This document shows positions 1 through 33,936 of a stretch of DNA of 33,936 nt, piece by piece. Position 1 is the first letter of the stretch, and every line of letters starts with the position of its first letter. The position numbers and the translations under genes are program-made. Source of the stretch: Candidatus Vecturithrix granuli (GTDB lineage: Bacteria > Moduliflexota > Moduliflexia > Moduliflexales > Moduliflexaceae); contig DF820470.1 in the NCBI GenBank assembly GCA_000739535.1, forward strand, positions 563,437 through 597,372, written 5' to 3'. The notes under the pieces were generated by a model. That model was given only the letters and a program-made list of their open reading frames with translations. It did no database searches and was not told where the DNA came from.

Positions 1-45
1 AAACTCCAGTTTCGCGGCTATCAACGAGGCGCGAAACTGGAGTTT
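1..45. repeat. GC-rich palindromic element upstream of citDE
   Basis: Positions 1-16 and 30-45 are perfect 16-base inverted repeats (arm reads AAACTCCAGTTTCGCG) around a 13-base loop. There is no T-tract, so a terminator is unlikely on the + strand. It lies just before the strong Shine-Dalgarno sequence (GGGGAGGG, about 61-68) of the citDE gene. It resembles a REP-like dispersed hairpin, but only a genome-wide search could show that. Confidence 0.7.
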
Positions 46-72
46 CGCGCTACATTTTCAGGGGAGGGAATT

Positions 73-1299
73 ATGGGAAAAACAGCAATTGCTGGAGATA
101 AAGGTCCGACTGTTCGGTCGGATTGTCTGGTCACGCTTGAAATGCGCGACAGTGGGGGGCTGGAAATAGAGCTTATCAGCAAACTTGAAACGCTGTATGG
201 TGATGCGCTCAGAGCTTTGTGTCAGGATGTCCTGAACTTTTTTGAGGTAAAACATGCCAAACTTCAAGTAGATGACAGTGGCGCGATCGATTGCGTGCTG
301 GCAGCCAGAATTGAAGCAGTTGTGAAACAATGTATTGAGACCAGGAAAGAATATCTGTTAGACATACTGCCTGAAAATCAGTATCACACTAAAAAAGACC
401 GCTATCGCCGGTCGCGCTTGTACCTTCCCGGAAATACCCCCAAATTTATGATCAATGCCGGCATTCACCATCCGGATGGAATTATCCTTGATCTGGAAGA
501 TTCTGTGGCGCCAGATAAAAAAGCTGAAGCCAGAATTTTGGTGCGCAATGCCCTGCGGGGCATAGATTTTTATGGGGCGGAACGGATGGTACGCATCAAT
601 CAAATCCCAAAAGGATTAGAGGACCTGGACTATATTGTGCCTCATCATGTCAACCTCATTCTCATTCCCAAATGTGAAACGGCGGATCAAATCCACCAGG
701 TTGACGAACGGATTGCCCGCATTTTACAAGAAAAGAACGTAGATTACCCTATTTACTTCATGCCGATTATTGAGAGTGCGTTGGGAGTGGTCAATGCCTA
801 TCAGATTGCTTCAGCCTCCAAGAATGTCGTCGCCTTAGCGATCGGTCTGGAGGATTATACCGCCGATTTAGGCACACAGCGCACGAAAGAAGGACGCGAG
901 ACATTTTTTGCCAGATGTCAGGTGGTCAACGCCGCCAGAGCCGCAGGCGTTCAACCGATAGATTCGGTGTTCTCCGATATTTCCGATATGGATGCCTTGC
1001 GAGACGTGGTACTGGAATCAAAATCCCTGGGATTTGATGGCATGGGTTGTATTCACCCACGCCAGATTCCGATGATTCATGAATATTACGCCCCGAACGA
1101 TCAAGAAATCGAAAAAGCCAAAAAGATTGTCCGCGCCTTTGATGAAGCTTCAGCAAAAGGATTAGGGGTCGTCTCACTGGGGTCAAAAATGATCGATCCG
1201 CCAGTCGTCAAACGCGCGCAGCGCACAATAGCTCTGGCGATCAATGCAGGGAAATTAGCTGAGAATTGGAAAAATAGCGATCCAGGAGTGAACACCTGA
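73..1299 (+). CDS. citDE: citrate lyase acyl carrier protein-beta subunit fusion (CitD-CitE)
   Basis: The 408-aa protein has two parts. Residues ~5-90 match citrate lyase gamma subunit (CitD), the acyl carrier: an N-terminal AGDKGPTVRSDCLVTL segment places Ser16 where CitD carries its phosphoribosyl-dephospho-CoA group, and VDDSGAIDCVLAARIEA fits the CitD C-terminal motif. Residues ~112-400 match CitE, the citryl-ACP lyase: RSRLYLPGN, LDLEDSVAPDKK, LIPKCET, LEDYTADLG and GCIHPRQI. CitE releases oxaloacetate from citryl-ACP; CitF transfers the acyl group. In characterised systems CitD and CitE are separate chains, so the fusion is the oddity. The start is set by GGGGAGGG five bases upstream. 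No citC, citX or citG is in view, so prosthetic-group synthesis must be encoded elsewhere. A citramalate lyase is the main alternative because the families are homologous. Confidence 0.88.
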   Translation: MGKTAIAGDKGPTVRSDCLVTLEMRDSGGLEIELISKLETLYGDALRALCQDVLNFFEVKHAKLQVDDSGAIDCVLAARIEAVVKQCIETRKEYLLDILPENQYHTKKDRYRRSRLYLPGNTPKFMINAGIHHPDGIILDLEDSVAPDKKAEARILVRNALRGIDFYGAERMVRINQIPKGLEDLDYIVPHHVNLILIPKCETADQIHQVDERIARILQEKNVDYPIYFMPIIESALGVVNAYQIASASKNVVALAIGLEDYTADLGTQRTKEGRETFFARCQVVNAARAAGVQPIDSVFSDISDMDALRDVVLESKSLGFDGMGCIHPRQIPMIHEYYAPNDQEIEKAKKIVRAFDEASAKGLGVVSLGSKMIDPPVVKRAQRTIALAINAGKLAENWKNSDPGVNT

Positions 1300-1354
1300 A
1301 AAGTGGAATGTGAAGAACGAAGAGCATTTTTCATTCTTCACGTTTCATTTTTCA
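1297..1354. repeat. word-iterated intergenic hairpin, period 7 (citDE/citF)
   Basis: The left arm (1297-1324) is four heptamers of type TGAAAAG/TGAAGAA and the right arm (1327-1354) is four heptamers of type TTTTTCA/TTCTTCA, giving 28-base arms around a 2-base centre. Most departures from complementarity are G-U compatible (about five) with about one true mismatch. The first unit contains the citDE stop codon TGA. An AGGAGTGA sequence at 1284-1291 lies just before the hairpin, and the citF ATG is 8 bases after it. Confidence 0.85.
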
Positions 1355-1362
1355 TTCAAGTT

Positions 1363-2925
1363 ATGGCAGTTGAATTTGTAAAAAATGCGGTGGGCCGAAT
1401 GATCCCAACCGAAATCAATGGAAAACCGGTCATCCCGTTCCAGGGAGTCGGGAAATATCGTCCGACCGGCAGAAAATATGCGCCCCCTGTTGCCACATCC
1501 GCCGATTATCCTTCGGATGGCAATAAGGTGCTGCCAGATTTGAAAACCGCTCTTCTTAAGGCCGGAATCAAAGATGGCATGACCATTTCAACTCACCACC
1601 ATTTTAGAAATGGCGACTTGTTGGTAAATGAACTGTTTCGGGTCATTGCGGAAGAAATCGGAACAAAGGATCATGTCTGGTTTCCTTCAGCCTCCTTCCC
1701 CTGTCATGAACCACTGATCAAATATTTGGAGGATGGCACGATTCATCATATCGAGGGCAGCATGAATGGTCCCCTGGGCAGATTTACATCTCAGGGGAAA
1801 ATGCGCGGCGTAGGCGTGCTTCGTTCGCATGGCGGCAGATATCAGGCCGTACAAGACGGCGAAGTGCAAATTGATATTGCGGTTATTGCGGCTCCGGAAG
1901 CTGATCCTTTTGGAAATTGCAATGGCGTCAACGGTCCCTCAGCATGCGGGTTGTTAGGTTTTGCCCTGGCAGATTCCCAATACGCCCATAAGGTGATCGT
2001 CGCGACAGATAATCTGATTCCATTCCCCTGTATCCCCTGGCAGATTCACGGAAACTACGTGGATTACGTGGTTACAATGGACAAAATAGGGATCCCGGAG
2101 AAAATTGTTTCCGGAACAACTGAAGTGACTAAAAGTCCGGATCGTCTGTATATTGCCGAATTAACCGGAAAATTCTGTGAAGCGGCCGGTCTTATTAAAG
2201 ATGGATTTTCATTTCAGGCCGGCGCAGGCGGCACATCGCTTTCAATCGGTATTTATTTTGCTGAGATCATGAAGCAAAAAGGGATTAAATCCCGTTTTGT
2301 CAGGGGCGGCAGCAATAAATACCTTGTTCGGATGCTTGAAGAAGGGCTGACAGACTATATTTTGGATGGACAGACTTTTGATCTGGATGGCGTGCGTTCC
2401 ATGCGTGAAAATCCAAGACATATCAATACCAGTCCCTTCACAAGTTATAACTATCATGGCAAAGGCAATTTTGCCACGCTTTTAGACATTGTCATTTTGG
2501 GCGCTACCGAACTTGATGTGCATTTCAACGCCAATGTCGTCACCCATTCTGATGGGTATCTGCTGCATGGAATCGGCGGTTGGCAGAATTGCCTGTTTGG
2601 CAAAACCGTGATCCTGCCGGTGCCCTTATTCCGGGATCGCATTCCGGTGATTCGCGATGAAGTGACGACCATTTGCGGACCAGGAGAATTAATTGACGTG
2701 GTCGTGACAGAACGAGGGATTGCCATTAATCCGCTTCGCAAAGATTTGATCGAAGCCACAAAAGATTCAGGGCTTCCGATCAAAACAATTCAAGAATTAA
2801 AGGCTGAAGCTGAGAAAATTTGCGGGAAACCGCAAAAACCCCAATTCACCGAGAAAGTGATTGCCGCTATCAAATGGGTTGACGGCACGGTGATAGATGT
2901 TGTGAGGCAGGTAAAAGAGAATTGA
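1363..2925 (+). CDS. citF: citrate lyase alpha subunit (citrate:acetyl-ACP transferase)
   Basis: This 520-aa protein matches CitF, which swaps acetyl for citryl on the acyl carrier domain and so starts citrate cleavage to acetate and oxaloacetate. Supporting segments are STHHHFRNGD near residue 79, the Gly-rich GNCNGVNGPSACG, QAGAGGTSLSI, and RGGSNKYLVRMLEEGLTDY. Length fits the family (about 500-520). An open frame extends up to 1303, but it runs through the intergenic hairpin; the ATG at 1363 starts MAVEFVKNAVGR, as expected for the family. No Shine-Dalgarno sequence lies between the hairpin and this ATG. The nearest, AGGAGTGA at 1284-1291, is on the far side of the hairpin. It forms an enzyme with the CitD-CitE fusion directly upstream. 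Confidence 0.9.
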   Translation: MAVEFVKNAVGRMIPTEINGKPVIPFQGVGKYRPTGRKYAPPVATSADYPSDGNKVLPDLKTALLKAGIKDGMTISTHHHFRNGDLLVNELFRVIAEEIGTKDHVWFPSASFPCHEPLIKYLEDGTIHHIEGSMNGPLGRFTSQGKMRGVGVLRSHGGRYQAVQDGEVQIDIAVIAAPEADPFGNCNGVNGPSACGLLGFALADSQYAHKVIVATDNLIPFPCIPWQIHGNYVDYVVTMDKIGIPEKIVSGTTEVTKSPDRLYIAELTGKFCEAAGLIKDGFSFQAGAGGTSLSIGIYFAEIMKQKGIKSRFVRGGSNKYLVRMLEEGLTDYILDGQTFDLDGVRSMRENPRHINTSPFTSYNYHGKGNFATLLDIVILGATELDVHFNANVVTHSDGYLLHGIGGWQNCLFGKTVILPVPLFRDRIPVIRDEVTTICGPGELIDVVVTERGIAINPLRKDLIEATKDSGLPIKTIQELKAEAEKICGKPQKPQFTEKVIAAIKWVDGTVIDVVRQVKEN

Positions 2926-2976
2926 ATATTGAAAATTGAGAATTGAGTATTCAATATTCAATTCTCAATTTTCAAT
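2921..2976. repeat. word-iterated intergenic hairpin, period 7 (citF/icd)
   Basis: Eight uninterrupted heptamers: four of type ATTGANN (2921-2948) then four of type NNTCAAT (2949-2976). The best hairpin pairs 2928-2950 with 2954-2976, 23 bases with one G-U pair and a 3-base loop. The first heptamer contains the citF stop codon. Here a normal Shine-Dalgarno sequence (AGGAGGG, 2980-2986) follows the hairpin. Confidence 0.88.
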
Positions 2977-2990
2977 CACAGGAGGGAATG

Positions 2991-4175
2991 ATGTCAAAGA
3001 GAACGATCGTATTAATGCCTGGTGATGGAATTGGGAAAATTGTATTACCAGAGGCCGTCAGAGTCTTGGATGCCATTGGCTTTGAAGCTGATTATGTCAA
3101 TGCAGATATTGGCTGGGAATTCTGGTGTAAAGAAGGCAATGCGCTGCCTCAGCGCACGTTGGACATTTTAGAGCAACATAAAATTGCCTTGTTTGGAGCC
3201 ATCACTTCCAAACCAAAAGCCGATTCTGTGAAAGAACTTGCGCCAGCGTTACAGGGGAAAGGATATACCTATTACAGTCCGATTGTCGGCTTACGCCAGC
3301 ATTTTAATCTGGATCTGTGCATCCGTCCCTGCAAAACCTTCAAAGGGAACCCGCTCAATTTTATCCGCAGAGGCCCTGGCAGCATCATTGAAGAGCCTGA
3401 AGTTGATGTGGTGATTTTCCGCCAAAATACGGAAGGGCTATATTGCGGTGTGGAATGGACCAATCCACCGGATGACGTTTACAAAGCGTTAAATACGCAT
3501 CCGAAGATGAAAAATTTTGCCTGGTGTCCGAAAGAAGAACTAGGAGTGTCAACCCGTATTTTTACAAAAAAATATACCACCAGAATCGTCCGGGCAGCGT
3601 TTGAACATGCCAAAAAATTCGGTTACAAATCAGTCACACTCTGTGAAAAACCGAACGTGATCCGTGAAACCTCGGGTATGATGCTGGCAATCGCCAAAGA
3701 AGTGGCAAAGGAATATGGTGGCATAGCCCTGTGGAACACCAATATTGACGCCCAGATGATGTGGCTGACCAAAAATCCGGAGGACTACGGCGTCATCGTC
3801 GCTGGCAATATGTTTGGCGATATTGTATCTGATGGCTTTGCCGGATTAGTGGGTGGACTCGGATTTGCATGCAGCGCGAATATTGGCGGTGACATCGCCA
3901 TTTTTGAACCCACGCATGGATCGGCTCCAAAATATGCGGACTATGCAACGCCAATCATTAACCCGATTGCAATGATTCTTTCGGCCTGCATGATGCTTGA
4001 TCATCTTGGCGAAGTTGATAAAGTAACTCAAATCCGTAATGCTGTTGCCAAAGTTATCGAAGAGGGAAACGTGCGCACCTATGACATGCTGAAACTGAAA
4101 GGTTCGCCGGATGTTGTGAAACAAGGCGCTGCTTCTACCACTGAAATGACGGACGCGATTATTGCGCAACTATGA
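2991..4175 (+). CDS. icd: isocitrate/isopropylmalate dehydrogenase family, probable isocitrate dehydrogenase
   Basis: A 394-aa beta-decarboxylating dehydrogenase. Family marks are MPGDGIG at the N-terminus, YSPIVGLRQHFNLDLCIRP in the substrate loop, RQNTEGLYCGVEW, KPNVIRETSGMM, NTNIDAQMMW, the metal-binding GNMFGDIVSDGFAGLVGG, and FEPTHGSAPKYA in the cofactor pocket. The operon places it between citrate lyase and aconitases, so isocitrate/2-oxoglutarate interconversion is the best guess; isopropylmalate-type or methylmalate-type substrates cannot be ruled out by eye. Two ATGs in tandem (2988, 2991) follow AGGAGGG; the second has the better spacing (4 bases). Cofactor choice (NAD or NADP) is not clear. 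The gene is followed by a 150-base gap holding another word-iterated hairpin. Confidence 0.82.
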   Translation: MSKRTIVLMPGDGIGKIVLPEAVRVLDAIGFEADYVNADIGWEFWCKEGNALPQRTLDILEQHKIALFGAITSKPKADSVKELAPALQGKGYTYYSPIVGLRQHFNLDLCIRPCKTFKGNPLNFIRRGPGSIIEEPEVDVVIFRQNTEGLYCGVEWTNPPDDVYKALNTHPKMKNFAWCPKEELGVSTRIFTKKYTTRIVRAAFEHAKKFGYKSVTLCEKPNVIRETSGMMLAIAKEVAKEYGGIALWNTNIDAQMMWLTKNPEDYGVIVAGNMFGDIVSDGFAGLVGGLGFACSANIGGDIAIFEPTHGSAPKYADYATPIINPIAMILSACMMLDHLGEVDKVTQIRNAVAKVIEEGNVRTYDMLKLKGSPDVVKQGAASTTEMTDAIIAQL

Positions 4176-4189
4176 AAAAAGCACACAAA

Positions 4190-4301
4190 AAATAGAACAC
4201 TGATGACACTGATAACCCTGATTTTCACTGATTAAAAAAAATAGGAAACTTTCCCCAAATCAGTGTAAATCAGTCAAATCAGCCAAATCAGTGTTCTATT
4301 T
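4190..4301. repeat. word-iterated intergenic hairpin, period 9 (icd/HD gene)
   Basis: The left arm (4190-4233) carries CTGAT four times with spacing 9, 9, 10. The right arm (4257-4301) carries ATCAG four times with spacing 10, 9, 9, so the arms mirror each other. The outer 15 bases (AAATAGAACACTGAT and its complement) pair perfectly, and the CTGAT words pair throughout while the bases between them often do not. A normal Shine-Dalgarno sequence (AAAGGAG) follows before the next gene. Confidence 0.85.
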
Positions 4302-4327
4302 CTTCATACAGGAAAAAGGAGATAAGC

Positions 4328-4867
4328 ATGACAATCAAAGAACTTTGGCCGGAATTAGAGTGGATTCAGGATCAAGATTTGCGCGAAAAAACTGCCAAAA
4401 CCTGGGAATTAGCTCTGGAAAAAAGCGTATTAACCGCAGAAGATTTGCAAACCATTCCCTTTACGCTGTTAGTGCCCGTAAACGTCACCTTTATGGAACA
4501 TAAACGCTGTGTTGTACATCTGGCAAAAGTGTGCGGCGAGCGGATCAACGAATTTTTGGGCAAGGATTTGCCGGTGAATATGGATGTTGTTATTTCGGGG
4601 GCCATTCTTTGTGATGTTGGCAAACTTTTGGAATATGTGTTAGATGAAAACGGGAAAGCAGTGCAAGGCCCCTATGGTAAATATTTGCGCCATCCGTTTT
4701 CCGGAGTATCGTTAGCAGAGCAATGCGGTGTGCCGCCGGAAGTGTGCCACATCATTGCTGCTCACGCCGGAGAAGGTGATCATGTCAAACGCTCAACCGA
4801 AGCTTATATCGTGCATCATGCCGATTTTATGACCTTTTTGCCATTTAAAAGTCGGTTACAAGTCTAA
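4328..4867 (+). CDS. HD-domain putative metal-dependent phosphohydrolase
   Basis: A 179-aa protein with an HD-superfamily layout: His58 (EHKRCVVHLA), the position of the HD pair at Cys95-Asp96 (GAILCDVGK, normally HDIGK), His122 (RHPFSG), His146 (IIAAHAGEG) and Asp166 (VHHADF). The first His of the defining HD pair is therefore Cys, which could change the metal site or abolish catalysis. The substrate is unknown. It sits inside the citrate lyase/aconitase operon, 12 bases before the first aconitase gene, which suggests a role tied to this pathway (for example hydrolysis of a phosphorylated or CoA-derived metabolite); that is inference only. The start is supported by AAAGGAG about 8 bases upstream. 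Confidence 0.75.
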   Translation: MTIKELWPELEWIQDQDLREKTAKTWELALEKSVLTAEDLQTIPFTLLVPVNVTFMEHKRCVVHLAKVCGERINEFLGKDLPVNMDVVISGAILCDVGKLLEYVLDENGKAVQGPYGKYLRHPFSGVSLAEQCGVPPEVCHIIAAHAGEGDHVKRSTEAYIVHHADFMTFLPFKSRLQV

Positions 4868-4879
4868 GGGAGGAACAAC

Positions 4880-6682
4880 ATGACGCTGATTGAAAAAATT
4901 ATTGCCAATCATTCAGAAAAAAAGACAGTTGTTCCGGGCGAAATTGTGGATATTTGCATTGATGTCCGGGCGGCCCGTGATTTTGGCGGCGCCAATGTCG
5001 TTAAGAATCTTGTTGAGAATAATTTAGAAATTGCTGATACCAGCAGGACGTTTTTTACGTTCGATTGTAATCCGACCGGCTCAGATCAAAAATACGCCGC
5101 CAATCAGCAGACATGCCGGATGTATGCCCGTGATCACGGAATTCAGGTGTATGACATTGATTCAGGCATCGGAACCCATCTCGTGATTGAACAAGGACTG
5201 GCAACCCCTGGTAGCACCGTGGTTTCGACAGACTCTCATGCGAATATTTTGGGTGCGGTTGGAGCCTTTGGCCAGGGAATGGGCGATCAGGATATTGCCG
5301 CCGCCTTTGCCAATGGATCGGTCTGGTTCAAGGTGCCGAAATCAGTAAAGTTGACATTGAGCGGAAAACGCCCGGAAAACGTGTCAGCAAAAGACATTGT
5401 GCTGAATCTGCTGCATCGCTTCGGAGCGAATGAATTGTTAGGCTATTCCGTTGAATTATACGGCGCAGAGGTTGAAACGTTGAGCCTGGATGAACGTATC
5501 ACGATTGCCTCGATGGGGACCGAAATGGGGGCGATCATCGTGATGTTTCCGCCATCCCAAGCGATTATGGATTATTGCGAAGCCCGCTCAGGTAAAAAAC
5601 TTGAGATGATTCAGGCCGATGCCGATGCTGTGTATGACCAGGAGTTTGAGCTTGATCTGAGTAGTTTTGTGCCGATGGTGTCAAAGCCGGGACACCCCGA
5701 AGATACTGTTGACATCAACGAGGTGAAAAAGTCCAAAATAGACTCTGCTTTCATCGGCAGTTGCACTAACGGCAGAATGGAAGATATGCGGATTACTGCC
5801 AGGATTTTGAAGGATCGCAAGGTAGCTCCCGGTGTGGTGTTGAAAATTGTGCCGGCCACAGATGAAATCTGGAAACAGTGTCTTGAAGAAGGACTGATTA
5901 AGATCTTCAAAGACGCTGGCGCATTGGTCGGAAATGCCGGGTGTGCCGGGTGTGCTGCCGGACAGATTGGGCAGAATGGCCCCGGAGAAGTCACACTCAG
6001 CACCGGTAACCGCAACTTTGCCGGAAAACAAGGGAAAGGCAGCGTCTATTTAGCGTCTCCGGCAACCGTAGCAGCCTCGGCAGTCGCCGGGTATATCACG
6101 ACTGAAGATGATATTCCCGCAGAACCAGTGGTATTTGCCCCGGGCAAAGCTGAACAAGCAGCGGCAGCGAAGAAAAAAGCTGCGGTTGAAGCCAGACCGG
6201 TAGTCGTCGAAGGTAAAGTTTGGATTATCAAAAAAGATAATATTGATACCGATATGATTTATCATAATCGCTACCTCACGATTACCGATATTAACGAGAT
6301 GGGCAAATACACCTTTGATAATCTCAAAGGCTGGGAAGATTTTGCCAAAAAAGCTGAATGCGGCGACATTGTGATCACCGCCAAAAATTTTGGCGCCGGC
6401 AGTTCCCGGCAGCAGGCGGTAGATTGTTTCAAATCGCTTGGCATTCAAGCGATTCTGGCCGAATCGTTCGGAGCGATTTACGAGCGCAACGCGATCAATG
6501 CTGCCATGCCGATTCTCACCTATCAGAACATCGCTGAACTGGATCTGAAGGATCGCGATAAGGTGCGAGTGGATTTTGCAAATGGTACGCTCACCAATCT
6601 CGAAAACAATAAAACCGTTCAGATTACCCCATTTTCCGACGTGCAAATGGCGATTTATAAAAAAGGCGGACTGCTGGGGTAA
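4880..6682 (+). CDS. aconitase/isopropylmalate dehydratase family, fused large and small subunits (copy 1)
   Basis: The 600-aa protein fuses a LeuC-like catalytic part (residues ~1-415) to a LeuD-like swivel domain (~450-600) through an Ala/Lys-rich linker (near 425-445). The [4Fe-4S] cysteines are visible in SCTNGR and in GNAGCAGCAAG. TDSHANILGAVGAFG is the family's substrate-site segment. The small domain has NIDTDMIYHNRY and FGAGSSRQQAVDC. Operon context with citrate lyase and isocitrate dehydrogenase points to citrate/isocitrate isomerisation, but members of this branch also act on isopropylmalate, homocitrate, citramalate or dimethylmalate. The sequence differs clearly from copy 2, so the two probably do not have the same role. 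The start follows GGGAGG with good spacing. Confidence 0.82.
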   Translation: MTLIEKIIANHSEKKTVVPGEIVDICIDVRAARDFGGANVVKNLVENNLEIADTSRTFFTFDCNPTGSDQKYAANQQTCRMYARDHGIQVYDIDSGIGTHLVIEQGLATPGSTVVSTDSHANILGAVGAFGQGMGDQDIAAAFANGSVWFKVPKSVKLTLSGKRPENVSAKDIVLNLLHRFGANELLGYSVELYGAEVETLSLDERITIASMGTEMGAIIVMFPPSQAIMDYCEARSGKKLEMIQADADAVYDQEFELDLSSFVPMVSKPGHPEDTVDINEVKKSKIDSAFIGSCTNGRMEDMRITARILKDRKVAPGVVLKIVPATDEIWKQCLEEGLIKIFKDAGALVGNAGCAGCAAGQIGQNGPGEVTLSTGNRNFAGKQGKGSVYLASPATVAASAVAGYITTEDDIPAEPVVFAPGKAEQAAAAKKKAAVEARPVVVEGKVWIIKKDNIDTDMIYHNRYLTITDINEMGKYTFDNLKGWEDFAKKAECGDIVITAKNFGAGSSRQQAVDCFKSLGIQAILAESFGAIYERNAINAAMPILTYQNIAELDLKDRDKVRVDFANGTLTNLENNKTVQITPFSDVQMAIYKKGGLLG

Positions 6683-6703
6683 ATCAGGAATCAGGATTAA
6701 AAG

Positions 6704-6713
6704 AAGGAGGTGA
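6704..6713 (+). promoter_or_regulatory. perfect Shine-Dalgarno sequence separated from its start by a hairpin
   Basis: AAGGAGGTGA at 6704-6713 is fully complementary to the usual 3' end of 16S rRNA, but the next gene starts at 6770, 56 bases away. The hairpin 6716-6757 fills this gap. With the hairpin folded out, only 14 bases separate the site from the ATG. Confidence 0.65.
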
Positions 6714-6715
6714 GG

Positions 6716-6757
6716 TTACGAGTTAGGGTTTAGAAATTTCTAATTTCTAATTCGTAA
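6716..6757. repeat. word-iterated intergenic hairpin, period 7 (aconitase 1/aconitase 2)
   Basis: Three heptamers of type TTAGAAA/TTACGAG (6716-6736) abut three of type TTTCTAA/TTCGTAA (6737-6757). Arms of 21 bases pair with about 17 Watson-Crick pairs, three G-U pairs and one U-U mismatch; the centre bases would form the loop. It has the same build as the other elements of this operon with a different word. Confidence 0.85.
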
Positions 6758-6769
6758 TTTTATACAATC

Positions 6770-8554
6770 ATGGCTGGGAGAACGTATGTAGAGAAGATTT
6801 TTGACGCTCCCAAGGGGAGCATTGTGTTCAAACATCCTGACATCGTGTTATCTCACGATAATACAGCCAGCATTGAAAAAACCTTTAAAAAAATGGGAGG
6901 CGAACAGCTTGCCGATCCGGATCAACTCCTGATCGTGCTCGACCATAATGCGCCGCCCACCAACAGTAAATTGGCGAATGACTATCAACAGATTCGGGAT
7001 TTTGTCAACAAACATGGGGTGAAAAAATTCCATGATGTCGGTGAAGGGATTTGTCATCAGGTGATGTCTTACCATGCCAAACCGGGGATGATTATTGTGG
7101 GCAGCGATAGCCATACCTCGACAGCCGGCGCGTTTAATGCTTGTGCTGCGGGCATTGACCGCACAGAAACCGCCGGGCTTTGGAAAAAAGGGGAGACCTG
7201 GTTCCGGGTGCCGGAAACCATCAAAATCACCCTGCATGGAGCCTTACAAAAGCCGGTTGCCGCCAAAGACCTGGCGCTGTGGATTATCGGCATGATTAGT
7301 TCCAGCGGCGCTGATTATATGTCCATCGAATATCATGGCGACGGCGTCAAAACACTCTCGATTTCAGAACGCATGACCTTAGCGAATCTGGCCTCTGAAA
7401 TGGGCGCTAAAAATGCGGTATTTCCCCCGGATGAAGTATTGGAAGCCTTCTTAGGGACAAAAATCACCAATGGCGTCTGGGCTGATGCTGATGCGATCTA
7501 TCTCAAAGAAATTGAGATCAATCTGAACGAGATTTTTCCGGTCGTTGCCTGTCCGCACCATGTAGATAATGTCAAGGCAGTGGCTGAAGTCGCCGGCACA
7601 AAGTTGAATCAGGCCTTAATCGGCACCTGCACCAATGGTCGTTTAGACGATTTGCAGGCAGCGGCAGAAGTTCTGGCTGGCAAAAAGGTTCCGGCTGGTT
7701 TTCAATTGTTAGTGATCCCAGCTTCCCAAAAAATTTATCTGGAAGCCATGAAAGACGGGACGCTTGAAAAATTAATAAAAGCCGGCGCCAGCCTGCTCGC
7801 CCCCTCCTGCGGCCCCTGTTTGGGCACCGGACAGGGCATTCCGGCGGATAATTATACGGTTATTTCAACCGCCAACCGGAATTTTTTAGGTCGAATGGGA
7901 AACAAAAATGCCAGCATTTATCTTGGCTCACCAGCAACGGTGGCAGCCTCCGCCCTGCGGGGAGAAATTACGGATCCACGTCCGCAAAAAGGTTCCGAAC
8001 AATTCCCCTACAAAAAAGCGAGTGACGGGGTCAAAACCGTCGAAATTAAAGCTGGTGATAACCGCTATGCTGAAGGTGTTTGGGCGTATAACGACGTTGA
8101 TAATCTCAACACCGACCAGATGTTTGCGGGCAACTTAACCTACAACATCAACAGTTCGGAACCGGACAAAATTGCGCCGCACCTTTTCAAAGGTTTTGAT
8201 GACAGTTTTGCCGAACGGGTTCAACAAGGCGATATTATTGTAGCTGGCAACAATTTTGGGTGCGGCAGTTCACGCGAGCATCCTGCTGTGGGACTCGCAC
8301 ATGCCGGAGTAAAAGCCGTGATCGTGAAATCCGTGGGCCGAATCTTCTTCCGTTCAGCGATCAACCAGGGCTTGCCGATTATTGTGCTGCCGGAAGCAGT
8401 CGAGGCCTACGAGCCAGGTGATCAGATGACAGTAGATTTTGCCAAAGGATTGGTCAAGGTTGCCGGTAAAGAATTCACCTTTGCCCCGCTGCCAGACAAA
8501 TTGATGGAAATTCTTGAGGCAAAAGGTCTGGTGAATTGGATGCAAAAAAATTAA
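6770..8554 (+). CDS. aconitase/isopropylmalate dehydratase family, fused large and small subunits (copy 2)
   Basis: A 594-aa fusion of a LeuC-like part (residues ~1-400) and a LeuD-like part (~430-594). The Fe-S cysteines are in GTCTNGR and APSCGPCLGTG. GSDSHTSTAGAFNACAAG, and GETWFRVPETIKI after it, are typical of the LeuC/homoaconitase branch; the swivel domain shows NTDQMFAGN and FGCGSSREHPAVGLAHAG. It is probably aconitase or a related hydro-lyase working with copy 1 and the isocitrate dehydrogenase. Which of the two is the true aconitase cannot be told here. There is no Shine-Dalgarno sequence next to the ATG; a perfect one lies on the far side of the preceding hairpin. It is the last gene of the operon and is followed by an 11-bp hairpin at 8573-8604. 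Confidence 0.83.
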   Translation: MAGRTYVEKIFDAPKGSIVFKHPDIVLSHDNTASIEKTFKKMGGEQLADPDQLLIVLDHNAPPTNSKLANDYQQIRDFVNKHGVKKFHDVGEGICHQVMSYHAKPGMIIVGSDSHTSTAGAFNACAAGIDRTETAGLWKKGETWFRVPETIKITLHGALQKPVAAKDLALWIIGMISSSGADYMSIEYHGDGVKTLSISERMTLANLASEMGAKNAVFPPDEVLEAFLGTKITNGVWADADAIYLKEIEINLNEIFPVVACPHHVDNVKAVAEVAGTKLNQALIGTCTNGRLDDLQAAAEVLAGKKVPAGFQLLVIPASQKIYLEAMKDGTLEKLIKAGASLLAPSCGPCLGTGQGIPADNYTVISTANRNFLGRMGNKNASIYLGSPATVAASALRGEITDPRPQKGSEQFPYKKASDGVKTVEIKAGDNRYAEGVWAYNDVDNLNTDQMFAGNLTYNINSSEPDKIAPHLFKGFDDSFAERVQQGDIIVAGNNFGCGSSREHPAVGLAHAGVKAVIVKSVGRIFFRSAINQGLPIIVLPEAVEAYEPGDQMTVDFAKGLVKVAGKEFTFAPLPDKLMEILEAKGLVNWMQKN

Positions 8555-8572
8555 CAATATTATTATCCAATT

Positions 8573-8604
8573 CTGGTGATCATGCTAAATCGGATGATCA
8601 CCAG
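8573..8604 (+). terminator. possible operon-end hairpin
   Basis: Arms CTGGTGATCAT (8573-8583) and its complement (8594-8604) form an 11-bp stem with a 10-base loop, 18 bases after the stop of the second aconitase gene. No T-tract follows, so it may protect the 3' end of the message or be the remains of a repeat and not an intrinsic terminator. Confidence 0.45.
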
Positions 8605-8796
8605 GTGACTAAACGGATTAAAGGTTCTTATGACGAGCATCTGGCACATCATCTCTGTTGAACAGGCTCACCTCTCTCTGTATCAGGGCAGCAATCTGTG
8701 ATGTCAAGGGGAAAATGATGCATACGAGTTCTGTGGATTTTGCTCGAACAATCGGAGGGTGGGGTGGCAATATCCAATTTCCCCAGCAATCGCGCT

Positions 8797-8880
8797 CTAT
8801 TCTTTAATCACCATCATGATAATACCTCGTTCGCCATTGAGCATATAGTATTCTTGCAAGATTTGACTGGCAGGTTCGTA
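8797..8880 (-). pseudogene. possible C-terminal remnant of a lost gene
   Basis: Read on the minus strand, a start-less frame gives a peptide of about 27 residues beginning YEPASQILQEYY and ending in IMMVIKE before a TAG stop (8797-8799). The composition is protein-like, and its upstream end runs into the double hairpin at 8884. I do not recognise the family. It could be chance. Confidence 0.22.
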
Positions 8881-8883
8881 GTA

Positions 8884-8918
8884 GCCGCTTTAGCGGCAAT
8901 TAAACGCTAAGGCGTTTA
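8884..8918. repeat. double short hairpin, REP-like
   Basis: Two adjacent hairpins: GCCGC-TTTA-GCGGC (with one extra closing base, 8884-8897) and TAAACGC-TAAG-GCGTTTA (8901-8918). Paired small hairpins of this type are common as dispersed intergenic repeats; no second copy is in this window. Confidence 0.5.
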
Positions 8919-9100
8919 TTATGAAATAGAATCTCTCTGTGGAATGATTATGCGAACAGAGAGGAGGATGTGTCAAGGGAAAAAGCATACTTCCTGGAAA
9001 GAAAAGGCAGTATTCTCTTGACAGAGTTGCTTCTCTATAGCAACCGCAATTTAAGTTATCCAGATTTCAGCTATTCAGAAAAATTTTGAAGGAGGCTTTC

Positions 9101-10099
9101 ATGCGGATTCCATTTGAACAGATGTATCAGGAATTGCTGCGCGTGTTGCGGAAAAAGGGCTTTAGCGAGGAACGAGCGCGGCTTTGCGCCCGGATTTTCA
9201 GCGAATCGAGCCGTGATGGGGTGTATTCCCATGGCTTGAACCGTTTTCCGGCGTTTATCAAATATACTGATCTGGGTTATATTGATGTTCATGCGATTCC
9301 GGAAAATATTGCTTGTTTTGGAGCAATCGAACGCTGGGATGGAAAATCCGGTCCGGGGCCCTTAAACGCGTATTTTTGTATGGAGCGGGCGATTGCCCTT
9401 TCCAGGGAATATGGGATAGGCTGTGTGGCGTTACGCAACACGAATCACTGGATGCGGGGCGGCACCTATGGCTGGCAGGCGGTTGAAGCCGGGTGCATAG
9501 CGATCTGTTTTACGAATACCATGCCGAATATGCCGCCCTGGGGCGGCGCAGAACCGCGCATCGGCAATAATCCGCTGGTGATCGCTGTTCCCCGCCAGCA
9601 AGGCCATCTTGTGCTTGACATGGCGATGTCCTTATTTTCGTATGGCAAGATGGGCGTTACGCGCGGCCGCGGAGAATTGTTACCTTTTGAAGGCGGATAT
9701 GACCGCGAAGGACAGTTGACGCACGATCCCGATGCGATTCTGAAATCAAAACGTCCGCTTCCAATTGGATTCTGGAAAGGGTCAGGCCTAGCGATGATGC
9801 TGGATTTGCTAGCGACAATCCTGTCGGAAGGGCAATCTACCCAGGAAATTGGAAAGATCGAAGATGAGCGCAATGTTTCACAAGTGTTTTTCTGCATTGA
9901 TGTGCAGCAGCAGCATCGACCAGGATATATTGATCAAATCGCCGATGAACTGGTTGGTTACATTCATGCCACTTTACCTGTGAAGGAAGATGGAAAGATT
10001 TATTATCCGGGTGAAAGAACTCTGCAAACCCGGCAGGAGAATCTGGAACAGGGTATTCCGGTGGATGAGCGCAAATGGCAACAGATTATCGAGATGTAG
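9101..10099 (+). CDS. dlgD: 2,3-diketo-L-gulonate reductase-like oxidoreductase (Ldh2/malate dehydrogenase family)
   Basis: The 332-aa product closely follows E. coli YiaK/DlgD, which reduces 2,3-diketo-L-gulonate to 3-keto-L-gulonate with NADH. Matching segments are SRDGVYSHGLNRFP, IERWDG, the highly typical ALRNTNHWMRGGTYGWQA, MPPWGGAEPRIGNNPL and LPIGFWKGSGLAMMLD. The start is the ATG at 9101, preceded by GAAGGAGG at 9088-9095; an in-frame TTG at 9086 overlaps the Shine-Dalgarno sequence and is unlikely. In E. coli the gene belongs to a sugar-acid operon, but here no ulaD, ulaE, kinase or TRAP transporter partner is adjacent, so the gene is an orphan and its physiological substrate may differ. 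It converges on lon. Confidence 0.85.
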   Translation: MRIPFEQMYQELLRVLRKKGFSEERARLCARIFSESSRDGVYSHGLNRFPAFIKYTDLGYIDVHAIPENIACFGAIERWDGKSGPGPLNAYFCMERAIALSREYGIGCVALRNTNHWMRGGTYGWQAVEAGCIAICFTNTMPNMPPWGGAEPRIGNNPLVIAVPRQQGHLVLDMAMSLFSYGKMGVTRGRGELLPFEGGYDREGQLTHDPDAILKSKRPLPIGFWKGSGLAMMLDLLATILSEGQSTQEIGKIEDERNVSQVFFCIDVQQQHRPGYIDQIADELVGYIHATLPVKEDGKIYYPGERTLQTRQENLEQGIPVDERKWQQIIEM

Positions 10100-10108
10100 C
10101 TTTCCCGA

Positions 10109-10139
10109 ACCCTGACAGGATTGAGAACCCTGTCAGGGT
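10109..10139. terminator. bidirectional hairpin between dlgD and lon
   Basis: ACCCTGACAGG (10109-10119) pairs perfectly with 10129-10139 around a 9-base loop, between convergent genes. No long T-tract is present on either side, so termination efficiency is uncertain, but position and symmetry fit a shared terminator. Confidence 0.6.
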
Positions 10140-10159
10140 GGTCAGAGAGGGGAACGTAC

Positions 10160-12547
10160 CTATTGAACTCGTTCCTGTTCTCGGGGTTCCAACAAGACCA
10201 GCGGAATAATTTCATCCATCTTCTGGATAAATTCAAACTTCAGGTCTCTTTTGGCATTTTCAGGCACCTCTTCCAAATCTTTTTCATTTTTCTTGGGTAA
10301 AATGACGGTGTGAATCCCGGCCCGGCGAGCGGCTAATACTTTTTCCTTAATTCCTCCAACCGGCAGCACAGTTCCGCGCAATGTGATTTCGCCGGTCATG
10401 GCAATATCATTGCGAATAGGCCGTCGCGTTAAGAGCGAGGTTAAGGCGGTGAACATGGTCACGCCTGCGGATGGGCCGTCTTTGGGGACCGAGCCGGCCG
10501 GAACATGAATGTGAATATCACCATGTTCGTAAAAGTCCTTATCTACCCCCAGTTCTCGATATTTAGAGCGCACATAAGACAGCGCGGCCTGCGCCGATTC
10601 TTTCATGACTTCGCCTAATTGACCGGTCAGCGTCAGGGTTTTTTGCCCGGGCATAATGGTGGCTTCAACAAAGATAATATCTCCGCCAGTCGGAGTCCAG
10701 GCCAGCCCGGTCGCTACACCAGTTTCGGCTGTACGTTCCGCAAGTTCCGAGTAAAATTTAATGGGGCCGAGGTATTGGTGTACCAATTCTTCAGTAAAGC
10801 AAACAGATTCGACTGAACCTTCGACAATTTCTTTGGCGACACCGCGGCAGACCGTTGCGATCTCCCGCTCCAAATTTCTCACTCCGGCTTCACGCGTATA
10901 GGAACTAATGATCGCCTTCAATGCGCCGTCCATTAATTGCAGTTGTTCGGCCTGCAACCCATGTTCCTGTAACTGTTTGGGAATGAGAAAATCTTTAGCG
11001 ATCATCAGTTTTTCTTCCTCGGTATAGCCGGGTAATTCCAGAATTTCCATCCGATCTTGAAGCGCGGAAGGAATGGTTTGCAAAATGTTGGCAGTGGCAA
11101 TAAACATCACTTTCGACAAATCGAAAGAGACTTCCAGATAATGATCGGAAAACGAAAAATTTTGCTCCGGATCAAGCACTTCTAATAACGCTGACGACGG
11201 ATCGCCTCGAAAATCTGCGCCCAATTTATCCACTTCATCCAGCATAAACAGTGGATTATTGGATTCGGCTTTCTTGATGCCCTGGATGATACGACCAGGC
11301 AAGGCTCCGATATAAGTTCGGCGATGACCGCGGATTTCCGCTTCATCATGGACGCCTCCCAGAGAAATTCTGACAAATTTTCGTCCCAGAGCACGGGCAA
11401 TCGAACGTCCTAACGAGGTTTTCCCAACGCCGGGGGGGCCGACGAAGCACAAGATTGGTCCTTTCATATCTTTCTTTAACTGACGCACTGCCAGATATTC
11501 GATAATGCGTTTTTTGACTTTCTCCAGATCATAATGATCTTCATCCAGAACAGTGCGCGCCTGGAGAATGTCTAAATTGTCAGCGGTATTGATCGACCAG
11601 GGCAGGTCGAGTAACCAATCGAGATAGGTGCGAGACACCGTGTATTCAGCCGCCGCCGGGTGCATACGTTTCAATCGCTCTAATTCTTTTTGCGCAGCTT
11701 TGGCAGCTTCTTCCGGCATGTTCGCTTTTTCTATGCGTTGTTGTAATTCTTCCAGCTCAGATTGTTCATCTTCTTCTCCAAGTTCTTGTTGAATCGCTTT
11801 GAGTTGTTCACGCAGATAATATTCCCGCTGATTACGGTCTATACCTTCTTTGACTTGTGTTTGAATTTTTTGTCCCAATTCAAGCACTTGTAATTCTCGA
11901 TTGAGAATTTCCATAACCCGCTTCAGGCGTGTTGAAATATCAATGGTCTCAAGAATCTGCTGCTTTTCCTCCACCGGAATATTGAGGCTGGAAATCACAA
12001 AATCAGCCAACATCCCCGGAGATTTGAGATTCGTAATCATGGATGTGATTTCTGAAGGCACTTGCGGCGATAGCTCAACCACTTTCGTGAAGACATTTTT
12101 AATATTCCCCATGAGCGCTTCGATTTCGAGGCTTTGTGGTTCTGCTTCCTCAATAGAAAGGACCTGTGCGACATAATAGGGTTCTTGCTGCACAAAGCGT
12201 TCAATCTTGAAGCGTCTGATGCCCTGAACCACGACGCGAATATCATGGTCGCTGACCCGAACCATTTTGAGAATTGACACGGCTGTTCCAACGGCATACA
12301 TTTCTTCCGGTCCTGGGTCCTCAACTTTGGGATCTTTTTGGGTGATCACCCCTATCATTTTATCGCCGGCCAGGGCATCATCAATGAGTTGAATTGAACG
12401 TGATCGACCAATGATGAGGGGAAGAGCTAAACCTGGATAGATCACAGTTCCTTTTAAGGGCAAGATCGCCAGTTCTTGCGATAAAAGGATAGTGCTATCT
12501 TGTTGATGCTGAGTTTCCATTTTCATATTCGTTTCGTTATTGCTCAT
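10160..12547 (-). CDS. lon: ATP-dependent Lon protease
   Basis: A 795-aa bacterial Lon (LonA). Order: N-terminal substrate-binding domain beginning [14 protein letters not shown] (residues ~28-230), coiled coil, AAA+ module with Walker [10 protein letters not shown], Walker [10 protein letters not shown] and the sensor [10 protein letters not shown], then the protease domain with catalytic Ser in [11 protein letters not shown] and Lys in [14 protein letters not shown]. It degrades misfolded and regulatory proteins in the cytoplasm. Length is normal. An in-frame GTG at 12574 would add nine residues; I chose the ATG at 12545-12547, though neither has a clear Shine-Dalgarno sequence. I see no CIRCE-type operator upstream. 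It is transcribed alone, convergent with dlgD and divergent from the TPR gene. Confidence 0.95.
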
Positions 12548-13025
12548 AAAGATTGTGAATCGCAAAGAATTCACAACTTTTGACGTTTTCTGATCATTTT
12601 GGCCGTATTTTCACAAAATATGAGAACAGGCATCAAATCATGGTATAAATTATCAAAAGATGCCAATTGCTGAAGATAGATGTACGAAGTCTCGCAGACT
12701 TCGCAAGCCTGATCCCATCAATTGCACCTTGAAAAATCAAGAGTCATTTCTATATATTATATAGTGAATACACCTGTGCCTGTCAAACAAAAAAGATGCT
12801 TTTTCCTTTGTAAGGAGTCAACCAAATACGAGAAAATTAAAATACTCCCGGAAGGCATGATTTTCAGGGATTGAAAAGAATGCCCGGTAAAAATGCGCAA
12901 CAAAAAAAGAAAAAAATGTTGCATTTTGTGATTTGCTTCGATACCATTGCCGCAAAAGAGAGGGTTGATCGCGAGAACCTTCCGGTGAGACCCATCAGAA
13001 ATGTCAATTTGACGATGGGGATGAA
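12548..13025. other. intergenic region between divergent lon and TPR gene
   Basis: About 480 AT-rich bases carry the upstream regions of both divergent genes. A minus-strand open frame spans the region (up to 13257), but it overlaps the TPR gene and matches no family I know, so I treat it as non-coding. Contents I can support are a small hairpin (12685-12703) and the edge of a longer one (13026-13065). Confidence 0.5.
12685..12703. repeat. short perfect hairpin followed by CAAGC
   Basis: CGAAGTCT-CGC-AGACTTCG, an 8-bp perfect stem, followed by CAAGC. A similar arrangement (8-base arms, then CAAGC) occurs at 33910-33925, suggesting a dispersed repeat type. Confidence 0.5.
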
Positions 13026-13065
13026 TCGCCCGTGAGTATTTATCACTGTAAATATTCACGGGCGA
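13026..13065. repeat. long palindrome just upstream of the TPR gene
   Basis: Arms 13026-13042 and 13049-13065 are 17 bases with one mismatch (TCGCCCGTGA start) around a 6-base loop. It lies 17 bases before the TPR gene start codon. It may be an operator, an mRNA hairpin covering the translation start region, or a dispersed repeat. Confidence 0.65.
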
Positions 13066-13082
13066 CTTATCCTGAAGTGGAT

Positions 13083-14318
13083 ATGAAGAAGGGAATTGTG
13101 ATTGTGAGTCTGATGATGCTGCTCGATTGCTGGGGAATTGTTCATGACGCATTAGCGCAAGGATGTGAACAAGCGCAAGACTTTTATTCGGAAGGGGTAG
13201 CGTTGAGCGACGGCTCAGAACAGGAAGCGAATTTTTACCGCCAGGCCATTGCATCATGCCCTCAGTATGCTGATGCCCATTATCGCCTGGCGAATATTTA
13301 TGCTGAATGGGGACAATATCGGGAAGCCGAGTTCGAATATGCTGCAGCCATTCAACAGAATCCGCAATATGCTGAAGCGTATTATGGCCTGGGACAGGTC
13401 TATCTTAATCAGGGACAATACGATCAGGCCCTGACGAACTTTCAAACCGCTCTGCGTCTCCGTCCTGATTATCTTGCGCCACATCTGAGTCTGGGACGTA
13501 TTTATACACACCGTGGGCTTTTTCAAGACGCGATAACCGAATATACCTTTGTAATCGATCAGAACTCCGACGATATTCAGGCGAACTTCGAACTCGGAGA
13601 CGTATATGAGAAAGAAGGCAATCTGAAACGAGCGATTGAGCAATATCTCATTGTCAAACAGCTTGCCCCGGATCGAGATGATGTGAGCGAACGGTTGGGC
13701 GTGTTGTATCGAAAACGGATGGACTATGACCAGGCTGTGAAAGAATTTCAACAGGCTCTTGCCCTGAACCCATATAATTTTGGTGTACATCGTGAATTGG
13801 GAATCGTGTATTATGAGCAGAAAAACTATGATGAAGCCATTCAACAGCTTCTGGAATTGGTGCGGCTGCGTCCGACTGATGCTGAGGCGTATGAATATCT
13901 GGGGAAAATCTATTTTGAACGCAAAGAATATGACAAGGCCATCGAACAATTCCGCAAAACCCTGGAATATGCACCCTATCGAGTTGACGCCCGCTATTTG
14001 CTTGGGTTCATGTATGCTGGCAAAGGTGCATTTGAAGATGCCATTCGAGCCTATCAGATGGTGCTTCAGATCAATCCTTCACATGTTGACGCCCTCTTTC
14101 AATTGGCTCTGGCGTATGCGGAACAGAAAAATTACGAGAAAGCCTTAGATTTGTGCAAACGTGCACTCATGTTCAATCCCAACCTGCCTAATGGTCGCTA
14201 TTATCTGGGGCGCATCTATATCAAATTAGGAAAGCAGGAGTTAGAAAAAGCCGCGGCAACGTCTTCCAGATCGGATATCCAAAAAGAACTTCAGGTTTTG
14301 GAGAAAATTGGATATTAA
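13083..14318 (+). CDS. exported TPR-repeat protein
   Basis: The 411-aa protein begins with a signal peptide (MKKGIVIVSLMMLL, probable cleavage after ALA near residue 26) and then has about ten consecutive 34-residue tetratricopeptide repeats, for example AEAYYGLGQVYLNQGQYDQA, to residue ~385, ending in a short charged tail. No catalytic domain is seen; TPR solenoids bind other proteins, and the signal peptide puts it in the periplasm or at the outer membrane. The start is the ATG at 13083 because it gives the signal peptide; an in-frame GTG at 13032 lies inside the palindrome 13026-13065 and would spoil it. It is a single gene, divergent from lon. Its partner cannot be told from context. Confidence 0.85.
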   Translation: MKKGIVIVSLMMLLDCWGIVHDALAQGCEQAQDFYSEGVALSDGSEQEANFYRQAIASCPQYADAHYRLANIYAEWGQYREAEFEYAAAIQQNPQYAEAYYGLGQVYLNQGQYDQALTNFQTALRLRPDYLAPHLSLGRIYTHRGLFQDAITEYTFVIDQNSDDIQANFELGDVYEKEGNLKRAIEQYLIVKQLAPDRDDVSERLGVLYRKRMDYDQAVKEFQQALALNPYNFGVHRELGIVYYEQKNYDEAIQQLLELVRLRPTDAEAYEYLGKIYFERKEYDKAIEQFRKTLEYAPYRVDARYLLGFMYAGKGAFEDAIRAYQMVLQINPSHVDALFQLALAYAEQKNYEKALDLCKRALMFNPNLPNGRYYLGRIYIKLGKQELEKAAATSSRSDIQKELQVLEKIGY

Positions 14319-14366
14319 GTGGTGAAGAAAAAAACCTGGTTTTTGAATGACCTGAAATATTTTTTA

Positions 14367-14396
14367 TTGACAAGACATCTTGATCTTTTGTTTGAT
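14367..14396 (+). promoter_or_regulatory. candidate sigma-70 promoter for the BMP transporter
   Basis: TTGACA (14367-14372) and TTTGAT (14391-14396) are separated by 18 bases. Transcription would start near 14403, leaving a leader of about 110 bases before the binding-protein gene. Confidence 0.5.
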
Positions 14397-14445
14397 GCTA
14401 GTAGGCCTTGAGAGGGTTACGAAACATTGAAAGAAAAATTTGGAG

Positions 14446-14489
14446 TTCCGCATTCAGACGGAATTTTTCCTGTTAAAGCGGAAATTCCG
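14446..14489 (+). promoter_or_regulatory. structured leader with alternative pairings
   Basis: TTCCG (14446-14450) can pair with CGGAA at 14459-14463 or, as TTCCGC, with GCGGAA at 14478-14483; GGAA (14460-14463) can instead pair with TTCC (14467-14470). The options are mutually exclusive and end just before the Shine-Dalgarno sequence AAGGAGTGA (about 14500-14508). This could be a cis-regulatory RNA. It does not match the purine, preQ1 or other riboswitch consensus I know. Confidence 0.35.
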
Positions 14490-14512
14490 AACGAGTAAAA
14501 AGGAGTGAAAGT

Positions 14513-15517
14513 ATGCGAAAAATTGGGATGTTGATGCTGGTTGGAATCATGATTGTGATGGGGATGTGGATGTCTGTTGCTCAAGCAGCACCGGTCAAAG
14601 TAGCCATGGTTGTAGCCGGAACGCTCGGAGATCGTTCATTTTATGATTCTGGCAATGAAGGCCTGATGCAGGCCGCCAAAGAATTAGGCGTCGAAACCAA
14701 AGTGTTTGAATGCCGTAGTGTGCCTTCAGCATTTTCGGAACAGATTATCGCCGCGGCGCAAAGTTATGAAGTGGTGTTCACGATTGGTTGGGAACTGGTT
14801 GATCCGCTGCTAGAAGTCGCTCCGGAATTTCCGGATGTCAAATTTATCCATATTGACGCGGCGATTGAGGGAGTGGCGAATGTGAGCTCACTTGATTATC
14901 TGGAAAATGAAGGTTCCTTTGTCGCCGGAGCCATGGCCGCTATGATGACCACGAAAACGGAGGATACCAAAATCAACAATCAAAAAATCATCGGGGCTGT
15001 TGGCGGTATGGATATTCCTGTGATTCGTAATTTTGTAGCGGGCTATGAAGCCGGAGCAAAGTATATTGATCCTGATATCAAAGTTGAAGTCGGCTATGTG
15101 GGCAACTTTGAAGACCCGGCGAAAGGCAAAGAAATGGCCTTGACGATTTTCAATAAAGGTGCGGATATTATTTTTCAGATTGCCGGGAATACCGGAAATG
15201 GCGTGATTGAAGCCGCCAAAGAGTCCGGATTTTACGCCATCGGCGTCGATTCTGATCAAGGTTATATCGCGCCGGGATTCATTATGGGCAGCATGATGAA
15301 GCGCGTAGGACTCTCGATTTTTGAAACCATTCAAAAAATCCTGGATGGCAGCTACAAAGACGGAACAGTTATGAGCTATGGCATTGCCCAGAATGGGGTT
15401 GGTATGAGTAAGGATGAGGATATGAAGAAGATCGTTGGCGACGAGGTGATGAAAAAACTGGAAGAGATCGAGCGAGGCATCGTAGAGGGTACGATTCCGG
15501 TGCCTGCAAGAAGCTAA
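14513..15517 (+). CDS. BMP-family ABC transporter substrate-binding protein
   Basis: The 334-aa protein has a signal peptide ending SVAQAA (residues ~1-26) and no lipobox Cys, so it is likely a soluble periplasmic protein. The mature part fits the BMP/PnrA/TmpC family, whose known members bind purine nucleosides: VAMVVAGTLGDRSFYDSG, NEGSFVAGAMAAMM, GGMDIPVIRNFVAGYEAGA, DIIFQIAGNTGNGVIEAA and GVDSDQGY. The gene heads an importer encoded by the downstream ATPase and two permeases, separated from them by a terminator and a Uma2 gene. A start ATG 4-5 bases after the Shine-Dalgarno sequence AAGGAGTGA is clear. The ligand could be a nucleoside or another small sugar-like molecule. Confidence 0.87.
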   Translation: MRKIGMLMLVGIMIVMGMWMSVAQAAPVKVAMVVAGTLGDRSFYDSGNEGLMQAAKELGVETKVFECRSVPSAFSEQIIAAAQSYEVVFTIGWELVDPLLEVAPEFPDVKFIHIDAAIEGVANVSSLDYLENEGSFVAGAMAAMMTTKTEDTKINNQKIIGAVGGMDIPVIRNFVAGYEAGAKYIDPDIKVEVGYVGNFEDPAKGKEMALTIFNKGADIIFQIAGNTGNGVIEAAKESGFYAIGVDSDQGYIAPGFIMGSMMKRVGLSIFETIQKILDGSYKDGTVMSYGIAQNGVGMSKDEDMKKIVGDEVMKKLEEIERGIVEGTIPVPARS

Positions 15518-15533
15518 GAATCCGTGACACACT

Positions 15534-15566
15534 AAAAACCGAGTTTTTCAAAAAACTCGGTTTTTT
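15534..15566 (+). terminator. rho-independent terminator after the BMP gene
   Basis: A perfect stem, AAAAACCGAGTTTTT (15534-15548) with its complement at 15551-15565, ends in a T-run. It would let the binding-protein message accumulate over the rest of the operon. An almost identical hairpin occurs at 29017-29049. Confidence 0.9.
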
Positions 15567-15583
15567 CCTAACATGGTATTTCT

Positions 15584-16192
15584 ATGTATCCGCAGCCAAA
15601 GACGTATGTAACGCCGGAAGAATATTTAGCCATCGAACGCCAGGCCGAGTATAAAAGCGAATACTGGAACGGTGAAATGTTTGCAATGGCCGGGGCCAGT
15701 GAACGTCACGTACTTATTACGACCAATACCGCAGGTGAATTGCGAACGCAGCTCAAAAGTCGTCCATGTCGAGTATATTCTATTGATTTACGCGTAAAAG
15801 TCAGGTCCACAGGATTATATACTTATCCTGACATTGTCGTAATTTGCGAGAAACCTGTCTTTGACGATAAACAACAGGATACCCTGTTGAACCCGATCGT
15901 GCTGATCGAAGTGCTTTCGCCTTCGACCGAAGCGTATGATCGCGGTGAAAAATTTTCGCACTATCGCACCATTGAAAGCCTGTCTGATTATCTGCTGATT
16001 TCTCAAACGCGCCCCAGGATCGAACATTTTATCCGCCAGCCCCATGAACAATGGATATTTTCGGACTGTCACGACATGGATGGCGCGATAGCAATTGCGT
16101 CAATCGGGTGTACCCTGGCATTGGCTGAAGTCTATGATAAAGTGGAGTTTGAGAAAGAAGAGGAACGATTTACGTTCAGGAGCGTGACATGA
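15584..16192 (+). CDS. Uma2 family (DUF820) PD-(D/E)XK nuclease-like protein
   Basis: The 202-aa protein has the Uma2 layout: N-terminal TPEEYLAIERQAEYKSEYWNG, an Asp in YTYPDIVVI, then the Glu motif PIVLIEVLSPSTEAYDRGEKF and SDYLLIS. These positions form the PD-(D/E)XK nuclease fold's active site. Uma2 proteins are abundant in cyanobacteria, Chloroflexi and other multicellular or deep-branching bacteria, often in many copies, and their function is not established. No Shine-Dalgarno sequence is visible at the ATG 15584, 18 bases past the terminator. The stop overlaps the ATPase start (ATGA, 16189-16192), so it is translationally coupled to the transporter although it has no obvious role in it. 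It is probably an inserted accessory gene. Confidence 0.85.
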   Translation: MYPQPKTYVTPEEYLAIERQAEYKSEYWNGEMFAMAGASERHVLITTNTAGELRTQLKSRPCRVYSIDLRVKVRSTGLYTYPDIVVICEKPVFDDKQQDTLLNPIVLIEVLSPSTEAYDRGEKFSHYRTIESLSDYLLISQTRPRIEHFIRQPHEQWIFSDCHDMDGAIAIASIGCTLALAEVYDKVEFEKEEERFTFRSVT

Positions 16193-17715
16193 ACGTCATT
16201 GAAATGCGTGACATTAGCAAACGGTTTCCCGGGGTTCTGGCGAACGATCATGTGAATCTGGCGGTGAAAAAAGGAACAATTCATGCGATTATCGGCGAAA
16301 ACGGCGCCGGAAAATCCACGCTCATGAACATCTTATACGGCCTTCACCGTCCGGACGAAGGCCAGATTCTGCTGAACGGTCAGACGGTTTCCATTCACAA
16401 TCCCCGTCAGGCGATGAAATTAGGAATCGGCATGGTACACCAGCATTTTATGCTTGTGCCGTCGTTTACGGTGGCGGAAAATGTTGTGTTAGGATTCGAA
16501 CCTCAGAAAGGGTTGCGGTTTGACCGCACCCGCGCTATAAGGCTTACGCGGGAACTATCCGAAAAATATGGGCTCAACATTGATCCTAGCGTGAAAGTCG
16601 AAGATACTACCGTAGGCATTGAGCAACGAGTGGAGATTTTGAAAACCTTGTATCGCGGGGCCGATGTTATTATTCTCGATGAACCGACCGCCGTCCTGAC
16701 GCCGCAAGAGGTGCAAGAGTTATTTCAAACCATCCGGTTTTTGACAGAAAGCAAGAAGACCATTCTCTTCATTTCGCATAAATTACAGGAAGTTCTGCAC
16801 ATTGCGGACACTATTACCGTGATGCGCCGCGGAAAAGTCGTGGGAAATCTTGCGGCTCAAGATGCGACAGAGCAACAATTAGCCAGTTTAATGGTCGGAC
16901 GGGAAGTGTTATTTGAAGTGGAAAAACAGCAAACTCGGATTAGAGATACTCTTTTGGAAGTTCGCGGGATCCAGGCTTTAGATAAGCGCGCATTGTTGGC
17001 TGTGAAAGGTGTTTCCTTTTCTGTCCGACGCGGAGAAATTGTCGGTATTGCGGGAGTGGAGGGGAATGGACAAACTGAGCTTGTGGAAGTCCTGGCCGGG
17101 CTGCGACCGGCGATTGCGGGCGAGATTGTTCTCAATAACGCGCCGATTCATCATTGTTCAGTGCAGGAACGTCGTCAACGGGGGATGGCACATATTCCTG
17201 AAGATCGCATGACGGTCGGATTAAACCTGAAAGGCAGCGTGGCGGACAATTTGATCGCCGGAAAACAGCGGCAGATTCCTTATCAGGGAAGCTTTTTGTA
17301 CTCCAATGCAAAAGAGATTAAGATGTATGCTCGCCAACTGATCGATGCCTTTGATATTCGCACGTCCGATCCCGATGCCACTGCCTCAACTCTTTCAGGA
17401 GGCAATATGCAAAAAATGGTCGTGGCACGGGAGTTTAGTTTTGGTGCACCCTGCCTCATCGTTTCGCAACCAACTCGAGGCGTGGATGTCGGGGCGATTG
17501 AATCAATTCATCAAAAGATTCTCGATCAATGTGCTGCCGGAGCCGGCGTCCTTCTGGTATCAGCCGAATTAGATGAAATTTACAAGTTGAGCGACCGTAT
17601 CCTGATACTGTATGAAGGCGAAATTGTCGGAGAATTTCGCCCGCACCAGATTTCGAAAGAGGAAATCGGCTTATATATGACCGGAGCCAAAAGACAAGAA
17701 AGGGGGCGAATGTGA
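16189..17715 (+). CDS. ABC transporter ATP-binding protein (BMP/nucleoside type, two ATPase domains)
   Basis: A 508-aa protein with two ABC cassettes, like sugar and nucleoside importers (YufO/RbsA type). Cassette 1 (residues ~1-240): Walker A GENGAGKST, Q-loop HQHFML, Walker B VIILDEPTA, and switch His in FISHK. Cassette 2 (~255-500): a degenerate Walker A (GVEGNGQTE, lacking the Lys-Ser/Thr pair), signature LSGGNMQK and a weak Walker B (LIVSQPTRGVD). One consensus and one degenerate site is normal for this group. It powers import of the BMP protein's ligand. The start overlaps the Uma2 stop, and its own stop overlaps the next gene's GTG start. Confidence 0.92.
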   Translation: MNVIEMRDISKRFPGVLANDHVNLAVKKGTIHAIIGENGAGKSTLMNILYGLHRPDEGQILLNGQTVSIHNPRQAMKLGIGMVHQHFMLVPSFTVAENVVLGFEPQKGLRFDRTRAIRLTRELSEKYGLNIDPSVKVEDTTVGIEQRVEILKTLYRGADVIILDEPTAVLTPQEVQELFQTIRFLTESKKTILFISHKLQEVLHIADTITVMRRGKVVGNLAAQDATEQQLASLMVGREVLFEVEKQQTRIRDTLLEVRGIQALDKRALLAVKGVSFSVRRGEIVGIAGVEGNGQTELVEVLAGLRPAIAGEIVLNNAPIHHCSVQERRQRGMAHIPEDRMTVGLNLKGSVADNLIAGKQRQIPYQGSFLYSNAKEIKMYARQLIDAFDIRTSDPDATASTLSGGNMQKMVVAREFSFGAPCLIVSQPTRGVDVGAIESIHQKILDQCAAGAGVLLVSAELDEIYKLSDRILILYEGEIVGEFRPHQISKEEIGLYMTGAKRQERGRM

Positions 17716-18779
17716 CATCTCTGCTTGACCGAATCGTGGAAAGTAAATATCAAAAACTCTATTTCTCCGGGTTTGCGATAATTCTTGCCTTTTTCGTTGG
17801 GGCGATTGTGATTGTGTTGAATAAACAGAATCCTCTGCTGGCCTATGCCGCCCTCTTGCGCGGCGCATTTGGAAAACCTTATACTCTTGCCAATACCTTA
17901 CAGCGAGCCGTGCCGCTCGCTCTAACGGGACTCTCGGTGGCGGTGGCATTTAAAGCCGGGGTTTGGAATATCGGTTCGGAAGGGCAATTGTATTTAGGAG
18001 CTTTTGCAGCAGCCTGGGCCGGGTTTACTTTTGATGGTCTCCCCTGGTTTCTCCTCATTCCAGTCATTCTTCTGCTTGGAATGTTTGGAGGAGGCCTCGG
18101 CGGATTTATTCCGGGGTTATTAAAAGCCAGATATCAGATGAATGAAGTGATCACCACGATTATGTTGAATAGTGTGTTTATCCTGTTCACAAGTTATCTG
18201 GTGAATTATCCCTTTAAGACCGCTGAGGGACAGATGGGCGCCACGGATAAAATTGCCGAAACAGCCCGGCTGATCAGGCTTGTCAGATTATCAAAATTTC
18301 ATACTGGCGTCTTTTTTACCCTTGTCATCATTATATTTATGTATTATGTGATGCAAAAAAGCCGCGTGGGGTATGAATGGAAAATGATTGGCGAAAATAC
18401 CTTGTTTGCCAATTATATCGGCATTCAGCCGGCGCGCCAGATTCTCGTAGTGATGATTTTGAGCGGAGCATTGGCCGGAATTGCTGGCGCGTTGGAAGTG
18501 TTAGGGGTACATTATCGCTTTATCGAATCGATTTCGCCCGGATATGGCTATGATGGGATTCTGATCGCGATGATCGCCATGTACCATCCTTTAGGGGTGG
18601 TGCTGGTCGCTCTCATTTTCGGTGCGTTAAAGGTCGGCGCGCTGCCAATGGAACAATTTTCCAATGTCCCATCAGAGTTGATCGATGTGCTTCAATCAAT
18701 TATCATCTTATTTGTCGCTGCAGAAACAGGTTTAATCGCGTGGTTACGGACAAAAGGAGGAAAACATGCCGTTCGCTGA
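17712..18779 (+). CDS. ABC transporter permease 1 (BMP/nucleoside type)
   Basis: A 355-aa inner-membrane protein with about eight to ten hydrophobic segments and the family's landmark segment AVAFKAGVWNIGSEGQLYLG, followed by YQMNEVITTIMLN (the EAA-like coupling region). It resembles YufP-type permeases paired with BMP binding proteins. Its GTG start at 17712 overlaps the ATPase stop by four bases, and AAAGGGGG just upstream serves as the ribosome-binding site. It forms the channel with permease 2, whose gene overlaps by 14 bases. Confidence 0.9.
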   Translation: MTSLLDRIVESKYQKLYFSGFAIILAFFVGAIVIVLNKQNPLLAYAALLRGAFGKPYTLANTLQRAVPLALTGLSVAVAFKAGVWNIGSEGQLYLGAFAAAWAGFTFDGLPWFLLIPVILLLGMFGGGLGGFIPGLLKARYQMNEVITTIMLNSVFILFTSYLVNYPFKTAEGQMGATDKIAETARLIRLVRLSKFHTGVFFTLVIIIFMYYVMQKSRVGYEWKMIGENTLFANYIGIQPARQILVVMILSGALAGIAGALEVLGVHYRFIESISPGYGYDGILIAMIAMYHPLGVVLVALIFGALKVGALPMEQFSNVPSELIDVLQSIIILFVAAETGLIAWLRTKGGKHAVR

Positions 18780-19701
18780 GTTGATTGACGCGAAATTGTT
18801 TAGCTCGATGCTGCGTATGGCAACGCCGATTGTGCTGGTTGCTCTGGGTGGAATCATGACCTCACAGGCGGGCATCCTGAATATTTCGCTGGAAGGGACC
18901 ATGTTGCTCTCAGCATTTTTTGCAGTGTTTGGAAGTTATCTGTTTCAAAGCGCATTCATGGGTGTGATATTTGCCATCCTGGCCGGACTGTTGATGAGTG
19001 TATTATTCAGCATCTTTGTGATTAAGCTCAAAGCTGATGAATTTGTGATCGGCATTGCCCTGAATATTTTTGCTGGAGGATTGACAGGGGCCGGCGGCCT
19101 TACCGGCTATTTATCGCAGATTATTTTTCAAACAAAAGGATCTATTACTAGCGATAGGATTACCAGCCTGCCGAAATGGCATCTTCCGTTGCTTGATGCG
19201 GTGCCTTTTTTCGGAGAGATTTTGAATGATCATTCGATGTTTATCTATCTCAGTTGGATTCTTGTTGGGTTGTGTTACTATTTTTTGTATCATACGAAAT
19301 GGGGAATGTGGTTGCGAGCGGCCGGTGAACATGCAGAAGCTCTGGAAACCGCGGGCGTCAGCGTCTTGCACATGCGTTACCTGAGTTCCACGCTGTGCGG
19401 CATTTTTTGCGCCTTAGCCGGGGCACACCTGTCCCTGGGGTATCTAACCATGTATGCCCCCAATATGTCTGCGGGACGGGGCTGGATTGCGATTGCGGCG
19501 TCAATTCTCGGGAAAAATAATCCGATCGGGGTCTTTGGGGCGTCGCTGATTTTCGGTTTTGCCGATGGTACTGGGATGCGCTTGCAAGGGATGGGTTTAC
19601 CTTCGCAATTTGCACTGATGATTCCGTATATCGTTACCATTCTGGTTTTATTTTTTGTAGCAAAACAACAACTGCGCAAGTTTAAAATCAAACACTCATA
19701 G
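18766..19701 (+). CDS. ABC transporter permease 2 (BMP/nucleoside type)
   Basis: A 311-aa permease of the YufQ type. It has the same landmark in shorter form, GGIMTSQAGILNISLEGTM, and further hydrophobic segments through SRFALMIPY-like C-terminal helices (actual segment PSQFALMIPYIVTILVLFF). The Shine-Dalgarno sequence AAAAGGAGG lies within the end of permease 1, and the 14-base overlap suggests coupled translation. This is the last gene of the importer operon; I see no strong terminator after it. Confidence 0.9.
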   Translation: MPFAELIDAKLFSSMLRMATPIVLVALGGIMTSQAGILNISLEGTMLLSAFFAVFGSYLFQSAFMGVIFAILAGLLMSVLFSIFVIKLKADEFVIGIALNIFAGGLTGAGGLTGYLSQIIFQTKGSITSDRITSLPKWHLPLLDAVPFFGEILNDHSMFIYLSWILVGLCYYFLYHTKWGMWLRAAGEHAEALETAGVSVLHMRYLSSTLCGIFCALAGAHLSLGYLTMYAPNMSAGRGWIAIAASILGKNNPIGVFGASLIFGFADGTGMRLQGMGLPSQFALMIPYIVTILVLFFVAKQQLRKFKIKHS

Positions 19702-19756
19702 GTGGGTTCTCAGAGCAATCTGGATCAAGACATGCGCAAAATTCTCATATCCTCCC

Positions 19757-19784
19757 TTGATTTTTTGTGTAAGACGAATATACT
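19757..19784 (+). promoter_or_regulatory. candidate sigma-70 promoter for the thioredoxin gene
   Basis: TTGATT (19757-19762) and TATACT (19779-19784) with a 16-base spacer. The leader to the ATG at 19900 would be about 110 bases. Confidence 0.55.
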
Positions 19785-19899
19785 ACAAGATGATGGATGT
19801 GATTTCAGGCAAGAAGCCAAGAAGATTTATTTAGGGAAGAGATTCCTTCTCAGAAAGTTTTCAGAAATTTTGTGAGAGTGCGGATCCCGAAATAATATT

Positions 19900-20466
19900 A
19901 TGAAAAGACAGAAACGATTCGTGTTGATGAGTATTGTTGGAATCCTGGTCAGTGTTTTGAGCGTGCAGTCTATTTTTCTCTTGCGGGCCTCTGCGGAAGA
20001 GGATCTTTTTGAAACACTTCAAATCGGTCGCTTTGAACAGCCGGTAGATGTCCCGAATTTTACGTTGCCTGTGATCGGAGGGGGAAAAGCGGATTTGACG
20101 GATTATACTGGGAAGCTGATCTTTCTCAATTTTTGGGCAACCTGGTGCCCCTATTGTCGAACTGAACGAGGGGCTTTGCAGACGACCTACGAAAAATATA
20201 AAGACAAAGGTTTTCTTGTCCTGTCAGTGTCAATTGACCGTGGTGACGCTGAAACTGTGCGGAAATTTATTGAAGAACATGGCATTACCTTTCCCAATTT
20301 GCACGATCAGATGTCAGCAGTTGCTTCAGAATTTGGTGTGCGTGGCGTACCATCGACAATTTTTATTGATGGAAACGGAAAAGCGATCGGCGGAGTGATT
20401 GGACCGCGACCATGGGATAGCGCAGAAATGCACCGTTTGATTGAGCAACTACTCTCACAACCATAA
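19900..20466 (+). CDS. TlpA-like membrane-anchored or periplasmic thioredoxin
   Basis: A 188-aa thioredoxin-fold protein. Residues ~7-30 form a hydrophobic signal anchor or signal peptide. The active site is WCPYC (Trp82-Cys86) within FLNFWATWCPYC, and the cis-Pro loop is GVPSTIFID. This is the TlpA/ResA/AhpC-TSA type, which exchanges disulfides in the periplasm, often reducing cytochrome c haem sites or other thiols. Nothing beside it (no ccd or cytochrome biogenesis gene) indicates its substrate. It looks monocistronic, with a promoter at 19757 and a hairpin after the stop. No clear Shine-Dalgarno sequence precedes the ATG. Confidence 0.87.
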   Translation: MKRQKRFVLMSIVGILVSVLSVQSIFLLRASAEEDLFETLQIGRFEQPVDVPNFTLPVIGGGKADLTDYTGKLIFLNFWATWCPYCRTERGALQTTYEKYKDKGFLVLSVSIDRGDAETVRKFIEEHGITFPNLHDQMSAVASEFGVRGVPSTIFIDGNGKAIGGVIGPRPWDSAEMHRLIEQLLSQP

Positions 20467-20499
20467 TGTTGTCAATACCTCTTCTCTGGAAAAATTTCA

Positions 20500-20531
20500 A
20501 AGGTTCCTGGAGATTGTCGGTCAGGAACCTT
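20500..20531 (+). terminator. probable terminator hairpin after the thioredoxin gene
   Basis: AAGGTTCCTG (20500-20509) pairs perfectly with 20522-20531 around a 12-base loop. The following bases are only moderately T-rich (GTCGTCTTG). Confidence 0.55.
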
Positions 20532-20612
20532 GTCGTCTTGTTTGGAAATGATGAAAAATTCAGGATGTTCCCATGCTGAAAGAGCATTTGCTGAGTTCCT
20601 GAACTTTTTAAC

Positions 20613-20641
20613 TTGACAAACCTGAAAACGTGTGTTATTCC
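20613..20641 (+). promoter_or_regulatory. candidate sigma-70 promoter for the EPS export cluster
   Basis: TTGACA (20613-20618), 17-base spacer, TATTCC (20636-20641). The predicted leader is about 125 bases and contains the GC-rich hairpin at 20713-20730. Confidence 0.5.
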
Positions 20642-20712
20642 ACATAAATAATTTTCGTGTTTTCATAATCGTAATATTGATGATAAAATAGATGATTAGA
20701 AACGCGTGAGTC

Positions 20713-20730
20713 GCGCCTGCGTGGGCGCGT
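20713..20730 (+). promoter_or_regulatory. GC-rich hairpin in the EPS cluster leader
   Basis: CGCGCC (20713-20718) pairs with GGCGCG (20725-20730) around a 6-base loop, in otherwise AT-rich sequence, 43 bases before the ATG. A hairpin of similar make-up with similar flanks lies before rpoD (31682-31697). Confidence 0.4.
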
Positions 20731-20773
20731 GGCTTGTAATAAACAGACAGACACAATAAAAGGGAGAGGTAAC

Positions 20774-22174
20774 ATGACAACTCGAAGCCATAAGGGATTG
20801 TGGATATGTATTTTCGTTGGATGTCTCCTGATATGGTGGGCGTCAGATAGTTCCGCTGCAAACATATCAGAATTCGTGAACATTACACCTTATCTTGAAA
20901 TTGAAGGGGTGTATGATGACAATGTTTTTGAGCTTTCTGAAGATGCTTCGCTCCCAGAAGATGCGGAAGAGCATGAAGATTTCCTTTTTAATACCAGGGC
21001 CGGTGTGGGCGTTGACCTCAACCTTGAACGTCCCTACTTGAAATTCGGTATTGGAGTCGATTATGATTTTACTTATTCGAAGTACACGAATAATACTGAA
21101 CAGGATGGCGTGGAGCATAATCTGGATTTTGAGCTCGATTTTTTGTCGAAGTATGAAAAGGGAATTGTTCGAGATCGGGTCAAATTTAATATTCGTGACG
21201 TGCTCTCATTGATTCCCATTGATGAAGAGGAGCCATTATTGCCTGGAAACCGTGCTCTTCGCAATGAATTTGAAGTCGGACTTGATTATAAGTTAATTTC
21301 CACACGACGAATTTCATTTACTGTGGGATATGCTTATGGTCGTACAGATTATGAAAATACCTCTATTGAGGTTGAGACCGTAGCTGATCAATATGAACAC
21401 AGTGACGATCTCACGCAGGAAAGCCAGATTCATAGCGGAAAAGCCGATTTTCAATATGTATTGAATTCAAAACTCACCTATGTCCTCAGTTATGTCTATC
21501 AATTTAGTGATCGAGAAGAAAATTTGGGAGAACTTGTGAGTGCGAATTTTTCTCGTCACAATGTGCTCAGCGGAATTCAGGCAAAGTTAACGCCGCGAAT
21601 TCATTCAAATTTTCGGGCAGGATATACTCTGACCTCGTATGATGATGTTGGCAATTTGTCACAGAGTGATCAAGATAATTTTGTGGTTGAAGCGAGTGTG
21701 ACCGCCAATTTTGCCCGCCAACCTCTTATGACGGTCGGCTACCGCAGATACTACACGGAAAATGATTTTGGGGATACGCTGTTAACAGATAATGTGTTTG
21801 GTCGCATGGGCATCAAGGTGACAAAAGAATTATTGGTGAATCTCTCGGCAGATTATATTCTCGAGGATCGGGATCTCTATGATGATGACACAAAGCAAAT
21901 GCTGTTTGGTGTGAATACAGAATATGAAATCTTGAAAAACATGATGCTCCTGGTCGGCTATAATTATAGGAACAAAGAATTTTTTGAACAGAACTTTCTG
22001 GCTGAACAAGAACGAGAAGAAACCACACATACCTTTTCTGGGGGATTACAATACCAAGTGGCGCGCTATGTGTTGTTAAAGGGCATGTATTATTACACGG
22101 ATAAGAGTTCTGATATTGCCGAACAAGAATATAGTCGCAATCAGTTTATTGCAAGTGGTCGAGTGATCTTTTAA
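20774..22174 (+). CDS. outer-membrane beta-barrel protein of an EPS cluster
   Basis: A 466-aa protein with a signal peptide (residues ~1-28, ending SSAA), then alternating polar/hydrophobic strands rich in Tyr, such as ITPYLEIEGVYDDNVF, VDYDFTYSKYTNN and VGYNYRNKEFF, and a C-terminal Phe (ASGRVIF) as needed for BAM-mediated insertion. The start segment TPYLEIEGVYDDNVF is typical of the beta-barrel proteins encoded at the head of EPS operons (BBP2/EpsL-like). The ATG at 20774 follows GGGAGAGG and gives the signal peptide; an in-frame ATG at 20729 would not. It precedes the Wza-like gene by 42 bases and probably helps polysaccharide cross or attach to the outer membrane. Confidence 0.78.
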   Translation: MTTRSHKGLWICIFVGCLLIWWASDSSAANISEFVNITPYLEIEGVYDDNVFELSEDASLPEDAEEHEDFLFNTRAGVGVDLNLERPYLKFGIGVDYDFTYSKYTNNTEQDGVEHNLDFELDFLSKYEKGIVRDRVKFNIRDVLSLIPIDEEEPLLPGNRALRNEFEVGLDYKLISTRRISFTVGYAYGRTDYENTSIEVETVADQYEHSDDLTQESQIHSGKADFQYVLNSKLTYVLSYVYQFSDREENLGELVSANFSRHNVLSGIQAKLTPRIHSNFRAGYTLTSYDDVGNLSQSDQDNFVVEASVTANFARQPLMTVGYRRYYTENDFGDTLLTDNVFGRMGIKVTKELLVNLSADYILEDRDLYDDDTKQMLFGVNTEYEILKNMMLLVGYNYRNKEFFEQNFLAEQEREETTHTFSGGLQYQVARYVLLKGMYYYTDKSSDIAEQEYSRNQFIASGRVIF

Positions 22175-22216
22175 CCTAATCATTCAAAAGTATCAAGAAG
22201 TGAGGTGGGGGATACA

Positions 22217-24511
22217 ATGAAAAGAATTATTCAAAGTGGTCTGATCGGTTTGCTTGTCTTGAGCATTCTTTCAGGGTGTAGCCAATCACCAAAAAGTGAT
22301 GAGGTTTCTGTCAAAAGTTTACCCATGAAACCTCAGACGGTCGTGAGTACAACGCAACAAGACGCTCTTGCAACCGTGACGGACATTCATAAAAGCACTG
22401 TTGCAGAAAAACCGGAAGCCAGTCGAGTGGTCTTGACATTAGACAAAAAAGCTTCCTACGCCACGTCCAGGCAAGGAAATCAATTAGTGATCAATATCTT
22501 TGGCGCACAGATGATGTCTTCTCTTAAACAATTAGAAGTCAGTGATCCTCTGATTAAATCGGTTGTGGCAAAACAAGTGGGTAATAGCGTAAAAGGAGTG
22601 ATTGAATTAGTGAATCCTGATATTGCCTATACCCCATCAACAACCATGGATCCCTTCCAGATTGTGCTTGATATTTGGCCGATTTCTTCCAAAATGTCAA
22701 TGGGACAGCCTGCGCCAGAACAAGCTAAACCGGTGATTATTGAGCCAGTTCAAAAGCTTGAGGTCAGTACGACGACAAGTTCGGCGCAAGAGGTGCAGGA
22801 AATTCCTTCGCCGTTACAAACACCTTCTCCTCTTGTTTCAGCAGGCGAAAAACCCTCAACACAAGATGTTCCGGCGCAATTACAATGGTTTAGTGAGAAA
22901 CTCTCCCAGGTACTCCAGGAACGTGAAAAAATCAAACAAGAGCTTGTCGAATTCGAAAAGAATGTTGCGGTCAAAGACTCAATGCTTCAGGTATTAGAGC
23001 GAAAGCTCAAGGAAGCTAATCTTCGTATTGTCGAACTGGAAGAAGAGGTGATTAAAGCAAAATCGCGCGTTTCTTTAGTTGAGCAAAATGAACAAGTGAT
23101 GCGGTCGGAACTTCAACAACTTCTGACACAGCTTGAACGGGTTTCAGGAGGGCAGGAAGGTGTTGCACTTGGCGTTGCAAGCAGTGAAGAACTCAAAACT
23201 CGTTCGCAACAAATTGTTTCAAAAATTTCTGCGCTTCAACAAGAAAGCATGGGTCTTATGCAAGCTCAAGATCAAGTCGCGTCGCTCAGATCTCAAATTG
23301 ATACGCTCGTTCAAGATCGCGATGCCTTACGTCAGCAGCAAGCTGCCTCTGCCTCTCAGATCGAGTCGTTGAAAGCCGACAACCAACGACTCGCCATGGC
23401 CCAGGAAGAGTTGCGCCAGAAGGATCTTGAATTGACTAGACTGCGCAAGGCGATTGGCGATGCTGCCAAATTGGTGATGACGACACCTGACCAGTCTATA
23501 GCCGCGATGATGAGCCAGCCTTCTGCTGCCCAGCCGCAGCCTGGTACTGTTTCCTCTTCGACGGTGAAACCTTCTGAAGGTTCACAGCCGCAGGTGCTGT
23601 CGCAGCCATCGCCGCCATCTACGAACGGCCTTGAATTAGCGACATTGTTGCAGCAATATCAAGTGGATAGCCAAAAAAATGTCAGTCCTGATGAATATGT
23701 GCTTGGTCCTGGCGATGTCATTCAAATCCGCGTATTAAACGAAGAAAATCTTGATAAAACCGTGACAGTTTCTGCTGACGGTTTTATTACCTATCCTTTA
23801 TTAGGAGATCTTCGCGTTGACGGCTTGACGATCATGCAAGTTGACGCCCAGATTACTTCGTTGTTAGCTCGGGATTATCTTGTGAATCCAGAGGTGGTAC
23901 TTGAGATCATTAAACAACGTAGCAAAAGGGTCTATATTATGGGGGCCGTGAAACAACCAGGCTACCAGGAACTACCTGCCGATCAGCGATTACTAGGCAC
24001 TTTATTAAGCGCAGGGGGACCCGTTTCTTTTGATACCGAAACTCGCGTTCTTCGCCTGCCAAAACAGGAATTTATTGGCAATGAGTCTATCGAAACCCTC
24101 TCTCCGATTGTTGTTGATTTGAAGAAGCTCTTTGAGGAGGGCGATCAGACGCAGAACATTCTGTTGCAAGATGGCGATGTCCTGATGGTTGCTGCGAAAA
24201 AAGGTTCGCCTCTCGATGTTGCCGGCGCATCTCAAGAATCAGGTTCGCAACAGTTTTATGTTGTCGGAAGCGTGGCGAAGCCAGGAATTTATCCGTATAA
24301 AGCAGATGATACGATTCTGGATGCGATCCTTCGTGCTGGGGGGTTTACAGAATTTGCGTCGCGCAATAATACTAAATTGGTGCGTGAAACTGACGGCAAA
24401 ACCAGAACCATTCAGATCAAGATGAAAGATGTGATGGAAAAGGGTGAAATGAGTAAAAATGTCCCGATCATGCCGGGCGACATGATTATTGTTCCTGAAA
24501 GTTTCTTCTAA
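22217..24511 (+). CDS. Wza-type polysaccharide export lipoprotein with AMIN and coiled-coil extension
   Basis: A 764-aa lipoprotein (signal peptide with lipobox LSGC, Cys21). Order: an AMIN-like beta domain (residues ~55-145; ASRVVLTLDKKASY, PFQIVLDIWP), a Pro/Ser/Gln-rich linker, a long coiled coil (~215-400), a second low-complexity linker, then the polysaccharide export (Poly_export) domain from ~488 (DEYVLGPGDVIQIRVLNEEN) and two SLBB domains (~570-650 and ~675-760; YIMGAVKQPG, YVVGSVAKPGIYPY). Wza itself is about 380 aa, so the N-terminal half is additional. AMIN domains in other proteins bind peptidoglycan, and the coiled coil could span the periplasm to the Wzz partner. The ATG at 22217 gives the lipoprotein signal; the in-frame GTG at 22205 is unlikely. 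Confidence 0.85.
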   Translation: MKRIIQSGLIGLLVLSILSGCSQSPKSDEVSVKSLPMKPQTVVSTTQQDALATVTDIHKSTVAEKPEASRVVLTLDKKASYATSRQGNQLVINIFGAQMMSSLKQLEVSDPLIKSVVAKQVGNSVKGVIELVNPDIAYTPSTTMDPFQIVLDIWPISSKMSMGQPAPEQAKPVIIEPVQKLEVSTTTSSAQEVQEIPSPLQTPSPLVSAGEKPSTQDVPAQLQWFSEKLSQVLQEREKIKQELVEFEKNVAVKDSMLQVLERKLKEANLRIVELEEEVIKAKSRVSLVEQNEQVMRSELQQLLTQLERVSGGQEGVALGVASSEELKTRSQQIVSKISALQQESMGLMQAQDQVASLRSQIDTLVQDRDALRQQQAASASQIESLKADNQRLAMAQEELRQKDLELTRLRKAIGDAAKLVMTTPDQSIAAMMSQPSAAQPQPGTVSSSTVKPSEGSQPQVLSQPSPPSTNGLELATLLQQYQVDSQKNVSPDEYVLGPGDVIQIRVLNEENLDKTVTVSADGFITYPLLGDLRVDGLTIMQVDAQITSLLARDYLVNPEVVLEIIKQRSKRVYIMGAVKQPGYQELPADQRLLGTLLSAGGPVSFDTETRVLRLPKQEFIGNESIETLSPIVVDLKKLFEEGDQTQNILLQDGDVLMVAAKKGSPLDVAGASQESGSQQFYVVGSVAKPGIYPYKADDTILDAILRAGGFTEFASRNNTKLVRETDGKTRTIQIKMKDVMEKGEMSKNVPIMPGDMIIVPESFF

Positions 24512-24532
24512 ACGAATGAGATAATGAATTCG

Positions 24533-24577
24533 AAGTAGAGGTAGGCCTTTGTGAAGGTGTATCTCTACTTTTATTTT
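24533..24577 (+). terminator. attenuator-like hairpin between Wza-like and Wzz genes
   Basis: AAGTAGAG (24533-24540) pairs with 24563-24570, extended by two pairs, with an inner CCTT/AAGG stem (24546-24557), and is followed by TTTTATTTT. It lies inside the cluster, so partial termination could lower expression of the downstream genes. Confidence 0.6.
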
Positions 24578-24584
24578 GTGATCC

Positions 24585-26045
24585 ATGAAACAAAAAGAGA
24601 TTCATTTATTTGATTATTTTTTAGTTCTGCGCCGGCGACGGTGGATTTTATTTTCTACGTTTATCCTGGTGGTTGTGTCTGCCACAATCGGCGCGTATCG
24701 GAAACCTGATCCAGAGCCGCTCTTTCAAGCGACAGCGACCCTGGTCGTCAAACCAGATCGCCCGGCGCTAGTTAATATTCGAGGCGCTCAACCGTTTTAT
24801 CAAGAGTATTTTGATGAAGGCGTTGATCAACGCACCCAACTCGAAATTTTGAAAAGTCGAGTTATTTTGGAACGTTTGGTGAATGAATTGGGGTTTCTTC
24901 AACCTGAGAGTTCTGCCAAAGATGAAGAACGAATTTTGGCAGAGGTGCGACAAGCCATTAATGTGTACCAGATGCCGGGGACATACCTTGTCAATATTGT
25001 TGCTCAGCAGAAAACTCCTGATATGGCAATAAAATTGGCGAATACGATGGCAGAAGTGTATATTGAATATAATTTGCAAACCAAACTGAGTTCGGCGCGA
25101 AAAACGCTGGTCTGGTTGAATGAACAGATTGTTGATTTGCGAGGAAAGGTGCAAGATGCCTACACCGCGCTTTCAGATTATCAGAGCAAAAATGACATTT
25201 TGTCCCTTGAAATGGCCCCTGAAGTCCAGGCCGCAAAACTTGCAGAATTAACCAATCTTTATGATCGTGCCCAACAGGAGCGCATTGAGGCGGAAACCCG
25301 TTTGACAGAATTGCGCAAAATCCAACAGCAAGGCTTGAATTTTGGAACAGACATTGCGGGTACCCTTGAAGATCCGGTGATTGGAAATTTGCGAGCAGAG
25401 TTATCCAGTGCAGAAATCGAACGCTCTAGCCTGTTACAATCCTATAAAGATAAGCATCCGACCATTAAACAGGTTGATCTAAAAATTGAGACACTGCGTC
25501 AAAATTTGGCGAAAGAGATTGGCACGCTCTTTAAAAAGCTTGAAACAAATGTCTCTGTGTTAAAGGCCAGGGAAGCGAGTTTGGCAAATTCGCTTAATGC
25601 CTTTAAACGCGAAGCCATGGAAATCAATGAAAAGCGAGTGGAATATTCTAAATTAAAAAGCGAAGTTACATCAACCGAAGAATTATACAATCTGCTGTTT
25701 CGCCAGTTAAAAGAGACCAGTATTACAGGAGATCTGGTCGAAAAAAATACTATGCGCATTCTTGAATCGGCAAGGGCAGCTCTGAATATTACTGCTCCGA
25801 TGCGGCGAGAGCAAATAGTGGTCTTTGGCGTGATTATCGGATTTGTTCTTGGGATCGGATTCGCCTTTTTATTTGAATATTTTGACAAAACTGTCAAGAC
25901 CCCTGAAGATGTGGAATACTTCTTAGAATTGCCAGTCTTAGGGACTATCCCCAAAATTGATAAAGCCGATAAAAAGTTATATGGAAAATCCTCATCATCC
26001 TTGTCATCGAAAAAGAAATATTATGCGTTAGAAGGGGGAAAATAA
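24585..26045 (+). CDS. polysaccharide co-polymerase / chain-length regulator (Wzz/GumC type)
   Basis: A 486-aa inner-membrane protein with TM1 at residues ~17-37 (WILFSTFILVVVSATIGAY), a large periplasmic region with coiled coils (~160-390), and TM2 at ~408-430 (IVVFGVIIGFVLGIGFAFLF) preceded by the expected Pro-containing segment (NITAPMRREQ). After TM2 the FEYFDKTVKTPEDVEYFL segment is typical of the GumC/Wzc group. The C-terminal kinase part found fused in Wzc is encoded separately by the next gene, which starts five bases downstream. It controls polymer length and docks with the Wza-like exporter. No Shine-Dalgarno sequence is evident at the ATG. Confidence 0.9.
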   Translation: MKQKEIHLFDYFLVLRRRRWILFSTFILVVVSATIGAYRKPDPEPLFQATATLVVKPDRPALVNIRGAQPFYQEYFDEGVDQRTQLEILKSRVILERLVNELGFLQPESSAKDEERILAEVRQAINVYQMPGTYLVNIVAQQKTPDMAIKLANTMAEVYIEYNLQTKLSSARKTLVWLNEQIVDLRGKVQDAYTALSDYQSKNDILSLEMAPEVQAAKLAELTNLYDRAQQERIEAETRLTELRKIQQQGLNFGTDIAGTLEDPVIGNLRAELSSAEIERSSLLQSYKDKHPTIKQVDLKIETLRQNLAKEIGTLFKKLETNVSVLKAREASLANSLNAFKREAMEINEKRVEYSKLKSEVTSTEELYNLLFRQLKETSITGDLVEKNTMRILESARAALNITAPMRREQIVVFGVIIGFVLGIGFAFLFEYFDKTVKTPEDVEYFLELPVLGTIPKIDKADKKLYGKSSSSLSSKKKYYALEGGK

Positions 26046-26049
26046 CCAC

Positions 26050-26763
26050 ATGGCCCGACATCGAAGCAGCAGGAAGCATCGTGATCTGAATATTATCTGG
26101 GAAGAGGGGAAACATTCAATGGCGGCAGAGTCGTATCGGACTCTGCGAACTAATATTTCACTTTCTCAGGTCGATAATCCTATTCGAACCTTACTGGTCA
26201 CAAGTTGTATCCCTCGTGAAGGGAAATCGACAACCGTCGCGAATTTGGGAGTAACGTTTGCATTAGCGCAACAAAAAGTGCTGATTATTGATGCGGACTT
26301 ACGCCGTCCAATTTTACATAGATTGTTTGGTATTCCAAATGTGCAGGGTTTGACGCATACCTTGAGTGATACGGTTGAATATGATCAGGTGTTTACGCCA
26401 ACCAAGATCTCGAATCTGTGGGTCGTGACAAGCGGCATTATCCCTCCCAATCCTTCAGAACTGCTGGGATCCAAGAAAATGAAGGCCTTTTTAGAGCGAG
26501 CCAAACAACAGTTTGACATGATCCTCCTCGACTCTCCACCAATTAGTTCTCTGGCCGATGCTTCCGTGCTAGGGTCGATTGTTGATGGCGTGTTATTTAT
26601 TGTGAAAGTCAATATGGCGAACCGCGATTTAATCCAAAAAGCCAAAGAGCAATTAACAACGGTTGGAGCAAATATTATTGGCGTTGTCCTCAATGATGTT
26701 GATGTCAAACGGGATGGATATTACAAATATTATTACTATTACAATTATGAATATTACGGATAA
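26050..26763 (+). CDS. BY-kinase, tyrosine-protein kinase of EPS synthesis (CpsD/CapB type)
   Basis: A 237-aa cytoplasmic ATPase. Walker A is PREGKSTTVANLG, Walker A' is VLIIDADLRRP and Walker B is MILLDSPP. The C-terminus is a dense tyrosine cluster (YYKYYYYYNYEYYG), the autophosphorylation site of bacterial tyrosine kinases. As in Firmicutes, kinase and membrane activator are separate proteins; diderms more often have them fused as Wzc. It needs the Wzz partner directly upstream for activity, and phosphorylation cycling controls polymer assembly. It has normal length for CpsD (about 230). Confidence 0.93.
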   Translation: MARHRSSRKHRDLNIIWEEGKHSMAAESYRTLRTNISLSQVDNPIRTLLVTSCIPREGKSTTVANLGVTFALAQQKVLIIDADLRRPILHRLFGIPNVQGLTHTLSDTVEYDQVFTPTKISNLWVVTSGIIPPNPSELLGSKKMKAFLERAKQQFDMILLDSPPISSLADASVLGSIVDGVLFIVKVNMANRDLIQKAKEQLTTVGANIIGVVLNDVDVKRDGYYKYYYYYNYEYYG

Positions 26764-26811
26764 ACCCTGTCGATATTTTTTGACAAGAGCCGAAGCGTAT
26801 GAGCGTAAAAT

Positions 26812-27249
26812 ATGCGAGAACAATCTGTAGAATTTGAAGCCGCTTTGCAAAATTTAGAGCCGATCACCCAATTTATCAGAGCGTTTATGGAAGGTTCGGC
26901 TTTACCTGAAGAGCAGGTGTATCATTTTGAGATTTCCGCCGATGAGCATGTGTCAAATTTAATTGAACATGCCTTTAAAAATCGTTCTCACCCTCTCATT
27001 GGTATTACGTGTCGAGAGGATGCTGACAAAACGCAGGTGATTATTTCTGATGATAGCGCCGGATTTGATCCGCGCAACTACTCTGTTCCGGATCTAGAAA
27101 ATCAACCGATTTATGAAATTCCTCCTGGTGGGTTCGGAAACTATTTCATTTGCAAATTAATGGATGATGTGGAATACATCCATCATCCTTATGTAAAAAA
27201 CGAACTGATTTTAACCATGCTCAAACGTTCGACTAATCATGAAGAATAG
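26812..27249 (+). CDS. RsbW-like anti-sigma/serine kinase ATPase
   Basis: A 145-aa GHKL ATPase of the HATPase_c_2 type. The N-box is DEHVSNLIEHAF, the G1 box is DDSAGFDP (family usually DxGxGF, so its first Gly is Ser), and the G2 box is PGGFGNYFI. Such proteins phosphorylate a STAS protein and bind a sigma factor or another partner. The STAS gene follows after 11 bases, giving a partner-switching pair with no sigma factor next to it; the target is therefore unknown, possibly the adjacent cyclase or the EPS machinery. The Gly-to-Ser change may weaken ATP turnover. Confidence 0.82.
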   Translation: MREQSVEFEAALQNLEPITQFIRAFMEGSALPEEQVYHFEISADEHVSNLIEHAFKNRSHPLIGITCREDADKTQVIISDDSAGFDPRNYSVPDLENQPIYEIPPGGFGNYFICKLMDDVEYIHHPYVKNELILTMLKRSTNHEE

Positions 27250-27260
27250 AGGAGGGAATT

Positions 27261-27602
27261 ATGGAGGTTCGAGTTCACTATTCTGAAAAGAAACCTGATG
27301 TATATGTGATGGAAATTGAAGGAAGAATTGACGCTCATACTGCTGGAAAAGTTGAAGAAGAACTTCAAAGCTTGAAAGAGAAAAATATTGTCAAAATTAT
27401 TGTCGATTTTGAAAAAGTGAATTATATTAGCAGCGGGGGGTTACGAGTTTTTCTCACAGCGTTGAAATGGACACGCGCCCAGAGTGGAGATTTAAAGTTG
27501 GTGAATCTGGTACCAAATGTTGAGAAAATCTTCAAATTAGCAGGATTTACCAGACTTTTTAATATCCTGAATGATCGTGAGAGCGCCCTGGAAGCATTCT
27601 AA
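27261..27602 (+). CDS. STAS-domain anti-sigma factor antagonist
   Basis: A 113-aa protein, one STAS domain (SpoIIAA/RsbV type). The phosphorylatable Ser lies in NYISSGGLRVFL (around residue 56-58), preceded by KIIVDFEKV. It is probably the substrate of the upstream ATPase: unphosphorylated STAS would bind the ATPase and release its partner. A strong GGAGGG Shine-Dalgarno sequence precedes the ATG. A PP2C-type phosphatase to reset the switch is not in this window. Confidence 0.88.
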   Translation: MEVRVHYSEKKPDVYVMEIEGRIDAHTAGKVEEELQSLKEKNIVKIIVDFEKVNYISSGGLRVFLTALKWTRAQSGDLKLVNLVPNVEKIFKLAGFTRLFNILNDRESALEAF

Positions 27603-27657
27603 CATGACGGCTCTGAAATTTATACTATGCACTATCCTTTTTTCATGACATGTTCCC

Positions 27658-28974
27658 ATGAGTGAAGAACAGTATCTTATCCATCTGCAAGATGAGATTG
27701 TATCGTCGGCCGCCGCTTTTAACAGTATTACCATGCTGCATGAAAATATTCTTGACAGCATGGATAATGGCGTGATTGCGCTGGATTTTGAAGGAAAGAT
27801 TATCACGTTTAATAAGGCGTCGGCCAGAATTCTGGGGGCGCCCGTTGAACATGCCCTGGGAAAATATTACCCGGAAGTGTTTTTTGAATTACCCGGAAAT
27901 GATGAATTTAATGATGTCTTAATCAATGTCATTTATACCCGGCAAACCTACTTGCACCGTGAAGTCAACTTTATGCGCGATGAGAGTACCGCAATTCCTT
28001 TAGGAATTACAAGCTCTTTGTTAAAAAATGACCAGGGGCAGGAATATGGGGTTGTGTCGGTTTTTTCTGATCTGAGCGAAGTAAAAAAACGCCAATTTCT
28101 CCAGGATACATTGACACGCTATGTGACGAAAGATGTGGTTGATCTCATTCTTGAACATCCTGAAAACATTATTTTAGATGGGGAAGAACGAACAGCAACC
28201 GTGTTGTTCTCTGATATTCGCGGATTTACCTCTATTTCTGAAAAGATGCAGCCTAAAGCCTTGGTGCAAATGCTGCGCGATTATTTTACCCTGATGGTCG
28301 GAGCAGTCTTTACCTTTCAAGGGACGGTTGACAAATTTATTGGCGACTGTATCATGGCGATTTTCGGAGCGCCAACCCCACAGCCCGATCATGCGACCTT
28401 AGCCGTGTTGGCTGCCCTGGAAATGAAGAAACTTTTGCAACAGTTTAATGCAAAACATGCCTGGGAGTCAAAAGACTCTCTGCGGATTGGCGTTGGAATT
28501 AATACTGGCGATGTCGTTGTTGGAAATATCGGATCAGTGCAACGGCTTGAATACACCGCTATCGGCGATGCCGTCAATTTAGCTTCGCGGCTTGAAGGTA
28601 TTAATAAACAATATGGAACGGAAATTATTGTCAGCGAATCCACGTATTGTCAAGTGAGAGAGAACAATATTCTTGCCAGAGAAATTGACGAGGTCCGTGT
28701 AAAAGGCAAACAGAAACCGGTCAAAATTTATGAAATTATGGGCTATCAGGATGAGATGTCTGACGCTCACCAACGATTGTGCAGATATTTTGTACAGGGC
28801 CTTGAACGCTATCGAGCACGAAAATGGGAGAAGGCGCTCCGGGAGTTTCAGGGTGCGCTTGAGTGTGTTCCTTCTGATATGCCTTCGCGCTTATACATGG
28901 AGCGCTGCACGTTGTACCAACAATATCCCCCCGCCGAACCCTGGGATGGCGTGTTTGAGATGAAAACAAAATAA
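27658..28974 (+). CDS. PAS-domain class III adenylate cyclase
   Basis: A 438-aa soluble protein. Residues ~20-140 form a PAS domain (ILDSMDNGVIALDFEGKI, FNKASARILG) with a PAC-like end (EYGVVSVFSDLSEVK). Residues ~165-345 form a class III cyclase domain with all catalytic residues: metal Asp in LFSDIRGFTS and in IGDCIMAIFG, the base-reading Lys in VDKFIGD and Thr in EYTAIGDAVN, and the transition-state Asn/Arg in NLASRLEG. The Lys/Thr pair fits an adenylate cyclase (IIIb). The C-terminal tail (LERYRARKWEKALREFQGAL) is a TPR-like extension common in this group. It probably makes cAMP in response to a PAS signal. It closes the EPS cluster, 55 bases after the STAS gene and before a strong terminator. 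Confidence 0.9.
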   Translation: MSEEQYLIHLQDEIVSSAAAFNSITMLHENILDSMDNGVIALDFEGKIITFNKASARILGAPVEHALGKYYPEVFFELPGNDEFNDVLINVIYTRQTYLHREVNFMRDESTAIPLGITSSLLKNDQGQEYGVVSVFSDLSEVKKRQFLQDTLTRYVTKDVVDLILEHPENIILDGEERTATVLFSDIRGFTSISEKMQPKALVQMLRDYFTLMVGAVFTFQGTVDKFIGDCIMAIFGAPTPQPDHATLAVLAALEMKKLLQQFNAKHAWESKDSLRIGVGINTGDVVVGNIGSVQRLEYTAIGDAVNLASRLEGINKQYGTEIIVSESTYCQVRENNILAREIDEVRVKGKQKPVKIYEIMGYQDEMSDAHQRLCRYFVQGLERYRARKWEKALREFQGALECVPSDMPSRLYMERCTLYQQYPPAEPWDGVFEMKTK

Positions 28975-29016
28975 CACAATATCCAATTTTCAGGTTCTTA
29001 AAAGGGCCTTGCAGGG

Positions 29017-29049
29017 AAAAACCGAGTTTTTTCAAAAAACTCGGTTTTT
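29017..29049 (+). terminator. rho-independent terminator after the cyclase gene
   Basis: AAAAACCGAGTTTTTT (29017-29032) pairs with 29034-29049, ending in a T-run. It is nearly identical to the hairpin at 15534-15566. Confidence 0.9.
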
Positions 29050-29080
29050 AAGTGCGCATGCATTTTTCTAATATGTATAG

Positions 29081-29716
29081 ATGATTTCCAATAACATGTC
29101 CCAATATCCTGAAATCGAACTGAATTATCGCAATATGGAACCTCCTTTCTGTTGGAAGGATATTTTTGGCAATTCCGCGCCAGTTGAAATCGAAGTTGGT
29201 TTTGGAAAGTGTGGTTTTCTGATTCATCTGGCCGCTCAATTTCCGACAATAAATTTTTTAGGGATCGAAAAGTCGCGGAAATATTATCAGAAAGGACTCA
29301 AAAAAGTCCAACACGCCAATCTCCGCAACGTGAAACTGCTGTGGGGCGAGGCTGCTCATATTTTACAGCGATATATTAAAGATGCCTCTGTCGCCATGCT
29401 GTATGTCAATTTTCCCGATCCCTGGCCCAAAAAGAAACATGCAAAACGTCGTTTGCTCAATGCGGATTTTGCGGCAATTGCCGCCCGGAAGTTAGTTTTT
29501 GACGGATGTATCGAAATCGCCACTGATATAGAAGCGTATGCGCATGAAGCCATGAATGTATTTGATACGTGCGCCGAGTATGAAAAATTATACTATCGCA
29601 CTAATGGTCATGCGGAACCTTTGCGTCTGTCTCGCACGGAATATGAGGAAGACTTCCTCCGGCAGGGGAAAACGCTTCACTATGCAAAGTATCAGAAAAG
29701 GTGTGGAAATGTTTGA
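29081..29716 (+). CDS. trmB: tRNA (guanine-N7)-methyltransferase
   Basis: A 211-aa SAM-dependent methyltransferase that makes m7G46 in tRNA. Diagnostic segments are the SAM-binding EVGFGKCGFLIHLA, FLGIEKSRKYY (acidic loop), the hallmark YVNFPDPWPKKKHAKRRL, and the C-terminal RTEYEEDFLRQGK (family TxfE). The start at 29081 or the ATG at 29096 are both possible; no Shine-Dalgarno sequence decides. The stop codon lies inside the left arm of the hairpin that separates it from dnaG, so the last few codons are encoded by that element. Confidence 0.92.
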   Translation: MISNNMSQYPEIELNYRNMEPPFCWKDIFGNSAPVEIEVGFGKCGFLIHLAAQFPTINFLGIEKSRKYYQKGLKKVQHANLRNVKLLWGEAAHILQRYIKDASVAMLYVNFPDPWPKKKHAKRRLLNADFAAIAARKLVFDGCIEIATDIEAYAHEAMNVFDTCAEYEKLYYRTNGHAEPLRLSRTEYEEDFLRQGKTLHYAKYQKRCGNV

Positions 29717-29795
29717 GTATTTAGGTGTTTAAGGGTTTGAGTGCTTAATAGAAAGTACTAAACACTTAGACACCTAAATACTCAAACATTTCCAC
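29703..29795. repeat. word-iterated intergenic hairpin, period 8 (trmB/dnaG)
   Basis: Built of octamers such as TTTGAGTA, TTTAGGTG and TTTAAGGG on the left and their complements on the right. The outer 26 bases (29703-29728) pair perfectly with the matching right end (to 29795), then the stem continues with about one G-U pair, one mismatch and one bulge to roughly 43 bases. The trmB stop codon (29714-29716) is within the left arm. A weak Shine-Dalgarno-like AAAGGTG (about 29697-29703) is on the far side of the hairpin from the dnaG ATG, which is 8 bases after it. Confidence 0.88.
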
Positions 29796-29803
29796 CCTAT
29801 CCT

Positions 29804-31585
29804 ATGGCATCAAAATACATTCCTGATGACCTCATTAATGCAGTACGCCAGCAGGCCGATATTGTTGAGATTATCTCGGAATATGTGCCCCTTGAACATA
29901 CTGGCAAAAATTATAAAGGTTTGTGTCCGTTCCACAAGGAGAAAACCCCGTCATTCGTGGTCAATCCGGATATGCAACTTTTTAAGTGTTACGGTTGTGG
30001 AGTCGGAGGAAATGTCTTTACCTTTTTGATGCAATATGAGAAATACACCTTTCCCGAAGCAGTGCATGTGGTGGCGCAACGGGTAGGGATCTCGCTTTCC
30101 TCAACTTTGCAGCAGCAGACCTCGCCAGAGTATTCCCGGAAGAAAAAACTGTTTCAACTGCACCTTGAGGCGGCACAATATTTTTCGCGTCAATTGCTCC
30201 ACAATGACCAGGCCAAACCCGTGCGAGAATATCTCCAACGTCGAGGAATTGATGCGAAGATGATCGAGACGTTTTCTCTTGGCTATGCCTTGCCAGATTG
30301 GGACGATTTGCGCAAAACATTTCTTGTAAAATATCCTGCAGAGCTTCTCCTACAAAGCGGTTTGTTGATCAAAAAAGAAAATGGGAGTGGTGAGTATGAT
30401 CGTTTTCGTAACAGATTGATGATTCCTATCCATGATCATCAGGGGAAAGTGATTGCCTTTGGTGGAAGAGCAATGGAACATGATGCAAAGGCTAAATATT
30501 TGAATTCTCCTGAAAGTCCGATTTTTCACAAAGCTAACACCTTGTTCGGATTTCATCAGGCTAAAGATGCCATCCGGCGTACAGAAACGATCGTGATTGT
30601 GGAAGGCTATTTTGATATGATAGTCCCATATAGCCACGGGGTTCAGAATATTGTGGCGACGATGGGAACGGCCTTGACTGAGCAACATATGCGGCTTTTA
30701 CAGCATGTTAAAAACGTGATATGGATGTTTGATGCTGATACTGCTGGAATTAGAGCGGCGTTCCGTACGTTAGATCTTATGCTTCAATACGGGCGTGAGC
30801 CTCGATCCGTGATTCTTCCACCGGGAGAAGATCCGGATTCTCTTGTCAGAAAAGTTGGAGTTGAGGAATTCCAGCGTGTCATCGAGGAAGCACCTCTGCT
30901 ATTGGATTTTATCAGGGCTCACATCATCAAAAAATATGACATAAATAAGGTTGAACACCAAATAGCCTGTGCAAAAGAAATCCTTCCGATTATCTTAAAA
31001 ATCCAGTCAGAAGCTGTAAGAAACATCCAAATACGGCGAACCGCGGATTGGCTACGTGTAACAGATAAGTCCTTAATGGAAGAATTTAAAAAGATTGCAG
31101 AAACAGGAAAGATTCAATTTTTGCCGAGAGCGCAACAACAAGGACAAGAAAGATACCTCCCGATTCCTCGGTTGGAACAATATCTCCTGAAAGCTCTGCT
31201 CAAGGATAAACGCTTGATTGCTGACATCAGAACCGAGCTTGATCCGCAAGAGGTTTCGCATCCGGTCACTCGAAAAGTACTGGAAACCTTGTTTATTTTT
31301 GAGGATAAAACCGATTTTGAAGCAAAGGTGCTTGATCTGTTTCAGGGAACGAGCGTGCAGAACGATCTGACAGATTTGTTTTTAGATCTTGACGAAATTA
31401 TTGATCCTGCCAGAACCGTTCAGGATTGTTTGCGCCAGTTGCGACAACGCCGATTTGAACACCAGACCCTTGACTTGAGCCGAAAAGTCCGCGATGCCCA
31501 GGAACAAAGGAATGATGACACGATTGAAAGGTTTTTGGAACAGAAAAATAGAGATCTGCTCAAAAAAAAGCAGCACTATGGATGA
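29804..31585 (+). CDS. dnaG: DNA primase
   Basis: A 593-aa bacterial primase that makes RNA primers at the replication fork. The zinc-binding domain has Cys41, His44, Cys62 and Cys65 (CPFHKEKTPSF, CYGCG). The RNA polymerase core has LFGFHQAKDAI, and the TOPRIM domain has IVIVEGYFDM (Glu near 267) and the FDADTAG metal site (near 309). The C-terminal ~150 residues are the helicase-binding domain (LEQYLLKALL). The length is typical. It precedes rpoD as in the classic rpsU-dnaG-rpoD macromolecular synthesis operon, without rpsU here. The start region has no Shine-Dalgarno sequence next to the ATG (see the preceding hairpin). Confidence 0.96.
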   Translation: MASKYIPDDLINAVRQQADIVEIISEYVPLEHTGKNYKGLCPFHKEKTPSFVVNPDMQLFKCYGCGVGGNVFTFLMQYEKYTFPEAVHVVAQRVGISLSSTLQQQTSPEYSRKKKLFQLHLEAAQYFSRQLLHNDQAKPVREYLQRRGIDAKMIETFSLGYALPDWDDLRKTFLVKYPAELLLQSGLLIKKENGSGEYDRFRNRLMIPIHDHQGKVIAFGGRAMEHDAKAKYLNSPESPIFHKANTLFGFHQAKDAIRRTETIVIVEGYFDMIVPYSHGVQNIVATMGTALTEQHMRLLQHVKNVIWMFDADTAGIRAAFRTLDLMLQYGREPRSVILPPGEDPDSLVRKVGVEEFQRVIEEAPLLLDFIRAHIIKKYDINKVEHQIACAKEILPIILKIQSEAVRNIQIRRTADWLRVTDKSLMEEFKKIAETGKIQFLPRAQQQGQERYLPIPRLEQYLLKALLKDKRLIADIRTELDPQEVSHPVTRKVLETLFIFEDKTDFEAKVLDLFQGTSVQNDLTDLFLDLDEIIDPARTVQDCLRQLRQRRFEHQTLDLSRKVRDAQEQRNDDTIERFLEQKNRDLLKKKQHYG

Positions 31586-31621
31586 AAAACGAGGAAATTG
31601 CAAAAAATATCATCTTTCCTC

Positions 31622-31648
31622 TTGAAAAAAATGAAAATACATTATAAC
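31622..31648 (+). promoter_or_regulatory. candidate promoter for rpoD
   Basis: TTGAAA (31622-31627) and TATAAC (31643-31648) are separated by 15 bases, one or two short of ideal. TATACT at 31650-31655 is an alternative -10. A promoter here would let rpoD be made independently of dnaG. Confidence 0.35.
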
Positions 31649-31681
31649 ATATACTCATGGTTTTTTGCCGTGAGCGATGTC

Positions 31682-31697
31682 GCGTCCCCACGGGCGC
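31682..31697 (+). promoter_or_regulatory. GC-rich hairpin in the rpoD leader
   Basis: GCGTCC (31682-31687) pairs with GGGCGC (31692-31697, one G-U pair) around CCAC, 39 bases before the rpoD ATG. The Shine-Dalgarno sequence GAAGGGTGA (31721-31729) follows. Its flanks resemble those of the hairpin at 20713. Confidence 0.4.
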
Positions 31698-31736
31698 ATA
31701 GATTGCAATTAAACCAAAACGAAGGGTGAATGATCT

Positions 31737-33521
31737 ATGAATGATGCGCTAAAAATACCTGAAGTACGGAAATTGATTACTTTAGGCAAAGAAAAAGGTT
31801 ACCTGAATTATGATGAGATTAATGATTATCTTCCCGCAGATGTCGTTGCCCCTGAGCAATTAGATGATATTTTTGTTTTGCTCGATAAAATGGATATCGA
31901 GATTACTGATAAACAAAAACATGTCGAATCTGAACGACTCACGTTGACGGTTAAAGATAAAGCCAAAGCCAAATCGGTGCGTCCGGTGAAAGAAACAGTC
32001 AAAACAGAAGATATTGGGAAAACCGACGACCCGGTGCGCATGTATTTGCGAGAAATGGGCACCGTGCCACTTTTGACCCGTGAAGGCGAAATTGAGATTG
32101 CCAAGCGGATTGAAAAGGGACGGAGTGAAGTGATTAAAGCGGTGACCAGTACGCGGATTGCTGTCCGAGAAGTGATTAATTTAGCAAAACGATTGCAAGC
32201 CAATCGCATCAAAATTCGTGAAGTGATTCAGGTTTCCGATGGTGATGAAATCCGAGAAAATCGGGTGGATGAAATTGAACAGGAAGTCATTGTGAAAGCG
32301 GTTGAATTGAAGAAAAGTGAAAAAGAAATGGCAAAGATCGAAAATATCCTCAGCACCGGAACGGTTGATAGCCAGAAGCGGAGAAAATTAGAGGTGATCA
32401 TTCGCGAAGAAATGGATAAGTGTTCAGCGTTATTGCAAGATATTAGTTTACATCCTTCTCAAGTGCAGCGCGTGGTAGCGAAAATTAAAGGATTGGTGAA
32501 ACGCATTGAACGCGGCGAAAGCGAAATTGCCGAATGTGAAAAGCAGATGGGTATGACGGTTGGGGAACTAAAAAAGTATTCACGTCGTCTGAAACGTGCT
32601 GAAGAAGAAGAACGGAAACAAATTGAGACCGCCACGGGAATTTCATTGGAAATGGTGGAGGAATATGAGCGTATCATCCGTAACGGACGCCGAAAAATTC
32701 GCCGGGTCGAGCTTGAAGCCTGCATGTCAGCCAACCGGCTCAAGAAAATTTTACAGCGGATTGAGGTCGGAGAAGCGCGCTCGGAGAATGCAAAAAGTGA
32801 ATTGGTGCAAGCCAACCTGCGCCTTGTTGTGAGTATCGCCAAAAAATATACCAACCGGGGCTTACAATTTCTCGATCTCATCCAGGAAGGCAATATCGGT
32901 TTAATGAAAGCGGTTGATAAGTTTGAATATCAGCGCGGATATAAATTCAGCACCTATGCTACCTGGTGGATTCGCCAGGCGATTACCCGTTCCATTGCTG
33001 ATCAAGCTCGGACGATTCGCATTCCGGTGCACATGATCGAAACCATTAATAAGCTGATCAAAACCTCCCGTTATCTGGTGCAAGAATTAGGCCGTAAACC
33101 CACCACCACCGAAATTGCCGAAAAAATGAACCTGCCGATTGAAAAAGTCCGCAAAGTCATGAAAATTGCGCAGGAACCGATTTCACTGGAAACGCCGATC
33201 GGCAAAGAAGAAGATAGCCATCTGGGTGATTTCATTGAAGATAAAGGCGCGCTAGCTCCATCTGATGCAGTGGTCGGAATGGATCTGAAAGAACAAACGC
33301 GCCAGGTGTTGAGCACGTTAACCTATCGCGAAGAAAAAGTCTTGCGTATGCGCTTCGGTATCGGCGAAAACAATAATGCCGGCCTCTCGTTGGAATCTGC
33401 AAAAGATGTGGATTTTGTGCGTGAAAAGATTTCCGATATTGAAACAAAAGCCCTGTTTTCGCTTCGCAAAATGGCGCCATCGAATAAATTAAAAGGCTTT
33501 TTACACGGCGAGGCAAAATGA
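31737..33521 (+). CDS. rpoD: RNA polymerase primary sigma factor (sigma-70)
   Basis: A 594-aa primary sigma factor. Region 1.1 is seen at residues ~1-60, region 1.2 at ~98-130 ([22 protein letters not shown]), then a charged non-conserved insert (~130-355), then a canonical region 2 ([60 protein letters not shown]) and region 3. Region 4.1 is normal ([12 protein letters not shown]). Region 4.2 departs from the norm: where E. coli has TRERIRQIEAKAL this protein has [13 protein letters not shown], so the -35-contacting Arg588 and Gln589 equivalents are Ser and Asp. The downstream end ([10 protein letters not shown]) is also non-standard. GAAGGGTGA sets the start. It follows dnaG by 151 bases. 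Confidence 0.92.
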
Positions 33522-33565
33522 AAATACGCTTGACAATGATTTCCGGTTATCTCGAAAAATAAATA

Positions 33566-33594
33566 TTGACATTTTTTCCTTTCCTCACTATCGA
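33566..33594 (+). promoter_or_regulatory. candidate promoter for the tRNA gene
   Basis: TTGACA (33566-33571), 17 bases, TATCGA (33589-33594). Transcription would begin near 33601, so the transcript would open with the hairpin 33608-33641 and reach the tRNA 46 bases downstream. Confidence 0.4.
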
Positions 33595-33607
33595 GGACAC
33601 GTTTGTG

Positions 33608-33644
33608 ACGCGCCAGAATTTGGTGGAGAATTTTGGCGCGTTTT
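33608..33644 (+). terminator. strong hairpin with T-run directly before the tRNA
   Basis: ACGCGCCAGAATT (33608-33620) pairs with 33629-33641 (one G-U pair) around an 8-base loop, followed by TTTT. It has the form of the rpoD terminator but ends three bases before the tRNA 5' end. Confidence 0.7.
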
Positions 33645-33646
33645 CA

Positions 33647-33719
33647 GGGCCCATAGCTCAGTTGGAAGAGCCACCGGCTCATAACCGGTCGGTCCCAGGT
33701 TCGAACCCTGGTGGGCCCA
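33647..33719 (+). tRNA. tRNA with anticodon CAT (Met elongator or Ile2)
   Basis: A 73-base cloverleaf: acceptor GGGCCCA/TGGGCCC with discriminator A, D-stem GCTC/GAGC, anticodon stem ACCGG/CCGGT around CTCATAA (anticodon CAT), T-stem CCAGG/CCTGG around TTCGAAC. CCA is not encoded. The acceptor is fully paired and the anticodon stem lacks the three G-C pairs of an initiator, so this is either elongator tRNA-Met or the tRNA-Ile that is lysidine-modified at C34; I cannot tell which. Confidence 0.93.
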
Positions 33720-33762
33720 TGTTTCCCCTCATTCTCATACATGCCCGTTCATAATTGCAACT

Positions 33763-33878
33763 TCCTATGAATTCATTCAATTCGCTCTCCTGCTCCTGTT
33801 CTTCAAGGCACATTTCAATCACCTCTGTGATATTTGCATAGCTTCATCCATTGCTACACCATACGAATGGGGTAGTGG
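33763..33878 (-). pseudogene. frameshifted HicB-like antitoxin remnant
   Basis: Read on the minus strand, the segment begins PLPHSYGVAMDEAM and, after a one-base frame change, continues NITEVIEMCLEEQEQ. This is the HicB/UPF0150 pattern (LPGC-SYG-EEA-NI-EAIELYLEE). The frame change maps to the T-run at 33833-33835: one more T would restore EAMQNITEVIEM in a single frame. Upstream (minus sense) the frame is closed at once by a stop (33879-33881), so the N-terminal half is missing, and no HicA toxin is present. A chance match is possible. Confidence 0.5.
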
Positions 33879-33909
33879 TTAAATGTAATGACACAGAAGG
33901 TTATGGACA

Positions 33910-33925
33910 CGCTCTCCGGAGTGCG
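33910..33925. repeat. short palindrome followed by CAAGC
   Basis: CGCTCTCC and GGAGTGCG abut, forming an 8-base palindrome with one T-T mismatch, followed by CAAGC as at 12685-12703. It sits at the window end, so any larger element is cut off. Confidence 0.4.
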
Positions 33926-33936
33926 CAAGCTCTGCT

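Follow-up and report, generated by a model that had tools for sequence, protein, structure and literature searches.

Intercistronic palindromes built of 7-9-nt words in Candidatus Vecturithrix granuli: dispersed families probably reshaped by slippage and template switching

The stretch of DNA analyzed here (the window; 33,936 nucleotides of Candidatus Vecturithrix granuli, contig DF820470.1) contains an operon with the gene order citE-citF-IDH-orf-aconitase-aconitase, in which four of the five junctions hold palindromes, as a sequence-only reading of this DNA had noticed. The sole palindrome-free junction is a 12-nt gap (4868-4879) between the ORF at 4328-4867 and the aconitase gene; this gap and the five palindromes described below are given on the + strand. 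Site 1, at the citE/citF junction (1297-1354; arms 1297-1321 and 1330-1354), is made of the word TTCATTN / NAATGAA with a period of 7; its first three nucleotides (1297-1299) are the TGA stop of citE, and the citF start (1363) lies 8 nt past its end. Site 2, at the citF/IDH junction (2921-2976; arms 2928-2951 and 2953-2976), has the word ATTGANN / CAATNTT with a period of 7, overlaps the citF stop codon (2923-2925), and is followed after 14 nt by the IDH start (2991). Site 3, at the IDH/orf junction (4187-4304; arms 4187-4233 and 4258-4304), repeats the word ACTGATNNN with a period of 9 and has the termini AATAGAACACTGAT...ATCAGTGTTCTATT at 4191-4300. Site 4, between the two aconitase genes (6716-6757; arms 6716-6738 and 6735-6757), has the word TTTCTAA / TTAGAAA with a period of 7 and stands 12 nt upstream of the following start (6770). 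Site 5, at the junction of a putative methyltransferase gene and dnaG (29703-29795; arms 29703-29738 and 29760-29795), has the word CTCAAACA / TTTGAGTN with a period of 8; it covers the final 14 nt of the upstream ORF (stop codon 29714-29716), and dnaG starts 8 nt after it (29804). At sites 1, 2 and 5 the first word touches or includes the stop codon of the upstream gene, so that "junction" here takes in the end of the ORF.

Periodicity was evaluated by shuffling paired positions, a procedure that preserves both complementarity and composition. The best lags of sites 1 to 5 were 7, 7, 9, 7 and 8, with p values of 0.0025, <0.00025, <0.00025, <0.00025 and 0.0025, respectively, and thus all five hairpins, with the periods first proposed for them (7 at three sites, 9 and 8), passed at p<=0.0025. 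Hairpins are in excess elsewhere in the same genome: an 800-kb sample, taken as 20-kb stretches, contains 179 short-loop hairpins scoring >=15, compared with 1 in Markov-shuffled sequence, and 139 of them fall in non-coding DNA, which makes up 13% of the sample. A scan of the genome for periodic inverted repeats, which the sequence-only reading had suggested, yielded 16 periodic hairpins (p<=0.0025) among 257 tested, against 0.6 expected, with lags of 7 (n=9), 9 (n=6) and 8 (n=1). Palindromes of this 7-9-nt design are also present in several phyla, the compared genomes all being apparently MAGs or drafts; a Bacteroidales palindrome (L065:3719-3789) has a word similar to that of site 4.

The usual interpretation of short palindromes between genes is either that they are mobile elements or that they have a function as RNA or protein sites. 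The five sites had been described as not being copies of one element. Between sites this is true: a single family behind all five was rejected, since their words mismatch each other and no further copy of site 1 or site 4 was found in their own genome. Sites 2, 3 and 5, however, each recur as dispersed copies across the genome (many for site 2, the best at 89%; about 29 places for the site 3 family; several for site 5, e.g. L287 and L289), and the copies of these three words stand in unrelated flanks. Such dispersal, the mark of ordinary repeats, had been named beforehand as a refutation. At three sites at least, it defeats the strong form of the earlier claim, that each hairpin is made anew from a local word.

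In the site 3 family, the ends AATAGAACAC occur in 27 of 27 extracted copies, and many copies have the extension TAGACATTATCGGA. The inner spacers are opposed in every copy, the identity being 0.00 and 0.11 (two columns) within an element and 0.32 between elements. These conserved ends and this fixed asymmetry of the arms imply one shared ancestor rather than local making. The terminus ATCAGTGTTCTATT recurs in L159, a genome from a different family, and L303 contains a related version of the element with ACGGAT. A survey of 375 genomes, allowing one mismatch, found the site 3 word in 11, several of which contain long direct CTGATCGGA-type arrays rather than palindromes. Outward growth of the palindromes into the adjoining sequence, which would indicate fold-back in place, was absent from most flanks; in L195 and L203, the only two cases to reach significance, the element is nested inside another periodic palindrome. 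A purely local origin, in which every hairpin arose where it now stands, by slippage and snap-back synthesis on a short local word, and never dispersed, receives little credence from us. It fits the position of the stop codons at sites 1, 2 and 5 and the variation of words between phyla at the same junctions. Sites 1 and 4, which lack copies, could be local inventions; the dispersed copies of the other three sites, the common descent of the site 3 ends and arm asymmetry, and the recurrence of the same words across phyla argue against it.

An alternative is that the sites are ordinary mobile palindromes of the non-autonomous kind, akin to MITEs or REPs. Several unrelated families would then be present, the periodicity would be an accident of the founders, and the arms would stay mirrored because symmetric ends are needed by a mobilizing enzyme or a bound protein. 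In addition to its conserved ends, dispersed copies and subfamilies, the site 3 family clusters locally (4 close pairs among 29 copies versus 0.28 expected) and nests in other palindromes, as this explanation would have it. Coupling between its arms is also confined to the outermost part: in the outer 19 nt of 25 copies, 18 non-consensus letters are common to both arms, compared with 7.2+-2.1 after permutation (0/5000), and the inner arm of the same 25 copies shows no excess of shared non-consensus letters. On the other hand, no target-site duplication of at least 3 nt was found above permuted pairs in the flanks of compact or extended site 3 copies, and mobility leaves unexplained why unrelated words in several phyla share a 7-9-nt design. 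It likewise leaves unexplained the in-place mirrored rewriting of period-8 arms and the differing higher-order repeat in partner arms that are described next. On balance, we regard mobile palindromes as a rather unlikely explanation of the five sites.

Private variants are mirrored across both arms of single elements, as in the outer 19 nt of the site 3 copies above. In the site 2 family the own-arm score is 17.3, compared with 12.5+-0.7 for other arms, the own score being somewhat inflated because such comparisons begin with score-selected hairpins. Further examples come from G002 and G003, two ~93% identical species of the same order as the window genome, whose period-8 palindromes share junctions yet differ in length and word order. 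The element at G002:C16:18090 has arms that mirror each other exactly over the outer 35-36 nt in either species, but between the species this part differs by five substitutions and one 1-nt insertion, all present in both arms. One arm pair has undergone separate multi-unit expansions, and one arm holds a higher-order repeat unlike that of its partner. As far as the uncertain alignment within low-complexity arrays allows, period-8 elements contain 8 mirrored double changes versus about 1 expected; non-periodic and period-7 hairpins contain 1 each. Period-7 and period-9 elements drift at the background rate with no mirrored excess, so that active re-wording is demonstrated for one family only, that of period 8 in G002/G003. 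Mirrored changes could also arise if another copy replaced the element in its entirety; no close match to the rewritten arm, other than short pieces, was found elsewhere in G002/G003, the best other copies reaching 85% in G003 and 87-89% in G002. The ortholog of L212 is absent from G003.

The same operon in other lineages gives a second view of the junctions. In three Anaerolineae MAGs these junctions are again filled with palindromes, made of words other than those of the window, while in Delongbacteria and Bacteroidota they are empty. In the three MAGs, 14/15 operon junctions hold palindromes compared with 1/15 other gaps on the same contigs. The citE/citF junction has ACCGCGAAG-type palindromes in L028/L029/L032, and in L018/L019 the two genes overlap. 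Foreign composition of the operon was not evident in L028. Together with the rewritten period-8 elements of G002/G003, the Anaerolineae operons lend support to the idea that the word at a junction changes while the architecture stays.

Elements lie mostly in co-directional gaps (18/24 in the window genome and 21/26 in G002), and most of their edges fall about -15 to +30 nt from a stop codon. Computed RNA folds are strong (z -6 to -14). These features, and the high occupancy of the Anaerolineae operon, are what would be expected of selected intercistronic RNA hairpins, the stem of which tunes mRNA stability or the coupling of cistrons; the mirrored changes would then be compensatory, and only pairing would matter. 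We consider this quite improbable. The homologous operons of Delongbacteria and Bacteroidota have tight, hairpin-free junctions, no compensatory excess is seen in period-7 or period-9 elements, and a mirrored insertion with five substitutions in one pair of arms is more readily explained by a single templated event than by compensation in series. Intrinsic terminators, with a G+C-rich stem followed by a T run, were also rejected as an identity for sites 1-4, none of which was listed in a terminator scan of 1-9000. An Rfam scan of the window returned tRNA only.

The evidence points to copying errors at hairpins and ordinary spreading both being at work. The best account of the five sites, in our view, combines dispersed intercistronic palindromes with slippage within arms and template switching between arms, and we hold it with about even confidence. 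The five sites would belong to a heterogeneous class of palindromes between cistrons, the arms of which are tandem arrays of a 7-9-nt word, and each genome would have its own repertoire of families. Copies disperse, as observed for three of the five words, and would be retained mostly where they are observed, right behind stop codons in tight co-directional junctions, presumably because coding sequence and ribosome-binding sites are spared there. After settling, slippage would multiply the word inside each arm; the nascent strand would fold into a hairpin and switch template, copying the arms onto each other as in quasi-palindrome correction. The palindrome would thus persist while its word drifts or is swapped as a whole. 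For the sites of the window itself, we infer mirrored rewriting from the period-8 family of the sister genomes, and the arm coupling within the site 2 and site 3 families supports it indirectly. In mRNA, the elements are predicted to form strong stem-loops between cistrons. Hence slippage and template switching, which had been proposed in place of transposition, probably do shape and re-word the palindromes, and the mirrored private variants and the rewriting in G002/G003 support that part of the proposal; the dispersal of sites 2, 3 and 5, the common descent of site 3 copies and the nesting speak against origin from a purely local word. More tentatively, and as something we think less likely than not, a general and still-running process may operate in many bacteria: a 7-9-nt word would be multiplied by slippage and mirrored through template switching at hairpins. 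A junction would then keep its architecture while its sequence is completely replaced over time, including when the operon passes from one phylum to another. If confirmed, junctions of this kind would preserve a natural record of mutation templated by hairpins in bacteria, and would counsel caution against taking mirrored changes as proof of selection on RNA structure.

Among known repeats, the short tandemly repeated repetitive (STRR) heptamers of cyanobacteria are heptanucleotide arrays in intergenic DNA; they are described as tandem arrays, and mirrored arms lie outside their definition. Set side by side by description only, they resemble the present elements as intergenic heptamer arrays. 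Calothrix heptamers are mentioned in a study by Rehm et al. 2015 (PMC4692102) of the GGGAATC / GGGGA(C/T)T heptamer repeats of Xanthomonas and Nostoc, which are the closest precedent. Those arrays are intergenic, lie between aligned ORFs, often <=50 bp from or overlapping a stop codon, and are rare between divergent genes; in Xanthomonas, 70-75 sites per genome are convergent pairs that form inverted repeats (PMC4692102). The present elements share the short tandem unit (here 7-9 nt), the intergenic position between aligned ORFs and the proximity to stop codons. They differ in having many words per genome, periods of 7, 8 and 9, and, among the elements studied, mirrored arrays, whereas the heptamers of Rehm et al. 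have one G-rich word per genome, for which G-quadruplex formation is discussed, and occur mostly as single arrays (PMC4692102). The words of the window are AT-rich, without repeated G-tracts, and so lack that G-quadruplex potential. Beyond that work, coupling from arm to arm was tested here, and the same operon was compared across phyla. The TAACTGA repeats of Beggiatoaceae, Cyanobacteria and Bacteroidetes (MacGregor 2015; PMC4679880) are likewise intergenic heptamer arrays spread over unrelated phyla with no evident transfer mechanism; unlike the present elements, they are direct (169 sets, one indirect), non-palindromic and mostly just upstream of start codons.

REP elements and REPINs, with TnpA-REP (RAYT), are also short extragenic palindromes dispersed within one genome (PMC3116915, PMC3733652, PMC2817692). 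Their foot tag, GTAG or CGTC, is absent from the ends of the five sites (TGAA, ATTG, AATA, TTAC and GTGG), the present elements have an internal 7-9-nt periodicity and many words, and the site families number about 7-30 copies compared with hundreds. As for MITEs, conserved terminal inverted repeats in dispersed copies are found in the site 3 family only, where no target-site duplication of 3 nt or more was seen. In quasi-palindrome correction, one templated event evens the arms of an imperfect inverted repeat, several bases at once (PMC7202029; PMC8604942). It is known as a mechanism of single-locus hotspots, whereas here it is proposed to keep and re-word a genome-wide class of repeats; several changes mirrored in both arms since a recent common ancestor, as it predicts, were observed in the period-8 elements of G002/G003 only. 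No paper in the literature collection searched contains the literal words of the sites. A sixth palindrome, upstream of citE (1-45; AAACTCCAGTTTCGCGGCT/AGGCGCGAAACTGGAGTTT), belongs to another, non-periodic dispersed family and lies outside the present finding; many ATGTAGCGCGAAACTCCAGTTTCGCG copies of that family occur in the 800-kb genome sample.

The operon in the window comprises a citE-like gene (73-1299), citF (1363-2925), a gene of the isocitrate/isopropylmalate-dehydrogenase family (IDH; 2991-4175), an ORF without a Pfam match (4328-4867), and two aconitase-family genes (4880-6682 and 6770-8554). The ORF product, a protein of 179 aa, is 70-79% conserved across phyla in the same operon. 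Palindromes occupy the citE/citF (site 1, 1297-1354), citF/IDH (site 2, 2921-2976), IDH/ORF (site 3, 4187-4304), and aconitase/aconitase (site 4, 6716-6757) junctions, and a fifth (site 5, 29703-29795) lies between a putative methyltransferase gene and dnaG. The sequence-only reading had placed all five correctly, and its claim that a short word is repeated along one arm and mirrored in the other was borne out, with periods of 7, 7, 9, 7, and 8 at sites 1 to 5, respectively (each p≤0.0025 by a permutation preserving both pairing and composition). As mRNA, these hairpins are predicted to fold strongly (z -6 to -14). Such structures are well above chance in the window genome (8.38 Mb, 21 contigs), where 800 kb contained 179 short-loop hairpins, for the most part non-coding, versus 1 by chance, and 16 of 257 hairpins tested were periodic (0.6 expected). 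Their words include GTGACTAAA, ACTGATNNN, TTGAGTGT, CACAGATTT, GCAAAGCTC, ATTCGTGTC, TCAGTAG, TGAATGT, CAATTGA, and GGGAGTA.

The earlier view that the words are local, and not dispersed repeats, may hold for sites 1 and 4, which matched only themselves in a copy search of the window genome, and failed for the other three. Site 5 has several copies there; site 2 has many, on either strand, most at ~80% identity and the best at 89%; and site 3 recurs at ~29 places. All 27 site 3 copies extracted for comparison start with AATAGAACAC (≤2-3 mismatches) and end with its complement, many extending outward into TAGACATTATCGGA; beyond these ends the flanks are unrelated, and no target-site duplication of ≥3 nt was found. 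The two arms are not interchangeable, agreement at two inner columns being 0.00 and 0.11 within elements versus 0.32 between elements; because the arms oppose each other there, the copies descend from one ancestor with distinct arms. Four pairs of copies lie within 2.5 kb of each other (0.28 expected), and at one locus (L188) three copies fill successive junctions of a single co-directional gene run; in two of them the first word encloses the stop codon of the preceding gene. The end ATCAGTGTTCTATT also occurs in a genome from a different family (L159), an IMG/VR contig (L303) carries the entire element in an ACGGAT version, and at two loci (L195, 506-608; L203, 498-642) a second periodic palindrome (CCAAACACGCCAAA and CAGTATTCAGTAATC, respectively) holds a site 3-type element nested in its loop.

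The arms of an element are coupled. When 25 site 3 copies were oriented, 18 non-consensus letters in the outermost 19 nt were common to both arms, versus 7.2±2.1 when arms were permuted among elements (0/5000); an excess of common variants was absent from the middle and inner arm. In the site 2 family, whose elements were chosen by hairpin score (a choice that somewhat inflates the match between partners), an arm matched its own partner at 17.3 versus 12.5±0.7 for arms of other elements, the partner ranking first for 10 of 15.

Two sister species of the window's order (G002 and G003; ~92-94% identity, collinear across long stretches) show how such elements change. In 436 kb of G002 there are 21 periodic palindromes. 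Period-7 and period-9 elements occupy junctions common to both species and drift at the background rate. Elements of the period-8 family (GTRTGGRAG) also share junctions, with flanks 91-96% identical, and differ in unit number and word order. Pooled, they have 8 still-matching pairs changed on both sides, versus ~1 expected; non-periodic hairpins and period-7 elements have 1 each, and mirrored rewriting was seen in this one family. In the clearest case (G002:C16:18090-18251), both outer arms are TGTAGTATGGGGGTGTGGGAGTAGGGAGGTGTGGG in G002 and TGTAGTATGGAAGTGGGGGGGTAGGGGAGGTATGGG in G003, and sequence comparison places the same five substitutions and one insertion in both arms. Against G003, the rewritten arm matched its partner arm at 90% and other full-length copies at ≤85%, and against G002 the best full-length copies reached 87-89%; the rewritten arm thus has no evident donor, although one may exist. 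At G002:C17:4627, a higher-order repeat of 32 nt in the left arm and 16 nt in the right is read as slippage within each arm. Template switching is known to homogenize arms in yeast and E. coli (PMC8604942, PMC7202029). Slippage combined with template switching may have caused both the palindrome design and its rewriting, and may also have acted at the window's own sites.

With ORF starts assigned mechanically, co-directional gaps hold 18 of 24 periodic palindromes in the window genome and 21 of 26 in G002. Without the element, these gaps would have medians of 12.5 and 26 nt, respectively (background medians, 100 and 77), and the majority of palindrome edges lie close to a stop codon. Since DNA is tolerated between a stop codon and a ribosome-binding site, this position does not need a function.

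Relatives of CitF with 74-82% identity are scattered over several phyla, CitF of the window genome being 80-82% identical to that of Delongbacteria, Cloacimonadota, Bacteroidota, and Anaerolineae, and the operon looks to have been exchanged horizontally. The citE-citF-IDH-orf-aconitase operon (73-8554 in the window) recurs in a Delongbacteria locus (L018) and in three Anaerolineae MAGs (L028, L029, and L032), where the aconitase is seemingly split into two ORFs. These MAGs keep the window's gene order and have palindromes in the same junctions. At citE/citF all are of the ACCGCGAAG type, starting directly after the stop codon; at citF/IDH the palindrome is CGCAAAGA in L028 and of a GACCGNG/GACGG type in L029 and L032. 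The following two junctions carry a different word in each of the three (CAGAG, CAAAG, and ACGGAT, then CGAAG, GGATTAG, and GGTATTAG). In this small sample of contigs, 14 of 15 operon gaps hold hairpins versus 1 of 15 others; the contrast is weaker in the window (4/5 versus 6/19, p=0.12). Operon gaps of -11 to 82 nt in L018 (Delongbacteria) and in Bacteroidota L019 and L090-L092 were without such palindromes, and Cloacimonadota operons have different, non-periodic ones (GTTCCCAAGC...GCTTGGGAAC) in some of these junctions.

The closest precedent is the G-rich heptamer of Rehm et al. 2015 (PMC4692102), which lies close to stop codons, in part as inverted pairs, and varies among sister species. 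That system has one word per genome, whereas the present class has many, with periods of 7-9 and arm coupling tested. A literature search did not find the literal words, an absence that says little.

Other repeats were observed alongside. Long direct nonamer arrays, CTGATCGGA / CTGATTCGA, in G130:C74 (L165) and G219:C5 (L160) are apparently unrelated to the palindromes. A long, almost perfect palindromic family, TGAAACTACAAGGATTTTGTGTAGGAAGGATTC, occurs in L102, L109, L111 (e.g. at 14136), L113, and L118, and another, GGTAGTGGTTAAATGGTAAGTGATGC around an inner CCGCTCGTTGAGCGAAGTCGAAACGAG hairpin, in L112, L118, L128, and L132. Upstream of citE (1-45), the palindrome AAACTCCAGTTTCGCG... belongs to another dispersed family (ATGTAGCGCGAAACTCCAGTTTCGCG...), of which the 800-kb sample has many copies, often with GCTGTCAACNATG or its complement in a short loop. 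A near-identical hairpin pair in the window (15534-15565 and 29017-29049; AAAAACCGAGTTTTT / AAAAACTCGGTTTTT) is terminator-like.

Follow-up and report, generated by a model that had tools for sequence, protein, structure and literature searches.

The hairpin that separates a perfect Shine–Dalgarno (SD) sequence from the start codon of acn2 in Candidatus Vecturithrix granuli is probably an intercistronic hairpin made of heptad words, beside which the SD match lies incidentally. The original prediction had read the order SD, hairpin, ATG, at acn2 and before citF and dnaG, either as initiation by a ribosome across a folded hairpin or as insertion of an element between a binding site and its start. 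As shown statistically, this order is mostly incidental.

The acn2 locus

The genome of Ca. Vecturithrix granuli UASB270 (KSB3/Modulibacteria) comprises 8,384,694 bp in 21 scaffolds, with an N50 of 597,372 (PMC4312070). The main sample for the analysis was 2.40 Mb of this genome with 1,694 called genes, and a further 0.40 Mb served as a held-out set; combined, they cover about one third of the genome. In this host, 45–47% of genes have an SD, with a peak at −16 to −8 from the start and a per-position rate at the peak of 23–37% in ordinary SD genes. The assembly was searched for a 16S rRNA with the exact anti-SD tail and none was found; the tail was taken as standard, a choice supported by the genome-wide SD peak. 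The window, i.e., the whole 33,936-nucleotide stretch of DNA under study, was also scanned with Rfam, and a tRNA was the sole match.

The sequence bore out the predicted positions of AAGGAGGTGA and of the acn2 ATG (Table 1), and the hairpin between them was confirmed as real by its minimum free energy of −24.7 kcal/mol and z of −4.67, which no shuffle equalled. No in-frame start precedes the acn2 ATG before a stop is reached, and the start is thus fixed. As had also been predicted, there is no SD between hairpin and ATG at acn2, citF or dnaG. The 3′ arm of the acn2 hairpin is a period-7 word array (AATTTCTAATTTCTAATTCGTAATT), and its arm measure, 0.47, falls slightly below the word-hairpin threshold. 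AAGGAGGTGA occurs 50 times genome-wide, against 12 copies of the reversed control pattern.

Table 1. Positions of the features discussed, numbered from the first base of the window.
Feature	Position	Strand	Basis and remarks
AGGAGTGA	1284–1291	+	Within codons of the citE-like gene
Word-type hairpin	1297–1354	+	Opens with the TGA stop codon of the citE-like gene; z −4.6
citF (citrate lyase alpha)	1363–2925	+	TIGR01584, 8e-149; start 8 nt past hairpin, without SD
acn1 stop (TAA)	6680–6682	+	ORF list; upstream aconitase/IPM-dehydratase-like gene 4880–6682; NCBIfam aconitase family
AAGGAGGTGA	6704–6713	+	Full complement of the anti-SD; may be a split SD but is probably incidental
Intercistronic hairpin	6710–6763	+	Strict core 6716–6757; fold, inverted repeat and word array
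acn2	6770–8554	+	Aconitase-family enzyme, Bacteroidales type; ORF list
Long word-type hairpin	29703–29795	+	Overlaps trmB end; 36-nt arms 94% complementary; z −10.2
dnaG	29804–31585	+	TIGR01391, 1.4e-138; start 8 nt past hairpin, without SD

The spacing depends on how much of the stem is folded. In the linear sequence, the GGAG of the acn2 site lies at −64 from the ATG, making it a strong SD at a non-functional spacing. The original prediction had folded out a 42-nt hairpin, which corresponds to the strict stem; this leaves GGAG at −22, outside the host SD peak. The stem can, however, be lengthened through G–U and A–U pairs to 54 nt, and solely with this extended stem does GGAG fall at −10, within the peak. 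In the extended form AAGGAG (6704–6709) stays single-stranded, and the stem is followed by ACAATC and then the ATG.

The same order had been claimed for citF and dnaG. Both hairpins are real, but the supposed SD sites are codons in the tails of the upstream citE-like and trmB genes, whose stops (1297–1299 and 29714–29716) lie at or inside the respective hairpins. When the hairpins are folded out, the citF GGAG is at −20, and dnaG has AAGG alone, at −13.

Two classes of hairpin with different relations to the SD

Three groups of hairpins were set apart by shared 14-mers and internal periodicity. Hairpins of the REP-like families stand mostly upstream of an intact SD, which lies between hairpin and start in 57 of 89 genes. 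At least four such families were seen (CGAAACTCCAGTTTCGCG, AAACCGGGTTTCTTCAAGAAACCCGG, GGAGTGCGAAAGCTCTGC and GAAACTACAAGGATT), with copies in the window at 1–45, 15534–15565 and 29017–29049 and at many other sites in the genome.

Word hairpins consist of repeats of ≈7–9 nt, such as GTGTTTGAG, TTGAATG and AATTGAC, and an SD follows the hairpin before the start in only 2 of 23 genes, compared with 47% in the genome overall. Such word arrays numbered 83 in intergenic gaps, but only one in shuffled gaps; 36 had a period of 7, and most of the others one of 8–9. Of 17 arrays lying near a start, one had an SD at the normal position. No 14-mer of the hairpins at acn2, citF and dnaG recurs in any other hairpin of the sample. 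The two classes thus differ in where they stand: REP-like elements precede an SD that is intact, and the polar hairpins made of heptad words take up the SD position of genes that have none.

Relative to transcription, the polarity of the word hairpins is fixed. In co-directional gaps, 28 of 29 had a G-rich 5′ arm and a C-rich 3′ arm (p = 1e-7), with genes of both strands represented, and the same was true of 5 of 6 in the held-out set. The density of SD cores is accordingly 12 times higher in the 5′ arms of word hairpins (0.0133 per nt) than in the 3′ arms (0.0011). Because of this polarity, and because upstream coding tails end at the hairpin, SD-like, G-rich bases come to lie ahead of the hairpin and hardly ever behind it. 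Together with the arm densities, the polarity therefore explains the order SD, hairpin, ATG without any ribosome mechanism. Within the window, the hairpins at 1297–1354, 2928–2976 and 29703–29795 are examples of it.

The median distance from stop codon to word hairpin was 8 nt, and the median stop-to-start gap after folding out was 24 nt. The closeness to the stop looked striking, and anchoring of word hairpins to stop codons was considered; tested against random placement in such short gaps it is not significant (p = 0.15), and the idea was dropped.

SD matches at folded-out spacing are not enriched

The genome-wide comparison drew on 183 genes of the main set in which the start lies no more than 25 nt from the end of a hairpin. 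The test itself was confined to distances of at most 14 nt with no SD in between, which left 61 genes in the main set and 72 with the held-out set. In the 61 genes, SD cores occurred at 5 of 354 positions (1.4%) at folded-out spacing and at 25 of 2257 (1.1%) elsewhere 5′ of the hairpin (p = 0.59). A four-base SD core was present in the folded-out window of 6 of the 72 genes, as against 8, 3, 6 and 6 for shifted windows of the same length. On the comparison that the original prediction had itself proposed, SD matches thus occur ahead of such hairpins no more often than in control windows, and the arrangement does not hold as a general design.

Some observations count against the incidental reading. 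The held-out set by itself gave a higher rate (4 of 67 positions, compared with 3 of 407), although it is small, at 11 genes. Five-base SD matches, before curation, numbered 6 at folded-out spacing among the 72 genes, as against 0, 1, 2 and 2 in the controls. Another is the geometry of acn2, which is ideal with the extended stem. Curation of the six five-base matches left two, acn2 and a peptide deformylase-like gene, although the controls were not curated likewise. DXS was rejected as a split site, since its SD stands before an ORF of 21 codons, the stop of which overlaps the GTG. In one of the other matches dropped, GGAGTG was an arm of its own hairpin family; another had an alternative start at SD spacing; and a third was weak, with a five-base AAGGA only.

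In the 2.4 Mb sample, perfect or near-perfect SD 8-mers gave 76 intergenic matches (overlapping patterns counted apart), and 41 of these had an ORF of at least 40 codons at SD spacing. About 20 distinct intergenic AGGAGGTGRTG sites (AAGGAGGT/AGGAGGTG) in the same 2.4 Mb were orphans with no start at SD spacing. Several orphan SD-like sites read AGGAGGTGGTGYG. Strong SD-like 8-mers without a start are therefore common, while a perfect 10-mer adjoining a hairpin is unusual singly; the probability of a chance 8-mer at the acn2 position was roughly estimated at ≈0.01–0.02 for the sample and 0.05 genome-wide.

The acn1–acn2 junction in Bacteroidales

The acn2 protein is 64–72% identical to proteins of Bacteroidales, whereas only distant homologues (39% or less) were found in the same family and order as the host, which suggests that acn2 was acquired by horizontal transfer. 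It is the second of two aconitase-family genes in tandem (4880–8554), and its Bacteroidales type suggests that a citrate-metabolism block was transferred.

In thirteen Bacteroidales cases, the gap between acn1 and acn2 ranged from −5 to 43 nt, and an SD of the acn2 type was looked for in these thirteen tight junctions and not found. In two other Bacteroidales contigs, the gap was longer and contained word hairpins of different sequence, one filling a 118-nt gap (L100) and another in a gap of 209 nt (L135). The split arrangement is thus absent from the Bacteroidales acn2 orthologues, in which the junctions are either tight or occupied by other hairpins, with no SD. Bacteroidales with these junctions hardly use SDs (8.4%, against a background of 6.3%), and the L100 and L135 hairpins therefore show that hairpins of this kind can arise at the junction when no SD is there. 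The word hairpins on Bacteroidales acn contigs, those of the junction at L100:7882 and L135:7850 and two more at L104:2034 and L101:5870, differ in sequence, and all have G-rich 5′ arms.

Interpretation of the acn2 hairpin

Given these results, an intercistronic heptad-word hairpin with incidental SD placement is the reading that we favor for acn2. In general, word hairpins are inverted arrays of degenerate words of ≈7–9 nt and fill the short stop-to-start gaps of co-directional gene pairs. Translation of genes behind word hairpins most likely begins without an SD, as in about half of the host genes, and initiation would be either SD-independent or coupled to translation of the upstream gene. 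The hairpin itself would be transcribed between the two cistrons and could plausibly act in mRNA processing or stability or else be a tolerated neutral expansion; an RNase III gene is present in the host genome.

The strongest competing explanation is a split translation initiation region, in which the 30S subunit would bind AAGGAG while the 6710–6763 stem is folded, bringing the SD to 6 nt from the AUG. The unpaired AAGGAG and ACAATC–ATG on either side of the extended stem, with GGAG at −10 when it is folded out, are what such a site would need, and the mechanism has been shown in T4 (PMC3014915) and is described for thrS (PMC3936740). The peptide deformylase gene, moreover, has a like order around a REP hairpin. 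Against this stand the lack of enrichment over the 72 genes, the position of GGAG at −22 with the strict 42-nt hairpin, and the Bacteroidales junctions without such an SD. Initiation across a folded hairpin therefore does not stand as a general design and survives for acn2 alone. We consider it rather unlikely that acn2, and perhaps also the peptide deformylase gene, is translated across a folded hairpin of 40–54 nt as a chromosomal split site, with acn2 belonging to an operon of Bacteroidales origin. If this is true at acn2, a mechanism demonstrated chiefly in phage T4 would have an example on a chromosome.

Less probable still is the insertion of an element between an SD already in place and its start, tolerated on account of its folding out. 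An element standing between SD and start is seen most cleanly at the peptide deformylase-like gene (contig C20, minus strand, ≈0.51 Mb), where a common hairpin of the dispersed REP family lies between AAAAAGGAG, which contains AAGGAG, and the ATG; here, insertion may hold. Folded-out stop-to-start gaps, moreover, resemble operon spacing. At acn2, however, the tight Bacteroidales junctions contain no SD for an element to split, and the claim is unsupported there. Most REP-family hairpins, as described above, are followed by an intact SD, and in just 2 of the remaining 32 cases is there an SD at folded-out spacing. A promoter within the hairpin, giving rise to a leaderless acn2 message without the hairpin, is very improbable: the very short hairpin-to-ATG distance leaves no room for a usual leader and TATACAAT overlaps the 3′ foot of the stem, but SD-less genes show no TANNNT peak 7–13 nt before the start, and this candidate was rejected.

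Comparison with known systems

Among the split initiation regions compared here are those of T4 genes 25 and 38 (Nivinskas/Malys), in which spacers of 22–27 nt fold to 5–11, as established by mutation and probing (PMC3014915). Like these, acn2 has an SD too far from the AUG, a hairpin that would, in its extended form, restore the spacing, and an intercistronic position. Unlike them, it has a spacer of 54–59 nt, is a single gene known from its sequence alone, and belongs to a genome without enrichment of the arrangement. In E. coli, thrS has an SD near the AUG. At its split ribosome binding site, cited in PMC3936740, the 30S subunit can accommodate a hairpin without unfolding it. The thrS hairpin lies between two single-stranded regions that contact the ribosome, whereas acn2 has no SD near the AUG.

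Dispersed REP- and MITE-like palindromes are likewise short intergenic hairpins, and several REP-like families exist in the host genome; the acn2, citF and dnaG hairpins differ from them in lacking shared 14-mers within the sample.

The nearest described repeats to the word hairpins are the intergenic TAACTGA heptamers of Beggiatoaceae, Cyanobacteria and Bacteroidetes (MacGregor 2015, PMC4679880). In these, one word is repeated directly in a single arm, and no RNA structure is predicted; the repeats lie just upstream of starts and overlap the expected SD position, and genes behind them have an SD in ≈10% of cases, compared with 25% (PMC4679880). Tandem TAACTGA was absent from the 2.4 Mb of host genome. 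The word hairpins resemble these repeats in being tandem intergenic words of ≈7 nt near starts where SDs are rare (here 2/23, against 47%), and differ in using many words, in two inverted arms that form stable hairpins of fixed polarity. This polarity relative to transcription can be put to the test in a class of repeats that is widespread and poorly understood.
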